Part shown: positions 1 to 63,732 of the stretch, one piece after another
Layout: every line of letters starts with the position of its first letter
Position numbering within the stretch: position 1 is the stretch's first letter
From: a virus
DNA: 63,732 nucleotides
Virus record (IMG/VR): IMGVR_UViG_3300028559_000039
Coordinates: 1-63,732 of that record
Reading direction: 5' to 3' (one strand)
The notes under the pieces: model-generated
Seen by the model: the letters and a program-made list of their open reading frames with translations, nothing else
The model's database searches: none
Told to the model about the DNA's origin: nothing
Made by a program: the position numbers and the translations under genes

Positions 1-1
1 C

Positions 2-595
2 AACTCAAACGTAACTATAACAGCAAACGGAAACGTTACACTAAATGCAGTTGGTGGAGCAAGAATCATTGCTACCTCAACTGGTGCCAACATTACTGGT
101 ACATTGGGTGTATCAGGTAACTTAACTGCTGGTAACTTGATTGGTCCTTATGCAAATGGCAACTCGAACGTCAACATGCCAGCAGCCAACGGCAATATCA
201 ACATGTCTGTTGCCGGTAACGCTAACGTTCTTGTTGTCACCGGTACCGGTATTAGCTCGACCCGCATTAATCCACGCATCGGTGCAATCGCTTCGGCTGC
301 TACTATCACACCAACCGGTGACACATCTGATCAATATGAGGTAACCGCCCTTGCAACGGCCGCAACTATAGCTATACCAAGTGGAACTCCTGTTAACGGA
401 CAAAAACTAACAATACGAATTGGTGATAACGGCACGGCACAGGCATTGACATGGACTACATCTGCCGGTGGTTATCGGGCTATAGGTACAACACTGCCAA
501 CAACTACCGTAATTTCTAAAACAGTCTACATCGGATGCATATATAATTCTACTGCTGGATTTTGGGATGTAATTGCTGTAGCGCAGCAGGCTTAG
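2..595 (+). CDS. Tail fibre protein, C-terminal part (gene begins before the window)
   Basis: The reading frame is open from base 2, so only the C-terminal 197 residues are visible; the TTG at 104 is internal. The sequence is Asn/Gly/Thr/Ala-rich with repeated beta-type motifs (NGNSNV, GARIIATSTGANITG). These match the C-terminal half of the fibre at 38885-41590 almost word for word, so the two are paralogues. The last 100 residues (from about 290) form a different, non-repetitive tip ending near IGCIYNSTAGFWDVIAVA. It is followed 16 nt later by a small gene and then a glycine-rich adhesin, which fits a distal tail-fibre locus. Fibre identity is inferred from composition and context. Confidence 0.75.
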   Translation, partial: NSNVTITANGNVTLNAVGGARIIATSTGANITGTLGVSGNLTAGNLIGPYANGNSNVNMPAANGNINMSVAGNANVLVVTGTGISSTRINPRIGAIASAATITPTGDTSDQYEVTALATAATIAIPSGTPVNGQKLTIRIGDNGTAQALTWTTSAGGYRAIGTTLPTTTVISKTVYIGCIYNSTAGFWDVIAVAQQA

Positions 596-610
596 ATATG
601 AGGAATAAAC

Positions 611-808
611 ATGACTGAATATATTTCAACTAGATGCGCTGTCTGTCAGCTTTCAGATGGATTAGTGATCAATATCATTGTTGCTGCCCCGTCTGATCCT
701 TGGCCGGATGATTGCCAGATCATCGAGATCATGACAGGACAAAAATGCGACATCGGATGGTATTGGAATGGCATCGAGTTTGCTGCAACACCAACTGGAG
801 CTGAATAA
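611..808 (+). CDS. Small protein in tail-fibre locus
   Basis: This 65-residue acidic protein has a central GWYWNGIEF motif of a kind seen in short proteins next to phage fibre genes. A GAGGAA ribosome site lies about 8 nt before ATG 611. Its TAA shares one base with the ATG of the glycine-rich adhesin (TAATG), so the two are probably translationally coupled. A role as fibre chaperone or accessory protein is only a guess from position. No catalytic motif or membrane segment is visible. Confidence 0.6.
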   Translation: MTEYISTRCAVCQLSDGLVINIIVAAPSDPWPDDCQIIEIMTGQKCDIGWYWNGIEFAATPTGAE

Positions 809-1821
809 TGCCTACGATAAAACTTACTTCTGGCACAACTTGGACTATACCAGCTGACATCACTACCTCGACAGTTGTTACCGTTATTTGTATCGGCGGC
901 GGCGGCGCCGGCTCTGGCGGCGCCGTCGGCTTCACGTCTGGCGGCGGCGGCGGCGGGGCGTTTTCTCTTACTACAGTTACGGGTCTTACCGGGGGCGGAA
1001 CAGCAAACATACGGGTCGGTACCGGCGGCCTCGTTGACGAGATTCAGAACGGTGGCGACACTTGGTTTAATAAAGCTGCTAATAGTGCTCCTACTCTTGC
1101 TACAAATGGCGCTCTAGCTAAGGGCGGTTCTGGCCCAGCCGGCACATCCGGCGGTGCTGGCGGCGTTGCTGGGGCAGGAGTCGGCACTACAAGATATAGC
1201 GGAGGTGCCGGTGGCAGTGCTGCACTTTCTAGTGTTTCGGGGGGCGGTGGTGCTGGCGGATCCGCCGCCAGCAATCTTGGCAATGGCTTCGCTGGCGGCG
1301 CCACAATTGCTGGAATTAGAACGGGAGGATCGGGCGGTGGCGGAGTACGTTCTGTCGGCGGAGCACCGGTCACCCAAACTGGTGGCACCGGCGGTAACGG
1401 ATATCCAAACAATGCCGGTGGCGCAGGCGGCACCGGCGTCGTAGTAGGCGGCGATGGTACAACCGGTGCTGGCGGCGGCGGCGGCGGAGCATCTGGCTCC
1501 ACCAACGAGTCCGGCACCGACGGCGGCGAAGGCGGCGCGGGTGCTGAATATACTATTACCGCAGGTGGAACAGCGGGTGCCGGCGGCGGAGGCGGAGGCG
1601 GAGGGGGCGCCTCCGCAACGATATCTGGCAATTTCATCTTTGGGGGCAACGGCCGGAATGGCGGAGTGGGCGGCGGCGGTGGCGGGTCCGGTGGCTCGAT
1701 AAATTCTTCAGGCGACGGCACATGCAACGGCGGTTTCGGCGGCGATGGCGGCAATGGATTGATTATAATCGAATATACACCAGGAAGCGCAAACTCTGGT
1801 AATTTCTTCATGATGTTTTGA
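808..1821 (+). CDS. Glycine-rich tail-tip adhesin
   Basis: The protein has 337 residues. A short N-terminal beta segment (LTSGTTWTIPADITTSTVVTV) leads into about 260 residues of extreme glycine repeats (GGGGAGSGG, GGAGGTG, GGGGGGGGA), and it closes with an aromatic-rich end (NSGNFFMMF). Gly-rich domains of this type, with polyglycine helices joined by variable loops, form receptor-binding tips of T4-like adhesins (gp38 type) and other phage fibres. Glycine is mostly encoded by GGC/GGT, making this stretch far more GC-rich than the rest of the window. It lies directly after the fibre end and the coupled 65-residue protein, supporting a host-recognition role. Confidence 0.75.
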   Translation: MPTIKLTSGTTWTIPADITTSTVVTVICIGGGGAGSGGAVGFTSGGGGGGAFSLTTVTGLTGGGTANIRVGTGGLVDEIQNGGDTWFNKAANSAPTLATNGALAKGGSGPAGTSGGAGGVAGAGVGTTRYSGGAGGSAALSSVSGGGGAGGSAASNLGNGFAGGATIAGIRTGGSGGGGVRSVGGAPVTQTGGTGGNGYPNNAGGAGGTGVVVGGDGTTGAGGGGGGASGSTNESGTDGGEGGAGAEYTITAGGTAGAGGGGGGGGGASATISGNFIFGGNGRNGGVGGGGGGSGGSINSSGDGTCNGGFGGDGGNGLIIIEYTPGSANSGNFFMMF

Positions 1822-1854
1822 TGCCTGCAATTTGTTTTTTAAGATAGTATATTG

Positions 1855-2295
1855 ATGAATGTGTTCTTGTCTGATTATTACATTAGGCTCCGAAATTGGC
1901 ATGAGTTAAGAACATCATTGAAAGACTCCGATATACAAACTATATGTGTTGAGGTCGACAGGTTTTGGCAAAAATGCCCAATGAGTAATCATTATCTGCA
2001 TCCGGCAGATATACAAGATTGGCCCGATCCCTGGAACTTGTTGAATGATAATAACTATTGTGAGTATGCGCGTGCTTTAGGTATGTTATACACATTGATG
2101 TTATTGGGAGTACAGGACATTGACTTTGTGGAAATAATGTATGATAATAGAGATAGTGTAGTAGTCTTGGTCGATAACGCAAAATATGTAATGAACTGGT
2201 GCCCGGAGTCAGTACTAAATACTGATCTAACAGAATTTAAAATTACAAGGCGTATCGATATAGGTGTGCTAGCAAAGAAAATAGGTAAAATATGA
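1855..2295 (+). CDS. Conserved phage protein of unknown function, first gene of the nrd operon
   Basis: The ATG at 1855 is preferred over the TTG at 1852; it gives 146 residues. It contains a Trp-rich block (HYLHPADIQDWPDPWNLL) followed by ARALGMLYTLMLLG, a pattern I associate with unannotated marine T4-like phage proteins. There is no recognisable enzyme motif. Its stop overlaps the nrdA start (ATGA), which places it in the nucleotide-metabolism operon. It is probably a soluble cytosolic protein. Function unknown. Confidence 0.65.
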   Translation: MNVFLSDYYIRLRNWHELRTSLKDSDIQTICVEVDRFWQKCPMSNHYLHPADIQDWPDPWNLLNDNNYCEYARALGMLYTLMLLGVQDIDFVEIMYDNRDSVVVLVDNAKYVMNWCPESVLNTDLTEFKITRRIDIGVLAKKIGKI

Positions 2296-3236
2296 TTAGT
2301 ATTATAAAGAGAAATGGGAAAACAGAGCCACTGTCACTAGAAAAATGGCAAGCGCAAATCACGAAAATATGTAAAGGCATCACAGATGTGAGCCAGTCTA
2401 TGATAGAAATCAAGGCTTCTCCTCAATTTTATGACGGCATCACTACGCAAGAAATTGATGAACTTACTCTTCGTGCCATCGTAGACTTGATTGACGTTGA
2501 ATCGAACCCAGATATCGGTAATACTAACTATCAATATGTAGCGGGAAAACAAAGACTTTCTATGCTCAGGAAGTCAGTTTACGGTCAGTATACTCCTCCT
2601 CATCTATATGAGATCGTCAAAAAGAATATAGCTACAGGTCTTTACACTCCGGAACTTCTTGAATGGTATTCAGAAGATGACTGGAACAAAATGAATGATA
2701 TCATTGATCATGCCAAAGACGAAACATATGCATATGCAGCAGTAGAACAACTAGTTGAAAAATATCTAGTCCGAAATCGTGCTACTAAAGAGATTTACGA
2801 AACACCCCAAGTAAGATACATGGTCGCTGCTGCGACTGTATTCCACAGAGAAGAACCCAACAATGCAAGAATGAAGTACATCAAGGACTACTATCATGCT
2901 GCATCCGACGGACTATTCACATTAGCGACACCTGTTCTTGCTGGATTGGGCACACCAACTAAGCAGTTTTCAAGTTGTGTTCTTATTCGCAGTGACGATG
3001 ACCTTGATAGCATCTTTGCGTCAGGTGAGATGATGGCCAAATATGCTAGTAAACGTGCTGGTATTGGCTTAGAAATCGGCAGGCTTCGTCCCCTCGGTTC
3101 GCCTATTCGAGGTGGTGAAATCATGCACACAGGAATGATTCCATTCCTAAAGAAGTGGTTCGGTGATCTGCGTAGCTGTTGCGTGACACCAGATACTTGG
3201 GTAGAAGTTCTAGACGAGGATGACAACGATGATTGA
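2292..3236 (+). CDS. nrdA: Ribonucleotide reductase large subunit, N-terminal extein plus N-intein
   Basis: Residues 1-296 are the N-terminal part of a class Ia ribonucleoside-diphosphate reductase alpha chain. They comprise an ATP-cone (IIKRNGKTEPLSLEKWQ), the redox-active Cys in FSSCVLI (equivalent to E. coli C225), and the GIGLEIGRLRPLGSPIRGGE core motif, ending at LRSC. A second Cys then starts an 18-residue N-intein (CVTPDTWVEVLDEDDNDD) and the ORF stops. The remaining extein begins SQGGIRNASATIFYP at 5234 on another ORF. The joined exteins give 773 residues against 761 in E. coli. The next ORF starts inside this one (ATGATTGA), so translation is probably coupled. Splicing in trans is inferred. 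Confidence 0.93.
   Translation: MISIIKRNGKTEPLSLEKWQAQITKICKGITDVSQSMIEIKASPQFYDGITTQEIDELTLRAIVDLIDVESNPDIGNTNYQYVAGKQRLSMLRKSVYGQYTPPHLYEIVKKNIATGLYTPELLEWYSEDDWNKMNDIIDHAKDETYAYAAVEQLVEKYLVRNRATKEIYETPQVRYMVAAATVFHREEPNNARMKYIKDYYHAASDGLFTLATPVLAGLGTPTKQFSSCVLIRSDDDLDSIFASGEMMAKYASKRAGIGLEIGRLRPLGSPIRGGEIMHTGMIPFLKKWFGDLRSCCVTPDTWVEVLDEDDNDD
3180..3233 (+). other. N-intein (18 residues) of the NrdA split intein
   Basis: The segment starts with the catalytic Cys1 directly after extein ...LRSC and contains the block-A type TPDTWVEV motif, then an acidic tail DEDDNDD. It is far shorter than usual N-inteins of about 100 residues and resembles the atypically split class, in which the break falls soon after block A. 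It pairs with the 134-residue C-intein at 4832-5233. Confidence 0.88.
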
Positions 3237-4842
3237 TAAGAAATTTGTTGAGGATCACTTGTTGGCAAAAAATGGAGCATTAAATGCTAGAGCCCTTGAA
3301 AAATACAGCATACCAAAAGAAGTCGCATATCAGGCATATCACGGGCTATTTGGACCTAAGTTATGCAAAGAATGTGATTCTCCGTCAACTTTTTTATCAT
3401 TCAGGAAAGGTTATACGGTTTTTTGTTCTAAAAAATGCGCGTCTGTCTGCCAAGATACAAGAGAGAAAAAGTACAACACATTAGAGCATAATTTTGGAGA
3501 TACTGGATATAGAAACGAACGTATCAAAAACAAGAAAAAAGCAACAAATATTGAACGCTACGGAGTAGAATATCGCCGACAAGATCCACTATATGTTGCT
3601 CAATTGAAGCAAGACTATTTGTTGAAATATGGGACAACGAGTCCTGGCACAACTGACGAAGCAAATAAAAAACGCAGTGAGACCAATTTAGAGAAATACG
3701 GATATGTGAATCCAGTAACAAACCAAACTATCCGTAACAAAATTACAGAAACCAACATTAAACGTTACGGAGTACCAACTGCATTGATGCTATCGTTTTC
3801 TAGAGACATTGCACTCGCTAACCGAAAAGATCCGGATATTTATGATAAACTTGATGACCCAGTTTGGTTACATGAAAATAAAAGCGTCCCGTCAACCACA
3901 CTATCAGAAACCTTAGGAGTAGCATGGTCAACTGTTCTCAACTATTACAAAAAACATAACATAGCCCGCCCGAATATTATAGTATCTAGCCTTGAGTTAA
4001 AATTACTGCAATTCCTAAAGGAGAACGATGTCGAATGTATTCAAAGCGATAGAACTATTCTATCGGGAAAAGAGATAGACCTATATCTACCCGATTATAA
4101 AATCGGCATAGAAATAGACGGACTGTTTTGGCACAGCGAAACATACATAAAAGACCGATTTTATCATATCAACAAAAACAAACAGGCAGCAATCAAAGAT
4201 GTTCAACTTATGCACATCACGGACTATGAATTATCTGAAAAATTTGAAATAGTAAAACATCGAATACTTGCCAAACTCGGAAAACAAGATAAAATCTTTG
4301 CAAGAAAATGCAAGATCGTTTCGGTTAGTTCCCCTGTTTATACTGAATTTATGAACAAATGGCACATCCAAGGAGCGGCTTCGGCATCTGTACGACTCGC
4401 TTTAGAATACCAAAATGAGATTGTAGCAGTGATGTCTTTTTCTAAGGCTAGATACAACACTAATTATGAATATGAAATGATACGCTACGCATCGAAAAGT
4501 ACAGTTGTCGGTGGAGCATCTAAGCTATTTTCATATTTTATTACTACCCATACTCCTAACTCGATAATTAGTTATGCAGACTTGAGGTGGAACACCGGTC
4601 AAGTTTATACCAAAATTGGAATGACACTAAGTCACACCAGTGATCCAAACTATTGGTACATCGTAAATGGTCGGTTAGAACATAGGACAAAATATCAAAA
4701 ACACAAACTGCAATCAATACTACTTACATATGATAGTACCTTAAGTGAATGGGAAAACATGAAAAATCACGGATATACAAGGTTTTGGGATTGCGGTAGT
4801 AACGTATATGTATGGAAGACGGTGAAGAACGATGAAAACTAA
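3229..4842 (+). CDS. Free-standing homing endonuclease with Vsr-like catalytic domain, inside fractured nrdA
   Basis: This 537-residue protein (ATG 3229; an in-frame ATG at 3220 is also possible) lies between the two nrdA pieces. Near the N-terminus is a four-cysteine zinc site (CKEC...CSKKC). Next come three RYG/KYG repeats of the type NIERYGVEY, NLEKYGYVN, NIKRYGVPT, probably DNA-reading modules. Around residues 270-300 is a Vsr/PD-(D/E)XK-like core (EIDLYLPDYKIGIEIDG then FWHSE). This family of stand-alone endonucleases is known from fractured genes carrying split inteins. Its start overlaps the upstream stop by 8 nt and its stop overlaps the downstream start by 11 nt. It probably cuts uninterrupted nrdA alleles at the intein site. 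Confidence 0.85.
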   Translation: MIDKKFVEDHLLAKNGALNARALEKYSIPKEVAYQAYHGLFGPKLCKECDSPSTFLSFRKGYTVFCSKKCASVCQDTREKKYNTLEHNFGDTGYRNERIKNKKKATNIERYGVEYRRQDPLYVAQLKQDYLLKYGTTSPGTTDEANKKRSETNLEKYGYVNPVTNQTIRNKITETNIKRYGVPTALMLSFSRDIALANRKDPDIYDKLDDPVWLHENKSVPSTTLSETLGVAWSTVLNYYKKHNIARPNIIVSSLELKLLQFLKENDVECIQSDRTILSGKEIDLYLPDYKIGIEIDGLFWHSETYIKDRFYHINKNKQAAIKDVQLMHITDYELSEKFEIVKHRILAKLGKQDKIFARKCKIVSVSSPVYTEFMNKWHIQGAASASVRLALEYQNEIVAVMSFSKARYNTNYEYEMIRYASKSTVVGGASKLFSYFITTHTPNSIISYADLRWNTGQVYTKIGMTLSHTSDPNYWYIVNGRLEHRTKYQKHKLQSILLTYDSTLSEWENMKNHGYTRFWDCGSNVYVWKTVKNDEN

Positions 4843-5233
4843 AAAAATACAAATTAAAGACTTGACGATCGGAATGAAAATCAAAACCAAAAACGAACAT
4901 GGCGAGGTTGTGTTCAAGACTGTTACCGACAAATGGAATACGCGTGTCGGAAGACAAGACCAAACTCGTTTAGAATTTAAAAACGGAACAGTTCTGAATT
5001 GTTCAGTGAACCATCCTATTATATGTTCGGATGAATCCGAAAACTTTTATCAAAAGAAACCGAACGAACTTACCCACAACGACGATGTGTTAACTGACTT
5101 TGAAGTCACACGTCTAATGGATGCAAACTTCGAACAAAATAACGATGAAACCTACATTGATATTACGGTAGAAGATACACATACCTTTTTTGCGTCAGCT
5201 AGCAATGAAGGACCAATGGTGTTGACCCATAAC
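4832..5233 (+). other. C-intein (134 residues) of the NrdA split intein
   Basis: It starts MKTKKIQIKDLTIGMKIKT, a normal intein interior strand region, and ends with penultimate His and terminal Asn (LTHN), followed by extein Ser. With the 18-residue N-part the intein totals 152 residues, the size of a mini-intein with no embedded endonuclease domain. The endonuclease is instead a separate gene between the halves. Confidence 0.9.
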
Positions 5234-6667
5234 AGTCAGGGTGGAATTAGGAATGCCAGTGCTACCATTTTCTATCCCATATGGCACTATCAATTTGATG
5301 ACCTAATCGTATTAAAGAATAATCAAGGTACAGAAGAGACTCGTGTCCGTCATATGGACTATGGTGTTGTATTATCTGCATTCTTCTGGCGACGTTTTAA
5401 GAATAAGCAAAACATTACCTTCTTTGATCCTAACGAAGTTCCTGATCTGTATGAAGCCTTTTATCAGAACACAACAAGATTCGAAGAACTCTATGTAAAA
5501 TACGAGAAGCGCAAAGACCTTCGCAAGAAGACGATGAGTGCAGAAGAAGTATTCAAGGGCGGTATCCTCAAAGAACGCACTGACACCGGTCGTATCTATC
5601 TTGTCTTCATTGATAACGTCATGAATCAAGGTCCTTTTGATCCTGAGTATCATACGATCTATCAGTCTAATCTTTGCGTTGAGATACTGTTGCCTACGAA
5701 ACCGTTCAAAAGACTAGATGACCCGGCCGGCCGAATAAGTTTGTGTACCCTCGGGAGCATGAATTGGGGAGCATTTAAGAATCCAGAAGAAATGCGTAAA
5801 GCATGTCGTCTGCTATTACGTAGTTTGAATAATATCCTAGACTATCAAGATTTCTTGTCAATTCAGAGCAAGCTATCAAACGATGAGATTAGACCAATTG
5901 GTATCGGCGTTACCAATCTCGCATACTGGCATGCCAAACGCGGTATGAAGTATGGTGAAGCAGATGCTCTACAGGAAGTTAAACGTTGGGCAGAGCGACA
6001 GACCTATTATTTGATGGAAGCTAATATTGAACTCGCCAAAGAACGTGGCAAATGTTTAGATAGCGACAAGACTCGATATGGTCAGGGAATTTTCCCTTGG
6101 GAACTCAGGGCAAAAGGCTCTAATGAATTAGCTAATTTTAACCCTGAACTTGACTGGGAATCACTCAGACAAGAGATGAAACTTCATGGGGTTCGTAATG
6201 CTACCATAGGGGCAATTGCTCCTGTTGAATCATCATCGGTTGTCATCAACTCTACGAATGGTATCGCATTGCCCATGAACTTGATTACTATCAAGGAATC
6301 TAAAGCCGGCGCCTTCGTTCAAGTCGTTCCCGAGTATCATAACGCAAAGGTACGTAAGAACTATCAGTTAATGTGGGAGCAAACTGACTGCATCGGCTAT
6401 CTAAAGACCTCTGCGGTACTGGCAGCATTTATGGATCAATCAATCTCTACTGACACGTTCTACAATCCAGCACACTTCCCTGATCGTAAGGTACCTACTA
6501 CCCTGATCGCAAAGAACTTGATGCTTGCACACTACTATGGTTTAAAGACACTTTATTACTCACTGATTAATAAGCAGGGTTCTAAAGAAGAAGCCGACGA
6601 CATGCCTGTCATGTTAGATCCTATCGACTTTGATGACGAATCTGAGTGTGGCTCGTGTAAGTTATGA
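4832..6667 (+). CDS. nrdA: C-intein plus ribonucleotide reductase large subunit, C-terminal extein
   Basis: Residues 1-134 are a C-intein: block-B-like CSVNHPI, block-F region (ITVEDTHTFFA) and the terminal VLTHN. The +1 residue is Ser. Residues 135-611 are the rest of NrdA. They carry the active-site triad in YQSNLCVEI (N437, C439 and E441 of E. coli), the redox Cys in ISLCTLGS, the radical-transfer tyrosines in LKTLYY, and the C-terminal redox pair CGSC. All catalytic residues are therefore present once both exteins are joined. The start codon lies inside the endonuclease gene, so expression depends on upstream translation. The stop overlaps the next gene (ATGA). Confidence 0.93.
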   Translation: MKTKKIQIKDLTIGMKIKTKNEHGEVVFKTVTDKWNTRVGRQDQTRLEFKNGTVLNCSVNHPIICSDESENFYQKKPNELTHNDDVLTDFEVTRLMDANFEQNNDETYIDITVEDTHTFFASASNEGPMVLTHNSQGGIRNASATIFYPIWHYQFDDLIVLKNNQGTEETRVRHMDYGVVLSAFFWRRFKNKQNITFFDPNEVPDLYEAFYQNTTRFEELYVKYEKRKDLRKKTMSAEEVFKGGILKERTDTGRIYLVFIDNVMNQGPFDPEYHTIYQSNLCVEILLPTKPFKRLDDPAGRISLCTLGSMNWGAFKNPEEMRKACRLLLRSLNNILDYQDFLSIQSKLSNDEIRPIGIGVTNLAYWHAKRGMKYGEADALQEVKRWAERQTYYLMEANIELAKERGKCLDSDKTRYGQGIFPWELRAKGSNELANFNPELDWESLRQEMKLHGVRNATIGAIAPVESSSVVINSTNGIALPMNLITIKESKAGAFVQVVPEYHNAKVRKNYQLMWEQTDCIGYLKTSAVLAAFMDQSISTDTFYNPAHFPDRKVPTTLIAKNLMLAHYYGLKTLYYSLINKQGSKEEADDMPVMLDPIDFDDESECGSCKL

Positions 6668-7290
6668 CCACTAACAGAACTGACTTTAATGAGACTTGGT
6701 TGGCAGAAATGCCACGGGGATTAGGTACTTTTCCTATGTATGCTACTGTTAAGTATAGTATAAGAGATAGAATCAAATCTGGATCTCCTGTAATTGATTT
6801 GGGAAATAGCCTTAAAAAGATTCAAGGACAGCAAGTGGTGTATTATTGGTATGAAAAAGACGGAAATATTCTGTTAGGCGCTGTGTTAGATATCAGACCT
6901 CAAGGATTGGTAGTATCGGCTTTAGGTAAACTGCCTGATTTTATCGGACCACCTTACGCTTCGGATTTATACGATGCAATACTCAACGATAGCAACCGAT
7001 CTATTAAACTAATAAGTGATATTGACCTCAGCGAGGACGCGTTTAAACTCTGGTCTAGGTTAGTTGATATGGGACATTCTGTTTCAGTATTTGACAGAAC
7101 TAATCCAGGGCAATCGTTTACTACTATAAAAAACGCAGATGATCTTAAAACATACTTTGCCCACGATGATACTGATTTCCGCAAATATCAATATGTTCTA
7201 TCGGAATCTACTGAAATGTTAGCAGAAGTTAGAAGTTATTTTAACACCAGACGAATGAGAGAACTAGCGGGAATAGGATTGGAAGATTAA
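6664..7290 (+). CDS. Hypothetical protein in nrd operon
   Basis: This 208-residue soluble protein starts TTNRTDFNETWLAEMPRGLGTF. It carries a mixed alpha/beta sequence including QQVVYYWYEKDGNILLGAVLD and ends MRELAGIGLED. I do not recognise a catalytic motif. The start overlaps the nrdA stop (ATGA) and the SHMT gene follows after 1 nt, so it is co-transcribed with nucleotide-metabolism genes. The opening motif reminds me of unannotated proteins in T4-like phages. Function unknown. Confidence 0.6.
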   Translation: MTTNRTDFNETWLAEMPRGLGTFPMYATVKYSIRDRIKSGSPVIDLGNSLKKIQGQQVVYYWYEKDGNILLGAVLDIRPQGLVVSALGKLPDFIGPPYASDLYDAILNDSNRSIKLISDIDLSEDAFKLWSRLVDMGHSVSVFDRTNPGQSFTTIKNADDLKTYFAHDDTDFRKYQYVLSESTEMLAEVRSYFNTRRMRELAGIGLED

Positions 7291-7291
7291 A

Positions 7292-8479
7292 ATGCCAACT
7301 CAACACGACTTAAACACTAAAACTGACTATCTGTTTATTGATCCTAGAATAAGCAACGTAATAGGAAAAGAAGCCGAAAGGCAAGCTTCTACTATCGAAC
7401 TCATCGCTAGTGAAAACTTTACTAGCAACGAAGTCATGCAACTGTGCGGAAGTATTCTTACTAACAAATATGCTGAAGGACTTCCTGGTAAACGGTATTA
7501 TAACGGATGCGAACACGTAGACGAAATTGAAAACATCGCTATTGAATATGCCACTAGATTATTTGGGTGTAAATTTGCTAACGTTCAACCTCACAGCGGT
7601 GCAAACGCAAACCTCGCAGTATTCAAAGCATTTTTGACGCCGAATGATGTTATCGTTGGTATGGATTTGTCTAGCGGTGGACATCTAAGTCATGGTGCTA
7701 ATGTGAATGTCAGCGGCAAATGGTTCGGAGCATATAGCTATGGAGTCGATGACAACGGCTTGATTGATTATGATAGTGTTGCTGCTATCGTACAGCAAGT
7801 AAAACCTAAGATGCTTATTGCTGGCGCCAGTGCATACAGTAAACAACTTGATTGGCAACGTTTCCGTGAAATTGCTGACACTGTTGATGCTATTTTGCTC
7901 GCTGATATCAGCCACTATGCAGGACTTATCGCAGGTGACGAGTATCCAAATCCTTTCCCATACGCACATGTAGTAACTACCACCACCCATAAGACTCTAA
8001 GAGGTCCCCGTGGTGGAATGATACTTTGGAATGACGAAGTATTCTCCAAGAAGATCAATAGTGCAGTGTTTCCGGGTACGCAAGGCGGCCCGTTAATGCA
8101 TATCATTGCTGCTAAAGCTCAATGTTTCTACGAGGCACTACAGCCTGAGTTTAAGATATATGCAAAGCGCATTAAGATCAACTCACACGCGATGGCAAGA
8201 ACCTTCTTAGACGCCGGCGTCGAAGTCGTTAGTGGTGGCACTCACTGTCACATGATGACACTCAACTTGAACAAAGAAAAATACAGCGGCAGAGAGTTTG
8301 CTGACTTGCTAGAAAAAAATGGAATTACTGTCAACAAGAACGGCGTGCCCAACGACACTAGGGGTTTCGTTGAAACTAGCGGAGTACGTATTGGAGTTGC
8401 GGCAGAGACGACTAGAGGGCACGACGAACGCTGGTTTAAAGATTTAGCTAAAACTATCATCAACCTATTGAGAGATTAA
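7292..8479 (+). CDS. glyA: Serine hydroxymethyltransferase
   Basis: This 395-residue PLP enzyme converts serine plus tetrahydrofolate to glycine plus methylene-THF. The signature VVTTTTHKTLRGPRGG carries the Schiff-base Lys at about 234. The N-terminal IELIASENFTS and KRYYNGCEHVDEIE blocks and the ADISHYAGLI motif with the PLP-contacting Asp are intact. It is slightly shorter than bacterial GlyA (about 417). It sits between nrdA and nrdB, so it probably feeds one-carbon units to thymidylate or purine synthesis during infection. No thymidylate synthase is visible in the window. Full-length and apparently functional. Confidence 0.93.
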   Translation: MPTQHDLNTKTDYLFIDPRISNVIGKEAERQASTIELIASENFTSNEVMQLCGSILTNKYAEGLPGKRYYNGCEHVDEIENIAIEYATRLFGCKFANVQPHSGANANLAVFKAFLTPNDVIVGMDLSSGGHLSHGANVNVSGKWFGAYSYGVDDNGLIDYDSVAAIVQQVKPKMLIAGASAYSKQLDWQRFREIADTVDAILLADISHYAGLIAGDEYPNPFPYAHVVTTTTHKTLRGPRGGMILWNDEVFSKKINSAVFPGTQGGPLMHIIAAKAQCFYEALQPEFKIYAKRIKINSHAMARTFLDAGVEVVSGGTHCHMMTLNLNKEKYSGREFADLLEKNGITVNKNGVPNDTRGFVETSGVRIGVAAETTRGHDERWFKDLAKTIINLLRD

Positions 8480-8481
8480 CA

Positions 8482-9102
8482 ATGTTAGAAACAATCTGTG
8501 ACATCCTAGTGGATGCATATAAACGCAACTGGATCACTAGTCGAGATGGCAACATCTCGATTAGACATCATGATCGCGACCACTTTTATATTACACCTAG
8601 TGGGGTTCGCAAACAAACATTACAGCCAGACCAGTTCAAGAAGTTGCAAATTAATGGCAACATCTGGGAAGACATATCCTATACTGCCATCAGTAAGAAC
8701 TTAATGCCGAGCGGCGAAGTACCTTTGCATTTTGGATTACAAAAGCAACTGGGTCAGCACAAAAATGATATTCGCGTGGTTGTTCACCTTCATCCTACTT
8801 ACTGTGTTGCAGCAATGCATGCCGGAATAGAACTTAGTGAACTAGTCAAACATTTTCCTGAACTAAGTAGATATACTACAGTTGGTAAAAATGTAGGGGA
8901 AGTTCCTCCCATTAGTCAATGCCTTGCCGATGAATGCTTTAAGTCCTTTAATCTTGACACCGATGGTAATATTGACTATGATATAATTGGAATCAAGGGT
9001 CATGGCGTTGTCTCGGTTGCCAATACACCATGGAGAGCTTACGAACACATAGAGAGGTTGGAGCATATTTCCAAAATCATACTAGCATCAGGAAATTATT
9101 AA
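8482..9102 (+). CDS. Class II aldolase/adducin-family protein
   Basis: The protein has 206 residues. Motifs of the zinc-dependent class II aldolase/adducin fold are visible: SRDGNISIR near the N-terminus, YITPSGV, the acidic GE motif in MPSGEVPLH, the zinc-binding VVVHLHPTYC and C-terminal GHGVVS. The family includes fuculose- and ribulose-phosphate aldolases and epimerases; the substrate cannot be read here. It starts 2 nt after glyA, and its TAA overlaps the nrdB ATG by one base. Sugar-phosphate or one-carbon salvage during infection is an inference from the neighbours. Confidence 0.82.
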   Translation: MLETICDILVDAYKRNWITSRDGNISIRHHDRDHFYITPSGVRKQTLQPDQFKKLQINGNIWEDISYTAISKNLMPSGEVPLHFGLQKQLGQHKNDIRVVVHLHPTYCVAAMHAGIELSELVKHFPELSRYTTVGKNVGEVPPISQCLADECFKSFNLDTDGNIDYDIIGIKGHGVVSVANTPWRAYEHIERLEHISKIILASGNY

Positions 9103-10196
9103 TGTCTAAAGATCAATACAACATCAGTGAAGTCCCTAATTATCTAAAACGAAAGATGTTTTTGGATGGCGTAGTGACTGTTCAGCGATTTGAAGAATAC
9201 CGCCAGCCTAAACTTGCCAAATTTGAAGAAACGCAACGTGGATTCTTTTGGATTTCTGAAGAAATCAACTTATCTAAGGATGCGAACGACTTCAAGGAAG
9301 CAAGTGATACGGTACGTCATATTTTCACTAGTAACTTGCTAAGGCAAACCGCACTTGATAGCATTCAGGGCCGCGCCCCTGTTCAAATCTTTTCACCCGT
9401 TGCGTCAATCCCAGAGTTAGAGTCACTGGTATTGATATGGTCGTCGTTTGAAACTAACATTCACTCGCGCGCCTATTCACATATTATCCGCAACATCTAC
9501 AATGTGCCAAAAGAAGTATTCAATACGATTCACGATACTAAAGAGATCATTGATATGGCTGCAAGTGTCGGCAACTACTACGAGAGATTGCATATTCTTA
9601 ATTGTAAGAAAGAACTTGGTATTGAAGTACCAGAGCAAGAACATATCAATGCAATTTGGTTAGCACTTCATGCGTCATACGCGCTTGAAGCTTTCCGCTT
9701 TATGGTTTCGTTTGCTACGTCACTTGCAATGGTAGAGAACAAGATTTTTATGGGTAACGGCGCAATTATTTCATTAATACTAAATGATGAGTTGCTTCAC
9801 AAAGAGTGGACGGCATGGATGATCAATCAGGTTGTCAAAGAAGATAGTCGTTTTGTTATTGCTAAGACAGAATGTGAACAAGAAGTCCGCAAGATTTATG
9901 AAGATGTCATCCGTGAAGAAAAAGAATGGGCTATATATCTTTTCAAGAAGGGACCGGTAATCGGCCTCAACGAGCGTATCATGATTGACTTCGTAGACTT
10001 CAACGCGGTAGATGCACTTAAGCAGATTGGAATCAAGTACTGGAACCCATCTTCAAAGATGACTCCTATTCCATGGTTTAATAAGCACATGGACACTTCT
10101 AAAAAGCAGTCGGCCCTGCAAGAAGCAGAATCGGTTAGTTATGTTATTGGAGCTATGACGGCCGAGTTAGACTACGATCAACTGCCAAATTTGTGA
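9102..10196 (+). CDS. nrdB: Ribonucleotide reductase small subunit
   Basis: This 364-residue class Ia R2 subunit generates the tyrosyl radical used by NrdA. All diiron ligands and the radical Tyr appear: Asp in TALDSIQGR, Glu and His in ETNIHSRAYSH (with the Tyr equivalent to E. coli Y122), Glu in LEAFRFMVSF, and Glu/His in NDELLHKEW. ATG 9102 overlaps the preceding stop (TAATG) and is preferred to the upstream alternative start at 9030. A glutaredoxin gene follows, completing the reductase module. Confidence 0.94.
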   Translation: MSKDQYNISEVPNYLKRKMFLDGVVTVQRFEEYRQPKLAKFEETQRGFFWISEEINLSKDANDFKEASDTVRHIFTSNLLRQTALDSIQGRAPVQIFSPVASIPELESLVLIWSSFETNIHSRAYSHIIRNIYNVPKEVFNTIHDTKEIIDMAASVGNYYERLHILNCKKELGIEVPEQEHINAIWLALHASYALEAFRFMVSFATSLAMVENKIFMGNGAIISLILNDELLHKEWTAWMINQVVKEDSRFVIAKTECEQEVRKIYEDVIREEKEWAIYLFKKGPVIGLNERIMIDFVDFNAVDALKQIGIKYWNPSSKMTPIPWFNKHMDTSKKQSALQEAESVSYVIGAMTAELDYDQLPNL

Positions 10197-10257
10197 CAGT
10201 AGTTATTAAAATGTCACCGTTAATGTTACGATAAGTATTGATGTATAAGGAGAAAAA

Positions 10258-10491
10258 ATGAACGCAATTATCTGGTCACGCGCAGACTGTCCTTACTGTG
10301 TACAGGCTAAAACACTTTTAACACAGAGGGGTATCGCTTTTGAAGAACGCAAGATTGGTGAAGGATATACTAGAGAAGATTTACTAGAAGCAGCACCAAA
10401 CGCTCGAACCGTACCGCAGATTTTCCTTAATGGTGAACTGATCGGCGGATTCACAGAACTTAGAGCTAAATTTTTAGCAGAAGCAGCATAA
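10258..10491 (+). CDS. Glutaredoxin
   Basis: This 77-residue glutaredoxin has the CPYC active site at residues 11-14, the cis-proline motif TVPQIF, and the GGFTEL glutathione-binding turn. It would re-reduce the NrdA CGSC tail. A strong ribosome site (TAAGGAG) lies before ATG 10258. The 61 nt after nrdB contain no clear promoter. It corresponds functionally to T4 NrdC. Confidence 0.93.
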   Translation: MNAIIWSRADCPYCVQAKTLLTQRGIAFEERKIGEGYTREDLLEAAPNARTVPQIFLNGELIGGFTELRAKFLAEAA

Positions 10492-10503
10492 AGGAAATAT
10501 ATT

Positions 10504-10803
10504 ATGAATATTACAGTCGGAGATGTGTGGACATTCAAGATGAATAGCGGTGAAGAAGTTATCGCTAAAGTAAGTAAAGTAGAAGACACTGAGGTCCTTT
10601 TACATCAACCGGTTTCAGTCGCTCCTGGACCTCAAGGACTAGGATTAGTTCCCAGTCTGTTTACTGCAGGAGTAAAGGCCGAAGTAAGACTAAACACTAG
10701 CAATATCGCTTTTTATGCGTTGACGGACGACAGTATCAAGGCAAAGTATGTTGAAGCAACAACCGGATTAGTAGTACCCGATAAGAAGCTTATACTTGGC
10801 TAG
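10504..10803 (+). CDS. Sm-like beta-barrel protein candidate
   Basis: This 99-residue protein opens with ITVGDVWTFKMNSGEEVIAKV, a strand-turn-strand pattern resembling the Sm1 motif of LSm/Hfq-like proteins found in phages, and ends TTGLVVPDKKLIL. It lies 12 nt after glutaredoxin. RNA binding is inferred only from this resemblance and is not certain. No catalytic residues or membrane segments are seen. Confidence 0.55.
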   Translation: MNITVGDVWTFKMNSGEEVIAKVSKVEDTEVLLHQPVSVAPGPQGLGLVPSLFTAGVKAEVRLNTSNIAFYALTDDSIKAKYVEATTGLVVPDKKLILG

Positions 10804-10820
10804 GTGATAGAGTAAAGCAT

Positions 10821-13800
10821 ATGGCAGAAACAGGAAAACAGAGCCCATTAGGAATGAACGTATTCGGTCAGTTCCTAAGTAATATTGGACTAAACGTTAA
10901 TCCGGTCGCTGCATCGTATATGGGCATGAGTAAAACTAATACTGCTTATACACCCGGATCTTTGATCAATCATACAGTACTGCGTTGTTTGACATATGCG
11001 ATCAACAATGCCTATACGAGAGGGGAACCGGGAAATCCTGTAAAAACAGCAACGTTAGCAAATTGCATCATTAGTGGAGCAGGATCAGCGAGCGGAGATA
11101 TACTTCAAGTTGGGTCTGTGACTTCGGGCAAGGAAGGTAAGATCGAGTTAGGAATGGCGCTCAGTGGTGTCGGAGTTACACCCGGCACTACTATTATCGG
11201 CAACCTGAGTAATAGTGACGGCACAACTAGTGGAAGTAGATGGCTATTAAGTACTAGTTCGACAGTCAGCACTCCTACTTCAATGGTCGCGACTTTTACT
11301 CCCAGTAATACTACAATAACAAATGATACGTATGATCAATTGATCTCTATCGGTAGTGGCACGCTTCCCGTACTAGGAAATGCTAAACCACCTACCTATA
11401 TCGCGGAAGATCCTGCAGGCATCTGGACAACCGCAGCAGTACAGTATGGAATTCAAAACGGATATCCGTCGACATTGCCGGGACCAGCTACGTCCGGATA
11501 TGGAATAGAAGGAATAACACTTCAAGGGCAGTCAGCTACTTGGCTTCCGTATAACACTACCAATCCAAACATATCAGTAACACAATGGGGGTATCTAAGA
11601 CTTCACGCGTTACAAGCGTGGAACGAGTTTAATTGGAACAGTGATGAGCCTGCATCGGCTAATCCAAATTATTCAGAGTTCACAAATTCGTTCTCTCAAA
11701 TATCAGGGTGGATCACGCAAGAAAATCAAACAATTTCTGTTGCTAGTAACTCTAACCAGTTTCTTGACGGCGTGTACAGCAATATGAATGATTTAATGAC
11801 AGCAGACATTGCCGGTGTCAACCTCTCATCATTCGAGTTTGGCACTGACCTGATCAACTTAGGTAAAGTCATCGACTTGCAAGATATCGAATCGTTTGGG
11901 TTGCCTTCTAACTTGTTGAAGGCAATCACTACGGCTGGTGGACTAACTAAAGATTTGAGCTTAGCTTTATTAGCTGCGGAACTAGACATTAATGAGATAC
12001 AAGATATCTCTGATGGCACTATAATTACTCCTACCAAACTTCAAGAGCAAAAGATTTACGGTGCATTCTTGATCATAACTGGGCAAAATTTAGTTGATGT
12101 ATTGGCGCCGCTGCAATGCAAGACTCTTGGGTTGACTGCGCTATCAGACTTGTTAGATGTCAAGATGATGTTTCCGATTAGTTATTCTGCGATGACTGTT
12201 CCTATATACAATGCTGATGTAGTCCCGACAAATAGCAAGACCTACTATCTATTGTACGACGGCGGCGCGATCAACATGGCATTGGATACCCCTGTAATGA
12301 GAACATATGTTGGAATTCAAATTCCAACTAGTGTTCCTTCTACATACGAGAGAGCATTAAATTCAACTAACTACAATGATGTTCCGATTGGATTCGGCGC
12401 ATATCTCAGGGATATTATACCTCTCGATCAGGCGATAGCAGCTGGCGCTTGGTCTTTTGCGATGCGTCAGGTGCGCAACATCAAATTTACTGATATTAAT
12501 CGATTGGGCAAGGCGATCCAAGGATTAGAAAACAACGCTAATCTTCCGTTGACTGCAGGCACTAGCAAACCAACTGCACAAATATCAATCGACGCCGCAA
12601 ATTCAATTACTGCGTTAGGCAGCGGCCCCGATGGTACATATACAATGTCTGATGCATTCGGATGTCTGACAGGCTTGCCTTATCCATGGGAATTACTGCA
12701 AAATAGAATACAAAATGTAAGCACCAATAAACTACATAATATTTACCGAGAAAACTATCTAGCTACCGCATGGAGTGAAGCTCAAGTTACGGTAGACTGT
12801 GCGACTAGGACCGTTGGTCCTACTACATATTATACTATAATCGGAATCACCGTGACTGATCCTGGCGGCGGATATGGACGAGGAAATGCCTCAGTCCCTT
12901 CTATTACTATTTCAGGAGGTTCGGGTGCTACTGCAATCGTCTCGATAGGGACAGATGATATGGACATGACAACTTTTGGTAAAGTAACCACAGTAAGAAT
13001 AAGTTCTTCTGGTATTGAAACTACGTCATTGCCGACTGCTACGATTGAAGCTCCTCCGATTGGGGCATTACCCGTTACCGCGACAGGAGAAATTGCCACC
13101 GGCGGTATAAATACCATATCAGGTACAGTAGCATGGCCCGGCCCGATGAATAGTGTTGTTCAAGGCTACATCTCACAAGCAAATGCTGAGATTTTTTCGA
13201 TTTATCAAAATAATATAGAGCAAAGTGTGTACTTGAATGCATATTGGGATATATGCGGTGCTCAACTAAAACGTGAACAACGTACTCGCTATAAGGCATT
13301 AACACCGGTAACGGTCCCAAAGAATTATTTCTCAACATCCTACCCAAACCAATTGTCTAACTTTGTAGACACGCTTCCAGCAGCAGCACAAGACACTAGA
13401 CCACACATGACTGTGCAAACATTGGAGGCACTTGCTGACTTGAACACTGTCGGTGGACAAAGTTTAGTTGCAATGATGCGAGAATCTAGAAATCAAGCTA
13501 GACTCGCACTAGCAGGACTTGACCTAGATAATTCTATTCCGGACACTCCAACTTCAGATAATCAGAAAGCAGTTACTACGAACGGAACAATCGGAGGTGC
13601 AGTTGATGGCATCACCAATCTAACTACAGGGACAGACTATACGATACCATCATGGCCCGGTAATATTGACGACGATGGAAATATATTAACTCCTTCTCCG
13701 ATCGGAACATATAACCCTGATTTACCGAAATATCAATCCACTGCAGGCACTGCACCTGGTGACATTACTGGACCATTGCTAGGTACCGACCCCAATCCTT

Positions 13801-14018
13801 CTTCTGGTCCACGCGTTCCAATAGGCCCCAGTACTGAAATATTGTCACCAATAACATTAGTTCCGTTTATTAAACCTGCACCCGAATACGATCCTGTTAA
13901 TCTTCCACCAAATCTTGATCCTAGATTTATAACGAGTACGATACTACCTGCAACATTATCAATTCCCGAAGCGATTGATCATGTAATCAACTGCAACTGC
14001 GATTGCTGGATAAACTAA
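10821..14018 (+). CDS. Large virion structural protein
   Basis: The 1065-residue protein is Ser/Thr/Gly/Asn-rich and beta-predicted. Residues 75-155 contain a module (GMALSGVGVTPGTTIIG ... GSRWLLSTSSTVS) that recurs twice in the virion protein at 44963-46684. Another internal section (GGGYGRGNASVPSITISGG, about 670-690) is a Gly/Pro turn repeat. The C-terminal 150 residues are Pro/Thr-rich and end in a CNCDCW cluster. Size and repeats suggest a baseplate, neck or tail protein; the exact T4 equivalent is not recognisable. Confidence 0.7.
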   Translation: MAETGKQSPLGMNVFGQFLSNIGLNVNPVAASYMGMSKTNTAYTPGSLINHTVLRCLTYAINNAYTRGEPGNPVKTATLANCIISGAGSASGDILQVGSVTSGKEGKIELGMALSGVGVTPGTTIIGNLSNSDGTTSGSRWLLSTSSTVSTPTSMVATFTPSNTTITNDTYDQLISIGSGTLPVLGNAKPPTYIAEDPAGIWTTAAVQYGIQNGYPSTLPGPATSGYGIEGITLQGQSATWLPYNTTNPNISVTQWGYLRLHALQAWNEFNWNSDEPASANPNYSEFTNSFSQISGWITQENQTISVASNSNQFLDGVYSNMNDLMTADIAGVNLSSFEFGTDLINLGKVIDLQDIESFGLPSNLLKAITTAGGLTKDLSLALLAAELDINEIQDISDGTIITPTKLQEQKIYGAFLIITGQNLVDVLAPLQCKTLGLTALSDLLDVKMMFPISYSAMTVPIYNADVVPTNSKTYYLLYDGGAINMALDTPVMRTYVGIQIPTSVPSTYERALNSTNYNDVPIGFGAYLRDIIPLDQAIAAGAWSFAMRQVRNIKFTDINRLGKAIQGLENNANLPLTAGTSKPTAQISIDAANSITALGSGPDGTYTMSDAFGCLTGLPYPWELLQNRIQNVSTNKLHNIYRENYLATAWSEAQVTVDCATRTVGPTTYYTIIGITVTDPGGGYGRGNASVPSITISGGSGATAIVSIGTDDMDMTTFGKVTTVRISSSGIETTSLPTATIEAPPIGALPVTATGEIATGGINTISGTVAWPGPMNSVVQGYISQANAEIFSIYQNNIEQSVYLNAYWDICGAQLKREQRTRYKALTPVTVPKNYFSTSYPNQLSNFVDTLPAAAQDTRPHMTVQTLEALADLNTVGGQSLVAMMRESRNQARLALAGLDLDNSIPDTPTSDNQKAVTTNGTIGGAVDGITNLTTGTDYTIPSWPGNIDDDGNILTPSPIGTYNPDLPKYQSTAGTAPGDITGPLLGTDPNPSSGPRVPIGPSTEILSPITLVPFIKPAPEYDPVNLPPNLDPRFITSTILPATLSIPEAIDHVINCNCDCWIN

Positions 14019-14022
14019 ATTT

Positions 14023-14050
14023 TTGACACTTTTGTTTTCTGCATAACTAT
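14023..14050 (+). promoter_or_regulatory. Possible sigma70-type promoter for metK
   Basis: A perfect TTGACA (14023-14028) is followed at 16 nt by AACTAT, a weak -10 match. It lies in the 52-nt gap before metK, which has its own ribosome site. Confidence is limited by the -10. Confidence 0.45.
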
Positions 14051-14070
14051 TGATAGAGGATTTATCTACA

Positions 14071-15165
14071 GTGACATATCTATTTACCAGTGAAAGCGTT
14101 TCCGAAGGCCACCCAGATAAAGTTGCTGATGCCATTAGTGACGGCATCCTAGATATGATAATGGCAAATAGAGATACTTCACTGAGATGTGCGTGTGAGA
14201 CATTGGTTACTACTGATCAGGTAGTTGTCGCGGGTGAGTTTAAGGGCGAAATCGATGGACTTGATTTAGAATATATGGTTAGGCGTGTCGTAAAGAACAT
14301 TGGATATGAACAAGAAGGGTTTCATTGGAAAACCCTCAATGTCACTAATTTTATGCACGAGCAAAGTTCGGACATTGCTTTAGGCACTGACAATTTTGGC
14401 GCTGGCGATCAAGGTTTGATGTTCGGATATGCATGTAAAGAAACTGAAAATTTTATGCCGGCTCCTATCTATTATTCACATAGGATTGTGGAAGCATTGT
14501 CCCAGGTTCGCCGCTCTAATGAAGGCATGTGGTTAGGCCCCGATGCTAAAAGTCAGGTAACGGTAGAATACAATGATGACAGCACAGTAAGTCGCATCGC
14601 GAAAATTGTATGCTCATCGCAACATCATGCCGATATCAATATTGCATTAGTTAGAGCTAGCATCGAAACGATTATCCGTGCGGTGATTCCTGCTAATCTA
14701 ATTGACAATAATACTGAATTTTTGATCAATCCAACCGGACGCTTTGTGATCGGCGGTCCCGTTGGAGATACCGGATTAACTGGTCGCAAGATTATCGTTG
14801 ATACATATGGTGGATCATCTCCCCATGGCGGCGGTGCATTCTCTGGCAAAGACCCTACCAAAGTAGATAGGTCAGCAGCATACATGGCTCGATATCTCGC
14901 AAAAAATATAGTGGCTTCTGGCAAAGCAGACTGGGCTACGGTACAACTCAGTTATGCAATTGGAATGGTAAATCCTACTAGTGTATATGTCGAGAGTGAT
15001 AGAGACAGCAGAGACTTGACTGAATGGATCATCAAGAATATCGACCTAACTCCAAAAGGCATAATTGACCGATTCGACCTGTTTTCTCCGATCTATAGCA
15101 GTACTACTAACTATGGTCATTTCGGAAAAAGCTATTTACCTTGGGAAAAAATCGACCTTTTCTAA
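14071..15165 (+). CDS. metK: S-adenosylmethionine synthetase
   Basis: The 364-residue enzyme makes SAM from ATP and methionine. Family signatures are intact: FTSESVSEGHPDKVAD, GEFKG, GAGDQGLMFGYAC, GRFVIGGPVGDTGLTGRK and the P-loop-like GGGAFSGKDPTKVDRSAAY. GTG 14071 is chosen because AGAGGA lies 10 nt upstream and homologues start just before LFTSESVSEGHP; the TTG at 14050 would place the ribosome site inside the gene. Phage SAM supply could serve DNA or RNA methylation, or offset a SAM-degrading activity; neither is visible here. Confidence 0.94.
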   Translation: MTYLFTSESVSEGHPDKVADAISDGILDMIMANRDTSLRCACETLVTTDQVVVAGEFKGEIDGLDLEYMVRRVVKNIGYEQEGFHWKTLNVTNFMHEQSSDIALGTDNFGAGDQGLMFGYACKETENFMPAPIYYSHRIVEALSQVRRSNEGMWLGPDAKSQVTVEYNDDSTVSRIAKIVCSSQHHADINIALVRASIETIIRAVIPANLIDNNTEFLINPTGRFVIGGPVGDTGLTGRKIIVDTYGGSSPHGGGAFSGKDPTKVDRSAAYMARYLAKNIVASGKADWATVQLSYAIGMVNPTSVYVESDRDSRDLTEWIIKNIDLTPKGIIDRFDLFSPIYSSTTNYGHFGKSYLPWEKIDLF

Positions 15166-15168
15166 CTT

Positions 15169-15211
15169 TTTCGGTTGACTTCATATTCGTCTCTCGCTAT
15201 TATGAATCATA
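15169..15211 (+). repeat. 43-nt promoter repeat, copy 1
   Basis: These bases are identical to 17020-17062 and contain a complete TTGACT-N17-TATTAT promoter. The following bases (ACCCAAACGG versus CAAACAAACGG) are also similar, so the duplicated unit includes the start of the transcript. Confidence 0.9.
15175..15203 (+). promoter_or_regulatory. Sigma70-type early promoter
   Basis: TTGACT, a 17-nt spacer and TATTAT give a near-consensus host-type promoter with predicted start about 15210. The gene at 15234 follows with a GGAG ribosome site. Confidence 0.85.
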
Positions 15212-15233
15212 GACACCCAAACGGAGACACGAC

Positions 15234-15446
15234 ATGGGTTATCAAGTTTTGAACATTTCTCAAGATTTCCGTTCTAAGTATCAGGCCCGCAAGGGCCTTG
15301 AAGGTCCCTTTTTCTACCCAAACGGTCGAGTGAGTTACTACGATCCAAAAGAAGGTGCCTACTATGATCCAACAACTGACTTTTACTTGTCGCACGAAGA
15401 ACAGACTGAACTTCAAAATATGATTTTTGACAAACTTAGGGCTTGA
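15234..15446 (+). CDS. Small early protein of unknown function
   Basis: This 70-residue Tyr-rich protein (FFYPNGRVSYYDPKEGAYYD) is expressed from its own near-consensus promoter with GGAG ahead of the ATG. The strong promoter and short coding region are typical of early phage proteins that act on the host. No known motif is visible. Confidence 0.65.
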   Translation: MGYQVLNISQDFRSKYQARKGLEGPFFYPNGRVSYYDPKEGAYYDPTTDFYLSHEEQTELQNMIFDKLRA

Positions 15447-15471
15447 CATTCCTAAAGAGATAATCTATATT
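15443..15471 (+). promoter_or_regulatory. Sigma70-type promoter for the RNA ligase
   Basis: TTGACA-N17-TATATT, followed by GAATTATAGA, the same initial sequence as downstream of the promoter at 17656. Predicted start is about 15478. It overlaps the end of the preceding gene. Confidence 0.85.
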
Positions 15472-15500
15472 GAATTATAGATCGAAATAAGGAATGTGGC

Positions 15501-16073
15501 ATGAACTACGATTTCCCGCATATCACTAACATATCTGATGTTTTGCCGGCGATTGAAGGTCGCCCCGAATTTACAGTAGCCCAGAAGGAAGGCTACACGG
15601 TCATCAACTACAATGTGATGTTTGGGGATACGTTTGACTGTAACATTCGCCGTGAATGTCGTGGTATCATCTTTGATGTGGAGACCGGTGACATCATTCG
15701 TCGTCCTCTTTTCAAGTTTTTTAATATCAACGAGAGAGACGAGACGCAGTTGCATAATTTAGACTTCTCCAAAGAACATTGGGTCGATACCAAACTCGAC
15801 GGATCAATGATTGCTGCGTTTATGCATGAAGGCGAAGTCGTGTATGGTACAAAAATGGTCGCTCCAGACTTCCACGAGCTTGTCAAGAAGTTTGTAGATG
15901 CATCTGATGTGGATTACGAAGGCTTCTGTAGTAAAGTAATTGCAGATGGTTATACGCCAATCTTTGAGTTTATGCATCCGCAGAAGAGGATTGTTATCGA
16001 CTATGGCAAAGAGCCGGCACTTACCCTGCTAGCTGTTCGTCATATGGTAACCGGGCAATTTCAACAACTATAA
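15501..16073 (+). CDS. rnlA: T4 Rnl1-like RNA ligase, N-terminal half
   Basis: The 190 residues match the N-terminal half of T4 RNA ligase 1. They include the ECRGIIFD motif, the nucleotidyl-accepting motif I TKLDGSMIAA (Lys at about 97), and motif III/IIIa-like PIFEFMHPQKRIVIDY. The ORF ends at TGQFQQL, which aligns with T4 TGEYISY. The missing motifs IV and V are on the next ORF at 16135. The two ORFs total 382 residues against 374 for T4 Rnl1, so little or nothing is lost. Whether this is a two-subunit ligase, a recoded gene or a broken gene is open. Confidence 0.85.
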   Translation: MNYDFPHITNISDVLPAIEGRPEFTVAQKEGYTVINYNVMFGDTFDCNIRRECRGIIFDVETGDIIRRPLFKFFNINERDETQLHNLDFSKEHWVDTKLDGSMIAAFMHEGEVVYGTKMVAPDFHELVKKFVDASDVDYEGFCSKVIADGYTPIFEFMHPQKRIVIDYGKEPALTLLAVRHMVTGQFQQL

Positions 16074-16085
16074 AATACTTTAAGA

Positions 16086-16121
16086 GGGTCTCTACAGTAA
16101 CGTAGGTCACCTCTTTTAACA
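16086..16121 (+). other. Hairpin between the two RNA ligase ORFs
   Basis: Six base pairs (AAGAGG with CCTCTT) enclose a symmetric internal loop and a second helix (TCTAC with GTAGG) capped by AGTAAC. It is followed by TTTT, so a weak terminator is possible. It fills most of the 61-nt spacer between the two halves and has no counterpart in a normal ligase gene. Confidence 0.6.
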
Positions 16122-16134
16122 TGGGGAACATAGT

Positions 16135-16713
16135 ATGATCCAAAATCTTATTCGTGAATATAATATTCCTGTAGTTGAACAGCACGGCTCTGTAGAGGAT
16201 CCTAAAGCTTTTATGGATTACGTCCATGATTTGAAAAATGCAGAAGGCTTTGTTATTCGTTGGGCTAATGGTCATCGTGTAAAGATCAAGGCTCATGAGT
16301 ACCTTCAGATTCATAAGGCTAAGGAGGCTATCCTGCAGGATCGCAACATTGTCGAACTGATTCTTGAGGAACATCTTGATGATGTCAAGGCGCATCTTAT
16401 CGATGAAGATCGTGTTCGCATCACTAAGTTCGAATCTGACTTCAATAACGCAGTCTATCGGGTAGTTAATAAGATTCAAGCTGAACACCTTACACTGAAA
16501 GTTACTGGTATGGATCGAAAAGCTTTTGCTCTTAATGAAGCACAGAAGCATGACGCATTCGTCCGCCCGATCCTTTTCAGAATCTTCGATGAGTATACTC
16601 TGCCGAATATCCTTCCTCTAGTGCATAATATGATTCGTAACAACCTGACCAAGACCGCACGGTATGAAGAAATTCGTGATGCGTGGTTCCCTGACGTAAA
16701 ATACAACAACTAA
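16135..16713 (+). CDS. rnlA: T4 Rnl1-like RNA ligase, C-terminal half
   Basis: The 192 residues continue the ligase. They start MIQNLIREYNIPVVE (T4 RPYLVERYEI region), then motif IV NAEGFVIRW (about 36-44), motif V RVKIKAHEY and the all-helical C-terminal domain (AHLIDEDRVRITKFE onward). A weak GGGGA lies 8 nt before ATG 16135. Its frame differs from the N-terminal ORF. If made separately it must associate with the N-half to restore adenylation. In T4 this enzyme repairs tRNA cut by a host anticodon nuclease. Confidence 0.83.
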   Translation: MIQNLIREYNIPVVEQHGSVEDPKAFMDYVHDLKNAEGFVIRWANGHRVKIKAHEYLQIHKAKEAILQDRNIVELILEEHLDDVKAHLIDEDRVRITKFESDFNNAVYRVVNKIQAEHLTLKVTGMDRKAFALNEAQKHDAFVRPILFRIFDEYTLPNILPLVHNMIRNNLTKTARYEEIRDAWFPDVKYNN

Positions 16714-16734
16714 TTAACCTCAAAGGAAAAGAGA

Positions 16735-17013
16735 ATGAGCGAGAATATTTTTATCCCTACTGTAAATCAAGGTCATGTTCGCTTCATCGAAGGAAAACTC
16801 AATAGTTTGAAGATCAACAAGCCTGAAGGTTACATCGGGGAAATCAAGTATATGGAACATGCGCTGAATGATGTGATCAATCGAATGGAACTAGGTGAAC
16901 TAGCCAATCTTCGTAGTTATCAGAACACGGCGATGACACCTAAAGAGATCGAAGAAGAACGGATTCGTGTTAGCAAGGCGATGGCAGAAAATCGCGATAA
17001 GCCTAGTATCTAG
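16735..17013 (+). CDS. Hypothetical small protein
   Basis: This 92-residue protein is mostly helical (VIIS-free, charged; IEEERIRVSKAMAENRDK at the end). AAGGAAAAG precedes ATG 16735. It follows the ligase by 21 nt and is probably co-transcribed. No family recognised. Confidence 0.6.
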   Translation: MSENIFIPTVNQGHVRFIEGKLNSLKINKPEGYIGEIKYMEHALNDVINRMELGELANLRSYQNTAMTPKEIEEERIRVSKAMAENRDKPSI

Positions 17014-17019
17014 TTACGA

Positions 17020-17062
17020 TTTCGGTTGACTTCATATTCGTCTCTCGCTATTATGAATCATA
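17020..17062 (+). repeat. 43-nt promoter repeat, copy 2
   Basis: Identical to 15169-15211 and about 1.85 kb downstream of it. It places the same strong promoter in front of the AAA+ gene. Confidence 0.9.
17026..17054 (+). promoter_or_regulatory. Sigma70-type early promoter for the AAA+ gene
   Basis: TTGACT-N17-TATTAT, predicted start about 17061. The open frame extends into the -35 (TTG at 17026), but the promoter shows that translation must begin later, at ATG 17083. Confidence 0.85.
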
Positions 17063-17082
17063 AACAAACAAACGGCAGCAAA

Positions 17083-18723
17083 ATGATTGACCATCAAGCT
17101 GAGATGTGGGCGGTTCTCTGTGAACCGCCCGAGCAGTTCAACGACCTGATGCGCCATTTCGATACGGTAGAATTCAAGAAAAAGTTCAACAGTACTTCAT
17201 TTACTTGGAATACTATCGATATAGATATAGTGATGCGCAAGTTTCGTATCGCGTGTATCGAATATGCCATGGCTATGGCGAAAATCAAGATTGTGTCGAC
17301 TCCAATTCCTGATTACTGGCAAACGGTAGAAGATGCCTGTCGACAGGTCATCGATGCCTTGAATGGTAATGGTGATTTGGTTACTGCTCGTGCTGCTGCT
17401 GCTGCTGCGGCTGATGCTGCTGCTCGTGCTGCTCCTGCTGCTCCTGCTGCTGCTAGTGCTGCTGATACTGCTTATTATGCTGCTCGCGATGCATCACTTG
17501 CTTTGGTACCCGCACACGAGCGCCATTCATTCACGACGTTCCGCAACCCTTATCCTACCACTGCTCATGCTGCTACTAACGCTAACACTTCTGCCGACGC
17601 GGACCTGTTTGAAATCTTTATCAACATTATTTTGTCCGAATACGAAAATAAAAGGTTGACATCAGATGCCCCTTTTGCTACATTGAATTATAGAAACGAT
17701 TCAAAAGGAATGAACATGTCTCGTGTCCTCGTTAAGTCCGGTGAATATCGTAACTATCCCGTAATCGATGCGTGGTTCGATCTCGTTAAGGGATTTCAAA
17801 CCGGTGCAAAGGGTGGATACATTACTGTGAAGAACGGTGGATTTTTTCCCGTGGCTATCGAAGACATCAAGATCAAGGTTAACGGTCCTGACGAGTTTGA
17901 GATCGACGGAGAACCGATCACTGCCGAAGTCAAGGCAGAGGAAACTGACGAAGAAGCAATGAACCGTATTGCTACTCGGTTCGAGATCCTCGACGAGATG
18001 TCTTCGGCCTGCATTAGCGGCGATATTCGCGCGATGATCGTCTCGGGACCTCCGGGTGTTGGTAAGAGTTTCGGGGTAGAGCAGCAGCTTGAAAAGGCTT
18101 CGATGTTTGACAAGATTGCAGGCAATCGTATTCGGTATGAAGTTGTCAAGGGTGCGATGACTGCTCTTGGTCTGTATACCCAGCTTTACAAGTATAGTGA
18201 CAAAAAGAACATCTTGGTTTTCGACGACTGTGATAGCGTGTTCATGGATGATCTTGCGTTGAACATTCTGAAGGCGGCTCTTGACAGCGGAAAGCGTCGT
18301 AAGATTTGTTGGAATTCGGATTCTCGCTTGCTGCGTGAAGAAGGCATTCCCAATAGCTTCAACTTTAATGGCTCGTGTATCTTTATCACGAACCTTAAGT
18401 TCGACCATATCAAGTCTAAGCGTCTGCAAGATCACCTTGAAGCCCTTCAGTCTCGTTGCCACTTCCTCGATCTGACGATTGATACTGCTCGTGACATGAT
18501 GCTTAGGATCCGTCAGGTTGATCGCGATGCAGAAGGCGGACTGTTCAGTGACTACAACTTCCAAAACAATGAGGGTGCACAGGTCCTTACGTATATGGAA
18601 GCAAACAAGAATAAGCTGCGTGAATTGTCTATCCGTATGGCACTCAAGATCGCTGACCTCGTCAAGGTTTCGCCGAAGAACTGGGCCAATCTTGCTCAAA
18701 GTACTTGTATGAAGCGGGGGTAA
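17083..18723 (+). CDS. AAA+ ATPase with Ala-rich N-terminal region
   Basis: The 546-residue protein has three parts. Residues 1-100 are a helical domain of unknown type. About 101-145 is a low-complexity Ala stretch encoded by GCT repeats. The C-terminal half is an AAA+ ATPase with Walker A GPPGVGKS, Walker B ILVFDDCDSV and sensor-1 IFITNL. A second promoter (17656) and ribosome site (AAAAGGA) inside the gene precede in-frame ATG 17716, so the ATPase part may also be made alone. ATG 17083 is chosen because the 17026 promoter excludes earlier starts. The target is unknown. Confidence 0.78.
   Translation: MIDHQAEMWAVLCEPPEQFNDLMRHFDTVEFKKKFNSTSFTWNTIDIDIVMRKFRIACIEYAMAMAKIKIVSTPIPDYWQTVEDACRQVIDALNGNGDLVTARAAAAAAADAAARAAPAAPAAASAADTAYYAARDASLALVPAHERHSFTTFRNPYPTTAHAATNANTSADADLFEIFINIILSEYENKRLTSDAPFATLNYRNDSKGMNMSRVLVKSGEYRNYPVIDAWFDLVKGFQTGAKGGYITVKNGGFFPVAIEDIKIKVNGPDEFEIDGEPITAEVKAEETDEEAMNRIATRFEILDEMSSACISGDIRAMIVSGPPGVGKSFGVEQQLEKASMFDKIAGNRIRYEVVKGAMTALGLYTQLYKYSDKKNILVFDDCDSVFMDDLALNILKAALDSGKRRKICWNSDSRLLREEGIPNSFNFNGSCIFITNLKFDHIKSKRLQDHLEALQSRCHFLDLTIDTARDMMLRIRQVDRDAEGGLFSDYNFQNNEGAQVLTYMEANKNKLRELSIRMALKIADLVKVSPKNWANLAQSTCMKRG
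17656..17684 (+). promoter_or_regulatory. Internal sigma70-type promoter within the AAA+ gene
   Basis: TTGACA-N17-TACATT, then GAATTATAGA as in the 15443 promoter, then AAAAGGA and ATG 17716. It looks like a normal intergenic promoter region that has become translated through in frame. Confidence 0.82.
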
Positions 18724-18745
18724 TATCCTAGATATCAGTTAACTT

Positions 18746-18770
18746 AGAGGGCTTCGGCCCTCTTTTTTTT
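18746..18770 (+). terminator. Rho-independent terminator after the AAA+ gene
   Basis: A 7-bp stem (AGAGGGC/GCCCTCT) with a TTCG tetraloop is followed by eight T residues. It is a textbook intrinsic terminator closing the early cluster. Confidence 0.97.
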
Positions 18771-18781
18771 TACCGATATAG

Positions 18782-18810
18782 TTGATTTTATCGTGCGGTG
18801 GCGATATAAT
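18782..18810 (+). promoter_or_regulatory. Sigma70-type promoter giving a leaderless mRNA
   Basis: TTGATT-N17-TATAAT. The -10 ends 6 nt before ATG 18817, so the expected +1 is the A of the start codon. No ribosome site can be present in the transcript. Confidence 0.85.
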
Positions 18811-18816
18811 AATAAA

Positions 18817-19809
18817 ATGAATTGCAAAGAACATTTACTTTATTTCTTCCTGCAGGGAAAAATCTCATTAAGTCAGTATGACTACAAGTTCATGGCCAAC
18901 CTGCAAACAATTATTAGTGACACTCACCGTATCACTTCTAATCAGGCAATGTTGTTTGATACTCTTATTAGTAAGTACAAGAAGCAACTTACTAAAAATG
19001 GATTAGTCAAAGAAGAACTTAAAAAACTTCCATGGAATACCTCTCTCGTAGAGAGTACAGTAGAATACATCGGAGCGTTCGTGTCTACCATAGACGGTGA
19101 ACTTCAAATCAGAGTCCCCTTTAATAAAGCGTTTATTGCTAAGTTCAGAGAGATTTCAGACAATTCTTTTGAATGGAGCAAAGATTCCAAAGTTTACAGG
19201 GCCCCCTTCTCTACTACGGCATTCAAAATCGCACATCATGTTCTTCCTAAATATTTCAGTAACGTCAGCTATAGCAACGATCTTTCGGCTATACTAGACA
19301 AGTTATCTTACTATGATAGCGCGACCATATGGGAACCTACATTGTTCGATCACAACGGATATCTTTTCATCGCCGCATCCAATCATGTAATTCACGAATT
19401 GTTACAGGATGTCGAACTTAAATTGGATATGAAAACATTATATCTGCTATCGAAACATGGAATTAAAGTAGATTCAAAGATCATAACCAATCGTCCTGAA
19501 CTTAAGTTTGCCTCAGAATTTATTACTGAAGTAGACATCAATGACATCGCACTCGCAGTCCAATGGCTAGTAAACATTGGTTGTGCTGATGTGACCTTAG
19601 GTCAGGGTATGTCATACGGCAGCGGTCGAACGATTAGAAATCAGATTCTCGGTAAACTAAATGAACACAGTATTTCGAGTGTTATTTTAGATGATTATTC
19701 GGGCGATAATCTTGTCCAAATACAAAACGTTACTCATATCTTTGGGCTCGCACCAAAGATAACTAAGTGCATTATTTTAAAAAATTCTAATCCGATAGAA
19801 ATCACATGA
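18817..19809 (+). CDS. Hypothetical protein upstream of UvsW-like helicase
   Basis: The 330-residue protein contains MLFDTLISKYKKQL and IRVPFNKAFIAKFREI, followed by a W/Y-containing segment. This recalls the short HARP-like element found beside some SNF2-type helicases. No nuclease or ATPase motif is seen. It begins at ATG 18817 directly at the predicted transcript start; GTG 18793 lies inside the promoter and is rejected. It overlaps the helicase start by 4 nt, so the two may function together. The HARP comparison is tentative. Confidence 0.6.
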   Translation: MNCKEHLLYFFLQGKISLSQYDYKFMANLQTIISDTHRITSNQAMLFDTLISKYKKQLTKNGLVKEELKKLPWNTSLVESTVEYIGAFVSTIDGELQIRVPFNKAFIAKFREISDNSFEWSKDSKVYRAPFSTTAFKIAHHVLPKYFSNVSYSNDLSAILDKLSYYDSATIWEPTLFDHNGYLFIAASNHVIHELLQDVELKLDMKTLYLLSKHGIKVDSKIITNRPELKFASEFITEVDINDIALAVQWLVNIGCADVTLGQGMSYGSGRTIRNQILGKLNEHSISSVILDDYSGDNLVQIQNVTHIFGLAPKITKCIILKNSNPIEIT

Positions 19810-21257
19810 AACTAGCAAAAATCATAATCAACGACGAAGTTAACGTAAAGATCCAAGGGTTAGACCTCGATGTCCGAAAGTTTTTACATAAAAAGTTTGA
19901 ATTCGAGAAACCTGGTGCGCGATATCTTCCTGCAGTCCGATTAGGTCGATGGAACGGCAAGATCAGTTATTTCTCACTTGCCGGTAGTACATATATGAAT
20001 CTGCTCGATCAAATTATCCCGATATTGATCGACTATGATTATCAAATTGAACTAGATGATCGTAGACCTCTACGTCCAGAATTCATGTTTGAGAAGGTAA
20101 CAGAAGAGACTTTCTCGGGTATCGCGTGGCCTGAAGGTCATGAACGTGCAGGTCAACCCGTAATATTGCGCGATTACCAGATTGAGATCGTAAACAATTT
20201 CTTAGAGAACACTCAATCGCTTCAAGAGGCCGCGACTGGGGCGGGCAAGACTCTTGTGACTGCTGCTCTATCTAAGTCTGTAGAGCATCTAGGCCGTTCT
20301 CTTATAATCGTCCCTAACAAGAGCCTAGTAGTACAGACAGAAGCAGATTATGTCAATCTAGGACTTGACGTGGGAGTGTATTTCGGTGATCGCAAGGATT
20401 ATGGTAAGACACATACTATTTGCACTTGGCAGTCGCTAAATAACCTATTCAAAAACACAGCAGATATAGAAGAAGGATCCGATGAATTTTTCTTTGAAGA
20501 TATTGTCTGTGTTATGGTTGACGAAGTGCACCAAGCTAAAGCTGAGGTACTTAAGACAATGCTAACTGGTGTATTCAGTAATATCCCCATTCGCTGGGGT
20601 CTAACAGGTACGATTCCCAAAGAACCGATGGATCAGATGTCTATCCTAGTTTCGTTGGGTCCAGTCACTAGTAAGTTAGCAGCAAGTGAATTACAAGACA
20701 GGGGTGTCCTTGCTAGATGTCACGTGAACATCGTTCAACTTAAGGATAAAGTAGAATTCACAAACTATCAATCTGAATTGAAATATCTATTGGAAGATTC
20801 CAATCGACTAGACAAGATAGCAGAATTGATTCAAAAGGTAAACGAGACAGGAAATACATTAGTTCTAGTTGATCGAGTCAATGCGGGAAAAGAGCTTGCT
20901 AGTAGATTATCTAATTCAGTGGTTGTTAACGGCAGCACTAAGCTTACTGAAAGGAAAGAAGAATATGATGAAATTGCTACCAGTGATGATAAGATATTAA
21001 TCTGCACTTACGGCGTAGCGGCAGTAGGTATTAATGTTCCTAGACTGTTCAATGTAGTACTGATCGAACCAGGCAAATCATTTGTCCGAGTTATTCAATC
21101 GATCGGTCGAGGACTTCGTAAGGCATCAGACAAAGATTTTGTGCAAATTTGGGACATCACCTCAACATGTAAGTTTGCAAAGAGGCACCTTACTCAAAGA
21201 AAAGCTTTCTACAAGGATGCACAGTACCCTACCTCTATAGAAAAGTTAGATTATTGA
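19806..21257 (+). CDS. uvsW: UvsW-like superfamily 2 DNA/RNA helicase
   Basis: This 483-residue SF2 helicase has Walker A ATGAGKT (143-149), motif II VDEVHQAK, motif III LTGTI and motif VI QSIGRGLRK. The N-terminal 110 residues (RKFLHKKFEF, AVRLGRWNGKISYF) match the small DNA-binding domain of T4 UvsW. In T4 this helicase unwinds R-loops and branched DNA to switch from origin- to recombination-dependent replication. It is downstream of a leaderless promoter shared with the preceding gene. Confidence 0.9.
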   Translation: MKLAKIIINDEVNVKIQGLDLDVRKFLHKKFEFEKPGARYLPAVRLGRWNGKISYFSLAGSTYMNLLDQIIPILIDYDYQIELDDRRPLRPEFMFEKVTEETFSGIAWPEGHERAGQPVILRDYQIEIVNNFLENTQSLQEAATGAGKTLVTAALSKSVEHLGRSLIIVPNKSLVVQTEADYVNLGLDVGVYFGDRKDYGKTHTICTWQSLNNLFKNTADIEEGSDEFFFEDIVCVMVDEVHQAKAEVLKTMLTGVFSNIPIRWGLTGTIPKEPMDQMSILVSLGPVTSKLAASELQDRGVLARCHVNIVQLKDKVEFTNYQSELKYLLEDSNRLDKIAELIQKVNETGNTLVLVDRVNAGKELASRLSNSVVVNGSTKLTERKEEYDEIATSDDKILICTYGVAAVGINVPRLFNVVLIEPGKSFVRVIQSIGRGLRKASDKDFVQIWDITSTCKFAKRHLTQRKAFYKDAQYPTSIEKLDY

Positions 21258-21286
21258 TCTTTCTTTTAAATTGGACTATTAATGTG

Positions 21287-21315
21287 TTGACTTTTTACAA
21301 CATATATATTATGAT
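21287..21315 (+). promoter_or_regulatory. Sigma70-type promoter, +1 at ATG 21322
   Basis: TTGACT-N17-TATGAT ends 6 nt before ATG 21322, the same geometry as the other leaderless promoters. That ATG opens a 12-codon frame different from the downstream ORF. Confidence 0.75.
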
Positions 21316-21347
21316 AATAATATGAAAAGATATATTGGAGAAAAACC

Positions 21348-21848
21348 CTGCGCATCCTAACATTAGAAAACCAATACTACAATCTAGAGACTCTTCCCGA
21401 AGAAGTAGACGACTTGAGATTTGCGATTCTAGATAACTCTGTGCCGGCAAATGTGGATTATCATTACATTCCATTGATCTTTCTAGAGTCATTCAATTCT
21501 CCTGCACTAGTACTGAAGATCGGAAATAGAACAATCAAGATGCCGATTGATTGGCAAGTTCTTATCGGTGAACAGGAACACGGAGACTTAGAAACACTTC
21601 CTCTTTCTAGTCTGAATGATAGGGGATTTCATGCGTTTGAATTCAACCCCTTATCATCATTTGCTCCTACGTTTCAACTGATCGAAATTCTTGACATATA
21701 CCCAGATGTCACTTGGTATGCACCTAGGCTTAAGAACGGACAATTTTTGTGTGTTCCGTTAGATGATACTCCTAAACCTCGTTGCGTGTACTTCGTAAAA
21801 GAAATTAGTAGAAACTGCGAAGTCGTAGATTACGGGAATGCTTGGTGA
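21348..21848 (+). CDS. Hypothetical protein with irregular start
   Basis: The frame 0 ORF shows continuous protein-like sequence from CTG 21348 (RILTLENQYYNLETLPEEVDD), well before the TTG at 21414. GGAG lies 7 nt before CTG 21348. A leaderless ATG at 21322 is in the neighbouring frame and ends at a TAA after 12 codons; a -1 slip on the A5 run at 21341-21345 would join it to this ORF. About 166 residues from CTG. It ends with CVYFVKEISRNCEVVDYGNAW. No family recognised. A one-base assembly error is a third explanation. Confidence 0.6.
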   Translation: MRILTLENQYYNLETLPEEVDDLRFAILDNSVPANVDYHYIPLIFLESFNSPALVLKIGNRTIKMPIDWQVLIGEQEHGDLETLPLSSLNDRGFHAFEFNPLSSFAPTFQLIEILDIYPDVTWYAPRLKNGQFLCVPLDDTPKPRCVYFVKEISRNCEVVDYGNAW

Positions 21849-21891
21849 TCTATTCTAATAACGCACATGATAGTACTAACAGGAAATAATA

Positions 21892-22035
21892 ATGGTTAAT
21901 TTAGAAGTAGTAGCGAAGTTTCAACGGCAACACAAGCATTCGGACATCAACGGTGTTATTAGAACGATGTACCCAAATATAAAAATCACGTTGCGCAAGA
22001 CATCTTACAAGAGGAGAGATAAGTGTGAAGTATAG
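21892..22035 (+). CDS. Small basic protein (47 residues)
   Basis: ATG 21892 has AGGAAAT about 11 nt upstream. The product is Lys/Arg-rich toward its end (KITLRKTSYKRRDKCEV) and overlaps the next gene by 11 nt, suggesting coupling. No family is recognised, and coding status rests on the ribosome site and spacing. Confidence 0.5.
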   Translation: MVNLEVVAKFQRQHKHSDINGVIRTMYPNIKITLRKTSYKRRDKCEV

Positions 22036-22648
22036 AATCGAAATTACCGGTTGTGGCGGAGAAGCTTTAATCGGCAAAGTCAATCGTGAATTTTATAATC
22101 GGTTCATCGACGACTCACTAGACATAGCCGACTATGTTTGGAACGAAGACTTCTTCATTGAAAATAAAGATGTTGATATTCCAAAAGATATTCGTTCTTT
22201 TGAACCAGGTGAATGGGCTGAATACGCCTATGTCTCACATGAGTACGGAGTACCTGTAGATTCTCTTTACCTGACAGTGACACAAAGTGATGAAGTGATT
22301 CTCGATAATGTAGGGTCTTCAGTGTTGTCTAACATGGGGGCGACCTTTGAATCAACAGAAGAATTCTTCACGGATGAATTTCTTGATGATGGTGACACCT
22401 ATATTGCTATACAGTTACAGGAGAAGGGATTGTTTCAAAGCTACGAGTTCGAGGCAGATAGTTTTAATCCTAATAGGTTGACATTTCAAATGAATAGTGT
22501 TGACGGCTGGGATTTAGTGACTAGAGTAAGCTATAACGATCAAGAGCTAGAAGAACTAGGCGAGTTGCCAACTATAGCCGGACCAATTGGTTTAAGCGAG
22601 GTTTGGCTTGGAAAAGTAGAAAAGGAAAATGAAAATGAAATGGTTTAG
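22025..22648 (+). CDS. Hypothetical acidic protein
   Basis: This 207-residue protein starts with GTG 22025 after GAGGAGAG. It begins KYRIEITGCGGEALIGKV and is rich in Asp/Glu. It ends ELPTIAGPIGLSEVWLGKVEKENENEM. The following gene starts inside its end. No enzyme motif recognised. Confidence 0.6.
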   Translation: MKYRIEITGCGGEALIGKVNREFYNRFIDDSLDIADYVWNEDFFIENKDVDIPKDIRSFEPGEWAEYAYVSHEYGVPVDSLYLTVTQSDEVILDNVGSSVLSNMGATFESTEEFFTDEFLDDGDTYIAIQLQEKGLFQSYEFEADSFNPNRLTFQMNSVDGWDLVTRVSYNDQELEELGELPTIAGPIGLSEVWLGKVEKENENEMV

Positions 22649-22904
22649 AAAACTATTTAATCAAAAAAATAAAGATCATATTTACGTACTGAATTCGACG
22701 GGTCAAAAACCTAACCTCTACATAGATTCTAAATCCTCGATTAGTTTTGTAATTTATCCAGCAAACGGGGGATATGTAGTAGAACATTCGTTGCGAAGAC
22801 GACATACAGATTCTGCTGGCACTACATTGACATTGGTTAATCGGGAAGAAGATTTAGGAACTGCCATCGCTCATATCATTACACTAGAGTCATTAAAAGC
22901 ATGA
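22629..22904 (+). CDS. Hypothetical protein
   Basis: This 91-residue protein has a basic N-terminus (MKMKWFRKLFNQKNK) and contains VIYPANGGYVVEHSLRR. Starts overlap the upstream gene by 20 nt and the downstream gene by 4 nt, typical of a packed phage operon. Function unknown. Confidence 0.6.
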   Translation: MKMKWFRKLFNQKNKDHIYVLNSTGQKPNLYIDSKSSISFVIYPANGGYVVEHSLRRRHTDSAGTTLTLVNREEDLGTAIAHIITLESLKA

Positions 22905-23200
22905 AGAAGCCACATCCATTTGCCGATATTCCAGTTGCAAGAATACAGTTAGAACCAGACACAATGGACAAAGTTCATTATTTTCACCGGCTACACCGTT
23001 CTCCTATAGGACAATCTATCGTTAGACAACAGTTTCTTATTACTGAGTTGACGATCCCGGACTACAAATTAGAAGAAGCTATTGATAAGGTTAGGGCTGA
23101 TTGTGTTAATCATTGGTATAATAGTGCTATGGATGCGTCGATTTATGTGATATCATACAATAATAAACATCTAGTACTTCCTCATCCTCAAGCAATGTAA
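22901..23200 (+). CDS. Hypothetical protein
   Basis: This 99-residue protein is His/Arg-rich at the start (KKPHPFADIPVARI). It overlaps the preceding gene by ATGA and precedes the clamp-loader small subunit by 6 nt. No motif recognised. Confidence 0.58.
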   Translation: MKKPHPFADIPVARIQLEPDTMDKVHYFHRLHRSPIGQSIVRQQFLITELTIPDYKLEEAIDKVRADCVNHWYNSAMDASIYVISYNNKHLVLPHPQAM

Positions 23201-23206
23201 TAATTA

Positions 23207-23794
23207 ATGGCAAAAGAAAAACTATCAGCAGAACTTCAACTAGCAGACCAGACTGTTAACCTGTTTGATGTCCTTGCTGCCTTAGATCGCAAAGACTACG
23301 ACTATTATAAAAATCTAAGCGAGGCTCAGAAAAAAGGTATTAGTTTTTATATGCTAGTGCAGTGGATGAGTGCCATCAAAGGCAATAAAGATGCCCAATC
23401 ATATTATCTTCGAAGCACTGATTACCATGCCAATAAGTATCTGTTCAATGAAAATGTACAGAAGCATCCATACTTAGTATGGTTGATGTTGTGTGCTGCA
23501 AGCCCTGGAATAGGTAAGCAGTTTCATCAATGGATTCCTCAGATCAAAGATCGGGTGAGCAAGCTAAAAGAATCTCCTAAACTTAAAGAGATTAAGGAAT
23601 ATTTTAAAAAGATTTATCCAAACTTTGGAGAAAATGACATCGCCCTCATCAGTGAGGGCTACGTTGACTCTCATCGCAAGAGAAAATACTTAGCTGACTT
23701 ATTCCCAGCATTGAAGTACGATGAGATTGAACTATTAGCTGATTTGGTAACGGATGATGATATTGAACAGTATGAAAAAGACTCCGGCAACTAA
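23207..23794 (+). CDS. 62: Sliding-clamp loader small subunit (T4 gp62-like)
   Basis: This 195-residue protein fits the gp62 pattern of T4-like phages: NLFDVLAALDRKDYDYYKNLSE, then YMLVQWMSAIKGNKDAQSYYL, then KHPYLVWLMLCAASPGIGKQFHQWI. It partners the gp44-like ATPase encoded 26 kb away at 49138. In T4 genes 44 and 62 are adjacent, so the separation here is unusual. Together they load the gp45 clamp, which is not seen in this window. Confidence 0.85.
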   Translation: MAKEKLSAELQLADQTVNLFDVLAALDRKDYDYYKNLSEAQKKGISFYMLVQWMSAIKGNKDAQSYYLRSTDYHANKYLFNENVQKHPYLVWLMLCAASPGIGKQFHQWIPQIKDRVSKLKESPKLKEIKEYFKKIYPNFGENDIALISEGYVDSHRKRKYLADLFPALKYDEIELLADLVTDDDIEQYEKDSGN

Positions 23795-24470
23795 GAGTGA
23801 ATTTAGTTGCGAGTTCTGCAATCGGGCTTTTCGGCGCGAAGAGACAATTTTTAGGCATCTGTGTGAAAGTAAGAGGCGCTGGCAGGATAAAGACTTGCCG
23901 GGCAACCGTATTGGTTTCCAATCTTGGGTCAGGTTTTATGCAAAGAACACTGCCACAAAGAAATCTAAGACATACCTTGACTTCACTAAGTCTGCATATT
24001 ACCTAGCATTTGTTAGGTTTGGTCATTATTGTGTCAACATCAAGTGCCTAAATGTCAATAGATATGCTGATTGGTTATTAAAGAACGATATCAAGATTGA
24101 CAATTGGACAAGTGACAATAGCTATACTAAGTTCATTATCGACCATCTTAAGACGGAAGACCCACTAGACGCAATTGCTCGTAGCATAGAAACTACGATT
24201 GAGCTTGCCAAAGACGAACGTATCCAAAGTAGGGACTATCTTCGTTATGGCAATCGTAATAAAATTTGCCATCAGATCACTACAGGAAGAATCAGTCCTT
24301 GGATGTTATACCATACCGAATCTGGTATCACAATGGTAGAAAGTCTAGACGAAACACAGCAGAAAATGATTTTGGAATACATCAACCCAGAACAATGGGC
24401 TATAAAGTTCAGGCGTAGTTCAGACATCGTTGTTCAGGTAAAGGAACTATTAGCAGAAGCAGGATATTAA
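23772..24470 (+). CDS. Zinc-finger protein of unknown function
   Basis: The N-terminus carries a C2H2-like finger (FSCEFCNRAFRREETIFRHLC). The rest is a 200-residue helical domain containing FGHYCVNIKCLNVNRYADWL. ATG 23772 gives 232 residues; ATG 23754 would add six more and overlap gp62 further. The position directly after gp62 suggests a replication or nucleic-acid role. The family looks conserved in marine T4-like phages but I cannot name it. Confidence 0.65.
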   Translation: MKKTPATKSEFSCEFCNRAFRREETIFRHLCESKRRWQDKDLPGNRIGFQSWVRFYAKNTATKKSKTYLDFTKSAYYLAFVRFGHYCVNIKCLNVNRYADWLLKNDIKIDNWTSDNSYTKFIIDHLKTEDPLDAIARSIETTIELAKDERIQSRDYLRYGNRNKICHQITTGRISPWMLYHTESGITMVESLDETQQKMILEYINPEQWAIKFRRSSDIVVQVKELLAEAGY

Positions 24471-24478
24471 GACTTGTT

Positions 24479-24694
24479 ATGCTGTCTCGGTTTACACTAA
24501 ATGAACCTGCATTTGATGATCTAGTAATTTGGATGTTGGAATCAGGATATGACTGGAAACAGATCGGCACAAGTAATGAATATGTTAATGACATCATACA
24601 ACCAATTTGGGGTATACGGTTGCTACGCTGGTCCTTCCGAGAATTTGAAATCGTAGATGAACCCAAATATATAATATTTTTGTTGATGAAATAA
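24479..24694 (+). CDS. Small protein, member of a local family with an F-x-LxW-type end
   Basis: The 71-residue protein ends FREFEIVDEPKYIIFLLMK. The same pattern (aromatic strand, acidic turn, then YxLFLLKW-like end) closes the neighbours at 24694, 24963 and 26099, suggesting a small duplicated family. Its stop overlaps the next ATG. Function unknown. Confidence 0.55.
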   Translation: MLSRFTLNEPAFDDLVIWMLESGYDWKQIGTSNEYVNDIIQPIWGIRLLRWSFREFEIVDEPKYIIFLLMK

Positions 24695-24963
24695 TGGACA
24701 AGTTTGAACCTGTAGCTCGAACGATACAAATTATATCGGTGCAGCGTATGATGCCCGACTATCCCAGCTATTGTGCCAATCCAATCATGTATTCTTTCTC
24801 TGAACTACTCGAAATGGTCACTTGGTGCCATATGACATTCGGGAACTCCGGATACAACCATACTACTAAACGTATTGTTTGGGAGTATTATCGTGAATCT
24901 GACATTAGTTTTTGGTTTAAAGAAGAAAAACATGCTATGCTTTTTAAATTGAGGTGGGCTTGA
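24694..24963 (+). CDS. Small protein of the same local family
   Basis: This 89-residue protein ends SFWFKEEKHAMLFKLRWA, matching the C-terminal pattern shared by nearby ORFs. The ATG overlaps the previous TAA and its TGA overlaps the next ATG, so the genes form a coupled chain. The N-terminal half differs from the paralogues. Function unknown. Confidence 0.55.
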   Translation: MDKFEPVARTIQIISVQRMMPDYPSYCANPIMYSFSELLEMVTWCHMTFGNSGYNHTTKRIVWEYYRESDISFWFKEEKHAMLFKLRWA

Positions 24964-25211
24964 TGCAAGATCAGCAGCTGGCAAACTACGACAGCAGTAA
25001 AGGTTGGGAAAATACTAATATGGGTTGGTATGAAACAGCAGTAGTATTTGACCCAAATGGTCATGTTTACTATACTGACCTTCTTGACTGGTTATATAAC
25101 CAAATTGATAATTGTGAAAAGCATAGTAGGTGGGGATTTGTTGACGGAATATGGAAAGTTAAGTTTAGATATGAGAGAGATTTTATATGGTTCAGACTAG
25201 TATGGGGTTAA
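24963..25211 (+). CDS. Small protein of the same local family
   Basis: ATG 24963 (TGATG overlap) is preferred over GTG 24954. The 82-residue product ends WKVKFRYERDFIWFRLVWG, the third copy of the shared ending. Acidic and aromatic-rich. Function unknown. Confidence 0.55.
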   Translation: MQDQQLANYDSSKGWENTNMGWYETAVVFDPNGHVYYTDLLDWLYNQIDNCEKHSRWGFVDGIWKVKFRYERDFIWFRLVWG

Positions 25212-25474
25212 CTTCTTATCAAGATGAAATAATTGATGCAGTGCCCCAGACACAGAAGATCAAGAAGAAGATTGATGTAGATGGTGTTTGGGAAGACAGA
25301 CTGTTCATTCGCATTCCGATCGGATCGGAACGTATATCTAGAACCGCCGAAAAGCTAGAGCAGTGGTGTCGTGACCATTACAAGGAACCGAGATATCTTG
25401 GCAATTGGTTCAAAGTATCCGGCTACATCATATTAGATGAAAAGACATATACCCACTATAAATTGTGCGAATAG
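25187..25474 (+). CDS. Hypothetical small protein
   Basis: This 95-residue protein has a Lys-rich centre (QTQKIKKKIDVDG) and an end (NWFKVSGYIILDEKTYTHYKL) loosely like the neighbouring family. It begins 25 nt inside the upstream gene; ATG 25202 is an alternative start. Function unknown. Confidence 0.5.
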   Translation: MVQTSMGLTSYQDEIIDAVPQTQKIKKKIDVDGVWEDRLFIRIPIGSERISRTAEKLEQWCRDHYKEPRYLGNWFKVSGYIILDEKTYTHYKLCE

Positions 25475-25486
25475 ATTTATTTGTAC

Positions 25487-25515
25487 TTGACATCCACTAA
25501 ATCATCGTGTATTAT
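25487..25515 (+). promoter_or_regulatory. Sigma70-type promoter for the exonuclease gene
   Basis: TTGACA-N17-TATTAT, predicted start about 25522. AAAGG lies ahead of ATG 25548, so this transcript has a normal leader. Confidence 0.88.
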
Positions 25516-25547
25516 GATGATATACTAAAAAGAAAGGTATATTTTAT

Positions 25548-26099
25548 ATGGCTACTGCCATCATGCTAGACATGGAAACGCTTGACACAGCTACGTCAAC
25601 TGTTATTCTCACTGTCGGTGCGGTACTTTTTGACCCAATGGGTTCTGGTGTTATTGAGCGCCTAGAACTTCGTCCTACGATAGATGAGCAGACCGATGTA
25701 TATAATCGCACTATAAGTGATGATACCCTGCGTTGGTGGAGTGAACAGAGTCCCGAAGCCATCAACGAAGCGATGGGCGACCGTGATCGTATTAGCTATC
25801 GTGAATGTATGGAACAACTTTACAAGTTCTGTTGGAACAAAAAGAATATCTGGTCCAATGGATCTGTGTTTGACATCATGATCGCAGAGTCGGCTTTCAA
25901 AGACCTAGAGATGCGGGTGCCCTGGCAGTTTTGGGCTATTCGAGATTGTCGCACGATATATGATATTGCAGGTGTCAGTCTCAAGGACGGTGGGCATGTT
26001 ACCTCGCACAAAGCAGTAGAAGATGCTGAACATCAAGCGATTGTAGTTCAGCGTGCATATCAAAAACTCTATAATGCAGGCTTTGTTCACCTCAAGTGA
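25548..26099 (+). CDS. dexA: DEDDh 3'-5' exonuclease (DexA-like)
   Basis: This 183-residue exonuclease shows the DEDDh set: Asp and Glu in MLDMETL (8 and 10), Asp in SNGSVFDIMI, and His/Asp in SHKAVEDAEHQA. T4 DexA and related phage nucleases of this size degrade single-stranded DNA or RNA from the 3' end. It is driven by its own strong promoter, and its TGA overlaps the following ATG. Confidence 0.85.
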   Translation: MATAIMLDMETLDTATSTVILTVGAVLFDPMGSGVIERLELRPTIDEQTDVYNRTISDDTLRWWSEQSPEAINEAMGDRDRISYRECMEQLYKFCWNKKNIWSNGSVFDIMIAESAFKDLEMRVPWQFWAIRDCRTIYDIAGVSLKDGGHVTSHKAVEDAEHQAIVVQRAYQKLYNAGFVHLK

Positions 26100-26377
26100 T
26101 GAGAATGAATGTTCCTAGTAACATCGAAGACTTTGACTCAGATGATCCTGATATCGAGTTTCGCAAGAAACGACAGGACTATTGGAACATGATCACGAAA
26201 GTCCGCCTCGAGGCTATCGACGAGGACTTTGTAAGAAACTTCGACCTTGACGATTTCAGTATGCATGTAGAACGAAACTATGGTCTCAGGATGCATATTG
26301 TTAATAACAAGATTACCGATAAGTTTGACATCGTTGACGAAAAGTTGTATGTTTTGTTTCTATTGAAATGGAAATAG
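26099..26377 (+). CDS. Small protein, fourth member of the local family
   Basis: ATG 26099 (TGATG overlap) gives 92 residues ending ITDKFDIVDEKLYVLFLLKWK, the clearest example of the C-terminal signature shared with 24479, 24694 and 24963. The N-terminal part is acidic. It lies between the exonuclease and the polymerase fragment. Function unknown. Confidence 0.55.
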   Translation: MRMNVPSNIEDFDSDDPDIEFRKKRQDYWNMITKVRLEAIDEDFVRNFDLDDFSMHVERNYGLRMHIVNNKITDKFDIVDEKLYVLFLLKWK

Positions 26378-26956
26378 ATGAGAATTGATTCAGACGTTGA
26401 CATTGACACCGGCGACCGTGACAAGATACTTGGCTTGATCAAATATATTCCTGCGTCGATGCGCAATGTAACTCCTATTAGGAAGCATCCTAGTGGTGTA
26501 TATATCACTGATATACCATATGACCCTACTTATGATATGTCATCTCTTGATTACAAAGAAGCCGAAGATCGTGGATATTTTAAACTAGATTTACTAAATG
26601 TTCATGTCTACAATCTAGTTCGTGACGAAGAACATCTGATTAACTTGATGCAAGAACCAGATTGGTCAATGTTGAAAAATAGGAAAGTTGTCGAGCAACT
26701 GATACACCTAGGTAATCAATATAATACAATCAGACGAATGCCGGAACCCATAGATTCTATTCCTAGACTAGCGATGTTTCTAGCAGTAATCAGACCTGCA
26801 AAACGACATCTATTAAACAAGTCTTGGAAAGAGATCAACGAAACCGTCTGGGATAAAGATGATACTGGCTACCATTTTAAGCGTTCGCATAGCCTTGCCT
26901 ACGCAATGTTGGTTGTAGTTCATCTTAATCTTTTAGCAGAAAACATAGAATTATAA
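26378..26956 (+). CDS. DnaE-like (C-family) DNA polymerase core, C-terminal fragment
   Basis: The 192 residues match bacterial DnaE from its catalytic Asp motif onward. DSDVDIDTGDRDKIL matches PDFDVDF...KRD, KHPSGVYI matches KHAGGVVI, GYFKLDLLNV matches VKFDFLGL (third catalytic Asp), AMFLAVIRPAKRHL matches ALVALFRPG, and GYHFKRSHSLAYAMLV matches GYGFNKSHSAAYAL. It has no intein and starts exactly where the fragment at 47510-48016 ends in a DnaE alignment. All three catalytic aspartates are kept. Known DnaE is over 1100 residues, so this is a stripped core; polymerase activity is unproven. Confidence 0.78.
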   Translation: MRIDSDVDIDTGDRDKILGLIKYIPASMRNVTPIRKHPSGVYITDIPYDPTYDMSSLDYKEAEDRGYFKLDLLNVHVYNLVRDEEHLINLMQEPDWSMLKNRKVVEQLIHLGNQYNTIRRMPEPIDSIPRLAMFLAVIRPAKRHLLNKSWKEINETVWDKDDTGYHFKRSHSLAYAMLVVVHLNLLAENIEL

Positions 26957-26959
26957 ATA
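26952..26959 (+). promoter_or_regulatory. T4-type late promoter motif (TATAAATA)
   Basis: This is the exact T4 late consensus octamer, 19 nt before the deformylase ATG. Late transcription of that gene is inferred. Confidence 0.6.
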
Positions 26960-26978
26960 ACATTTAAAGAAGAACACG

Positions 26979-27488
26979 ATGAATTTAGAACTACTTAACG
27001 AAAATGATCCACAACTGTTAGAAGTCTCGTCGCCGTGGGATTTTGAAGTGGATGGCAGCCCCGAAGAACTCGTAAGCGAAATGGTCAAAACATTGACTAT
27101 TAATGGCGGAGTCGGACTTGCCGCGCCACAATGCGGCATCAGCAAGCGTATTTTTGTCATGGGCAACTTCATTAAACTAGTCGTGTGCATTAATCCAAAA
27201 ATTGTTGGTCTATCTGAACAGCGTGAAGTAGATATAGAAGGCTGTTTGAGTTTTCCTAATCTTTGGTTGAAGGTAAAGCGCCCAACCGAGTGCATCGTGC
27301 AATATCAAGATGTCAGTGGTCAGATTGTTGAACGTGAACTTGCTGGATTAGAGGCACGGGTGTTCCTGCATGAGTATGATCACTTGCTTGGGGTAACGTT
27401 CGATCAAAGGGTAGGAAATTTAAGTATGAAGATGGCTAAAGAGAAACGCAAGAAAAGTTTAGCAAAGGTAATTAAGGCATCCGTTTAA
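26979..27488 (+). CDS. def: Peptide deformylase
   Basis: The 169-residue protein contains all three deformylase motifs: GVGLAAPQ (44-51), EGCLS (87-91, metal Cys) and HEYDH (131-135, two metal His and the catalytic Glu). It removes formyl groups from new proteins. Phage deformylases are common in aquatic T4-like phages and are thought to sustain host protein turnover. A Lys-rich tail follows the domain. It converges with the minus-strand gene, overlapping by 17 nt. Confidence 0.94.
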   Translation: MNLELLNENDPQLLEVSSPWDFEVDGSPEELVSEMVKTLTINGGVGLAAPQCGISKRIFVMGNFIKLVVCINPKIVGLSEQREVDIEGCLSFPNLWLKVKRPTECIVQYQDVSGQIVERELAGLEARVFLHEYDHLLGVTFDQRVGNLSMKMAKEKRKKSLAKVIKASV

Positions 27489-27852
27489 TGAACATAACGC
27501 TTTTGCGTTTCGCTCGTTTTTTCGTGAAATCTGTCATACTAACGACTGGGCCATAGACGATATCTAAACTCTTGTTGTTAAAAGTACGAATATAAGGTTT
27601 AAAGATAGCCCATTCATCTTTCAAGAATATGTTGATGGGGATCGTTCTATTTGATTCCCACCACCAAACTTCACCCAATTCTAAGAATTTCGTTCTTAGT
27701 TCAGGGAGAGCTAACGAACCATAGTCATACATAGTAGTGACCACATAATCTCGATTCTGAATGATGCCAACATAGTCTTGTTGGGCATAGGAACAGACCG
27801 TTATAAACGGGTAATTTTCGTTTAGTTTCTTAAAAAAATCGTTTGCGTTCAT
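27472..27852 (-). CDS. Hypothetical protein
   Basis: The 126-residue protein begins NANDFFKKLNENYPFITVCSY and has a Trp-rich middle (GEVWWWESNRTIPI). It is the first of two minus-strand genes. On that strand TGTAAATA and TATACT lie 5-17 nt before the ATG, so expression from a late or leaderless promoter is possible. No function recognised. Confidence 0.6.
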   Translation of the reverse strand: MNANDFFKKLNENYPFITVCSYAQQDYVGIIQNRDYVVTTMYDYGSLALPELRTKFLELGEVWWWESNRTIPINIFLKDEWAIFKPYIRTFNNKSLDIVYGPVVSMTDFTKKRAKRKSVMFIKRMP

Positions 27853-27906
27853 GCTAAAGTATATTTACACCAAATTGCCCAAAGTTAATATTTTCATATT
27901 ATAGGG

Positions 27907-28749
27907 TTAGTTAACGACTTTCCAACCCTTTGCTGAAACGTACCCGCGTTCACCTCTTATTACCGCATTTAATGTACTTCTAGGGATGTCAAATGAATCT
28001 ATTAGTTCTTTCTTTGTGCAGTGCTTTTCAGTACCATCAGTATGTACAAAATTATACAATGCGGTGTCCACCTTACCATGTACTGAGGTATTTCTGCTCA
28101 TTCGCCATCCACAACATGTCTTTATATCACCGCGTATAAGACTACTGATTACTTTAAGGGATAATCCATATTGATTAGATAACTCTAGTTTTCCGCAAGT
28201 TTCTTCAACGCCGGATTCGTGGTAAAACGTGTGTACTTTATGAAAGCTCGGGTGGTTCATTCCTAAAGCATTATGCTGTGTTTCAGGTGTAATCCTCCAT
28301 CCTTTTACTGACGGTTGTTTGCCGTGAATAACTTCACTGAGATTTCCCCCGTTTAATTTATATTTGATCCGAAAATCGTACTGGGTAGATTCTTCAATCT
28401 TACCGTTGACATGATAAAAGGTGTACACTTTTTGATCATAACTAGGGTTTTTATCTCCTAATAAACCATAGTTGTTGATTCGTCCGGATGTACCCTCGCC
28501 ACCGTCAGTTCGGTTACGAAGTATACCGGTTCCTATATCTTTTCTACCATACCAACGAATCATTCTGCGTTCAATAGCCAATGCTCCGAGTTCGGTTAAG
28601 TTTCGTTCAAGGAATATGATTTTGGATTTATCTTTGGGAACAGGAACAGCATGATTCGGATCATATGCTCGTTTATCTTTGCCTTTTCCTATATAGTAAG
28701 GGGTGTTGTCACTTTTGCGTAGGTATGCGTACACATAATAAATAGTCAT
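27907..28749 (-). CDS. GIY-YIG homing endonuclease
   Basis: This 280-residue protein starts with a GIY-YIG domain: YYVYAYLR, then [13 protein letters not shown], then Glu in [11 protein letters not shown] and the NRTDGGEG end. The C-terminal 170 residues hold three repeats of HxNG(K/V)EE plus GW-type motifs ([40 protein letters not shown]), probably DNA-reading modules. It stands alone on the minus strand with AAGGAAAC before the ATG and a GATAAATA motif upstream (28813-28820). It does not interrupt a visible gene. Confidence 0.85.
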
Positions 28750-28812
28750 GCTGATGTTTCCTTCTATAGCATTAGAGTAGTTGGGGATTCGTACTCCCGC
28801 GAACTACATCTT

Positions 28813-28820
28813 TATTTATC
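28813..28820 (-). promoter_or_regulatory. Late-type promoter motif (GATAAATA) for the GIY-YIG gene
   Basis: The octamer reads GATAAATA on the minus strand, 64 nt upstream of the endonuclease ATG and back to back with a plus-strand copy at 28828. Confidence 0.5.
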
Positions 28821-28827
28821 TCCCGAT

Positions 28828-28835
28828 GATAAATA
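28828..28835 (+). promoter_or_regulatory. Late-type promoter motif (GATAAATA)
   Basis: It lies 27 nt before ATG 28863 of a virion protein and matches the octamer found before other structural genes in the window. Confidence 0.6.
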
Positions 28836-28862
28836 TTAGACGACAAAGGTGATTAATATAAT

Positions 28863-29642
28863 ATGTCCTACTCTACATCAGTATTTGTTTACGTTCAGAG
28901 GCAGATTGTTATTGTTAACACCGGCAACTCAAGAAGGATATATTTACCCGTGTATAGCAAGCCTCTGACACTCCATAGGGGGGTAGATAATAGGTTAACC
29001 TTCCAGTTCCTCAACAGTGAGCAAAAACCCGTTGACATCACTGGCAAGGAAATAATTTGCAGAATCATCAACTCTGACGGCACCGAAGTTCTTATTCAAA
29101 AAGCTCTTAATTTGCAATTAGCATTGACTGGAATCGCAGCACTTGAACTTAACGCTGCGGAAGTTGAAGACATCCCTGCTCAGAAATGCTATTATTCATT
29201 AGAGATTCCTGTCGGTGCGTTTAACTATCCAGTATTCGTAGATCAGAACGCAGGAGCGCGCGGTGATTTGAATGTAGTTGACTCAGTTCTCCCGTCGTTC
29301 GTGCCGTCATCCAACATTACCATTCCAACTGGTCAACCTTTCCCCAATCTCAATAACCAAACCGAGTGGACATTACCAGCTAATGCACGTTCATACTACA
29401 GCAGTGTAATCAATACTCAGGATAATCCAATTCTTACGATCCAAACTACATTCAACGAATACAACGGCAATGTGTTAATTGAAGGATCCTGTCAGCCAGA
29501 CACTGACTGGTACCCGATAACTGACGATTACTACGCCAATACGAGTGACACGGTTGGATATACTATCAGGGGTTATCATCCATTCGTAAGAATGGTATTC
29601 GAATCTGATTCAGGCGAAGTTACAAAGATTTTGGCTAGATAG
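28863..29642 (+). CDS. Virion structural protein
   Basis: The 259-residue beta-rich protein contains LTLHRGVDNRLTFQFLNSEQ followed by DITGKEIICRI. This is the pattern of the N-terminal domain of phage baseplate upper proteins (BppU-like), which binds the tail. The C-terminal half (ILTIQTTFNEYNGNVLIEG, YTIRGYHPFVRMVFE) is another beta sandwich. A late-type promoter precedes it. The structural role is inferred from sequence type and promoter. Confidence 0.65.
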   Translation: MSYSTSVFVYVQRQIVIVNTGNSRRIYLPVYSKPLTLHRGVDNRLTFQFLNSEQKPVDITGKEIICRIINSDGTEVLIQKALNLQLALTGIAALELNAAEVEDIPAQKCYYSLEIPVGAFNYPVFVDQNAGARGDLNVVDSVLPSFVPSSNITIPTGQPFPNLNNQTEWTLPANARSYYSSVINTQDNPILTIQTTFNEYNGNVLIEGSCQPDTDWYPITDDYYANTSDTVGYTIRGYHPFVRMVFESDSGEVTKILAR

Positions 29643-29656
29643 CTTAACCGTAATAC

Positions 29657-29684
29657 TTGAGTTTCATATCAAATATGTTACAAT
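29657..29684 (+). promoter_or_regulatory. Sigma70-type promoter for primase, near-leaderless
   Basis: TTGAGT, a 16-nt spacer and TACAAT. The -10 ends 5 nt before ATG 29690, so at most a nucleotide or two of leader is possible. Confidence 0.7.
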
Positions 29685-29689
29685 AGACT

Positions 29690-30661
29690 ATGTTTGATGT
29701 CCTGACACTTATTCAAGGCAAGAAAAAGCGTACACAAGATGGCTGGTATAGCTTCAATGCTCCTTGCTGTCATCATCGCGGACATAGTGTTGACACAAGA
29801 ATGCGCGGCGGCATTAAACACCATGGTGAAAATTGGACCTTTCATTGCTTCAACTGTGATTTTAAGTGTAGCTTTATATTAGGTAGACAATTTTCGATTG
29901 TGACCAAACAGTTCCTTGGTTGGTTAGGTATCGATGAGAATCAGATTACCAGATGGAATCTAGAAAACCTACGACATAAGGATTTGATCGAATATGTTAC
30001 AGAAGCCAAGCAAAAAATCAATCTCAAATTCAACGAAGTTCCTCTTCCTGTAGCTGAACTATTAGACGAGAATAATCCAAAGCATAAACCATTTGTAGAT
30101 TATATAAACAGTAGGGGACTGAAAGCTACGGATTATCCGTTCATGGTTACTCCAGATGACTATGGAAGAAATAGTAATAGAATCATCATTCCCTATACGT
30201 ACAAGAACAAGATAGTAGGACATACTAGTCGTTATCTCGACAACCGCGCGCCCAAATTTATTAAAGATCAACAACCTGGTTTCGTGTTTGGATATGATTT
30301 GCAGAAACCAAACTGGGAAATATGTATCGTAGTTGAAGGCATATTCGATGCACTATCTCTTAACGCATTAGCACTTACACACAACACAATTAGTGAAGAA
30401 CAAGCAGGACTTATACGTAAACTTAATAGACGAGTCATCGTCGTCCCTGATCAGGATAAAACAGGATTACTGATATGCGAACAAGCATTAGAGTTCGGTT
30501 TTCAAGTGTCTATTCCAGACTGGGGCTCAGGAGTAAAAGATGTTAATGATGCCGTACTAAAATATGGTAAGCTACCAACACTTTTATCTATCTTACAAAA
30601 TGCGACAAGCAGTAAAATCAAAATAGAAATGGCGAAAAGAAAACATGATAAAAAACTTTAA
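29690..30661 (+). CDS. 61: DNA primase (T4 gp61-like)
   Basis: The 323-residue primase has an N-terminal zinc site (CCHHRGH at 26-32, CFNC at 53-56) and a Toprim catalytic core (VVEGIFDALSL, then VVPDQDKTG). It makes primers with the gp41 helicase encoded immediately downstream, which starts 17 nt inside its end. No ribosome site precedes the ATG, in keeping with the promoter position. Confidence 0.9.
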   Translation: MFDVLTLIQGKKKRTQDGWYSFNAPCCHHRGHSVDTRMRGGIKHHGENWTFHCFNCDFKCSFILGRQFSIVTKQFLGWLGIDENQITRWNLENLRHKDLIEYVTEAKQKINLKFNEVPLPVAELLDENNPKHKPFVDYINSRGLKATDYPFMVTPDDYGRNSNRIIIPYTYKNKIVGHTSRYLDNRAPKFIKDQQPGFVFGYDLQKPNWEICIVVEGIFDALSLNALALTHNTISEEQAGLIRKLNRRVIVVPDQDKTGLLICEQALEFGFQVSIPDWGSGVKDVNDAVLKYGKLPTLLSILQNATSSKIKIEMAKRKHDKKL

Positions 30662-32045
30662 CGCAGACGTGCAAGAACTATTCTTAAGAATGATGGTTAC
30701 AAATGCAGACCTATACACTCGTGTTATGAATATCATGAATCCAGCAAATTTTGATCGTACGCTTCGGCCCGTTGCAGAATTCATAGTAGAACATTCTACA
30801 AAGTATAGCGTGATGCCTGATCCCTTGCAGATCAAAGCAACGACCGGAACAACTATCGATACTATCCCTGAACTAGATGAGGGGCACTACGATTGGTTCT
30901 TGGAAGAATTTGAATCATTCACAAAACGCCAAGAGCTTGAACGAGCTATCCTCAAAGCAGCCGACATGCTTGAGAAGGGAGAATTCGATCCAGTCGAGAA
31001 ACTGATTAAAGACGCGGTTCAGATCAGCCTCCAGAGGGATATGGGTACTGATTACTTTGCTGATCCTAAACAGCGTATCCATAAGTATTTCAACGCAGGT
31101 GGACAAGTCAGTACTGGTTGGCCTCAGATGGATCGCCTGTTGTACGGTGGATTTAGTCGCGGCGAGTTGAACATCTTTGCGGGTGGTTCTGGTTCTGGTA
31201 AGTCACTTGTCATGATGAACATCGCTTTAAACTGGCTACAGCGAGGCCTCAGTGGAGTGTATGTTAGTCTCGAACTATCAGAAGAATTAACTTCGTTGCG
31301 CACAGATGCGATGTTAACCAGCATGAGTACAAGAGACATTCGCAAGGACATTGAAACGACTGGCTTGAAGGTCGTGATGATGGGCAAGAAGTCTGGTAAA
31401 TATCGTGTTAAGGGTATGCCTGCACAAAGCACAGTAAACGACATTCGTAGCTATCTCAAAGAAGTTCAGATTCAGACCGGTATCAAAGTAGACTTCGTGA
31501 TGATCGATTATCTTGATCTTGTCATGCCAGTCTCAGTGAAAGTCAATCCAAACGATCAGTTTATCAAAGATAAGTATGTCTCGGAAGAACTTAGAAACCT
31601 AGCGAAAGAACTAGGTGTTCTCATGGTAACTGCGTCACAGTTGAATCGTTCGGCGGTCGAAGAGATCGAGTTTGATCATAGTCACATCGCAGGTGGTATC
31701 TCAAAGATCAATACTGCTGATAATGTGTTTGGTATCTTTACTTCACGCTCGATGCGCGAACGCGGTAAATACCAGATACAGTGTATGAAATCTCGTAGTT
31801 CGACTGGTGTAGGTCAAAAGATTGACTTAGAATATAACATTGAAACTATGCGTATTACTGATGAAGACCCAGAAGGTGATAGCAAGCCACAGCCTAGTGC
31901 AAGCCAGATCATGAGTCAGATCAAGAATACTAGCAGTGTCGGGACGAGCATAGATATATCACACCCATCTATTGAAGAAAAACGAGTAGTTCCTGACATT
32001 CAAAGCGCAAAATTAAAATCTCTATTGAATTCCCTTAAGAAATGA
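30645..32045 (+). CDS. 41: Replicative DNA helicase (T4 gp41-like, DnaB family)
   Basis: The 466-residue hexameric helicase has Walker A GGSGSGKS (180-187), Walker B-type VDFVMIDYLDLV, the VTASQLNR motif, and an Arg-finger region near QIQCMKSRSS. It has the T4 gp41 arrangement with an N-terminal helical domain of about 150 residues. It overlaps the primase gene, so the primosome pair is translationally linked. The C-terminal 70 residues are hydrophilic and probably flexible. Confidence 0.93.
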   Translation: MIKNFNADVQELFLRMMVTNADLYTRVMNIMNPANFDRTLRPVAEFIVEHSTKYSVMPDPLQIKATTGTTIDTIPELDEGHYDWFLEEFESFTKRQELERAILKAADMLEKGEFDPVEKLIKDAVQISLQRDMGTDYFADPKQRIHKYFNAGGQVSTGWPQMDRLLYGGFSRGELNIFAGGSGSGKSLVMMNIALNWLQRGLSGVYVSLELSEELTSLRTDAMLTSMSTRDIRKDIETTGLKVVMMGKKSGKYRVKGMPAQSTVNDIRSYLKEVQIQTGIKVDFVMIDYLDLVMPVSVKVNPNDQFIKDKYVSEELRNLAKELGVLMVTASQLNRSAVEEIEFDHSHIAGGISKINTADNVFGIFTSRSMRERGKYQIQCMKSRSSTGVGQKIDLEYNIETMRITDEDPEGDSKPQPSASQIMSQIKNTSSVGTSIDISHPSIEEKRVVPDIQSAKLKSLLNSLKK

Positions 32046-32059
32046 TTTTGTTTCTTTTT

Positions 32060-32067
32060 AATAAATA
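32060..32067 (+). promoter_or_regulatory. Late-type promoter motif (AATAAATA)
   Basis: A variant of the late octamer, 23 nt before ATG 32091. Confidence 0.45.
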
Positions 32068-32090
32068 CTGTTAGTAGGATTTTACTCTCA

Positions 32091-32336
32091 ATGCAGAAAA
32101 AAACAAAAAGCCTCCTCGAGGAGTTGCAGTCGTATAGTGAAACTCGTGATATCAATCACGTGATCGAATCGCGTGCATCTAATATCATCACGAGTGCTAT
32201 CAACTTGATAGAACTAATGCAGCGTAATTATTCTCCTGAAAAAGCAGAACTACTCGAAAAGAAATTGCTTAGTGCTATCCGAGGGAAGGATCAGGCAAGA
32301 TTTTCCAAAAGCTTAAGGAAGAAAAATGAAAATTAA
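32091..32336 (+). CDS. Conserved small phage protein
   Basis: This 81-residue helical, basic protein contains DINHVIESRASNIITSAINL and ends with a KRF-type basic tail (RFSKSLRKKN). The pattern recalls small conserved proteins found before head genes in marine T4-like phages, but no function is known to me. It overlaps the next gene by 11 nt. Confidence 0.6.
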   Translation: MQKKTKSLLEELQSYSETRDINHVIESRASNIITSAINLIELMQRNYSPEKAELLEKKLLSAIRGKDQARFSKSLRKKNEN

Positions 32337-32952
32337 TGAAATAGGATTACACAACGTAATCGGAGACGTAGGCGCTGCGGCATTTAGAAGTAAAGGTCAG
32401 CCCGGAACCACAATCAAGTCTCAGATGATTCAGGATATTTTTATCAAAGATTTTGTAGGAGACGCAGCAACTTCATTGAACAACGGCATCAAAGGCGGAT
32501 TGATTGATCCAAACGCAAAATCAACCATCCCAACCGAATCGAGGTATGACATGATGAATCATGTCCTCGAAAGTATTATTAATATTAACGAAGAAACAGA
32601 ACTAAGAACAATCAGTGATTTTATGATGGATTGGTTCGCTCATTATATGTACGGGGTAAATTGGGAATCGAGCAAAACGGTTGTTCAACAAAATCTCAAA
32701 AAATTACAGGATGAATATCCTAAAAACGTAAAAGAAAATCTCACGACTTTAGCAAGAGTTGGACTAGCATTAATTAGCGTCAACAAAGGAAGAGCGCCGG
32801 CGGGCGCTCCTCCAGAATTCACAAAAGCTCAACAACAAGAACTCGCATCTGTAGAAAAGATTAAAACTGAACTTGACAACTTGAGCAAGAGTAATCCCCA
32901 AGCTTATAATGAATTAGTTAGAGCTTTAAACCCAATTAATATTACAGGATAA
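32326..32952 (+). CDS. Hypothetical protein, possible virion component
   Basis: The 208-residue protein opens MKINEIGLHNVIGDV and later has SDFMMDWFAHYMYGVNW. The MKI-start resembles that of other late ORFs here. No enzyme motif is visible. It directly precedes a nucleotidyltransferase-fold protein and a ligase-like protein, forming a three-gene unit. Confidence 0.55.
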   Translation: MKINEIGLHNVIGDVGAAAFRSKGQPGTTIKSQMIQDIFIKDFVGDAATSLNNGIKGGLIDPNAKSTIPTESRYDMMNHVLESIININEETELRTISDFMMDWFAHYMYGVNWESSKTVVQQNLKKLQDEYPKNVKENLTTLARVGLALISVNKGRAPAGAPPEFTKAQQQELASVEKIKTELDNLSKSNPQAYNELVRALNPINITG

Positions 32953-32955
32953 ATT

Positions 32956-33825
32956 ATGCTTACAGAAGGCGGCTCGATGCCCGGAGTCGGTGCGATTCAT
33001 ATTAGTGAGATCGAACCTACTCTTAAGTCATTGGAAAAAGTATTAGGCATAGATTTGCGTAATAACACTCTGGGTAGTGTTGGTAAAAAGCAATTCTCGG
33101 GTGACATCGATGTCGCTATCGATATCAAACCAGATGATATTCCTGCCTTTGTTGAGAAACTAAAGTCCATTCCTGAGATCATGGAACTTGCTAAAAGTTC
33201 GGTGATCATGACTAAAGTTAAAATTGCTGATTACGATCCTGAGAAAGAAACGCCTGGAAAACCACGCACGGGATTTGTTCAAGTTGATTTTATGCCCGGC
33301 GATCCGGGTTGGATGAAAACATTCTATCATGCTCCGCACGAGAAAGACTCGAAATATAAAGGAGTTTATCGAAACATCTTGATTTCAACAATCGCTGCAT
33401 TTCTTGATCGCAAAGATTCTGAAGAAAAAATACCAGATGGTAGGTCACTTCAATCTGAACGATATATGTGGAGTTCATCCGATGGACTAGTCAGAGTTAA
33501 GAGAACACCTGAACCCAATAAAAAAGGTGACGGCTACACAAAGAAAAACATCAACAAGATCATCGATGGGCCCTATAAGAATCCAGACGAGATCGCCAAA
33601 GTACTTAAACTAGACGACGCAGATGACTTATATTCATATGAGACATTACATAAGGCAATGGACAAGAATTATCCACCTGAACTAGTCAAGAAAATACTAA
33701 AAGATTTCGCAAACAACTCGGTAGTCAAAGACGCGGGCGTTCCAGATGACATCAAGCCCGATCTATCAGAAGCTAAGATAGGTTCTACTGAATGGTTTAG
33801 GATATTGCTGGATACTATATTATGA
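32956..33825 (+). CDS. Putative nucleotidyltransferase-fold protein
   Basis: The 289-residue protein contains LGSVGKKQFSGDIDVAIDI (about 40-58), the hG[GS]-x(n)-DhDh signature of the DNA polymerase beta-type nucleotidyltransferase fold. A third Asp follows in FVQVDFMPGD. It may transfer nucleotides to RNA, protein or small molecules. It overlaps the downstream ligase-like gene (ATGA), which suggests they act together. The substrate is unknown. Confidence 0.65.
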   Translation: MLTEGGSMPGVGAIHISEIEPTLKSLEKVLGIDLRNNTLGSVGKKQFSGDIDVAIDIKPDDIPAFVEKLKSIPEIMELAKSSVIMTKVKIADYDPEKETPGKPRTGFVQVDFMPGDPGWMKTFYHAPHEKDSKYKGVYRNILISTIAAFLDRKDSEEKIPDGRSLQSERYMWSSSDGLVRVKRTPEPNKKGDGYTKKNINKIIDGPYKNPDEIAKVLKLDDADDLYSYETLHKAMDKNYPPELVKKILKDFANNSVVKDAGVPDDIKPDLSEAKIGSTEWFRILLDTIL

Positions 33826-34955
33826 AGATTAGAGAGATTATCAATGAGTCGCATGTATTATTAGAATCTGCTAGAATCCAGCATGCGGAAGATATACTCT
33901 TTTGGGAAGGCAGCAAAGGAGCAGTTCGTGCCATCCAAAGTCTAATCAACATGGAGAAAGGTGGCAACAAAGCTACTACTGTCAAGTGGGATGGAAGCCC
34001 CGCTGTTATTTTTGGTAGAGATGACAATGGAGAGTTCATCTTTACTGACAAAAGTGGATTCACTGCCAGAGGGTATGACGGCAAAGCTAAATCAGGTAAC
34101 GACTTAAAGAACATGTTCTTGAACAGGTCGGGCGGCAAGAACAGAGAGAATCCTAGTTATGTGAACTTCGCTACGAATATGCAGAACGTATTTGACATAT
34201 TCGCTAGAGCGGTTCCTAAAGATTATAGAGGTTACTTCAAAGGTGACTTGTTGTATTTCAATACTCCGCCTGTAGTTAATGGACATTATGTATTCAAGCC
34301 CAATGTAGTAGAATATTATGTTCCTACTAACTCTATATTAGGTAAACAGATCGGTCAATCTAAAGTAGGTGTAGTAATACACCGTCAGATTGATGAAATG
34401 GGCAACGAAAGCCCATTGACGGACGGTAAAATATTGCGTAGTGGAGAACTATTAGTAGTTCCGCCAGTAACAGTAGAACAACCACCGCAGGTAGATAACA
34501 AAGCAACTAACAAACTGATGTCAATCGCTCGTGCACACGGACGCGATATCGATATGTTGTTGGATGATAGTGAGTTGCGTGAAAAGAAGATAAGTGATTT
34601 TGCTAACATACTCTATACTTACGTGAATAGCAAAGTAGACACGGGTCTAACCAATATCGGCGCTGATTTCCAACAATGGTTAGCATCCAGTAAAGTAAGT
34701 ACTGTCAAGCAAGCTAAAATAATCCAGCATATATCTGATAATCTTACGGGCTGGCAAGCATTATGGACATTGGTTGCAGGCATAATGAATGTAAAGAATG
34801 ATATTATTGTGCAACTCGATAAGAGTAGTAGCATCAAAGCCAAGACCGCAGGCCAACCTGGCGGGGAGGGGTACGTCATCGCAGATCCGCAGGGGGATAT
34901 CAAACTTGTAAATCGTAGCGGATTTACCGCCGCCAATCGTGCAGTCCAGAGATAA
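33822..34955 (+). CDS. Putative polynucleotide ligase/capping-type nucleotidyltransferase
   Basis: The 377-residue protein carries TTVKWDGSPAVIFG (Lys about 55), fitting motif I KxDG of ATP-dependent ligases. It also has YFKGDLLYF (motif III-like), then GGEGYVIADP and DIKLVNRSGF near the C-terminus (motifs IV and V). The order fits the covalent nucleotidyltransferase superfamily, with a large insert. The N-terminus MKIREIINE ends in an I-x-E triplet like T4 head-targeting peptides. Paired with the nucleotidyltransferase upstream; an RNA- or DNA-repair role is inferred. Confidence 0.62.
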   Translation: MKIREIINESHVLLESARIQHAEDILFWEGSKGAVRAIQSLINMEKGGNKATTVKWDGSPAVIFGRDDNGEFIFTDKSGFTARGYDGKAKSGNDLKNMFLNRSGGKNRENPSYVNFATNMQNVFDIFARAVPKDYRGYFKGDLLYFNTPPVVNGHYVFKPNVVEYYVPTNSILGKQIGQSKVGVVIHRQIDEMGNESPLTDGKILRSGELLVVPPVTVEQPPQVDNKATNKLMSIARAHGRDIDMLLDDSELREKKISDFANILYTYVNSKVDTGLTNIGADFQQWLASSKVSTVKQAKIIQHISDNLTGWQALWTLVAGIMNVKNDIIVQLDKSSSIKAKTAGQPGGEGYVIADPQGDIKLVNRSGFTAANRAVQR

Positions 34956-34988
34956 ATCATACCCAGATCCTATTTTTTTAATATTAGG

Positions 34989-34996
34989 CATAAATA
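34989..34996 (+). promoter_or_regulatory. Late-type promoter motif (CATAAATA)
   Basis: It lies 43 nt before ATG 35040 of a small virion protein; TTAGAGGAA provides the ribosome site. Confidence 0.55.
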
Positions 34997-35039
34997 TATG
35001 CATGAGTCAATGAACTCACTTTTTTAGAGGAATACTAAT

Positions 35040-35453
35040 ATGGCACAATTTACACGTACAAACGGCGACTTCAAGCCAGTATTGAATATAGACTCCCCAG
35101 CATACACCAACACTGGTGTTAACGCTGTTACTTCGGCTGCAACAGTTCAGCCACAGGGTCCAAAGCTCGACTTCTTCACTATCGTTGCAGCCAGCACATC
35201 AGCTTTCAGCACAACACAAGTAAACGTCATCGTTCAGACTGTTCAGCAAAAAGCTACTATCCACATGTATGAGTTCACCACTGCTGGCCCTGATACTATA
35301 GCATTCGCTATTTATCCAGTTGGCGTTTGGGCAGTTGCTGACGCTACTTACGGCGCAAGTGCTAACGTTGTTGCAGCAGTCAATGCTGCGCTTACTGCTG
35401 CTTCAGTTGCTAACACTACAACTGGTCTCGCATACGCTACCTTCACTGGCTAA
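35040..35453 (+). CDS. Small, probably abundant virion protein
   Basis: The 137-residue protein is Ala/Thr/Val-rich with few charges after the N-terminus (AQFTRTNGDFKPVLNIDSPA). It looks like a capsid-decoration or tail-type beta protein. It is isolated between a late-type promoter with strong ribosome site and an excellent terminator, as expected for a highly expressed structural protein. The exact role is not recognised. Confidence 0.6.
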   Translation: MAQFTRTNGDFKPVLNIDSPAYTNTGVNAVTSAATVQPQGPKLDFFTIVAASTSAFSTTQVNVIVQTVQQKATIHMYEFTTAGPDTIAFAIYPVGVWAVADATYGASANVVAAVNAALTAASVANTTTGLAYATFTG

Positions 35454-35476
35454 TTATAGTCATACATAAAATCGAA

Positions 35477-35507
35477 AACCCGAGAATTTAATTATTCTCG
35501 GGTTTTT
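35477..35507 (+). terminator. Rho-independent terminator
   Basis: An 11-bp stem (AACCCGAGAAT/ATTCTCGGGTT) with a 6-nt loop is followed by five T residues. It ends the 35040 transcription unit. Confidence 0.96.
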
Positions 35508-35510
35508 GTA

Positions 35511-35519
35511 CTCTAAATA
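35511..35519 (+). promoter_or_regulatory. Late-like promoter motif (CTCTAAATA)
   Basis: A degenerate late octamer immediately after the terminator and 5 nt before ATG 35525; there is no ribosome site in between. Confidence 0.4.
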
Positions 35520-35524
35520 TATCT

Positions 35525-35962
35525 ATGTCACATCGTATCAGTTGCCTTACACTGTTTGATATTACACACACCGGAGTAATGAATAGAAGTAAACCTAATT
35601 CTGATGACGTTGACGATTGGATAAATCGGCGCAATACACAATGTAATTTTGATACTTTGTTGCAAGTTATATCATTGCGTTCACAGCCCGAAGTAATTAA
35701 AATGCCAAATAAAATAAACGTTCATGAAACAGAATTTGGCAAGTTTGGGGTTTTGTACAGAAACAACCTCAAACACTATTGGAAATTTGAATTTGAAGTA
35801 CAGCATTCTAGCGTTTTTGAGAATGGAATTGTTCCATTAGGGGCATTGTACAAGGACTGCGACGGTGTCCCGATGATATTATGTTATGGACAACAAGATA
35901 CGATGCCGGCATTTTTGGACACTTCAGACGAGTTAAAGAACATCTATTTTGAGGTAGTATAA
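35525..35962 (+). CDS. Hypothetical protein
   Basis: This 145-residue protein begins SHRISCLTLFDITHTGVMNRSKP and contains NFDTLLQVISLRSQPE. It is preceded by a late-like motif with almost no leader. Its stop overlaps the next ATG. No family named. Confidence 0.6.
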   Translation: MSHRISCLTLFDITHTGVMNRSKPNSDDVDDWINRRNTQCNFDTLLQVISLRSQPEVIKMPNKINVHETEFGKFGVLYRNNLKHYWKFEFEVQHSSVFENGIVPLGALYKDCDGVPMILCYGQQDTMPAFLDTSDELKNIYFEVV

Positions 35963-36441
35963 TGCACAATGCGATAAAACTCGATCATTTTTTTATGTCA
36001 GAACTTAGCTCTGATCTTAAACATGTAATCATCACGTATGACAAAAAAGGAACCTATGAGCTATATGGAAAATATACCATTGTTCTTGCAGAGTCTGGTT
36101 ACTATAGAGTAAAGTCCAACGTCATGCCAAAACCAATCGATTTCGCTACGCTTAGGAATGCGACTATCTGGTGTGTGTTACACAACGAACGTAAATATCG
36201 AGAAGCAGAAAAGTTCGAAATGTTAGATTTGAAACTATGCAGCATCGAAACTGAAATCACTATACACAAACGTTTGATCAAAATGTCCAATACTACTGAA
36301 TCTAATTTCATATACACTGTTAAACTGCAACAAGATAGGACGAAGCGTAGAGGTATTCTCGACGAACTCACTTATTATATAAATAGCTGTAAGCACATCC
36401 AGTCTACTAGGTTTAAAAAACTTAAACGTCCAAGTTTTTAG
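35962..36441 (+). CDS. Hypothetical protein
   Basis: This 159-residue protein has a basic C-terminus (STRFKKLKRPSF) and a helical middle (KLCSIETEITIHKRLIKM). Coupled to the upstream gene through a TAATG overlap. Function unknown. Confidence 0.58.
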   Translation: MHNAIKLDHFFMSELSSDLKHVIITYDKKGTYELYGKYTIVLAESGYYRVKSNVMPKPIDFATLRNATIWCVLHNERKYREAEKFEMLDLKLCSIETEITIHKRLIKMSNTTESNFIYTVKLQQDRTKRRGILDELTYYINSCKHIQSTRFKKLKRPSF

Positions 36442-36450
36442 ACTAGGTGT

Positions 36451-36458
36451 GATAAATA
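36451..36458 (+). promoter_or_regulatory. Late-type promoter motif (GATAAATA)
   Basis: An exact local consensus, 28 nt before ATG 36487. Confidence 0.62.
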
Positions 36459-36486
36459 CTATATCAACACGGGAAGAGTACTACTC

Positions 36487-37176
36487 ATGAAACTTAATGA
36501 TTTTGACAAAAAGAACGCAGCGGCTAGAGCATTGCACGAGTCTTTTGCTATGAATTTTGATGTATCTAAACTAGACCAAGCAAAGACTCGTGCAATGCTT
36601 AACAGAGTAAATAGCCTTATCAACGAATCTAGAAGATCACCCAAGTTTCATACAGCACTGAACGATCCAACTTATTTGAAGTTGAAGTTTATGGAACAAG
36701 TACTATCTCAACACTTGAGAGTAGCTAAGACTCCTCGTATCGTGTTCGAAAACGAAGAAGTAGATAGATCACAAGTTATTCTTGCGGCGCAAGACATGGT
36801 TGACTCGATTCAGAAGTATTATGAAGATGTTAACGATATGCTCGTCAAAGAATTACCAGCCATTGTTGACTCGATTCAATCTGAAATCGGGGTTACTGAA
36901 AGTGACACATACAACCAACAGGCCGGTGGCGCACTGGCGACGCTTAACACTGCGCTTCAATCAGCAAAAACCGCAATGACAAACGCACTTAACGGTTTAA
37001 CTGGTCAAGGTAATATGAATGAATTCGGAAGCGAACCTGATATGGGGGACGAAGAAGTAGATTTTGGTTTGGACGACGAAGCTCCAGCAGAGGAAGACCT
37101 TCCTCCGATGCCTGATCTAGGTAGCCCGGAAGAACCAAATGCTTCGATGAGCAGCGTAGGAAGAATGAAGCGATAA
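36487..37176 (+). CDS. Probable head or scaffold-type late protein
   Basis: The 229-residue protein has a helical N-terminal two thirds (SKLDQAKTRAMLNRVNSLINE) and a very acidic, Pro/Met-rich tail (EEDLPPMPDLGSPEE). Helical-plus-acidic composition and a late-type promoter resemble phage scaffold or prohead-core proteins. No direct T4 homologue can be named, so the role is an inference. Confidence 0.5.
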   Translation: MKLNDFDKKNAAARALHESFAMNFDVSKLDQAKTRAMLNRVNSLINESRRSPKFHTALNDPTYLKLKFMEQVLSQHLRVAKTPRIVFENEEVDRSQVILAAQDMVDSIQKYYEDVNDMLVKELPAIVDSIQSEIGVTESDTYNQQAGGALATLNTALQSAKTAMTNALNGLTGQGNMNEFGSEPDMGDEEVDFGLDDEAPAEEDLPPMPDLGSPEEPNASMSSVGRMKR

Positions 37177-37180
37177 CCAA

Positions 37181-37510
37181 ATGCTTCTTTTTGAACTAGA
37201 TCAAGACCGAACCTTCGTTGCTAAAATTGTAGCATTGACTAATCAATTAGCACAGGATCTCAAAGACGGGGAACTCGGAGACGATTACACCGTCGAAGAC
37301 CTATTGAATTATTTTCAAAATTACGATGTTATTCTTGATGTTGAAGACTTGTATGGAATGATCAAATCTCCGCCATTAAAAGACCTTATTAAGAACATCC
37401 AGGGAGACAAAATAGTATTTAAGGGACAACAGGGAACCCCCGCTCCAGAATTACCCGACAGTGACGCTAATAACACAGTCGCTAAAATGGCTAAAAGAGC
37501 AATGAAATAA
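37181..37510 (+). CDS. Hypothetical acidic protein
   Basis: This 109-residue protein starts LLFELDQDRTFVAKIVALTNQ, has a helical core, and ends with a basic tail (AKMAKRAMK). It follows the preceding gene by 4 nt and is probably expressed with it. Function unknown. Confidence 0.55.
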   Translation: MLLFELDQDRTFVAKIVALTNQLAQDLKDGELGDDYTVEDLLNYFQNYDVILDVEDLYGMIKSPPLKDLIKNIQGDKIVFKGQQGTPAPELPDSDANNTVAKMAKRAMK

Positions 37511-37513
37511 AAC

Positions 37514-37542
37514 TTGACGTTTGCAATAACTTGATCTATACT
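37514..37542 (+). promoter_or_regulatory. Sigma70-type promoter for the IscA-like gene
   Basis: TTGACG-N17-TATACT, predicted start about 37549, 16 nt before ATG 37565. No ribosome site is obvious in the short leader. Confidence 0.75.
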
Positions 37543-37564
37543 ATAGAATAAAGTAAATATTGTA

Positions 37565-37885
37565 ATGATTACATTAACTAAACACGCCGAAGAAAAAATC
37601 AAACAACATCTATCGAAGCGCGGCTCTGGTATAGGCATCAGAGTCAGCGTGAAAAATACCGGATGTTCTGGACTATCTTACGTTCTAGATTACGTCGATA
37701 CTGCAATAAGCACGGACATCACGCTTGCTCAAAATGGATTTGTCTTGTTTGTTGACCCTAAGTCAGTCGAGTACTTGAAGGGAACAATCATAGATTATTT
37801 ACAGAAAGATTTTGATTCGAAATTTAGCTTTATCAATCCTAATGCGACCGACTATTGTGGTTGCGGAGAAAGTTTCACGATATAA
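37565..37885 (+). CDS. A-type iron-sulfur carrier (IscA/HesB family)
   Basis: This 106-residue protein has the three conserved cysteines of the family: one in NTGCSGLSYVLDY and two in the C-terminal CGCGESFTI. It would carry and deliver iron-sulfur clusters. HesB-like genes recur in aquatic T4-like phages. The nuclease overlapping its stop (TAATG) is of the PD-(D/E)XK class, some members of which bind a 4Fe-4S cluster, so a functional link is possible but unproven. Confidence 0.85.
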   Translation: MITLTKHAEEKIKQHLSKRGSGIGIRVSVKNTGCSGLSYVLDYVDTAISTDITLAQNGFVLFVDPKSVEYLKGTIIDYLQKDFDSKFSFINPNATDYCGCGESFTI

Positions 37886-38598
37886 TGGCACTGATTAACA
37901 AATTTCCATACGCTGCGATGGAGAAGGTAGAAGTCGATGGTAAGCGTCGATATCTTACCCCCGACGGTAACAAAGTTCCAAGCGTAACCACGATCCTAGA
38001 TGCAACAAAATCTGAAGAATCTAAACAAGCTCTACAGAATTGGCGTAACAACATAGGTCACAAGAGAGCAGCAGAGATCACTTCTGAAGCCGCGAATCGA
38101 GGTACTAGGATGCACAAGTGGATCGAAAACTACATCAAAGATGACGATCCCGGTTCACCGGGCAGCAATCCATATAGTCAGCAAAGCCATCTGATGGCAA
38201 CTCAGATCATCGAACATGGATTAGTTAACTGCAACGAATATTGGGGCACCGAAGTTGCATTATATTTCCCCGAAGTCTATGCAGGCACTACTGATTTGTG
38301 CGGAATACATGCTGGTGCAGAAGCTATCATGGATCATAAACAATCAAACAAAGTAAAGAAGCGAGAATGGATCGATGACTACTTTGTTCAGACTGCTGCA
38401 TATGGAACTGCACACGATGAAGTGTATAATACTAAGATACGCAAAGGTGTTATCTTTATGTGTGTCAAGCCAGAACTAGTAAACAATACTTGGACTAAAC
38501 CACAGTATATCGAGTTCGTCATCGAAGGTAACGAATACGATAAGTATCAGGATATGTGGTATAAGCGATTAGAACAATACTATTCTAAATTCGTTTAA
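37885..38598 (+). CDS. PD-(D/E)XK nuclease
   Basis: The 237-residue protein (ATG 37885; the TTG at 37855 is inside iscA) contains PSVTTILDATK and NRGTRMHKWIE. It then has the catalytic run GTTDLCGIHAGAEAIMDHKQ and QTAAYGTAH, the order seen in Cas4/RecB-type phage exonucleases. Two cysteines are near the core but no clear cluster-binding Cys set is seen. It probably processes DNA ends during replication or recombination. Confidence 0.8.
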   Translation: MALINKFPYAAMEKVEVDGKRRYLTPDGNKVPSVTTILDATKSEESKQALQNWRNNIGHKRAAEITSEAANRGTRMHKWIENYIKDDDPGSPGSNPYSQQSHLMATQIIEHGLVNCNEYWGTEVALYFPEVYAGTTDLCGIHAGAEAIMDHKQSNKVKKREWIDDYFVQTAAYGTAHDEVYNTKIRKGVIFMCVKPELVNNTWTKPQYIEFVIEGNEYDKYQDMWYKRLEQYYSKFV

Positions 38599-38616
38599 GG
38601 GTTTCGTCTCAACTAA

Positions 38617-38624
38617 GATAAATA
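38617..38624 (+). promoter_or_regulatory. Late-type promoter motif (GATAAATA)
   Basis: Exact local consensus, 27 nt before ATG 38652 and upstream of the tail-fibre gene. Confidence 0.6.
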
Positions 38625-38651
38625 CGTGTAATCAAGGATTAGGTTATACGT

Positions 38652-38885
38652 ATGATCGTTTACAAAACCACCAATAATTTATTAGGTAAGTGTTTTATTA
38701 GCAAAGATGCTAATAATCTCCGATCCTATTTGGGGTCAGGCAAAGCTCTACCCAATGCCGTCAACAATCACGGCAAAGAAAATTTTGAAAAAAATACGCT
38801 AGAGAACGATAGTATAGAACTACTATCCAATGGTATGTCTATTGACGGGAAGCGATTTTGGTCTTATAAAGAGGATAATTTATAA
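38652..38885 (+). CDS. Degenerate GIY-YIG-derived small protein
   Basis: This 77-residue protein has MIVYKTTNNLLGKCFISKD and SYLGSGKALPNAVNNHGKENF. It follows the GIY-YIG endonuclease consensus (YKITN..GK.YIG, YLGSGK..AI..YGKENF), but the YIG and the catalytic Arg are lost and it stops after about 75 residues. It is a remnant or a repurposed domain. It is coupled to the fibre gene (TAATG overlap). Confidence 0.6.
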   Translation: MIVYKTTNNLLGKCFISKDANNLRSYLGSGKALPNAVNNHGKENFEKNTLENDSIELLSNGMSIDGKRFWSYKEDNL

Positions 38886-41590
38886 TGGCCATCTTGCAAA
38901 TCTCTAGGATACAGCATCGATCAGGTAATCAAGTTGACTTGCCGCAGTTAGCCGAAGCCGAATTGGGATGGGCAACCGACACCAAAAGACTTTTTATCGG
39001 TAAAACTACACCCAACGAAAACATCGAAGTGATGACCGCTTATTCAAATATAAGTTTCAGTCAAATCACAGGTGCGATAGGCAACTTAAATATAAATCCA
39101 GTAACACTAGCAAACGGGCAAGCTCTTGTATACGATGGCTCGAACTGGGTCAATCGTGGCGGCGATGCGGGTGGCCTGATCACGCTAGGAAATGTGTCAA
39201 ATGTTAATATCGAAGGCGGCGGTATTGGATATGTGCTAGAAACAGACGGTCTAGGAAATTTATCTTGGACTCCTAAGTCAACTATTGTGGCGTATATTCA
39301 AAATGTAACGAAGGCTAACCCGGCAGTAGTCACCACTACACAAGACAATTTTTTCACCGATGGCGCTGCAATTACGATTACTAATGCAGTAGGAATGACC
39401 CAATTAAATGGTAATTCTTATTATGCCAATGTGTTGACTTCTAATACGTTTTCACTATACACCGATTCTTCGTTGACTACTCCCGTAAATTCATCTGCGT
39501 ATACTGCATATGGCTACACAACCGTAAGTGCTACTACAGTAAACACTAATCTTATTACGGTTGCTGCAAACGTGCAAGCATTGTTGACGGTCAATGCTCC
39601 GGTCAGATTTACTGGAAACATCACATCTAATTCGGGCGGTAATCTAACAGGATTACTTCCTAATATAACGTATTATGTAAAATCTACACCTAGTACCACT
39701 ACGATGACAGTATCTAGTGAATTGCTAGCCAACGGAGTAGCCGGAAACGTAGTAGTACTATCAACGGCCACTAGTTTATCGGCCGCTGTTTACCAAGAGG
39801 GGGGCCGGGCCGTCTCATTTGCAATTGCCGGCAATAGTGTTGGCGCGGGTGGTTCTAACTCGACTATTCAATATAATAATACTAATCTACTAGACGGTGA
39901 CCCTGATTTTACATACAATGATTCCACTAAATTACTAACTTTAAACGGCAACGCTAATGTAGGCAACTTAAATGCAACGGGAGTATCATCGGCTACTAGA
40001 TATATTTCTAACATAGCAACTGGTACTGCTCCATTAACTGTTACTTCAACTACACAGGTAGCTAACCTCAATGTTGCTACTTCTGGCTCAGTAGTCAACG
40101 GCAACTCAAGTGTTCGTATTCCTGCAGCAAATGGTAACGTTAACATTAGTGCAGTAGGTAATGCCAACATTGTTGTTGTGACTGGCACTGGTGCAAACGT
40201 TGCTGGTACATTGGGTGTAAGTGGTAACGCAAACGTCGGCAACATTGGTGCTACTACCGCAATCTTTACCACAGGTAACATCACTGCTATCAATAGCGGA
40301 TTATTGCAGAACGGCAATTCGAACGTAACTATAACAGCAAATGCGAACGTCACTATCAATGCAGTTGGCGGAGCAAGAATCACTGCTACCTCAACTGGTG
40401 CTAACATTACCGGTACATTGGGTGTAAGTGGTAACAGTAACGTTGGTAATTTGGGTACTGCACAAGTACTCGCTACCGCAAACATAACCGCACCACAATT
40501 GATCTCTAACATAGCAACTGGTACTGCTCCATTCGTAGTGACTTCAACTACACAAGTAGCAAACTTAAGTGTAGCTACTGCTGGAGCAGCAACCAATGCA
40601 GCAGCATTATTACAAAACACATCAACTGCAACTACGGTTTACCCAACCTTTACCACATCAGGTGCGAACGGCAACTCAAGTGTAGTTATTAATACAAGTA
40701 TCAGTGCAAACTTAGCAAACGGTGCTATTATAGCAACGACATTTGTAGGTAACATTAGCGGTACACTAACTGCTCCGGGTTCAAATACTCAGGTAATATT
40801 CAATGATACCGGTAACGCAAACGCTACCTCAGGGTTGACATTTAACAAATCTACTAATCTTCTCACCGTTACCGGTAACGTAAGTGGTGGCAATCTAACA
40901 ACAGCAGGCGTCGTTGCTGCAACAGGAAACGTAAGTGGTGGCAATCTAACAACAGCAGGCGTCGTTGCTGCAACAGGAAACGTAAGTGGTGGCAATCTAA
41001 CAACAGCAGGCGTGTTAAGTGTTATCGGTAACGCAAACGTCGGCAACATCGGTGCTACTACCGCAATCTTTACCACAGGTAACATCACTACTATCAACAG
41101 TGGATTATTGCAGAACGGCAATTCGAACGTAGCTATTACTAATAACGCAAACGTCACTATCAATGCAGTCGGTGGAGCAAGAATCATTGCTACCTCAACT
41201 GGTGCTAACATTACCGGTACGTTGGGTGTAAGTGGTAACATTTCAGGTTCAAACGTAATTGCATCTGCTTATCTTATTCGGTCAGTAGGAACAGGCATCG
41301 CAGCAGCAGGAACTACCCAAGGTACTGCTACGGCAATCAGTAAAGAACTCAATCTCATCAGTAGTGTTCCGTCTACTGCAAATGGAATCGTTTTGCCGAC
41401 GGCAGTTGCTGGTATGGTACTTACCATCACTAACTCGACTGCAAATGCAATGCTCGTCTATCCAGCATCCGGTGCAGCAATCAATAGTCTTGCAGCCAAT
41501 GCGGCATTTACTCACACTGCCGGTGCAACACTACAATTCGTCGCTCCTACTACTACTCGGTGGTACTCAGTCGGTGCAACATACGCCTAA
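38885..41590 (+). CDS. Long tail-fibre-type protein with repeats
   Basis: The 901-residue protein starts with an Mtd_N-like domain (ISRIQHRSG, LPQLAEAELGWATDTKRLFIGK), which sits at the N-terminus of many phage fibres. Residues 200-310 carry a beta module with YYVKSTPSTTTMTVSS shared with other virion proteins here. The C-terminal half is a chain of NGNSNV/GNITG repeats, including three identical 17-residue units (TGNVSGGNLTTAGVVAA) at about 663-713. It is paralogous to the truncated fibre at the window start. Attachment to host is inferred. Confidence 0.78.
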   Translation: MAILQISRIQHRSGNQVDLPQLAEAELGWATDTKRLFIGKTTPNENIEVMTAYSNISFSQITGAIGNLNINPVTLANGQALVYDGSNWVNRGGDAGGLITLGNVSNVNIEGGGIGYVLETDGLGNLSWTPKSTIVAYIQNVTKANPAVVTTTQDNFFTDGAAITITNAVGMTQLNGNSYYANVLTSNTFSLYTDSSLTTPVNSSAYTAYGYTTVSATTVNTNLITVAANVQALLTVNAPVRFTGNITSNSGGNLTGLLPNITYYVKSTPSTTTMTVSSELLANGVAGNVVVLSTATSLSAAVYQEGGRAVSFAIAGNSVGAGGSNSTIQYNNTNLLDGDPDFTYNDSTKLLTLNGNANVGNLNATGVSSATRYISNIATGTAPLTVTSTTQVANLNVATSGSVVNGNSSVRIPAANGNVNISAVGNANIVVVTGTGANVAGTLGVSGNANVGNIGATTAIFTTGNITAINSGLLQNGNSNVTITANANVTINAVGGARITATSTGANITGTLGVSGNSNVGNLGTAQVLATANITAPQLISNIATGTAPFVVTSTTQVANLSVATAGAATNAAALLQNTSTATTVYPTFTTSGANGNSSVVINTSISANLANGAIIATTFVGNISGTLTAPGSNTQVIFNDTGNANATSGLTFNKSTNLLTVTGNVSGGNLTTAGVVAATGNVSGGNLTTAGVVAATGNVSGGNLTTAGVLSVIGNANVGNIGATTAIFTTGNITTINSGLLQNGNSNVAITNNANVTINAVGGARIIATSTGANITGTLGVSGNISGSNVIASAYLIRSVGTGIAAAGTTQGTATAISKELNLISSVPSTANGIVLPTAVAGMVLTITNSTANAMLVYPASGAAINSLAANAAFTHTAGATLQFVAPTTTRWYSVGATYA
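40878..41018 (+). repeat. Tandem repeat, 51-nt unit, almost three copies
   Basis: Units start at 40878, 40929 and 40980 and are identical across the shared part, the third being partial. Each encodes 17 residues, so copy number changes keep the reading frame and alter fibre length. Confidence 0.93.
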
Positions 41591-41604
41591 GAAAGGAATT
41601 ACTA

Positions 41605-41772
41605 ATGGCTAAAACAAAAATCGGATCATCCGGCGGAAATAAAATCAGTTTTTCAAATCAAACGAAGGGTAAAACTACTATTGGAGGAAACCCATCATCA
41701 ATAAAATTCAGTACTATGAATAAGCATAAGCGCCGAAGCTTTAAAGCTAGTCGCGGTCAAGGTAACCCATAA
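41605..41772 (+). CDS. Small basic protein in tail locus
   Basis: ATG 41605 has AAGGAAT upstream and gives a 55-residue Lys/Ser/Gly-rich protein (SGGNKISFSNQTKGKTTIGG, KHKRRSFKASRGQG). It lies between the fibre and endolysin genes. It could be a minor virion or fibre-assembly protein. No family recognised. Confidence 0.55.
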   Translation: MAKTKIGSSGGNKISFSNQTKGKTTIGGNPSSIKFSTMNKHKRRSFKASRGQGNP

Positions 41773-41781
41773 GGCACAGAC

Positions 41782-42405
41782 ATGAACAAAATAACCCTCA
41801 CGCTATTAAAAGACATTTGCCCGAGAACAAAAGAAGTAGTCTTGGCCAAATATGTCGAACCATTAAACACTATTGGTGAACATTTTGGCTTGTTTGAAAA
41901 TTCACGACGAATAGCGGCATTCTTAGCACAGACAGCACACGAATCCGGTGGCTTTAATGTCACCAAAGAAAATTTAAACTATTCAGTTGCAGGATTGAAT
42001 AAAACCTTCAAGAAATATTTCCCTACAGTAGAATCGGCAGTACCATACGCGAAAAAACCAGCGAAGATCGCCAATAAGGTCTATGCAAATCGCATGAGCA
42101 ATGGGCCTGAATCTTCGGGCGATGGATATAAGTTCCGTGGTCGCGGCCTCATTCAGTTAACCGGACGACAAAATTATACAAGATTTGCATTGTCTATTAA
42201 CAAAACGATAGATGAAGCAATTGCATATATAGAAACACCGCACGGTGCAGTGGCGTCAGCGGGTTGGTTCTGGAATGTAAATAAGTTAAATATCTATGCT
42301 GATAAAGGTGACTTCATTGGGCTTACTAGACGCATCAACGGAGGAACGATAGGGCTTGCAGATAGAAAGCACCATTATGCCCTCGCTTTAGCAGCGTTGA
42401 GCTAA
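41782..42405 (+). CDS. Endolysin, glycoside hydrolase family 19 (chitinase-like)
   Basis: The 207-residue protein has the GH19 catalytic motif FLAQTAHESGGF, later KFRGRGLIQLTGRQNY and GWFWNVNKLN, as in phage endolysins of this family. It is expected to cut peptidoglycan at lysis. There is no signal peptide, so a holin is needed; a candidate lies at 52922. It sits among tail genes rather than beside the holin. Confidence 0.88.
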   Translation: MNKITLTLLKDICPRTKEVVLAKYVEPLNTIGEHFGLFENSRRIAAFLAQTAHESGGFNVTKENLNYSVAGLNKTFKKYFPTVESAVPYAKKPAKIANKVYANRMSNGPESSGDGYKFRGRGLIQLTGRQNYTRFALSINKTIDEAIAYIETPHGAVASAGWFWNVNKLNIYADKGDFIGLTRRINGGTIGLADRKHHYALALAALS

Positions 42406-42416
42406 TAAGGAATAAT

Positions 42417-44939
42417 ATGGCACAGCCCAATTGGATCACAATTGCAGGTAGTATAGGTTCATATCCTTCTAATGTAGTGATGGCTACTGCATTTCAACTG
42501 CAAGCGCAGGCAGTATTACCTGCGACCACTGTGTCATATGCTATTATTAGCGGAAATTTACCTCTAGGGGTGACGATGAATGAAGCCGGATTGATTTTTG
42601 GCACGCCCGGATTAGTAACAGCCAATACTATATATTATTTTGTGGTTCGAGTAACTGACAATCTACAAAATATTAGAGACCGAACCTTTTCTATGGAGGT
42701 GTCTGGCGTATCGGGTCCTCAATTTGTAGATTCGATCGGTCCCATAGTAGTAAATGATAGCACCTGGGTAGAACTGCAAGTAGGATATACTAATCCAGTT
42801 CCAACTAATCCAGTCGCTATCAGAGTAGTTCAGGGACAATTACCACCTGGAATAGAGATAAACACATCTGGAATTATCAGAGGATATGCTGCTCCTCCTT
42901 TACTTAATGTTACTTTACCCACAGTAGTTACTGTTGCGACTACAATTAGTTCTAATAATATTATTGGGTTTAGCACGGCTGACTTTTCTATAGGTAGACC
43001 AATCAAATTTAGCGGTTCAGTATTCGGCGGTGTAACTCTTGGACAAACGTATTACATCAAGTCAATCCTAAATGAAACTACGTTTACTATATCAACTACT
43101 GTCGACGGCCCTATATACCCGTTGAGTAATTCAGTCGGAAACATGACAGTTACCTTACCCGGAGTAGAAGTAGGACAGCCAACTATACAGACATATTCGG
43201 TCACTTTAAATCTAGAAAGCCCCTTAGGACAAGACACTACTTCTTACGCTATCACAGTAATAAATCAAAACACTCCGGTAAGTTTTGGCGGTCCAGGCTA
43301 TCCACCAAATTCACGGGTGCCTACATTATACAATACCAGGCCACCAACTTATGACATATCAGCAGATCAAGAGAACTATAGATACTATTTGTTGCCACCT
43401 ATAGGTACAGTAACTCCGGGAATTACCTATCCCTTGACAACGCCTGCATATGCAGGACAGGCAGCGAGCGAAAATTATTTCTCATTCAGAATGATGGGTC
43501 ACGATTTTGATGGAAATACACTTGAATACGCTTTCTCAGATTTGCCCGAATGGTTAACTGGAGACCCTGAGACAGGATGGCTTACAGGTAATCCTGTTAT
43601 TGCGGACAATAGTATCAGCGAATATTATTTCAGTGTTTCAGCAAGAAAAGCCACAAACCCAACAATCTCTACTCCGTCCATCAATTTCTCACTAAAAATA
43701 AGCAATGGCCTTTCAGGTGATATAATATGGACCACAGCGAATGATTTGGGTCAAATCAACAATGGATCAATCAGCCTGCTTAACGTTTCAGCAATCTCTG
43801 ACGTGTCACTGACATATAGAGTGATAGAAGGTGAACTTCCTCCCAATCTTGTATTATTAGATAACGGCGAAATTTCAGGCGTAGTGGCATATCAACCCAC
43901 AACTGCGCTCTTATCTTTAGCTACTATTACAGATTTCACGTTCACGATTGAAGCTTTCTCTCCCGACTATCCTGTAATAAAATCGACGAGAGAATTTACT
44001 CTATCAGTGTTTCAGGAATTCAATCAACCAACAGATACGTTATACATCAAATGTTCGCCTAGTGTAGAAGATCGATATCTCATTGCGTCCTTGTTAGAAG
44101 ACAACATTTTGATTCCTGATGATTATTTGTACCGGCCGAATGACCCGTATTTCGGTAAAGCAACTAGTGTCATATATGAACATGCATATGGCATTTATGC
44201 CAGTAGCTTCGACGAATATGTTGCTGCCATAACTAGGAATCATTATTGGAGAAACCTTACATTAGGTGAATTAAACACTGCCGTTGCACGCGATGCGAAT
44301 GGCAATATTATCTATGAAGTCGTGTATAGTACGATTGTTGACAACTTAGTTAATCCAGATGGAGTAAGCATACCAGAAGAAATTTATTGGCCAAGATTTA
44401 TTCCATTAAATCTGGGGCCATGGTACACTAGCATAACTAATATATTTACTAGTTATGTATCTGCTACAAACGGAAGTCTATACTATACTAGTCTTTCGCC
44501 CGGTTATGCTAGAATACTATATCCGAATTCTCTCCCTGACATGCGATCTCGCGTCGGTCAAGTCTTAGGACAAGACTACAATTCTAGTATACTTCCCGTT
44601 TGGATGACCAGCCAGCAAAGAAATGGGTCTACCACAGGATTCGTTCCTGCTTGGGTAATTGCTTATACCAAACCTGGATATGCTGATATTATCAAGAACA
44701 ACATCGAAACACAGTGGAAAGACTCAGCGGGACAAGTAAAAACTCTTAACACGATTAACTTCAGGATAGATAGATTTACAGTTGACAAAAGTATCACGTA
44801 TAATTATGATAAAAACCTTAATCCGGCAGCTTGGACTGGTCTACCTAGTGGTACTCCTGTTCCTGACCCACTTGACTCGAAAGACTTTTACGCCCTCTTT
44901 CCACGTAAAACAATTTTACCGGGCAGTACCCAATACTAA
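42417..44939 (+). CDS. Large virion protein with Ig-like repeats
   Basis: The 840-residue protein begins with two or three cadherin/Ig-type repeats (SYAIISGNLPLGVTMNEAGLIFGTPG, QGQLPPGIEINTSGIIRG), the 'putative Ig' pattern LPPGL...G.I.GTP. Residues 170-245 hold the FSGSVFGG...YYIKS module shared with other virion proteins here. The C-terminal 250 residues are Tyr/Trp-rich and non-repetitive. It is probably a baseplate or tail protein. It follows the endolysin with AAGGAA before the ATG. Confidence 0.7.
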   Translation: MAQPNWITIAGSIGSYPSNVVMATAFQLQAQAVLPATTVSYAIISGNLPLGVTMNEAGLIFGTPGLVTANTIYYFVVRVTDNLQNIRDRTFSMEVSGVSGPQFVDSIGPIVVNDSTWVELQVGYTNPVPTNPVAIRVVQGQLPPGIEINTSGIIRGYAAPPLLNVTLPTVVTVATTISSNNIIGFSTADFSIGRPIKFSGSVFGGVTLGQTYYIKSILNETTFTISTTVDGPIYPLSNSVGNMTVTLPGVEVGQPTIQTYSVTLNLESPLGQDTTSYAITVINQNTPVSFGGPGYPPNSRVPTLYNTRPPTYDISADQENYRYYLLPPIGTVTPGITYPLTTPAYAGQAASENYFSFRMMGHDFDGNTLEYAFSDLPEWLTGDPETGWLTGNPVIADNSISEYYFSVSARKATNPTISTPSINFSLKISNGLSGDIIWTTANDLGQINNGSISLLNVSAISDVSLTYRVIEGELPPNLVLLDNGEISGVVAYQPTTALLSLATITDFTFTIEAFSPDYPVIKSTREFTLSVFQEFNQPTDTLYIKCSPSVEDRYLIASLLEDNILIPDDYLYRPNDPYFGKATSVIYEHAYGIYASSFDEYVAAITRNHYWRNLTLGELNTAVARDANGNIIYEVVYSTIVDNLVNPDGVSIPEEIYWPRFIPLNLGPWYTSITNIFTSYVSATNGSLYYTSLSPGYARILYPNSLPDMRSRVGQVLGQDYNSSILPVWMTSQQRNGSTTGFVPAWVIAYTKPGYADIIKNNIETQWKDSAGQVKTLNTINFRIDRFTVDKSITYNYDKNLNPAAWTGLPSGTPVPDPLDSKDFYALFPRKTILPGSTQY

Positions 44940-44942
44940 ATA
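44935..44942 (+). promoter_or_regulatory. Late-like promoter motif (ACTAAATA)
   Basis: A degenerate late octamer at the junction of two virion genes, 20 nt before ATG 44963. Confidence 0.35.
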
Positions 44943-44962
44943 GAAGACGGAAATAGAGAATT

Positions 44963-46684
44963 ATGAGCCAAATAAACACAAACGGAATCAACGTAAACTA
45001 TCCGGTACCGGGTCAGAACAACAGTTCTCAACCATTCCGTGATAATTTTGCTGCCATCAGAACAAATATCAATACGGCTGCAACCGAACTCACTGATTTA
45101 GAGTCTAAAGTCGTAGTTAAAGCAGCACTCAACAACACTACTTTGAACAACGATATGGCAAATACGTTAATCAGTAATGCTTCAACGCGTGGATTCAGGG
45201 CAACAACTTACAATCTGGGAAATGCACTCTCTGGGACGATACTAGTAGATGTGAATCGTGCTGACGTACAGTATGGTGCAGTAACTGGAAATGTAGCGTT
45301 TCAATTTGGAGGCTGGGCTCCTACTAATACCGAGAGTAATGTTGTATTAAGACTAACAGTGTCTAACACTGCCGCTATTATTTCATTACCAAGTGCATGT
45401 GTTTCGTCCAACAATAATTATGGTGTAACTATACTTGAAAATTACGCTAACATTAGCGGCACCGCTACGATTACTGCTCCTGCTAATGTTGGTATCATGG
45501 AGTACACATTCAGTTCGTTAGATTGCGGAAACACTATTACAGTTTCCCCAGTAAATAGAGCGTTTCAGACTGCTCAAATCATCACTCGTGACCCGCCCCC
45601 CACTGGACTGATAGGAGATGTTAACGGGGATGTTGCAGTAAGTGCCTCAGTTAGTCAAGTACGGGTAACTCAAACTGCTAATGTCCCTACGGTTATCACT
45701 GCAAACGTTTTTACGACTACAGGAAGTACTATCGTTGGTACTGAACTTACTATAGGTACACTTGTTACTGGCAATGTGAATATAGGCATGATACTGTCAG
45801 GCGCGGCAGCTAATACATACATCACCGGATACACATCTGGATCAGGTTCAGGCTCCAAATGGGTAGTAAATCAGAGTCAGTCTGTAAGTTCCGGGCCAAT
45901 CGACGGTAAGACAGGAATCTATGTTGCTGCTGTGACTAATAACCCTGTTCTTTACGTAGGGGTGCAAACATCCGGAGTTGTGCAAGAAGGCATGATTCTT
46001 TCAGGATCTGGAGTCACTGCAAATACTTGGGTAGTACAGAATCTTGCTGGATCCGGATCGGGTTCTTTATGGAGAGTCAGCACGTCTCAGTGGGCGACAC
46101 CTACGACTATAAACGGGGCAATCGATGTATTGACGGTTGCTAATACAGCTGGTTTCTATAGAGACATGCCATTAACATTTACCGGTAGTACGTTTGGTGG
46201 AGCAAATCTTCTTCCTGGAAATACATATTATATTAAAGAAGTCGCAGATACCAACTCAATAACTATCTCTGCTACACCAAGCGGTAGTATGGTAGTACTC
46301 GCCAATGCTTCGGGCAATATGTATCTCAATCCTGGATCATATCTATATGTTGCGACTAACAAGTATAACTCAACTACGTATGCTAGGCAGACTACTAATA
46401 CGACTGCAACTACTAATCTGATTACACTAGAAAACACAACCTACCTAGAAGTAAACTCACCTATCATCTTTACTGGCTCTACGTTCGGCGGACTAGAAGG
46501 AAATATAGTTTATTATGTCAAGTCTAACGATTTGGGTAATAGTAAACTTACAGTTAGCCGTACTAGAGTTAATGGGATTGCTGGACCTGAAGTACTATTG
46601 ACCACTGCGAACGGAAATTGTGTTGCAACTTGTTATACCGGCGGCAATGATATCTGGAAACGCATTAACTTGACATCTTGGTAA
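44963..46684 (+). CDS. Virion structural protein with two kinds of repeated modules
   Basis: The 573-residue protein starts with QINTNGINVNYPVPGQNNSSQPFRDNF, a start seen in marine T4-like virion proteins. The middle has two GMILSG...SGSGSG.W.VS.SQ modules, and the C-terminal part has two FTGSTFGG...YY(I/V)K modules. These modules recur in the proteins at 10821, 38885 and 42417. It is predicted to be almost all beta and is probably a baseplate or fibre-linked protein. Confidence 0.7.
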   Translation: MSQINTNGINVNYPVPGQNNSSQPFRDNFAAIRTNINTAATELTDLESKVVVKAALNNTTLNNDMANTLISNASTRGFRATTYNLGNALSGTILVDVNRADVQYGAVTGNVAFQFGGWAPTNTESNVVLRLTVSNTAAIISLPSACVSSNNNYGVTILENYANISGTATITAPANVGIMEYTFSSLDCGNTITVSPVNRAFQTAQIITRDPPPTGLIGDVNGDVAVSASVSQVRVTQTANVPTVITANVFTTTGSTIVGTELTIGTLVTGNVNIGMILSGAAANTYITGYTSGSGSGSKWVVNQSQSVSSGPIDGKTGIYVAAVTNNPVLYVGVQTSGVVQEGMILSGSGVTANTWVVQNLAGSGSGSLWRVSTSQWATPTTINGAIDVLTVANTAGFYRDMPLTFTGSTFGGANLLPGNTYYIKEVADTNSITISATPSGSMVVLANASGNMYLNPGSYLYVATNKYNSTTYARQTTNTTATTNLITLENTTYLEVNSPIIFTGSTFGGLEGNIVYYVKSNDLGNSKLTVSRTRVNGIAGPEVLLTTANGNCVATCYTGGNDIWKRINLTSW

Positions 46685-46685
46685 C

Positions 46686-46928
46686 ATGGAACATCCATTC
46701 ATTAAGCAGGCTGATTTAACTAGTAAATCAACCGAAGAACTTCACGAAACTATATCAGGACTTACTACAAAACTAAGTTTTGCACATAGAACTGGTAACA
46801 TGGCCCTTATACAACAATTACAAATGGCACTAGAAAGCTATCGTACTCAACTCACTAAAAAAATGGACGAGTTGTTCGTTAAACAAAAGATAGATACTAA
46901 AATCAACATTCAGTCGGATAAACAGTGA
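46686..46928 (+). CDS. Small helical protein
   Basis: The 80-residue protein is probably a coiled coil (TEELHETISGLTTKLSFAHR, ALIQQLQMALESYRTQL). It lies 1 nt after a virion gene and overlaps the next start (GTGA). It could be a chaperone or minor structural component. No family recognised. Confidence 0.58.
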   Translation: MEHPFIKQADLTSKSTEELHETISGLTTKLSFAHRTGNMALIQQLQMALESYRTQLTKKMDELFVKQKIDTKINIQSDKQ

Positions 46929-47473
46929 ATACGCGAATTGAAAAAGACTTTTATTTTCAAACTGGGATACATTTTGAAAATAAGTACCACATTAATAGCT
47001 ATGAAATCGTACTTTCTATACTAGTCGAGACCGAATCGGCTAGGGAAAAAAATATAGCTATGGATAGGATAACATATTTCTTATCTGATGTCATACAGAA
47101 TGCAGTAATTGTAAATTGTAAGGACACTACTGCTATTCAACTGTACAAGAATGCTAATTTAAAAGTATGCGAACTTCCAGATGATCCACATGACCAGATA
47201 TTTGCCATGGTTTTACTTCTGAAGTTAAATGCGATCACCGAAGGCCGAATAAAAATTACTGATATGGTTTTGGGATCATCCCTGAGTGATGGAGTAAAAT
47301 ACAATATTGTTTCCGAAGTGGCAGAATGTGCATTTAGTAAGAAGGCTTGGTGGAACCAAGCTGACGGCAGTGTCGGCGAAAATGAAGATGCGAATGACAA
47401 AATAGTAAACCTGTTTGCCAAAAAAGTTTGGGTAGAGCTAGGATTAATTTGGAAGGAAAGAGTTAAAAAATAG
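46925..47473 (+). CDS. Hypothetical protein
   Basis: This 182-residue protein starts at GTG 46925, overlapping the upstream TGA. It contains SYEIVLSILVETESAREKN and DVIQNAVIVNCKD, then a Trp-rich end. Soluble alpha/beta; no motif named. It is the last gene before the leaderless promoter at 47475. Confidence 0.58.
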   Translation: MNTRIEKDFYFQTGIHFENKYHINSYEIVLSILVETESAREKNIAMDRITYFLSDVIQNAVIVNCKDTTAIQLYKNANLKVCELPDDPHDQIFAMVLLLKLNAITEGRIKITDMVLGSSLSDGVKYNIVSEVAECAFSKKAWWNQADGSVGENEDANDKIVNLFAKKVWVELGLIWKERVKK

Positions 47474-47474
47474 G

Positions 47475-47503
47475 TTGACAATTTGCGGTAAATCATGTAT
47501 TAT
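47475..47503 (+). promoter_or_regulatory. Sigma70-type promoter giving a leaderless mRNA
   Basis: TTGACA-N17-TATTAT, both near-perfect. The -10 ends 6 nt before ATG 47510, so predicted +1 is the A of the ATG. Confidence 0.9.
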
Positions 47504-47509
47504 TACTAT

Positions 47510-48016
47510 ATGATTACAGATAAATTTGGACAATTTATTTACTCTGAACATGAACTACTCGACATGTACATGACTGATCCAAATATTACGCTAAAGCGAG
47601 TGTTCGTATCCGAACCAATACATTTCGATACAAGATTAAACTTGAAAAACACCCCTGAAATGATTCAGTACCTGACGAGCGACCAGTCTATCACTGACTT
47701 TGATCAAGAAAAGCAATTAAATTGGTTCATTCCTGATGATTATAAAAACTTCGATATCGCTAAATTCGTGTTAGATCAGTGTTCAACTGAAGCAGAGTTA
47801 CAACGTGCAGGCGAAGAATTGCTTCTTTATCAAGAACGAGATATGTTTATGCTTCTTCGTTACTTAAAGTATCTCGTAGATACGATGAGAGCCAATAACT
47901 TAGTATGGGGCGTGGGTCGCGGGTCCAGCGTAGCAAGTTTTGTGCTTTTCCTCATCGGGGTTCATAAAATCAATTCTTTATTTTATCAATTAGATGTCAA
48001 CGAATTTTTAAAATAA
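47510..48016 (+). CDS. DnaE-like (C-family) DNA polymerase core, N-terminal fragment
   Basis: ATG 47510 gives 168 residues. The C-terminal third matches the DnaE palm entry: MLLRYLKYLVDTMRANNLVW, then GVGRGSSVASFVLFLIGVHKIN (DnaE [23 protein letters not shown]), ending QLDVNEFLK (DnaE LLFERFLN). The phosphate-binding GRGS loop is present, but the catalytic Asp motif that should come next is on the ORF at 26378. There is no PHP domain and no intein sequence at the end. The earlier ATG at 47495 lies in the -10 and is rejected. A two-chain polymerase is inferred. Confidence 0.75.
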   Translation: MITDKFGQFIYSEHELLDMYMTDPNITLKRVFVSEPIHFDTRLNLKNTPEMIQYLTSDQSITDFDQEKQLNWFIPDDYKNFDIAKFVLDQCSTEAELQRAGEELLLYQERDMFMLLRYLKYLVDTMRANNLVWGVGRGSSVASFVLFLIGVHKINSLFYQLDVNEFLK

Positions 48017-48031
48017 TCGTAGTTTCTCGCA

Positions 48032-48039
48032 CATAAATA
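48032..48039 (+). promoter_or_regulatory. Late-type promoter motif (CATAAATA)
   Basis: It lies 22 nt before ATG 48062 with AGAGGAG between them. Confidence 0.55.
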
Positions 48040-48061
48040 TAATATAGAGGAGTTGTATAAT

Positions 48062-48475
48062 ATGGCAAAGCATAGAACAGCATTAGGCAGAACAGTTGAC
48101 ATGGGTCGGCTTGTTAATATGAATGAACAAGTTCGAGCGGTAAGCAACATGAAAGTAAATGCCAGAGGAGATACTATTGATGCTCAGGGAAGGATTGTTG
48201 TTCCGGTAACCAAAAAAGTTGTAGAAGGGTATCACCGCACTGTCACTACTAAGACAGATAGCATAGTGAAGCCTGATCACTTACCTGCTGAGGTCGCTGA
48301 CAACACAGAAACCAAAGTAGAACTTCTGCCCGAAGAATTAGAGTTTGAGGATACGTTAGACGAAGATTTGGAAATCGAAGCACTCAAAGTAGCAGAAGAA
48401 AAGCTTAACTTCGTGGTGAAGCCAGCAAGTGAAGCTCCAGAATTTGTTCGCCCGGAACCAAAGAAAACTAAATAA
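48062..48475 (+). CDS. Hypothetical late protein
   Basis: ATG 48062 is preferred to TTG 48053 because AGAGGAG is 9 nt upstream. The 137-residue product has a basic N-terminal half (AKHRTALGRTVDMGR) and a strongly acidic, Glu-rich C-terminal half. The charge split suggests a nucleic-acid or partner-binding adaptor. No family recognised. Confidence 0.58.
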   Translation: MAKHRTALGRTVDMGRLVNMNEQVRAVSNMKVNARGDTIDAQGRIVVPVTKKVVEGYHRTVTTKTDSIVKPDHLPAEVADNTETKVELLPEELEFEDTLDEDLEIEALKVAEEKLNFVVKPASEAPEFVRPEPKKTK

Positions 48476-48477
48476 AC

Positions 48478-48843
48478 ATGGCTGAAAAAGTTAACATAAC
48501 TAGAACTAAATTACGTAAGCTACATCCAATCAAAAACACTATTTTAGTGTGCGGCATGGAGTTTAGAGAACGTATCAGTAGGGGAGGACTTATTCTTCTC
48601 GATGATGATATGAAAAGTGCAGGTATCCGTCCCCGTTGGGCCCAGGTATATGCTGTTGGCCCAGACGTACAAGATGTTAAAGTAGGCGATTATATTATGA
48701 TAGCACACGGTCGCTGGAGTCGTGGTCAGACCATCGAAGACGACGAAGGCGAGAAAGTAATCCGTAAGGTAGACCCCAATGACATTTTATTAGTAAGTGA
48801 AGAATACGTCAACGATTATACGATGACAGACAAAGAGTATTAG
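48478..48843 (+). CDS. GroES-like co-chaperonin
   Basis: The 121-residue protein has the cpn10 layout: LHPIKNTILVCGMEFRER, the mobile-loop region ISRGGLILLDD, IRPRWAQVYAVGPDV, DVKVGDYIMIAHGRWSRG and the end DILLVSEEY. T4 gp31 plays this role, capping host GroEL for capsid folding. It follows the preceding gene by 2 nt. Chaperone partners DnaJ-like and ClpA-like occur 5 kb downstream. Confidence 0.8.
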   Translation: MAEKVNITRTKLRKLHPIKNTILVCGMEFRERISRGGLILLDDDMKSAGIRPRWAQVYAVGPDVQDVKVGDYIMIAHGRWSRGQTIEDDEGEKVIRKVDPNDILLVSEEYVNDYTMTDKEY

Positions 48844-48855
48844 AATAACTTTAAG

Positions 48856-48927
48856 TCAGAGATGAGAAAATTAAGCCTAGGGGTTGATGACCTCGTCAAT
48901 CAATTATTATTGTCGGTGCATCTCTGA
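48856..48927 (+). ncRNA. Candidate structured RNA element after groES
   Basis: A 9-bp perfect helix (TCAGAGATG with CATCTCTGA) closes a 72-nt element. Inside, TTGATGAC pairs with GTCAATCAA (one bulge) around a CTC loop. It lies between groES and a leaderless promoter. It is not a tRNA and lacks a U-tract, so it may be an RNA regulatory or 3'-end-protecting structure. Confidence 0.4.
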
Positions 48928-48957
48928 TCATTTTCCAAATAATGGGTACGATCATTA

Positions 48958-48986
48958 TTGACTTTTCAATATACAGCAAGTAACAT
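48958..48986 (+). promoter_or_regulatory. Sigma70-type promoter giving a leaderless mRNA
   Basis: TTGACT-N17-TAACAT; the -10 ends 6 nt before ATG 48993, the same geometry as at 47475 and 53423. Confidence 0.75.
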
Positions 48987-48992
48987 AGAATC

Positions 48993-49097
48993 ATGAAAAA
49001 GAAAATTATTCCTATGACATTAGGTGCAATCGTGGTCGCCGCCTATCTTTTTTATAGGGCATATAAAACAATCAACGACATTGACTTTCCGACGTAA
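48993..49097 (+). CDS. 34-residue single-span membrane protein
   Basis: The short ORF starts MKKKIIP, followed by a hydrophobic segment (MTLGAIVVAAYLFY) and an Arg/Lys-flanked tail. This is the layout of an N-in single-pass micro-protein. It has no ribosome site, but the ATG is the predicted +1 of the promoter. It could act in the host membrane; the function is unknown. Confidence 0.6.
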   Translation: MKKKIIPMTLGAIVVAAYLFYRAYKTINDIDFPT

Positions 49098-49108
49098 TTG
49101 ACTATAAT
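49081..49108 (+). promoter_or_regulatory. Sigma70-type promoter for gp44
   Basis: TTGACT, a 16-nt spacer and TATAAT; predicted start is about 49115. It overlaps the end of the micro-protein. ATG 49116 at the start opens a 14-codon frame ending inside gp44 (TGA 49158-49160). Confidence 0.8.
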
Positions 49109-49137
49109 AAATCACATGACAACGAAAGAAACCAAGT

Positions 49138-50067
49138 ATGAAAAACATCCTTTGGGTTGAACGCTATCGCCCGAACTCAGTCGATGACTACGTGTTCGTA
49201 GATGATCGTCAGCGAGAACAGGTATTGAGTTGGATAGAAGAAGGCTCTATTCCTCATCTTTTACTGTCAGGAGATCCAGGTACTGGCAAGACTACACTTG
49301 CTAAAGTTCTTATTCACGAACTGGGGATCGAAGAGTATGATGTCCTTGAGATCAATGCGTCACGCGAGAACGGGGTTGATATCGTCAAGGATAAGATTAA
49401 CAACTTTGCTCAAACAATGCCATTCGGCAAGTTTAAAGTCGTGTTACTGGATGAAGCTGACTATACGACTCCGGCGTTCCAAGCTGCGTTGCGTAACGAT
49501 ATGGAAGCATACGCTTCGTCAGTTAGATTCATTCTGACTTGTAACTATGAACACAAGATCATTCCTGCATTGCGTGAATCTCGTTGTTTCAAGTTTCACC
49601 TCGCAAAGCCCGATCTGAATGAGTTTACCGCTCGTGCAGCAACAGTATTGGTTGCTGAGAACGTAGATTTTGAGCTAGATACTCTCGACACATACGTTCG
49701 TGCTGCATATCCAGATTTGCGTAAGTGTCTCAATCAATTGCAGAACAATTCTAAGTCCGGTACATTGAAGGCACCCCAGTCTATCGGAAACAGTGAAGAT
49801 GAGATTCTCATCGCCGCCACTAATCTGTTCAAGACTGGTAAGATTCTTGAAGGTCGTCAACAAATTATGCAATATATCTCATTGTATCCTTCTAGGGTTG
49901 AAGATACATATCGCTGGTTATATGACAATCTTGATCTGTGGGGGAAGTCACCTGAACAAAAAGACGCAGCAATCATCATTATTCGTAATGGATTAGCTAA
50001 CTTGCCACTAGTGGGTATCCCGGAAATATCCGTCGCGGCCTCGTTAGCAGAGCTTTGTTCTAGCTGA
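49138..50067 (+). CDS. 44: Sliding-clamp loader ATPase (T4 gp44-like)
   Basis: This 309-residue AAA+ clamp loader shows WVERYRPNSVDDYV, Walker A GDPGTGKTT, LEINASRENGVD, Walker B VVLLDEADY, sensor-1 FILTCNY and the SRC Arg-finger motif (ALRESRCFKF). It works with gp62 at 23207. There is no clear ribosome site in the roughly 23-nt leader. Confidence 0.93.
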   Translation: MKNILWVERYRPNSVDDYVFVDDRQREQVLSWIEEGSIPHLLLSGDPGTGKTTLAKVLIHELGIEEYDVLEINASRENGVDIVKDKINNFAQTMPFGKFKVVLLDEADYTTPAFQAALRNDMEAYASSVRFILTCNYEHKIIPALRESRCFKFHLAKPDLNEFTARAATVLVAENVDFELDTLDTYVRAAYPDLRKCLNQLQNNSKSGTLKAPQSIGNSEDEILIAATNLFKTGKILEGRQQIMQYISLYPSRVEDTYRWLYDNLDLWGKSPEQKDAAIIIIRNGLANLPLVGIPEISVAASLAELCSS

Positions 50068-50103
50068 AATAACGATCAAGATAGCAGGTTATATGGAGAA
50101 AGA

Positions 50104-50415
50104 ATGATTTATCTATCAGCATACATAAATTGGCCGTTCAAATTTGATCCTGAATATAGCAAGGATTATTTCTATAAGAGTTGGCCGATAACTAAAAACA
50201 AGACATTAGAGATACAAATCAGCAGGATGGGTAATTTTCTCATCGGCGGAAGTCTTAGATATTCTATTCGAGAGTCACATGCCGGGCTTGTATTTGATAT
50301 CGGGTTACTTCGTAGATTCATCTATGTCTCATTTGTTGACAATCGACATTGGAATGACGAAGCAGATCGTTATGTAAACTATGATAATCCAGAAGAAGTG
50401 GAGAAATATTATTGA
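50104..50415 (+). CDS. Hypothetical protein
   Basis: The 103-residue protein starts IYLSAYINWPFKFDPEYSKDY and ends in an acidic tail. Strong GGAGAAAG before ATG 50104. It contains SLRYSIRESHAGLVFDIGLL, a beta pattern. It overlaps the next ORF by 4 nt (TTGA). Function unknown. Confidence 0.58.
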   Translation: MIYLSAYINWPFKFDPEYSKDYFYKSWPITKNKTLEIQISRMGNFLIGGSLRYSIRESHAGLVFDIGLLRRFIYVSFVDNRHWNDEADRYVNYDNPEEVEKYY

Positions 50416-50732
50416 GATACCTTTTAATCAGTTTTTTGCGGAAGGTAAATGGGCAGATTGATGAGATGGTATCAATCTCGCAACGAGTACGTGACTCAGA
50501 CCTCGCCAGTAACAACGTTATTCTAGATTTTGCTGAAAAAAAGATTGTCAAGTGTATCATTGAAGGTAAAGAACATGATACTACCTTCGACAAGATGCGC
50601 GAATACTATCTTAAGATTTATCCTAACTTGATTGTTCAGTTGGAAAATGAAGCTCCTATTACTAAGAATAGAGAGCGGCTAAAAAAAACATTGGAGCCTA
50701 AAACTACTAGACCAGCTCCAAGACGCAAGTAA
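50412..50732 (+). CDS. Hypothetical protein
   Basis: The 106-residue ORF starts with TTG 50412, overlapping the preceding stop. It contains QIDEMVSISQRVRDSDLASNN and a basic Pro-rich end (TTRPAPRRK). The last plus-strand gene before a shared terminator hairpin. Function unknown. Confidence 0.55.
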   Translation: MRYLLISFLRKVNGQIDEMVSISQRVRDSDLASNNVILDFAEKKIVKCIIEGKEHDTTFDKMREYYLKIYPNLIVQLENEAPITKNRERLKKTLEPKTTRPAPRRK

Positions 50733-50740
50733 AAACATAT

Positions 50741-50767
50741 AACTAGGAGAGGTTAACTCTCCTAGTT
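50741..50767. terminator. Hairpin between convergent genes
   Basis: An 11-bp perfect stem (AACTAGGAGAG/CTCTCCTAGTT) with a 5-nt loop, between a plus-strand gene and phoH on the minus strand. The T-runs are short, so it is a likely but imperfect bidirectional terminator. Confidence 0.75.
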
Positions 50768-50793
50768 AATTGTCTTAATAGGGCAGTTGCTCT

Positions 50794-51567
50794 TTAAGAG
50801 TACAGTTCCAAAACATGTTCAATGATTTTATGTCTCCTAATATCTCGTGTATCAAATTCACAGGCTGAGAAGCCCGGGACATTGTGTTGCTGAATCCTAT
50901 TTTTTAAGTCTAATAACCCATTATCGGTTGTTCTACGATCAGTTTGCTCTACATCACCAGTAATGACTATCTTACTGCCCTCACCAATTCTAGTCATTAG
51001 CATTTTCATCTGGTTGGGTGTTGCATTCTGTCCTTCGTCTAAAATAATATAACAATGTTTAAAGTTGCGCCCTCTACAGAAGGCGAGTGGGGTAACTTCA
51101 ATTACTTGTTCTTCGACCATATAATCGAGTTCCTTTGTAGTATAGAACTCTCTTAGTACGTCGAACAAAGGCCTGACCCAGGGTTCCATCTTGTCATTTA
51201 AGTCGCCGGGCAAGAACCCGTGCTTCTCATCGTCAACCGCAACAGCAGGTCTGGTCAACAGTATTTTTTCGCAATCTCCTTGTCTCATGGCTTTTATAGC
51301 AGCTAGCATTGCTAGATATGTCTTGCCTGTTCCCGCAGGACCACTGACCATAACGATATCGGTTTCAGGGTCGGTCAATGCGATGATGTATTTTTCCTGA
51401 TTTATACTCTGAGGTATTAATTCGATGGGCTTTTTGGCCCTACGGGGCAGGGTTTGATTAAAGTCGATGGTTTTTGATTCTCTAGTGTCAAGTGGTTTAC
51501 TTTCGGCTCCATATCTGTGTGATTTAGTATCTTTTTGTCTCAATGCGCTAGTTTTGCGTTTGGTCAC
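50794..51567 (-). CDS. phoH: PhoH-like ATPase
   Basis: The 257-residue PhoH-family protein has Walker A SGPAGTGKTYLA, then LTRPAV, LPGDLNDKM, Walker B YIILDEGQN and the TGDVEQTD motif. It starts with GTG 51567 after AGGAG on the minus strand. PhoH is widespread in aquatic phages; it is linked to RNA metabolism and its exact role is unsettled. It is the only minus-strand gene in the window that is not a homing endonuclease or beside one. Confidence 0.92.
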   Translation of the reverse strand: MTKRKTSALRQKDTKSHRYGAESKPLDTRESKTIDFNQTLPRRAKKPIELIPQSINQEKYIIALTDPETDIVMVSGPAGTGKTYLAMLAAIKAMRQGDCEKILLTRPAVAVDDEKHGFLPGDLNDKMEPWVRPLFDVLREFYTTKELDYMVEEQVIEVTPLAFCRGRNFKHCYIILDEGQNATPNQMKMLMTRIGEGSKIVITGDVEQTDRRTTDNGLLDLKNRIQQHNVPGFSACEFDTRDIRRHKIIEHVLELYS

Positions 51568-51731
51568 ATGTGTCTCCTAATGACTGATACATGAGAGGTG
51601 AACTCTTCTCTCAAAGTTACTTAGAACACTTCAACTGAGTAAACTATGAGCAAGTGCAAATTAGTTTTAGATGATAAATAATAATCTGATATCAGGAAGA
51701 ACACCCAAAATTACGGTAAATAATCCAAAAA

Positions 51732-51739
51732 GATAAATA
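51732..51739 (+). promoter_or_regulatory. Late-type promoter motif (GATAAATA), near-leaderless
   Basis: Only 5 nt separate the octamer from ATG 51745, so the late transcript would start at or close to the start codon. A second copy lies at 51673-51680. Confidence 0.6.
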
Positions 51740-51744
51740 CGTGT

Positions 51745-52344
51745 ATGAAAAGTTTACCAGCAGACACCTTCTTTAATGACATTGATTTTGTAAGCATTGT
51801 TGATACCATCAAGAATGTTTACATGAGCGACGGTTCCATGAGTACTCTATTAGATTTCGAAAGAGTGTTGGATGAAGCTGATGTGTACGCGTTCAAAAAT
51901 TGGATTGTCGGTGAACTTGTTCAAGGTCCCGTACTTGGTAGATATTCTGTTAAGTGCATCTTTATGTGGCCTCACAAGTTAATGCCTGACCCAAGAGGTG
52001 GACGGAGACTTACTAATATTGGCTGTAAAGTTACCTTTGGCAAGAGCGAAATAAACGTTCCCGTAGAAGTAAAAGATTATGAAGATTTTGTACCAGGTAC
52101 CCGCTATCCAAAGATGAATAAACGTAAGGTCTGGTTCGTTGAGATTCAGGTTCCACTTGAACTTATGGATGACATTAAAGAAGGTACTATCGATCTCGCT
52201 GATACTACTATCGATCTATCAGATATCGAAGATGCTTACAACGAAGACTTAGATACCGCAGCTGGCAAATCTGAAAATAGTGGTCCATCTACTCAAGCAG
52301 ACCAAGCACAGTCTTCTGCTATATTCCAGTCGACGCAGATATAA
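51745..52344 (+). CDS. Hypothetical late protein
   Basis: The 199-residue protein has an ordered N-terminal domain (KNVYMSDGSMSTLLDFERVL) with a Trp/Pro-rich middle (KCIFMWPHKLMPDPRGG) and an acidic, Ser/Gln-rich tail. Late-type motif immediately upstream. It could be a virion or assembly protein; no T4 equivalent recognised. Confidence 0.55.
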   Translation: MKSLPADTFFNDIDFVSIVDTIKNVYMSDGSMSTLLDFERVLDEADVYAFKNWIVGELVQGPVLGRYSVKCIFMWPHKLMPDPRGGRRLTNIGCKVTFGKSEINVPVEVKDYEDFVPGTRYPKMNKRKVWFVEIQVPLELMDDIKEGTIDLADTTIDLSDIEDAYNEDLDTAAGKSENSGPSTQADQAQSSAIFQSTQI

Positions 52345-52356
52345 TTGAGGCAAAAT

Positions 52357-52920
52357 ATGATACGTCTAAATGAAAGCCTAGACTATATGGATATGGTGGG
52401 ACAGATAGAACCCAAGATAACCGTCGATGAATATGCAGCCAAAATGGGTAAAGATAAGAATATTGTTACGTTAACTTTCAATATTAAGTCTAAACTCGCA
52501 GCCGAAGACCTAGTGTCTTGGTTCGAAAGAGGCTATGAGTTCGTACTAGACGCGAGTGTTAGTGATGGTGAAATCGAGCCCGGTGAATATCTCGTATTTG
52601 TCGAAATCGAACGTAGATCAAAGGTTCCAAGCAGAATCATTCGTTTACTTTCTGAGTTAGAGCCACTAACTGGAATCAAGATGAGAGACTGGACCGTTGA
52701 GATCGAAGGCGCCGATTTTGATGCTGATGAAGAAATCATCCGTCAAAACATGATTCTGAATCCAAATGAATACGCAGCTAGGACCGAAACTGAAGCCGAA
52801 GCCGCCGCCGAAACCGCTGAATTGAATGAAGTTAGAAACCTTGCGGGATTAGAATCCACCCGTCTAGCATACGAAGAAGATACTTACATTAAAAATCTAA
52901 AAGCAATGGCAGGAATGTGA
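52357..52920 (+). CDS. Hypothetical late protein
   Basis: ATG 52357 follows TGAGG; TTG 52345 is rejected. The 188-residue acidic protein contains ADDL/EDLVSWFERGYEFVLDASV and a tail EAEAAAETAELNEVRNLAGL. It is paired with the preceding late gene. Function unknown; an assembly role is possible. Confidence 0.55.
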   Translation: MIRLNESLDYMDMVGQIEPKITVDEYAAKMGKDKNIVTLTFNIKSKLAAEDLVSWFERGYEFVLDASVSDGEIEPGEYLVFVEIERRSKVPSRIIRLLSELEPLTGIKMRDWTVEIEGADFDADEEIIRQNMILNPNEYAARTETEAEAAAETAELNEVRNLAGLESTRLAYEEDTYIKNLKAMAGM

Positions 52921-52921
52921 T

Positions 52922-53419
52922 ATGATTAACTTGTTACCAAATAAAGAAGTAGGAGAAGGGTTAGATATCATTGCTCGTAATGATAATCATTATGATTCAA
53001 TGGTAAATGACAAAGAATTCTTTGGACTAATACAGCAACGCAATGAGCAAGCAAATCAGATGTTGAACCTGAATAACGCCGCATTAACTCAAGCCGGCAA
53101 CAATGCTGCCCAAAACGCAGATGTTTTAGTTAAGAATGACAATGAAGATTGGGTCAACAAGAAATGGCGCCCCGCAATGGGATGGGTGTACATGGCAGTC
53201 TGTGTTACCGACTTCATTCTGTTTCCAATTGCTTGGTCTATCTTACAGGCTGCAACAAACGGTAGCGTAACAACTCCATGGCAACCAATCTCACTACAGG
53301 GTGCTGGTCTATTCCACATCGCGATGGGCGCCGTACTCGGTATCGCTGCTTATGGTCGCACTAAGGAAAAGATTGAGGGTGCAACTAACATAAATACCGA
53401 AGTAGGTAGTGTAAAGTAA
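52922..53419 (+). CDS. Holin (3-transmembrane type)
   Basis: The 165-residue protein has a hydrophilic N-terminal half. It then has KKWRPAMGWVYMAVCVTDFILF and LQGAGLFHIAMGAVLGIAAYG, the conserved KWRP and membrane segments of the 3TM holin family. It probably controls lysis timing with the GH19 endolysin at 41782. It lies between late genes and the chaperone cluster. Confidence 0.78.
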   Translation: MINLLPNKEVGEGLDIIARNDNHYDSMVNDKEFFGLIQQRNEQANQMLNLNNAALTQAGNNAAQNADVLVKNDNEDWVNKKWRPAMGWVYMAVCVTDFILFPIAWSILQAATNGSVTTPWQPISLQGAGLFHIAMGAVLGIAAYGRTKEKIEGATNINTEVGSVK

Positions 53420-53422
53420 TTA

Positions 53423-53451
53423 TTGACATCTATTAGCTAATCTGCTATTAT
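53423..53451 (+). promoter_or_regulatory. Sigma70-type promoter giving a leaderless mRNA
   Basis: TTGACA-N17-TATTAT ends 6 nt before ATG 53458. With a standard -7 to +1 distance the first transcribed base is the A of the ATG. Confidence 0.9.
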
Positions 53452-53457
53452 TTAATA

Positions 53458-54261
53458 ATGGATCATTACACTACTCTCGGGGTATCTCGCACCGCTACTC
53501 AGGAAGAAATTAAAAGTGCATTTCGTAAACTTGCGATGCAGCATCATCCTGATCGCGGCGGCGACATTAATAAGTTTCAAGAAATCAGTAATGCATACGA
53601 AATATTAAGTGATACCGATAAGCGTTTACGATACGACAGCCCTCAATCTAGACAGCAACATAATCCATTCGGTAGTGGGGGAGAAGAATTCTCAGTATAT
53701 GGTAATGCGTTTGATCTAGAAAATTTGTTCGGACAGATTTTTGGAAACAGACCTAACCCATTCGCACAGCAGCAACAAGTGATGCGCACTCGTCTTGGTG
53801 TATCATTGGTTGATGCATATACTGGAACCGAGAGTATAATACAGCTTAGTACCCCCCAAGGGGTGAAAGTCATCAACATAAAAATTCCTCCTGGTGTTGA
53901 CAACGGTGACACGATGCGCTATGATAATATCATCAACAATGTAACACTAATTGTTGAGTTCGCCATCACTCCTGATCATAGATATGAACGGAAAGGCAGT
54001 GATCTATATTCGCAACTGACTATCTCTGTACTAGACTTGATTGTGGGCGCTAAAGTTCCAATTCAAACCATTAATGGAAAAACAATAGAGGTTGTAATTA
54101 AACCCAATACACAACCTGCTCAGGTTATTAGGGTACCTGGTTATGGTATGCCCTCTCGTGATGGCACGATGGGTGACCAAATACTATTGATCAAGCCATA
54201 CATCCCTGATAATATAGACAATGATATAATTGATAGTATCAATCGTAGTAAAAATAAATAG
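53458..54261 (+). CDS. DnaJ-like co-chaperone (CbpA type)
   Basis: The 267-residue protein has an N-terminal J-domain (DHYTTLGVSRTATQEEIKSAF, HPD at 31-33), then a G/F-rich linker (NPFGSGGEEF). It then has two substrate-binding beta domains (IKIPPGVDNGDTMRY, TINGKTIEVVIKPNTQP, GYGMPSRDGTMGDQ) and no zinc finger. It would direct host DnaK. It directly precedes the ClpA-like gene, suggesting a protein-quality-control unit. Confidence 0.9.
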   Translation: MDHYTTLGVSRTATQEEIKSAFRKLAMQHHPDRGGDINKFQEISNAYEILSDTDKRLRYDSPQSRQQHNPFGSGGEEFSVYGNAFDLENLFGQIFGNRPNPFAQQQQVMRTRLGVSLVDAYTGTESIIQLSTPQGVKVINIKIPPGVDNGDTMRYDNIINNVTLIVEFAITPDHRYERKGSDLYSQLTISVLDLIVGAKVPIQTINGKTIEVVIKPNTQPAQVIRVPGYGMPSRDGTMGDQILLIKPYIPDNIDNDIIDSINRSKNK

Positions 54262-54281
54262 TTTTGTAAAGGAAAAGTACC

Positions 54282-55838
54282 ATTCAGACCTCGCCCGAAA
54301 TTGAAAATATCATTGAACGAGCAATTGAAGCTGCTAAGCAACGCAACCATGAATATTGCACAGTAGAACATTTGCTTCTTGCATTGATTACTCACTCTCC
54401 TTTTAGGAAGTGTTTGAACAGCTTTAATGCCGACACAGATATGCTAATCACTGAAGTCGAAGCGTATCTTAACGGCCTGCACGCGATTGAATCTAAAGAC
54501 CCAGCCAGCCAGCCAAAGCGTACTAATACACTCGAACGCGTCATGAACCGTTCTGTTACTCAGGTCTTGTTCACTGGCCGCCGACAGATGGCTACGATTG
54601 ATCTGTTCATGAGTATCGCTAGTGAAGGCAATTCGCATGGACATTACTTCCTGCTCAAGTACGGCATCGGTAAGGCAGAGTTTCTCGCTCATTGGCAAAA
54701 GAACTATCGCGGCGGCGAGTATGCTAGCGGCATCAGTGATGTCCAGGCTGACGAGATTCTTGACGAATATACTATCAATCTAACTCAGCTTGCACGAAAT
54801 GAAAAACTAGAACCAGTGATCGGTCGCACTAAAGAGATCGATGACATCATCAACGTTTTGGCAAAGCGATTCAAAGCTAACGTATTGATGGTGGGAGACC
54901 CTGGCGTCGGGAAGACTGCTATCGCTGAGGGTATCGCAAATGCAATCGTCAATGAAGAAGTTCCAGACTTCTTGCTAGACCATGAACTTTACTCGCTTGA
55001 AATCGGCACGTTGCTTGCTGGATCTAAATATCGAGGTGACTTCGAAGAAAAGGTAAAGCACGTACTGCAGGCACTTACTGTCAAGAAGAAGGCTATTCTA
55101 TTCATCGACGAAGCACATACTATGCAGGGTGCCGGCGGCTCGACTTCTGGAGCTGTTGACTTTTCTAACATGATCAAGCCCGCTATCACTAAGGGCAACC
55201 TTAAGGTAATCGCATCTACGACTTGGGAAGAATACTACGAATCATTCGAAAAGGATCGAGCGTTGATGCGCCGATTCTATCGTGTTTCTATCGATGAACC
55301 TTCACATGATTCTACTGTTCGAATCCTGCGTGGACTTTCTACCCGTCTGAATGATTTCCATAACGTTAGTATTAGCGAAGAGGCAATCGAAGCAGCAGTC
55401 GAAAGTGCAGATCGTTATATTCACGACCGCAAGAACCCCGACAAGTCGATTGACTTGCTAGATGCAGCTTGTGCAAAGCAGCGGGTGCTTGAAAACAAGA
55501 ATGCAGTCATCACCAAACAGTTGATCTATGATCAAGTTGAAAAGTTTACTGGGGTCCCTGCGGACAAAATGTCCGGCGACAACCTTGATCGTATTCATCA
55601 GCTTGACACAAACGTCAAGGATAAGCTTTATGGTCAAGACGAGACAGTAGATAAAGTTCTTGAACGGGTTTATGTATCATTCGCTGGTATCGGCAATGAT
55701 AAGAAGCCCATCGCAAGTTTCTTGTTCTTGGGACCTACAGGTACGGGTAAGTGTTTGGCGGGTGAGCAAGAAGTTACTGTAAAAATTACCGATGATATGT
55801 ACAATTTTGCTGTTAAGAACGGATTGATTTCAGTATAA
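54282..55838 (+). CDS. clpA: ClpA-like unfoldase, N-terminal extein plus N-intein
   Basis: The frame encodes a ClpA N-domain well before the first ATG/GTG/TTG: IENIIERAIEAAKQRNHEYC, then VEHLLLALI. After the TAA at 54267, the only initiator with a ribosome site (AAGGAAAAG) is ATT 54282. AAA1 follows with Walker A GDPGVGKT (205-212), Walker B AILFIDEAHT and an Arg-finger region. AAA2 begins and stops in its Walker A: GPTGTGK, then Cys491 starts a 28-residue N-intein. The rest of AAA2 is at 57433. The exteins total about 755 residues against 758 for E. coli ClpA. Confidence 0.9.
   Translation: MQTSPEIENIIERAIEAAKQRNHEYCTVEHLLLALITHSPFRKCLNSFNADTDMLITEVEAYLNGLHAIESKDPASQPKRTNTLERVMNRSVTQVLFTGRRQMATIDLFMSIASEGNSHGHYFLLKYGIGKAEFLAHWQKNYRGGEYASGISDVQADEILDEYTINLTQLARNEKLEPVIGRTKEIDDIINVLAKRFKANVLMVGDPGVGKTAIAEGIANAIVNEEVPDFLLDHELYSLEIGTLLAGSKYRGDFEEKVKHVLQALTVKKKAILFIDEAHTMQGAGGSTSGAVDFSNMIKPAITKGNLKVIASTTWEEYYESFEKDRALMRRFYRVSIDEPSHDSTVRILRGLSTRLNDFHNVSISEEAIEAAVESADRYIHDRKNPDKSIDLLDAACAKQRVLENKNAVITKQLIYDQVEKFTGVPADKMSGDNLDRIHQLDTNVKDKLYGQDETVDKVLERVYVSFAGIGNDKKPIASFLFLGPTGTGKCLAGEQEVTVKITDDMYNFAVKNGLISV
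55752..55835 (+). other. N-intein (28 residues) of the ClpA-like split intein
   Basis: It begins CLAGEQEVTVKI immediately after GPTGTGK of AAA2. It is short, like the NrdA N-intein. Its last codons overlap the 3' end of the antisense endonuclease gene. The partner C-intein is at 57022-57432. Confidence 0.88.
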
Positions 55839-56895
55839 CGTCTTTTATCCTGGGGACCGTATTTGAAACCTCTGACGAGAAGATTTCAAATACGGTCCAT
55901 CTGTTTTCTATTGCAGTAAGATTTTTCATTTTAGTATAGTCCATCACTTCTTTAGCGCCTTTTCCTGTTCTAACTTGTCTCCACTCAGTTAGCATCTTCT
56001 CTTCCCAGTTTGGATTAGGATGAAATCCCTCACCGTGATATTCTACTATTATCCCCAATGAAGGTATAGTTAAATCATAGAAAAACATCTTTTTTTCTTT
56101 TTTATTGAATATGAACCATTCTTTATTTCCTTCTATTCCTATATAGTAATTAATACCATTTTGATCTAAGATACGTATGATTGGGGAAAGTGCATCTAGC
56201 GACTCGGCAGACGCTCTTCCTATACTGCATTTAGAATTTCTTTTAATACGCATTTCGATATATTTTTTCTCTCCTTCAGCTTCACCGTATCTTTCTACGT
56301 ATCTCCATAGTCCCAGACTTCTTTTTTTGCCAATAATCGAAGAGTTCATCGTTTTTTTCCAAGTATTCTTCCTATCATTAAACTTTTGGGTCCCCTCATC
56401 AATACCGTATTTTTTTATGTATCTATCTAAGCAATTAGTTATTTGTATTGCCTTCACTTTCTCTAATGATTCGTCTTTTGTGTATCCTTTTTTGATCCAA
56501 TACCCCAACCCGCGCACACTCCATTCTTTATTTCCTTTTGATAGCTTGGCTGATTTTTTTCCCTTCTCTCTTTGAGCATCAGACGAATGGTCAAATCCTT
56601 TAGTTTTTTTCTTGTTAAGTTCCAAATATTTGGTTTTGCCCATAACATCTCCGTAAAGTAGAGTTTGGTATTCTAATGTACCGTTGTGCAAGGTCTTTAA
56701 TTTATTCCAAATACTACTCCAATCATCGTATCCTAATAAAATAAATTGGACTATCGCATGTATCCTGTCCGGAGTGTAGCCTACTCTATGATGAAATTCA
56801 TATAATCTTTCAATTTCAACGGAAATTAATGGTCTTCCGATTCTGTCCTTAAAGGGCTTGCTGCCTTCGAGTCTTGTTTCTAAACGTCTTGCCAT
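55813..56895 (-). CDS. Homing endonuclease of the EDxHD/Vsr-like type, inside fractured clpA
   Basis: The 360-residue protein lies antisense between the two clpA pieces. The C-terminal third holds the catalytic core: FFYDLTIPSLGIIVEYHGEGFHPNP (D...VEYHGxxFH), preceded by RASAESLDALSP. The middle has YG(I/E)xEG-type repeats (KYGIDEGTQKF, RYGEAEGEKKY), probably DNA-reading modules like those of the nrdA-associated enzyme. AGGAG precedes the ATG and GATAAATA lies upstream (56915-56922). It probably targets the clpA Walker-A region of intein-free relatives. Confidence 0.8.
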   Translation of the reverse strand: MARRLETRLEGSKPFKDRIGRPLISVEIERLYEFHHRVGYTPDRIHAIVQFILLGYDDWSSIWNKLKTLHNGTLEYQTLLYGDVMGKTKYLELNKKKTKGFDHSSDAQREKGKKSAKLSKGNKEWSVRGLGYWIKKGYTKDESLEKVKAIQITNCLDRYIKKYGIDEGTQKFNDRKNTWKKTMNSSIIGKKRSLGLWRYVERYGEAEGEKKYIEMRIKRNSKCSIGRASAESLDALSPIIRILDQNGINYYIGIEGNKEWFIFNKKEKKMFFYDLTIPSLGIIVEYHGEGFHPNPNWEEKMLTEWRQVRTGKGAKEVMDYTKMKNLTAIENRWTVFEIFSSEVSNTVPRIKDVILKSIRS

Positions 56896-56914
56896 AACAT
56901 GTTGCTCCTATGTT

Positions 56915-56922
56915 TATTTATC
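56915..56922 (-). promoter_or_regulatory. Late-type promoter motif (GATAAATA) for the endonuclease
   Basis: Read on the minus strand, 20 nt upstream of the endonuclease start. It matches the arrangement at the GIY-YIG gene. Confidence 0.5.
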
Positions 56923-56949
56923 ATTTGGGCAAGAAAATCAACAAACAGC

Positions 56950-56978
56950 TTTACTTTTTATGAAAAACACAGTATTAT
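56950..56978 (+). promoter_or_regulatory. Sigma70-type promoter for the C-terminal clpA piece
   Basis: TTTACT-N17-TATTAT; predicted start is about 56985. It gives the C-intein ORF its own transcript despite the antisense gene upstream. Confidence 0.72.
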
Positions 56979-57021
56979 AGTATTATATTAAATACACTGT
57001 CACTAACACAAAGGGAATTAT

Positions 57022-57432
57022 ATGAAAGAAATCACTCTACCTATCGCAAAACTCTTCAACCTCATTAGTCTTTATGAAAAGACCACATTCGTACCTGAAC
57101 ATGAGCAATTTTTAAACTCCGAAATTCAAATCAAAGATGAGAATGACAATTGGGTAGAAGTGAATGCTGCTATTACCAAAGAAACTACGGGTAGAAAAAT
57201 AACCTTTGATTCAGGAGACACGATTTCTGCTGCCGATAAACACCTAATTCACGATGGTGAGGAATGTCTGTATTTTGATTCATTGCAGACTGGAGATATA
57301 ATTTGCAAGCAAAATGGGTCCGAGGTTTCTGTTCTGGATGTTGTTCCAATTGACGATACGTTATTTTATGATCTTAGTGTAGTATCGGATTCTCACCTGT
57401 ATCAAACTTCAAATGGTTTTATTCATCATAAT
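57022..57432 (+). other. C-intein (137 residues) of the ClpA-like split intein
   Basis: It ends with His-His-Asn before extein Thr and has a block-F type LFYDLSVVSDSHLYQTSNGF. It contains no endonuclease domain. With the N-part it totals 165 residues. Confidence 0.88.
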
Positions 57433-58230
57433 ACTGAGCTTGCTAAGCTGCTCTCTAAGAATTTGGAGATGCCGCTTCTCAAGTATGACATGTCGGAATA
57501 CGGAGAGAAGCACAGCGTAAGTGGCTTGATTGGTCCTCCCCCGGGATATGTAGGCTTCAGCGATTCACAGGTGCAGGGTGGACGTTTGATTTCAGACTTG
57601 AGCAAGAACCCTCATTCGATTATGCTATTCGACGAAGTTGAAAAGGCTCACCCCGATATCTTCAACATCTTCTTGCAGATTTTGGATGAGGGACGCATCA
57701 CCGGTTCTAACGGTAAGGAAGTCTCATGCAAGAACACTATTATTATTATGACCTCTAATCTTGGTTCAGCAGACAATGAGCGTAATAACATTGGCTTCGG
57801 TATGTTAGAAAAAACCGATGAAGACGAGAAAGCACTCAAGCAGTTCTTCAAACCTGAGTTCCGCAATCGTCTTGATATGATTTGTAAGTTCAACAAGTTG
57901 GATACGCTTGCTATCAAGAAGATCGTTATCAAGTTCCTCGACGAGGTCAAGAAGCCCTTGCTCGAAAAGCACAATATCACTCTTAATTTGAGCGAATCGG
58001 TAGTTGACTACCTAGCTGCTAAAGGATACGATAGTAAGATGGGAGCCCGCCCGCTCGCTCGCAAGATCGATGAACTGATTCGCGTTCCCCTCTCAAAGAA
58101 GATTCTCTTTGAGCGCATTGCGAATTCAAGTATCATGGCAGTTTTAGAAAATGACGAGATTGTTTTCCAAATTACTCAAAAGCAAAACGCAAGGATTGGC
58201 CATGACGGCATCATTGAAATTCAAAGCTGA
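57022..58230 (+). CDS. clpA: C-intein plus ClpA-like unfoldase, C-terminal extein
   Basis: Residues 1-137 are the C-intein, starting MKEITLPIAKLFNLI and ending NGFIHHN, with +1 Thr. Residues 138-402 finish AAA2: TELAKLLSKNLEMPLLKYDM, GPPPGYVGF, Walker B IMLFDEVEKAHPD, sensor-1 IIIMTSNLG, Arg finger FKPEFRNRLD and sensor-2 GARPLARKI. The extein junction GPTGTGK|TELAK rebuilds the AAA2 P-loop only after splicing, so neither half alone can bind ATP in AAA2. Own promoter and AAGGGAA ribosome site. The partner protease (ClpP) is not in the window. Confidence 0.92.
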   Translation: MKEITLPIAKLFNLISLYEKTTFVPEHEQFLNSEIQIKDENDNWVEVNAAITKETTGRKITFDSGDTISAADKHLIHDGEECLYFDSLQTGDIICKQNGSEVSVLDVVPIDDTLFYDLSVVSDSHLYQTSNGFIHHNTELAKLLSKNLEMPLLKYDMSEYGEKHSVSGLIGPPPGYVGFSDSQVQGGRLISDLSKNPHSIMLFDEVEKAHPDIFNIFLQILDEGRITGSNGKEVSCKNTIIIMTSNLGSADNERNNIGFGMLEKTDEDEKALKQFFKPEFRNRLDMICKFNKLDTLAIKKIVIKFLDEVKKPLLEKHNITLNLSESVVDYLAAKGYDSKMGARPLARKIDELIRVPLSKKILFERIANSSIMAVLENDEIVFQITQKQNARIGHDGIIEIQS

Positions 58231-58819
58231 AGATCGGACTATCCTTTACTACAATAAATTTAAGTATAGAGTTAGTGTACGGACACCCAGAGGTCAAGAA
58301 AGTATACAGCTGGGAAACCTCATCAGTCTGCCAGAGATGCATACAACATCATATACTGATCGGGAAAAAATCAGTATATTCCTTGCTTTGCATCGAGAGA
58401 ATAATAAGTTCAGGCTAGAAGGGGACCGTATCACCTTCTTTAGCAACGATTTAGCACTGGTTGAGCAATTTCAATTACTGGCTAATGCCGGCCCCATAAC
58501 TGAAGCTATTGTGACACATGGCGTAAAACTATTTAAGAATACTCCTCCTGCTAAGTTTAGGTCCTATCTTAAGACAAAAAGGGTAGAAGCTGAGTTTAGG
58601 CCAGCGTTTGTAGAATATCTAGAACGAACTGATGGGTTACGCCCGAATCATCCTTTTCTTCGATGTTTGTATCCCCTAAGCAGTTGGGGATACAAATACA
58701 TTTGGATTTATGATCATTACTATATTGATTATAACGACCCAGCTATGTTAACCTACATTCATCTGATGTTTCCCAATGTCATTGGTAAAACCTACAAATT
58801 AGAAAAGAAATCATCCTAA
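58202..58819 (+). CDS. Hypothetical protein
   Basis: ATG 58202 lies inside the end of clpA and gives 205 residues; TTG/alternative starts further upstream would overlap more. It contains TILYYNKFKYRVSVRTPRG and a C-terminal LSSWGYKYIWIYDHYYIDY, Tyr-rich. No motif recognised. It is probably co-expressed with the C-terminal clpA piece. Confidence 0.6.
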   Translation: MTASLKFKAEDRTILYYNKFKYRVSVRTPRGQESIQLGNLISLPEMHTTSYTDREKISIFLALHRENNKFRLEGDRITFFSNDLALVEQFQLLANAGPITEAIVTHGVKLFKNTPPAKFRSYLKTKRVEAEFRPAFVEYLERTDGLRPNHPFLRCLYPLSSWGYKYIWIYDHYYIDYNDPAMLTYIHLMFPNVIGKTYKLEKKSS

Positions 58820-58822
58820 TTA

Positions 58823-58830
58823 GATAAATA
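58823..58830 (+). promoter_or_regulatory. Late-type promoter motif (GATAAATA)
   Basis: Exact consensus, 24 nt before ATG 58855 of a run of three small coupled genes. Confidence 0.6.
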
Positions 58831-58854
58831 CTCTATATAATTTGGAGTATTAAT

Positions 58855-59019
58855 ATGGCTAGAATGATAGAAGAAGCCATCGTTATTAGGTTATCAAAAC
58901 TTGTAAAAGACGAAGATACAACGCAACACATTGTTTCGGAAGATGCACAACTAGCATTGGAGCAAGTGGCACAGGAATTAGCAGGCCCGGGAGTGATTGT
59001 AGAGGTCGCTAACACATAA
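58855..59019 (+). CDS. Small helical protein (54 residues)
   Basis: The product ARMIEEAIVIRLSKLVKDED...VEVANT is acidic and helical. TTGGAG lies about 10 nt before the ATG. It ends in a TAATG overlap with the next small ORF. The coupled arrangement and late promoter support expression. Function unknown. Confidence 0.55.
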   Translation: MARMIEEAIVIRLSKLVKDEDTTQHIVSEDAQLALEQVAQELAGPGVIVEVANT

Positions 59020-59099
59020 TGGCTTTCGTATTCTACACATATTTGGTTGGTTGGTCTTCTGCTGCAATATTTTGCGGGCAGTGTGGAGAAAAAGCATGA
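59019..59099 (+). CDS. 26-residue hydrophobic micro-protein
   Basis: MAFVFYTYLVGWSSAAIF then CGQCGEKA: a hydrophobic segment followed by a CxxC pair. It is linked by overlapping stop/start codons to genes on both sides (TAATG and ATGA), so it is probably translated. Confidence 0.45.
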   Translation: MAFVFYTYLVGWSSAAIFCGQCGEKA

Positions 59100-59482
59100 G
59101 TGCTTCTACCACACTAATATTATTTCCACAAACAGCATACGTTAATCCAGGAAACGGAGCACCGTATACAGTAACGGGCGACTCACGTCCTGCCGCGGCA
59201 TATTATCTAGGTAATAAAGACCTGCAAACGGTCAACATAAGTTTAACCAACTGTACAGGTAACATTGTACTGGAAGCCACACTAGCTTCTCAGCCCGTAG
59301 ATTTGGATTGGTTCAAAGTCTATGAGTTAGAGGCAAATGCTAACGCAGCAGCAAACTCACTTCCGCAAATCGCGTCCAATGCTAGGGTGTACACAAATGT
59401 CGAAGGCAATTTTGTTTATGTCAGAGCGAAGATTGAAGGTTTTCAAGGCGGCGCTGTAAATTTTGTAAAGATAAGCTATTAG
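59096..59482 (+). CDS. Small virion-type beta protein
   Basis: ATG 59096 overlaps the micro-protein stop (ATGA) and follows GGAG; the TTG at 59051 is rejected. The 128-residue product (STTLILFPQTAYVNPGNGAP, TNVEGNFVYVRAKIEGFQGG) is beta-rich like phage neck or head-decoration proteins. It follows a late-type promoter. The exact role is unknown. Confidence 0.58.
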   Translation: MSASTTLILFPQTAYVNPGNGAPYTVTGDSRPAAAYYLGNKDLQTVNISLTNCTGNIVLEATLASQPVDLDWFKVYELEANANAAANSLPQIASNARVYTNVEGNFVYVRAKIEGFQGGAVNFVKISY

Positions 59483-59493
59483 AAAGAATTACA

Positions 59494-59679
59494 ATGGAAA
59501 CTACAATCAATATCAAAGCACAGTTCGAGGTATTCCTCGCAGAAAACGAAAAGTTTAACAAAGGCAATAGTGCTGCTGGTACTCGTGCCCGTAAGGCATT
59601 AGGTGAACTTGCTAAGTTGTGCAAGACTCGTCGCAACGAGATCACTGAAGAAAAGAATGCACGCAAAGAAGCAAATTAA
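59494..59679 (+). CDS. Histone Hc1-like DNA-binding protein
   Basis: The 61-residue basic protein contains FNKGNSAAGTRARKALGELA followed by Lys/Arg-rich helices. This matches the Hc1-like domain annotated in aquatic T4-like phages (NKGNKAAGTRLRK). It may bind or condense DNA. It is located between a virion protein and a nucleotidyltransferase. Confidence 0.7.
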   Translation: METTINIKAQFEVFLAENEKFNKGNSAAGTRARKALGELAKLCKTRRNEITEEKNARKEAN

Positions 59680-59682
59680 TCA

Positions 59683-60738
59683 ATGAATGTGATAGCAGTA
59701 TATCCCGGGAGATTCCATCCTCTGCACAAAGGCCACGCAGCTAGCTTTAAGCAGTTGGCGCAGAAGTTTGGTTTGGCGAATACATATCTTGCTATCTCAG
59801 CTAAACAAGAACAACCAAAGAGTCCTTTCTCATCACAAGATCGTGCTATGATGGCTTCTGCTTTGGGCATTCCTTCAAAGAACATTATGGCAGTTAGTAA
59901 TCCATATATGGCAAAGGAATACTTAGATAAGGTAGAAATGAATGGCGGCGACCCTGATAATACTATGCTAGTGTTTGGGGTGAGCAAAAAAGATATGGAG
60001 GGTGACCCGTCAATGGGCATCGCTCCGGATCCTCGTTTTAGTTTCAAGCCCAAGAAAGATGGTTCTGCTCCTTACATGCAACCTTACTCAGCAAAAGCGA
60101 TGCAAAACCCACAGCCGATGACTAAACATGCATATGTGTTATCAACTGATGTAGCCGAGTTTCCTATCGCGGGGGAAACAATGCGTGACGCAAGTGCTAT
60201 TCGCAAGGCATATGCAGGTGCCGATACCAAGAAAAAAATGAGAATTCTAACTGACTTATACGGAGATTCAGCAGAAAAGATGAAACAAACATTCGACAAT
60301 AACCTGCAGATTACTGAGAGCATTCGTAGGTTGATTGCTACTATCAAACCGTTGATCAATGAAGCGACTCCTGCACAAAAAGCAAAATTCGTTCATTTAT
60401 TGAGCGAAGCTAAAACTCAACTCTACAAACACAATAAGCGTGTCTATGAGAGTGAAAGTACAAGAGAACCAATTTACAAAGATGGTAGAGATATCGACAT
60501 CGTTAGAGATTTGGGCAATAACTATTATCTGTCTAAAGAAGTCGATGAAGATGACGATGTTCGTAAAGTAAATTATGCAGTCTATACTAAGGTTCCTGAT
60601 ACTACAGATATGTATACATTCGTCAATTTTGTGCAGGTGAGTCCATATGGCCCGAGCCGCGAAAAACTAGAAGCTGCGATCAAAAAAGTTATCGATGCTG
60701 ATCGAATCACAACCAATGATTACTTAGAAGAAAGATAA
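59683..60738 (+). CDS. HxGH nucleotidyltransferase (cytidylyltransferase-like) with C-terminal extension
   Basis: The 351-residue protein starts with AVYPGRFHPLHKGHAASF, the GRFxPxHxGH motif of the adenylyl/cytidylyltransferase family (NMN, pantetheine or glycerol-phosphate type). The ISS/T-type second motif may lie in TMRDASAIRKAY. The C-terminal 120 residues are acidic and unlike known enzymes. In T4-like phages such proteins are usually unassigned; NAD- or capping-type chemistry is possible. Confidence 0.75.
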   Translation: MNVIAVYPGRFHPLHKGHAASFKQLAQKFGLANTYLAISAKQEQPKSPFSSQDRAMMASALGIPSKNIMAVSNPYMAKEYLDKVEMNGGDPDNTMLVFGVSKKDMEGDPSMGIAPDPRFSFKPKKDGSAPYMQPYSAKAMQNPQPMTKHAYVLSTDVAEFPIAGETMRDASAIRKAYAGADTKKKMRILTDLYGDSAEKMKQTFDNNLQITESIRRLIATIKPLINEATPAQKAKFVHLLSEAKTQLYKHNKRVYESESTREPIYKDGRDIDIVRDLGNNYYLSKEVDEDDDVRKVNYAVYTKVPDTTDMYTFVNFVQVSPYGPSREKLEAAIKKVIDADRITTNDYLEER

Positions 60739-60820
60739 TTAATGATTGGCTTAGGCTAGCCAAAACACAGTAAATATGATACTTTCTGTCAAATAAAAAA
60801 AATCCATACCCTCGTTCTGT

Positions 60821-60828
60821 TGTAAATA
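60821..60828 (+). promoter_or_regulatory. Late-like promoter motif (TGTAAATA)
   Basis: It lies 30 nt before ATG 60859, with AGAAGAGGA as ribosome site. The remaining 120-nt gap holds a 6-bp hairpin at 60746-60763 without a T-run. Confidence 0.4.
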
Positions 60829-60858
60829 TCTTTATAGCTTACATTAGAAGAGGACTTC

Positions 60859-61758
60859 ATGGCTAAGAAACCAAAGATTACAACTACTGCACCGAGCGGC
60901 GAAGAGCGTACTGTTCCCGTAGAAAAGATTCAAGAAATTGCTGATCAAGCAGCAACAGAACAACAGCAAGCTCCGCAAGAAGGTCAAATTCAAGTTAACG
61001 TTGACTTCCTACGTACTACAAAAGTTCACATCGCAATGCCATGTTACGGCGGGATGTTGACTGAATCTACGTTCATGAGTTTTATCAAGTGGGCTAACAC
61101 TGCGCGTCAGTTAGGCATCGATTGGACGCTTGAGACTATGGTGAACGAATCACTCATCAGTCGCGCACGTAACACTCTCACTGCAAAGTTTTTGGCAATG
61201 CCGGACGCGACTCACCTATTCTTCGTGGACGCAGATATTGGTTGGGAACCTTGGCATCTACTCGTTCTACTAAATCGTGACGTTGATGTCATTGGTGGAC
61301 TTTACCCAATGAAGACGATGCCAATCAAGTGGGTCGTCAATGGATTTGAAGGTGCTGAAGAGGGCGCTGATGGCCTACAGGAAGTTTCAAAAGCGGGCAC
61401 TGGCTTCCTTCTTATGAAGAAGCATGTATTCGGTAAGCTGGATTCTCATCCAGCAGTCAAGCAGTACAAGAACGATATTGGTCTTGACCCGATGTATGAT
61501 CAATACTTGAAGACGTACTTTGATACCGCAGTACGTCAAAATCGTTATTATTCCGAGGACTGGACGGCCTGCGAGAACTTTAGAGACCTAGGTGGCAAGA
61601 TTTATGTTGACAAGCGTGTCTTGTTAAGACATTCCGGTTCATATGTTTTTTGCATGGAAAATCAGCAGCATCTTTTGGATACGATTGGTCCCATGTGGGC
61701 AGAAGCTCAAAAGGCCAAGGGCTACAAGATCATTGATGAAAACGGAAACGAAATCTAA
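60859..61758 (+). CDS. GT-A type glycosyltransferase-like protein
   Basis: The 299-residue protein has KVHIAMPCYGGMLTESTF, LISRARNTLTAKFL and the metal-binding DxD in HLFFVDADIGWEP, then DVIGGLYP. This is the pattern of a GT-A fold phage glycosyltransferase. The N-terminal 45 residues are Gln-rich and probably disordered. It may modify phage DNA, virion or host surface; the acceptor is unknown. It is flanked by a late-like motif and a strong terminator. Confidence 0.75.
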   Translation: MAKKPKITTTAPSGEERTVPVEKIQEIADQAATEQQQAPQEGQIQVNVDFLRTTKVHIAMPCYGGMLTESTFMSFIKWANTARQLGIDWTLETMVNESLISRARNTLTAKFLAMPDATHLFFVDADIGWEPWHLLVLLNRDVDVIGGLYPMKTMPIKWVVNGFEGAEEGADGLQEVSKAGTGFLLMKKHVFGKLDSHPAVKQYKNDIGLDPMYDQYLKTYFDTAVRQNRYYSEDWTACENFRDLGGKIYVDKRVLLRHSGSYVFCMENQQHLLDTIGPMWAEAQKAKGYKIIDENGNEI

Positions 61759-61771
61759 GTTTCTATAATAC

Positions 61772-61804
61772 AGGTAGGGAAGATTTAATCTTCCCTACCT
61801 TTTT
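61772..61804 (+). terminator. Rho-independent terminator
   Basis: A 13-bp stem (AGGTAGGGAAGAT/ATCTTCCCTACCT) with a 3-nt loop and TTTTT tail, directly after the glycosyltransferase gene. Confidence 0.96.
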
Positions 61805-61861
61805 GGCTATTTCGGTACAATCAATGTCGTGGATGGACAATCGTAAATCGAAGCAACTAGT

Positions 61862-61869
61862 GATAAATA
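61862..61869 (+). promoter_or_regulatory. Late-type promoter motif (GATAAATA)
   Basis: Exact consensus 32 nt before ATG 61902, just after a terminator. Confidence 0.62.
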
Positions 61870-61901
61870 CTCTATATACTCTATAACGATGGATTTTATC
61901 A

Positions 61902-63194
61902 ATGAAAATTAACGATATCTACGAAAGTACAACAGCCGGCTCGGTCGCAACTGTAGCACAGCCAATGATTGTCAAGGTACTGAAACGGTCTAACGTTGGA
62001 CAAGGCGTCTATCCTAATCAAAAAGCAGGTAGCTTATTCACTGGTAAAGAGCCTAATAAAAAGCTTGCCGACTCTATTTCAGAATCGCCGGCTGCTTTAC
62101 CCAGAATGAGTCAAGGTAAGAAAAGTGTGTCAGAAGAATGGACTCACGAGTATGGTAGTGGTGATACTTCACACTGGTCTGGAACAGTAAATACAGGTAA
62201 GTACATACACAATGGAGATGTTGTAGCCACATATACGGGTTTTGAACATCCTAGTACAGGCAGGCAGTCCCATATTAAAGTTAAGTTTTTACCAACCGGC
62301 AAAGTTAGGCAATTCAGTAATACTAGGTCTGGCTTCAACGACGCCGAAAAGTGGATTCGGTCAGACTGGCGCCTGCAGGGCTCAGCCAGAGATCGAACAG
62401 GAAATATGTTTGAAAGTGCGAAAACTAAGAAAAGTAAAGATGAGTTTGATGCTGAGTTAGATTCTAAGGGCAGATTTACTAAGGATTCAGTGAGAAAAAT
62501 GTTTAATGGGAAACTATCACCGGACGCTAAAGGCATCAAGGAAGCACACCTAGATGAAGATGAATTGATCATCGTGCCAGGACAAGGGCATAGATTAAAG
62601 AGCGGATTTATTCCTCACGATCAAGATCGTAGAGATCATGAAGTCGAGATGGCTCGCAGTGACTTATTCCAAGCAGCAAAGAATGCTAAGCAGACATTTG
62701 AGATGCTTCAAGGTGTGTCTGAAGATCAAGGACTCGAAGGCTGGGTACAGGCTAAGATCACTAAAGCAGCAGATTATCTAAACTCAGTTCGTCAGTATCT
62801 TGAGGGTAAACAAGTTCGTGAGATGACCGGCGGTGTTATCGCCGGTGGCGGTGTTGGCGAGGCAGCAGACCCTATCGAAAAAAGAATCACGGTTAAGAAA
62901 TGGGGCGGAAACGATGAACATAGTTGGGCTGTTCTAGTTGATGGCAAACCAGCTGTTACGGGGTTATCAAAGAGAGAAGTTCCGCACTACAAAACGCAAG
63001 TAATGAAGAAACTTCGTGAAAAACCTCAACTAACCGGAACTAATATAGAGGAAGGTGCTAAAGTTGACCGAATGGTAAAGCACATCAAGAAATCTGAAGA
63101 AAAAACAGGCAAGTCAAAGAAAGAAGCTGAGAATATTGCTTGGGCGACTGCTAACAAACGTGGCATGTTAGCTAACAAGAACAAAAAAGGCTAG
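61902..63194 (+). CDS. Multi-domain virion-associated protein candidate
   Basis: The 430-residue hydrophilic protein starts MKINDIYESTTAG; the IYE triplet fits a T4-type prohead-protease site. The middle has VPGQGHRLKSGFIPHDQDRR and a helical block (AKNAKQTFEMLQGV) typical of unassigned T4-like virion proteins. The end carries KSKKEAENIAWATANKRG, a short motif common at phage protein termini. Late promoter upstream. Packaging and ejection are inferred. Confidence 0.6.
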   Translation: MKINDIYESTTAGSVATVAQPMIVKVLKRSNVGQGVYPNQKAGSLFTGKEPNKKLADSISESPAALPRMSQGKKSVSEEWTHEYGSGDTSHWSGTVNTGKYIHNGDVVATYTGFEHPSTGRQSHIKVKFLPTGKVRQFSNTRSGFNDAEKWIRSDWRLQGSARDRTGNMFESAKTKKSKDEFDAELDSKGRFTKDSVRKMFNGKLSPDAKGIKEAHLDEDELIIVPGQGHRLKSGFIPHDQDRRDHEVEMARSDLFQAAKNAKQTFEMLQGVSEDQGLEGWVQAKITKAADYLNSVRQYLEGKQVREMTGGVIAGGGVGEAADPIEKRITVKKWGGNDEHSWAVLVDGKPAVTGLSKREVPHYKTQVMKKLREKPQLTGTNIEEGAKVDRMVKHIKKSEEKTGKSKKEAENIAWATANKRGMLANKNKKG

Positions 63195-63208
63195 TAGTCA
63201 CATGAGCA

Positions 63209-63257
63209 GCCACTAGTGGTTCAAAGAGAAGTGGGTTCGGTGTGAGTCCGCAGTGGC
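63209..63257 (+). other. Hairpin element before a mini-ORF
   Basis: A 6-bp helix (GCCACT with AGTGGC) closes a 49-nt element that contains TTCGGTGTGAGTCCG, reminiscent of a cobalamin-riboswitch core string. The other parts of such a riboswitch are not evident, so only a structured leader is claimed. Confidence 0.35.
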
Positions 63258-63281
63258 AAATAATAATAGTGGAAGGTAATC

Positions 63282-63329
63282 ATGAGTTCTATTCGTAAAA
63301 GCATGATTGTTAGCAGAGGGGCAGGATAA
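63282..63329 (+). CDS. 15-residue mini-ORF, possible leader peptide
   Basis: ATG 63282 has a good ribosome site (GGAAGG) and encodes MSSIRKSMIVSRGAG. The TAA abuts the GTG of the following gene (TAAGTG), consistent with translational coupling. Confidence 0.4.
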   Translation: MSSIRKSMIVSRGAG

Positions 63330-63732
63330 GTGCGTGACATAATCAACCTACTAGAAGCAGTTGAGAAAGGTTGCCCCCGTGCCACCCATGATATCGATTT
63401 AAATCTTAAGAATCGTCAAGTTGCGATTGATGAATACTTGTACGGGCCAGCTAATCCAAATAAGCCCGGCTCCTACTGGAAAGACTTGAGTAAAGTATTT
63501 AAAGTAGACGAACCCACAGCTAAGTCAATGATGTGCGGAAATTGTGCAGCATTTGATGTCAGTGATAGTATGCGTGACTGTATAGCAAGTGGTATCAAAG
63601 GCGATGAAGATAATATTGATCCTAATGCTACTATCAATTTAAGTGATTTGGGATATTGCAACTTCTTACACTTCAAGTGTGCAGGTAGTCGTAGTTGCAA
63701 AGCATGGGTAACCGGCGGCCCAATCACTGAAA
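63330..63732 (+). CDS. Cysteine-rich protein (runs off the window)
   Basis: GTG 63330 follows GAGGGG by 9 nt. The 134 visible residues begin RDIINLLEAVEKGCPRATHD and hold a Cys cluster: MCGNCAAFD, DCIASG, LGYCNFLHFKCAGSRSCKAWV, then GGPITE. The spacing resembles a high-potential iron-sulfur-like motif seen in some cyanophage virion proteins, or a zinc site. The 3' end is outside the window. Confidence 0.65.
   Translation, partial: MRDIINLLEAVEKGCPRATHDIDLNLKNRQVAIDEYLYGPANPNKPGSYWKDLSKVFKVDEPTAKSMMCGNCAAFDVSDSMRDCIASGIKGDEDNIDPNATINLSDLGYCNFLHFKCAGSRSCKAWVTGGPITE

Follow-up and report, generated by a model that had tools for sequence, protein, structure and literature searches.

The window, by which we mean the whole stretch of viral DNA that was analysed (63,732 nt, positions 1 to 63,732 of IMG/VR record IMGVR_UViG_3300028559_000039), contains two neighbouring open reading frames (ORFs) that together make up an RNA ligase of the T4 Rnl1 type. 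The features of this locus, along with a homing endonuclease gene (HEG) and its leader found elsewhere in the window, are listed below; relatives of the window are designated by L numbers.

15443-15471, plus strand: sigma70-type promoter TTGACA-17-TATATT, 11 of 12 consensus matches, 5' of the ligase N-half
15501-16073, plus strand: RNA ligase N-half, 190 aa, with motifs I (KLDGS), III (FEF) and IIIa
15635-16243, no strand: mosaic tract around the split, unlike L006 and like the HEG-bearing L002 and L003
16027-16116, minus strand: 3'-end remnant (C-terminal 30 codons) of an antisense GIY-YIG HEG, overlapping the end of the N-half up to 16073 and the spacer from 16074
16074-16134, plus strand: 61-nt spacer, read as a HEG deletion scar plus the ribosome-binding region of the C-half (GGGGAACATAGT-ATG)
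16082-16115, plus strand: hairpin AAGAGG/CCTCTT with an inner helix, within the HEG-derived sequence
16135-16713, plus strand: RNA ligase C-half, 192 aa, with motifs IV (EGFVI) and V (KIK) and the T4_Rnl1_C domain
27907-28749, minus strand: GIY-YIG HEG, behind the leader of the next line
28767-28817, minus strand: leader stem-loop with TAAATA, directly 5' of the GIY-YIG gene

The two ORFs matched adjacent parts of one enzyme. The N-half was assigned by Pfam to RNA_lig_T4_1 (PF09511, 4e-21) and the C-half to T4_Rnl1_C (PF20819, 8e-9), and in phrog_562 (RNA ligase 1, 377 positions) they aligned to positions 27-192 and 209-370, respectively. Motifs I, III, IIIa, IV and V are present together with the Rnl1-specific C-terminal domain, and the intact homologue from L006 matched the T4 Rnl1 structure (PDB 2c5u) with E=2e-26. 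The N-half ends in TGQFQQL followed by TAA, the C-half begins with MIQNLIREYN in the +1 frame relative to the N-half, and the split falls between motifs IIIa and IV and spares every catalytic motif. These assignments confirm what a sequence-only reading of the locus had proposed, namely an RNA ligase divided between motifs IIIa and IV by a 61-nt spacer, with its halves in different frames. That reading had also held that the junction loses at most a few residues and that this is a plausible place to divide the protein. Because the junction of the intact ligase of L004 (TGSYLPYVVMKSYATSWNIPVVK) has about the same number of residues as that of the window (TGQFQQL+MIQNLIREYNIPVVE), next to no residues were lost at the split, and in an AlphaFold model of the intact L006 ligase (pLDDT 92) the junction maps to a loop that follows the strand formed by residues 194-202, the motif-IIIa strand. 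The promoter at 15443 presumably drives both halves in the window. The same spacer occurs in a second IMG/VR record that matches the window at 100% identity over 12.6 kb and may stem from the same material. Around the ligase we also noted a 56-bp direct repeat, 95% identical, at 15169-15224 and 17020-17075; each copy lies 5' of a different gene and contains TTGACT-N17-TATTAT (cggttgacttcatattcgtctctcgctattatgaatcata), and the element reads as a repeated early-type promoter.

Relatives with an uninterrupted ligase, which the sequence-only reading had proposed as a comparison, do exist. L006 and L008, whose sequence on either flank of the ligase gene is 91-94% identical to that of the window, encode an intact enzyme of 402 aa; most of the relatives classified below likewise have an intact gene. 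L002 and L003 have a ligase split at the same point as the window, with a complete minus-strand HEG in the gap, which in L003 is Seg-like and of the GIY-YIG type (phrog_314, homing endonuclease) and in L002 combines GIY-YIG with a helix-turn-helix (HTH) array. Between these two kinds of relative the ligase of the window is a mosaic: compared with L006 in 60-nt steps along the gene, it is 85-100% identical at residues 1-40 and from about residue 240, and it sides with L002 and L003 at residues 46 to about 240. Informative sites favouring L006 and L003 number 191:9 in the flanks and 44:162 in the centre (Fisher P about 1e-58). The split site falls within the mosaic tract, which is what homing of the interrupted allele with co-conversion of its flanks would produce, and either direction of transfer fits: the window may have received the HEG-bearing centre, or L006 may have been healed by recombination, gaining an uninterrupted centre. 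The intact ligase of L006 (5347-6552) itself has a centre strongly unlike that of the window, although the remaining compared stretch is 91-94% identical.

When the L003 HEG was searched against the whole window, its best match lay at the split: residues 226-255 aligned to 16116-16027 on the minus strand at 63% identity (E=1e-6) and with no stops. The 3' end of the L003 HEG lies inside the ligase N-half on the opposite strand, 36 of the 39 spacer bases after the N-half stop are identical to L003 at the DNA level, and comparison of the minus frame of the spacer with L003 sets EVTYVTVETLLKY against KVTYVTIATLLKY. The part of the match inside the spacer is short, about 14 codons, and the rest runs antisense to conserved ligase sequence, which explains it in part. 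The tail in question is a domain common to the HEGs, whether GIY-YIG or HNH, at the ligase site of L062, L083, L186, L221 and L223, and a hidden Markov model (HMM) built from these five finds the L003 tail with E=1.4e-5. With L003 added, the HMM ranks the minus frame of the window first of 1713 window ORF stretches (E=0.02); the remnant is reached by profiles that contain L003 or by direct comparison with L003, and not by the HMM built without it. The tail alone had no match in the annotated phage collection, and the domain link is therefore drawn through relatives at the ligase site. Since the L003 tail is a genuine HEG domain common to other HEGs, the HEG came first and the spacer second. 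Between the halves of the ligase there is a HEG remnant in the window and a complete HEG in 13 relatives.

All ten conserved minus-strand codons of the spacer are identical to L003. Ligase synonymous sites are near saturation (pS 0.78), so the spacer is too conserved for an old neutral scar, which suggests either that the HEG was exchanged long after the ligases had separated and was recently lost in the window, or that the spacer is functional. Selection might, for example, keep the spacer as a regulatory RNA, whatever its origin, in balancing the two halves or as a processing site. Its near identity to L003 against saturated synonymous sites would fit such a role, as would the hairpin that the sequence-only reading had described, which is present with an outer stem (AAGAGG at 16082-16087, CCTCTT at 16110-16115) and an inner helix (16091-16095 with 16102-16106). 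The 44-nt core of this hairpin (-12.3 kcal/mol, z -3.0) folds better than 496 of its 500 shuffles, and its counterpart in L003 can fold too. The structure is nevertheless modest, and over the whole spacer, which 51 of 500 shuffles equalled, it is unremarkable. In L003, moreover, the same bases encode the HEG, which explains their conservation there; in the other HEG-less splits the ligase halves are 10, 1-2 or -11 nt apart, and no hairpin is present there; and the spacer element is represented by two sequences only. On these grounds we consider a selected regulatory RNA unlikely. A search with Rfam covariance models of the window, L002, L003 and eight other split loci gave no match to a group I intron or other RNA. 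A weak terminator, another of the functions suggested for the hairpin, is unsupported, as the T-run overlaps the stem and the hairpin did not pass a terminator scan. The suggestion of a small mobile insertion came close and was wrong in detail, the spacer being what appears to remain of a HEG of roughly 0.8 kb.

Three profile-guided scans of IMG/VR yielded 129 distinct N-halves, which were classified as 106 intact (including L230, which has another interruption at about 267/271), 20 split (C-half found in 19) and 3 undecided. The proportion of 20 in 129 overstates the frequency of splits because split members served as seeds in two of the three scans; in the first, for which relatives of the window were the main seeds, 12 of 80 loci were split. 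Every one of the 20 splits is at the same position, with one side at HMM positions 197-201 and the other at 199-208 of 393. In the annotated phage records that were checked and list both N- and C-half ligase matches, the matches lie within a few codons of each other, i.e., the gene is intact. The ligase tree groups the window with L002 and L003 in a single clade (100% support), and on it the split label requires at least 8 changes, compared with 19 for shuffled labels, 6 of the changes being forced by strongly supported branches. This many changes at a single codon position fits a sequence-specific endonuclease and not repeated random mutation.

The HEGs at the split are always antisense and belong to two families, GIY-YIG (L002, L003, L062, L074, L179, L186, L221 and L223) and HNH (L083, L089, L115, L185 and L192). 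Their C-terminal tails cut across this division: an 'LLKYF...PYxEQ' tail is found in the GIY-YIG genes of L003, L062, L186, L221 and L223 and in the HNH gene of L083, and an HTH-array tail in the GIY-YIG gene of L002 and the HNH genes of L089, L115 and L192. Judged from these sequences, the target-binding tails would be modules exchanged between nuclease types at one target site, with HMM support for the first tail. Four splits have almost no insert, namely those of the window (61 nt), L060 (10 nt), L063 (1-2 nt) and L137 (an 11-nt overlap). The sister of the HEG-less L060, L062, has a HEG, and their N-halves are 94% identical at the amino acid level; no HEG remnant was recognised in the short spacers of L060, L063 and L137. 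The gap in L079 and L144 is about 380 nt and contains no gene. Small sense-strand ORFs unrelated to endonucleases take the place of the HEG at the ligase site of L072 (1741-1974), L077 and L147 (3173-3538); that of L147 is a different gene, and the L147 contig has no ligase C-half.

HEGs often settle in intergenic positions, and the order of events could have been the reverse, with a point mutation or small insertion splitting the ligase first, HEGs later using the spacer as a safe site, and the window never having had one. The splits of L063 and L137, with almost no insert, would suit this order. The polymerase gene of Aeromonas phages 44RR and 25, split into 43A and 43B and associated with an IC-UTS and seg43, offers a parallel for which the order of events was left open (PMC2988022); the gene 43 spacer of 44RR is 49 nt, and the sister phage has a HEG at that place (records NC_005135 and NC_008208). 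As in those phages, a short untranslated hairpin spacer splits an enzyme gene here. The phages 44RR and 25, however, have a HEG in sense orientation, whereas that of the window was antisense and left a coding remnant inside the spacer, which answers for this gene the question left open for the 44RR polymerase spacer (PMC2988022). Homology of the window spacer to the coding end of the L003 HEG, a HEG domain shared at this site, together with the repeated changes at one codon position, makes a split that preceded the HEG improbable.

Fission across a catalytic domain would usually inactivate an enzyme, and the two ORFs could be decaying parts of a dead ligase. Yet all 19 split pairs retain motifs I, III and IV, and motif V matches as a K.K pattern in 17 of the 19. 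Comparison of split relatives gives a dN far lower than dS for the N-half and the C-half alike (L002/L003, N-half 0.15/0.96 and C-half 0.28/1.94; L060/L062, N-half 0.04/0.34 and C-half 0.15/0.43). The same split persists across deeply diverged clades of the ligase tree as well. A pseudogene is thus very improbable, and the random decay in both halves that the sequence-only reading had named as evidence against a working ligase is not seen. The two-subunit ligase emerges as the best supported of the four readings offered there because both halves are under purifying selection, the motifs are kept and the split is stable in many relatives; such stable separate halves had been counted in advance against a mobile or bypass element. 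Different selfish genes have hit the same spot while the enzyme has stayed in two pieces, and the split therefore appears to be both tolerated and stable. The C-half has its own TTGACA-type promoter beside the HEG start in L002, L003 and several others, and this promoter is absent in the window.

The interruption of T4 gene 60 is about 50 nt long, has a hairpin and is linked to the HEG mobA. The spacer described here resembles it in size, hairpin and HEG link, and programmed bypass of the gene 60 type, or frameshifting, could in principle fuse the ORFs across the hairpin (core z -3; a 61-nt gap near the 50-nt bypass gap of gene 60; almost no residues lost on joining), but there are no matched take-off and landing codons (the codon before the stop is CTA, and CTA is absent from the first 19 codons of the C-frame), the C-half starts from an ATG of its own that is preceded by a purine-rich site, and sister phages with the same two halves have HEG-filled gaps of 600-1000 nt and in several cases a separate C-half promoter, which leaves this proposal with next to no credibility.

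The HEGs of the ligase site also share features outside their coding regions. Ten of the 13 have an own-strand TAAATA late-promoter-like motif followed by a 5' stem-loop, in which all cells are paired and 19 compensatory cells are spread over 7 of 10 pairs (covariation 0.61 vs 0.22 for shuffles). A covariance model of this leader identified the copy before the GIY-YIG HEG of the window (58 bits, E=2e-15) and further copies before HEGs in L041, L051 and L223. An exact-pattern scan of IMG/VR found at least 84 leader copies, with the late-promoter motif in 83 of the matches listed; among the listed copies, 80 have a following ORF, and nearly all of these 80 precede a GIY-YIG or HNH HEG-like ORF. 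The stem-loop had no match in Rfam, and is likely a shared expression module of phage HEGs. Hairpins of T4 HEGs mostly sequester the ribosome-binding site, a non-sequestering hairpin having been noted only for seg43 of phage 25 (PMC2988022); the leader covariance model R1 found no match in phages 44RR and 25, seg43 included. A PF01541 search of the window found no match despite the GIY-YIG-like HEG present, a negative that we do not trust.

The observations that the halves belong to one ligase, that a HEG remnant and a mosaic tract lie at the junction, that the split recurs and that selection on both halves is purifying together lead us to the following history, to which we assign a probability of about 0.87. 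In an ancestor, a HEG would have entered the RNA ligase 1 gene in antisense orientation, in the loop between motifs IIIa and IV. This would have left two ORFs, one closed by a stop codon shortly after the insertion point and the other gaining a start codon and a ribosome-binding site of its own. The split allele would then have spread by homing, taking along a flanking tract of the ligase, and the lineage of the window would later have deleted nearly the whole HEG, leaving the 61-nt spacer whose minus strand still encodes the HEG C-terminal end. The ligase would never have re-fused, its halves being translated separately from what is probably one transcript and, we infer from sequence, most likely assembling into an active two-subunit enzyme. 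More broadly, we lean towards the view that one loop of Rnl1 is a recurrent fission site. GIY-YIG and HNH HEGs, with target-binding tails that can be swapped between them and one portable expression module in common (late promoter, 5' stem-loop and M-x-I-Y start), would invade it in antisense, and after loss of the HEG the ligase would remain a stable enzyme of two subunits, its junction being almost perfect in some cases.

The locus joins the genes in pieces made by HEGs, a group that includes gene 43 of 44RR and 25 (PMC2988022). HEG-linked fission of an essential enzyme gene into two ORFs has a precedent in nrdA of Aeromonas phage Aeh1, which is split by the freestanding HEG mobE and whose products still work together (Friedrich 2007, as cited in PMC2988022). 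Unlike Aeh1, where the HEG is still present, the window has a HEG reduced to a scar, in an RNA ligase gene whose site was hit many times by different HEGs. RNA ligase 1 is likewise split with an inserted ORF in Acinetobacter phage 133 (rnlA-A/rnlA-B), but near HMM position 99, within the N-terminal part, and by a sense-strand ORF. No description of an Rnl1 split at the present site was found in the literature searched, subscription papers being mostly outside its reach. As far as the accessible literature shows, several aspects are new: which gene is split and where, the antisense placement of the HEG, the repeated arrival of HEGs from different families, end states that lack a HEG, and a coding remnant from which the order of events can be fixed. 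Intact genes, splits with a HEG, splits with a HEG scar and splits without an insert form a graded series at one site, on which one can test the idea that selfish endonucleases convert one-piece enzymes into multi-subunit ones for good. Two-part RNA ligases could naturally be drawn from split Rnl1 pairs, and the leader RNA that the HEGs have in common suggests that phage homing endonucleases from different families rely on one portable module for their expression.

Traces of HEGs were also seen away from the ligase. A 77-aa ORF of the window at 38652-38885 (plus strand) corresponds to the N-terminal part only of a Seg-like GIY-YIG endonuclease, with 37% identity over residues 4-56 of the L003 HEG and GATAAATA upstream, and is probably a second decayed HEG in the window. 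Around 143-174 of L283, the HEG leader stands before a terminase large-subunit gene, the two being separated by just a short broken ORF; this is probably a further scar of a deleted HEG.
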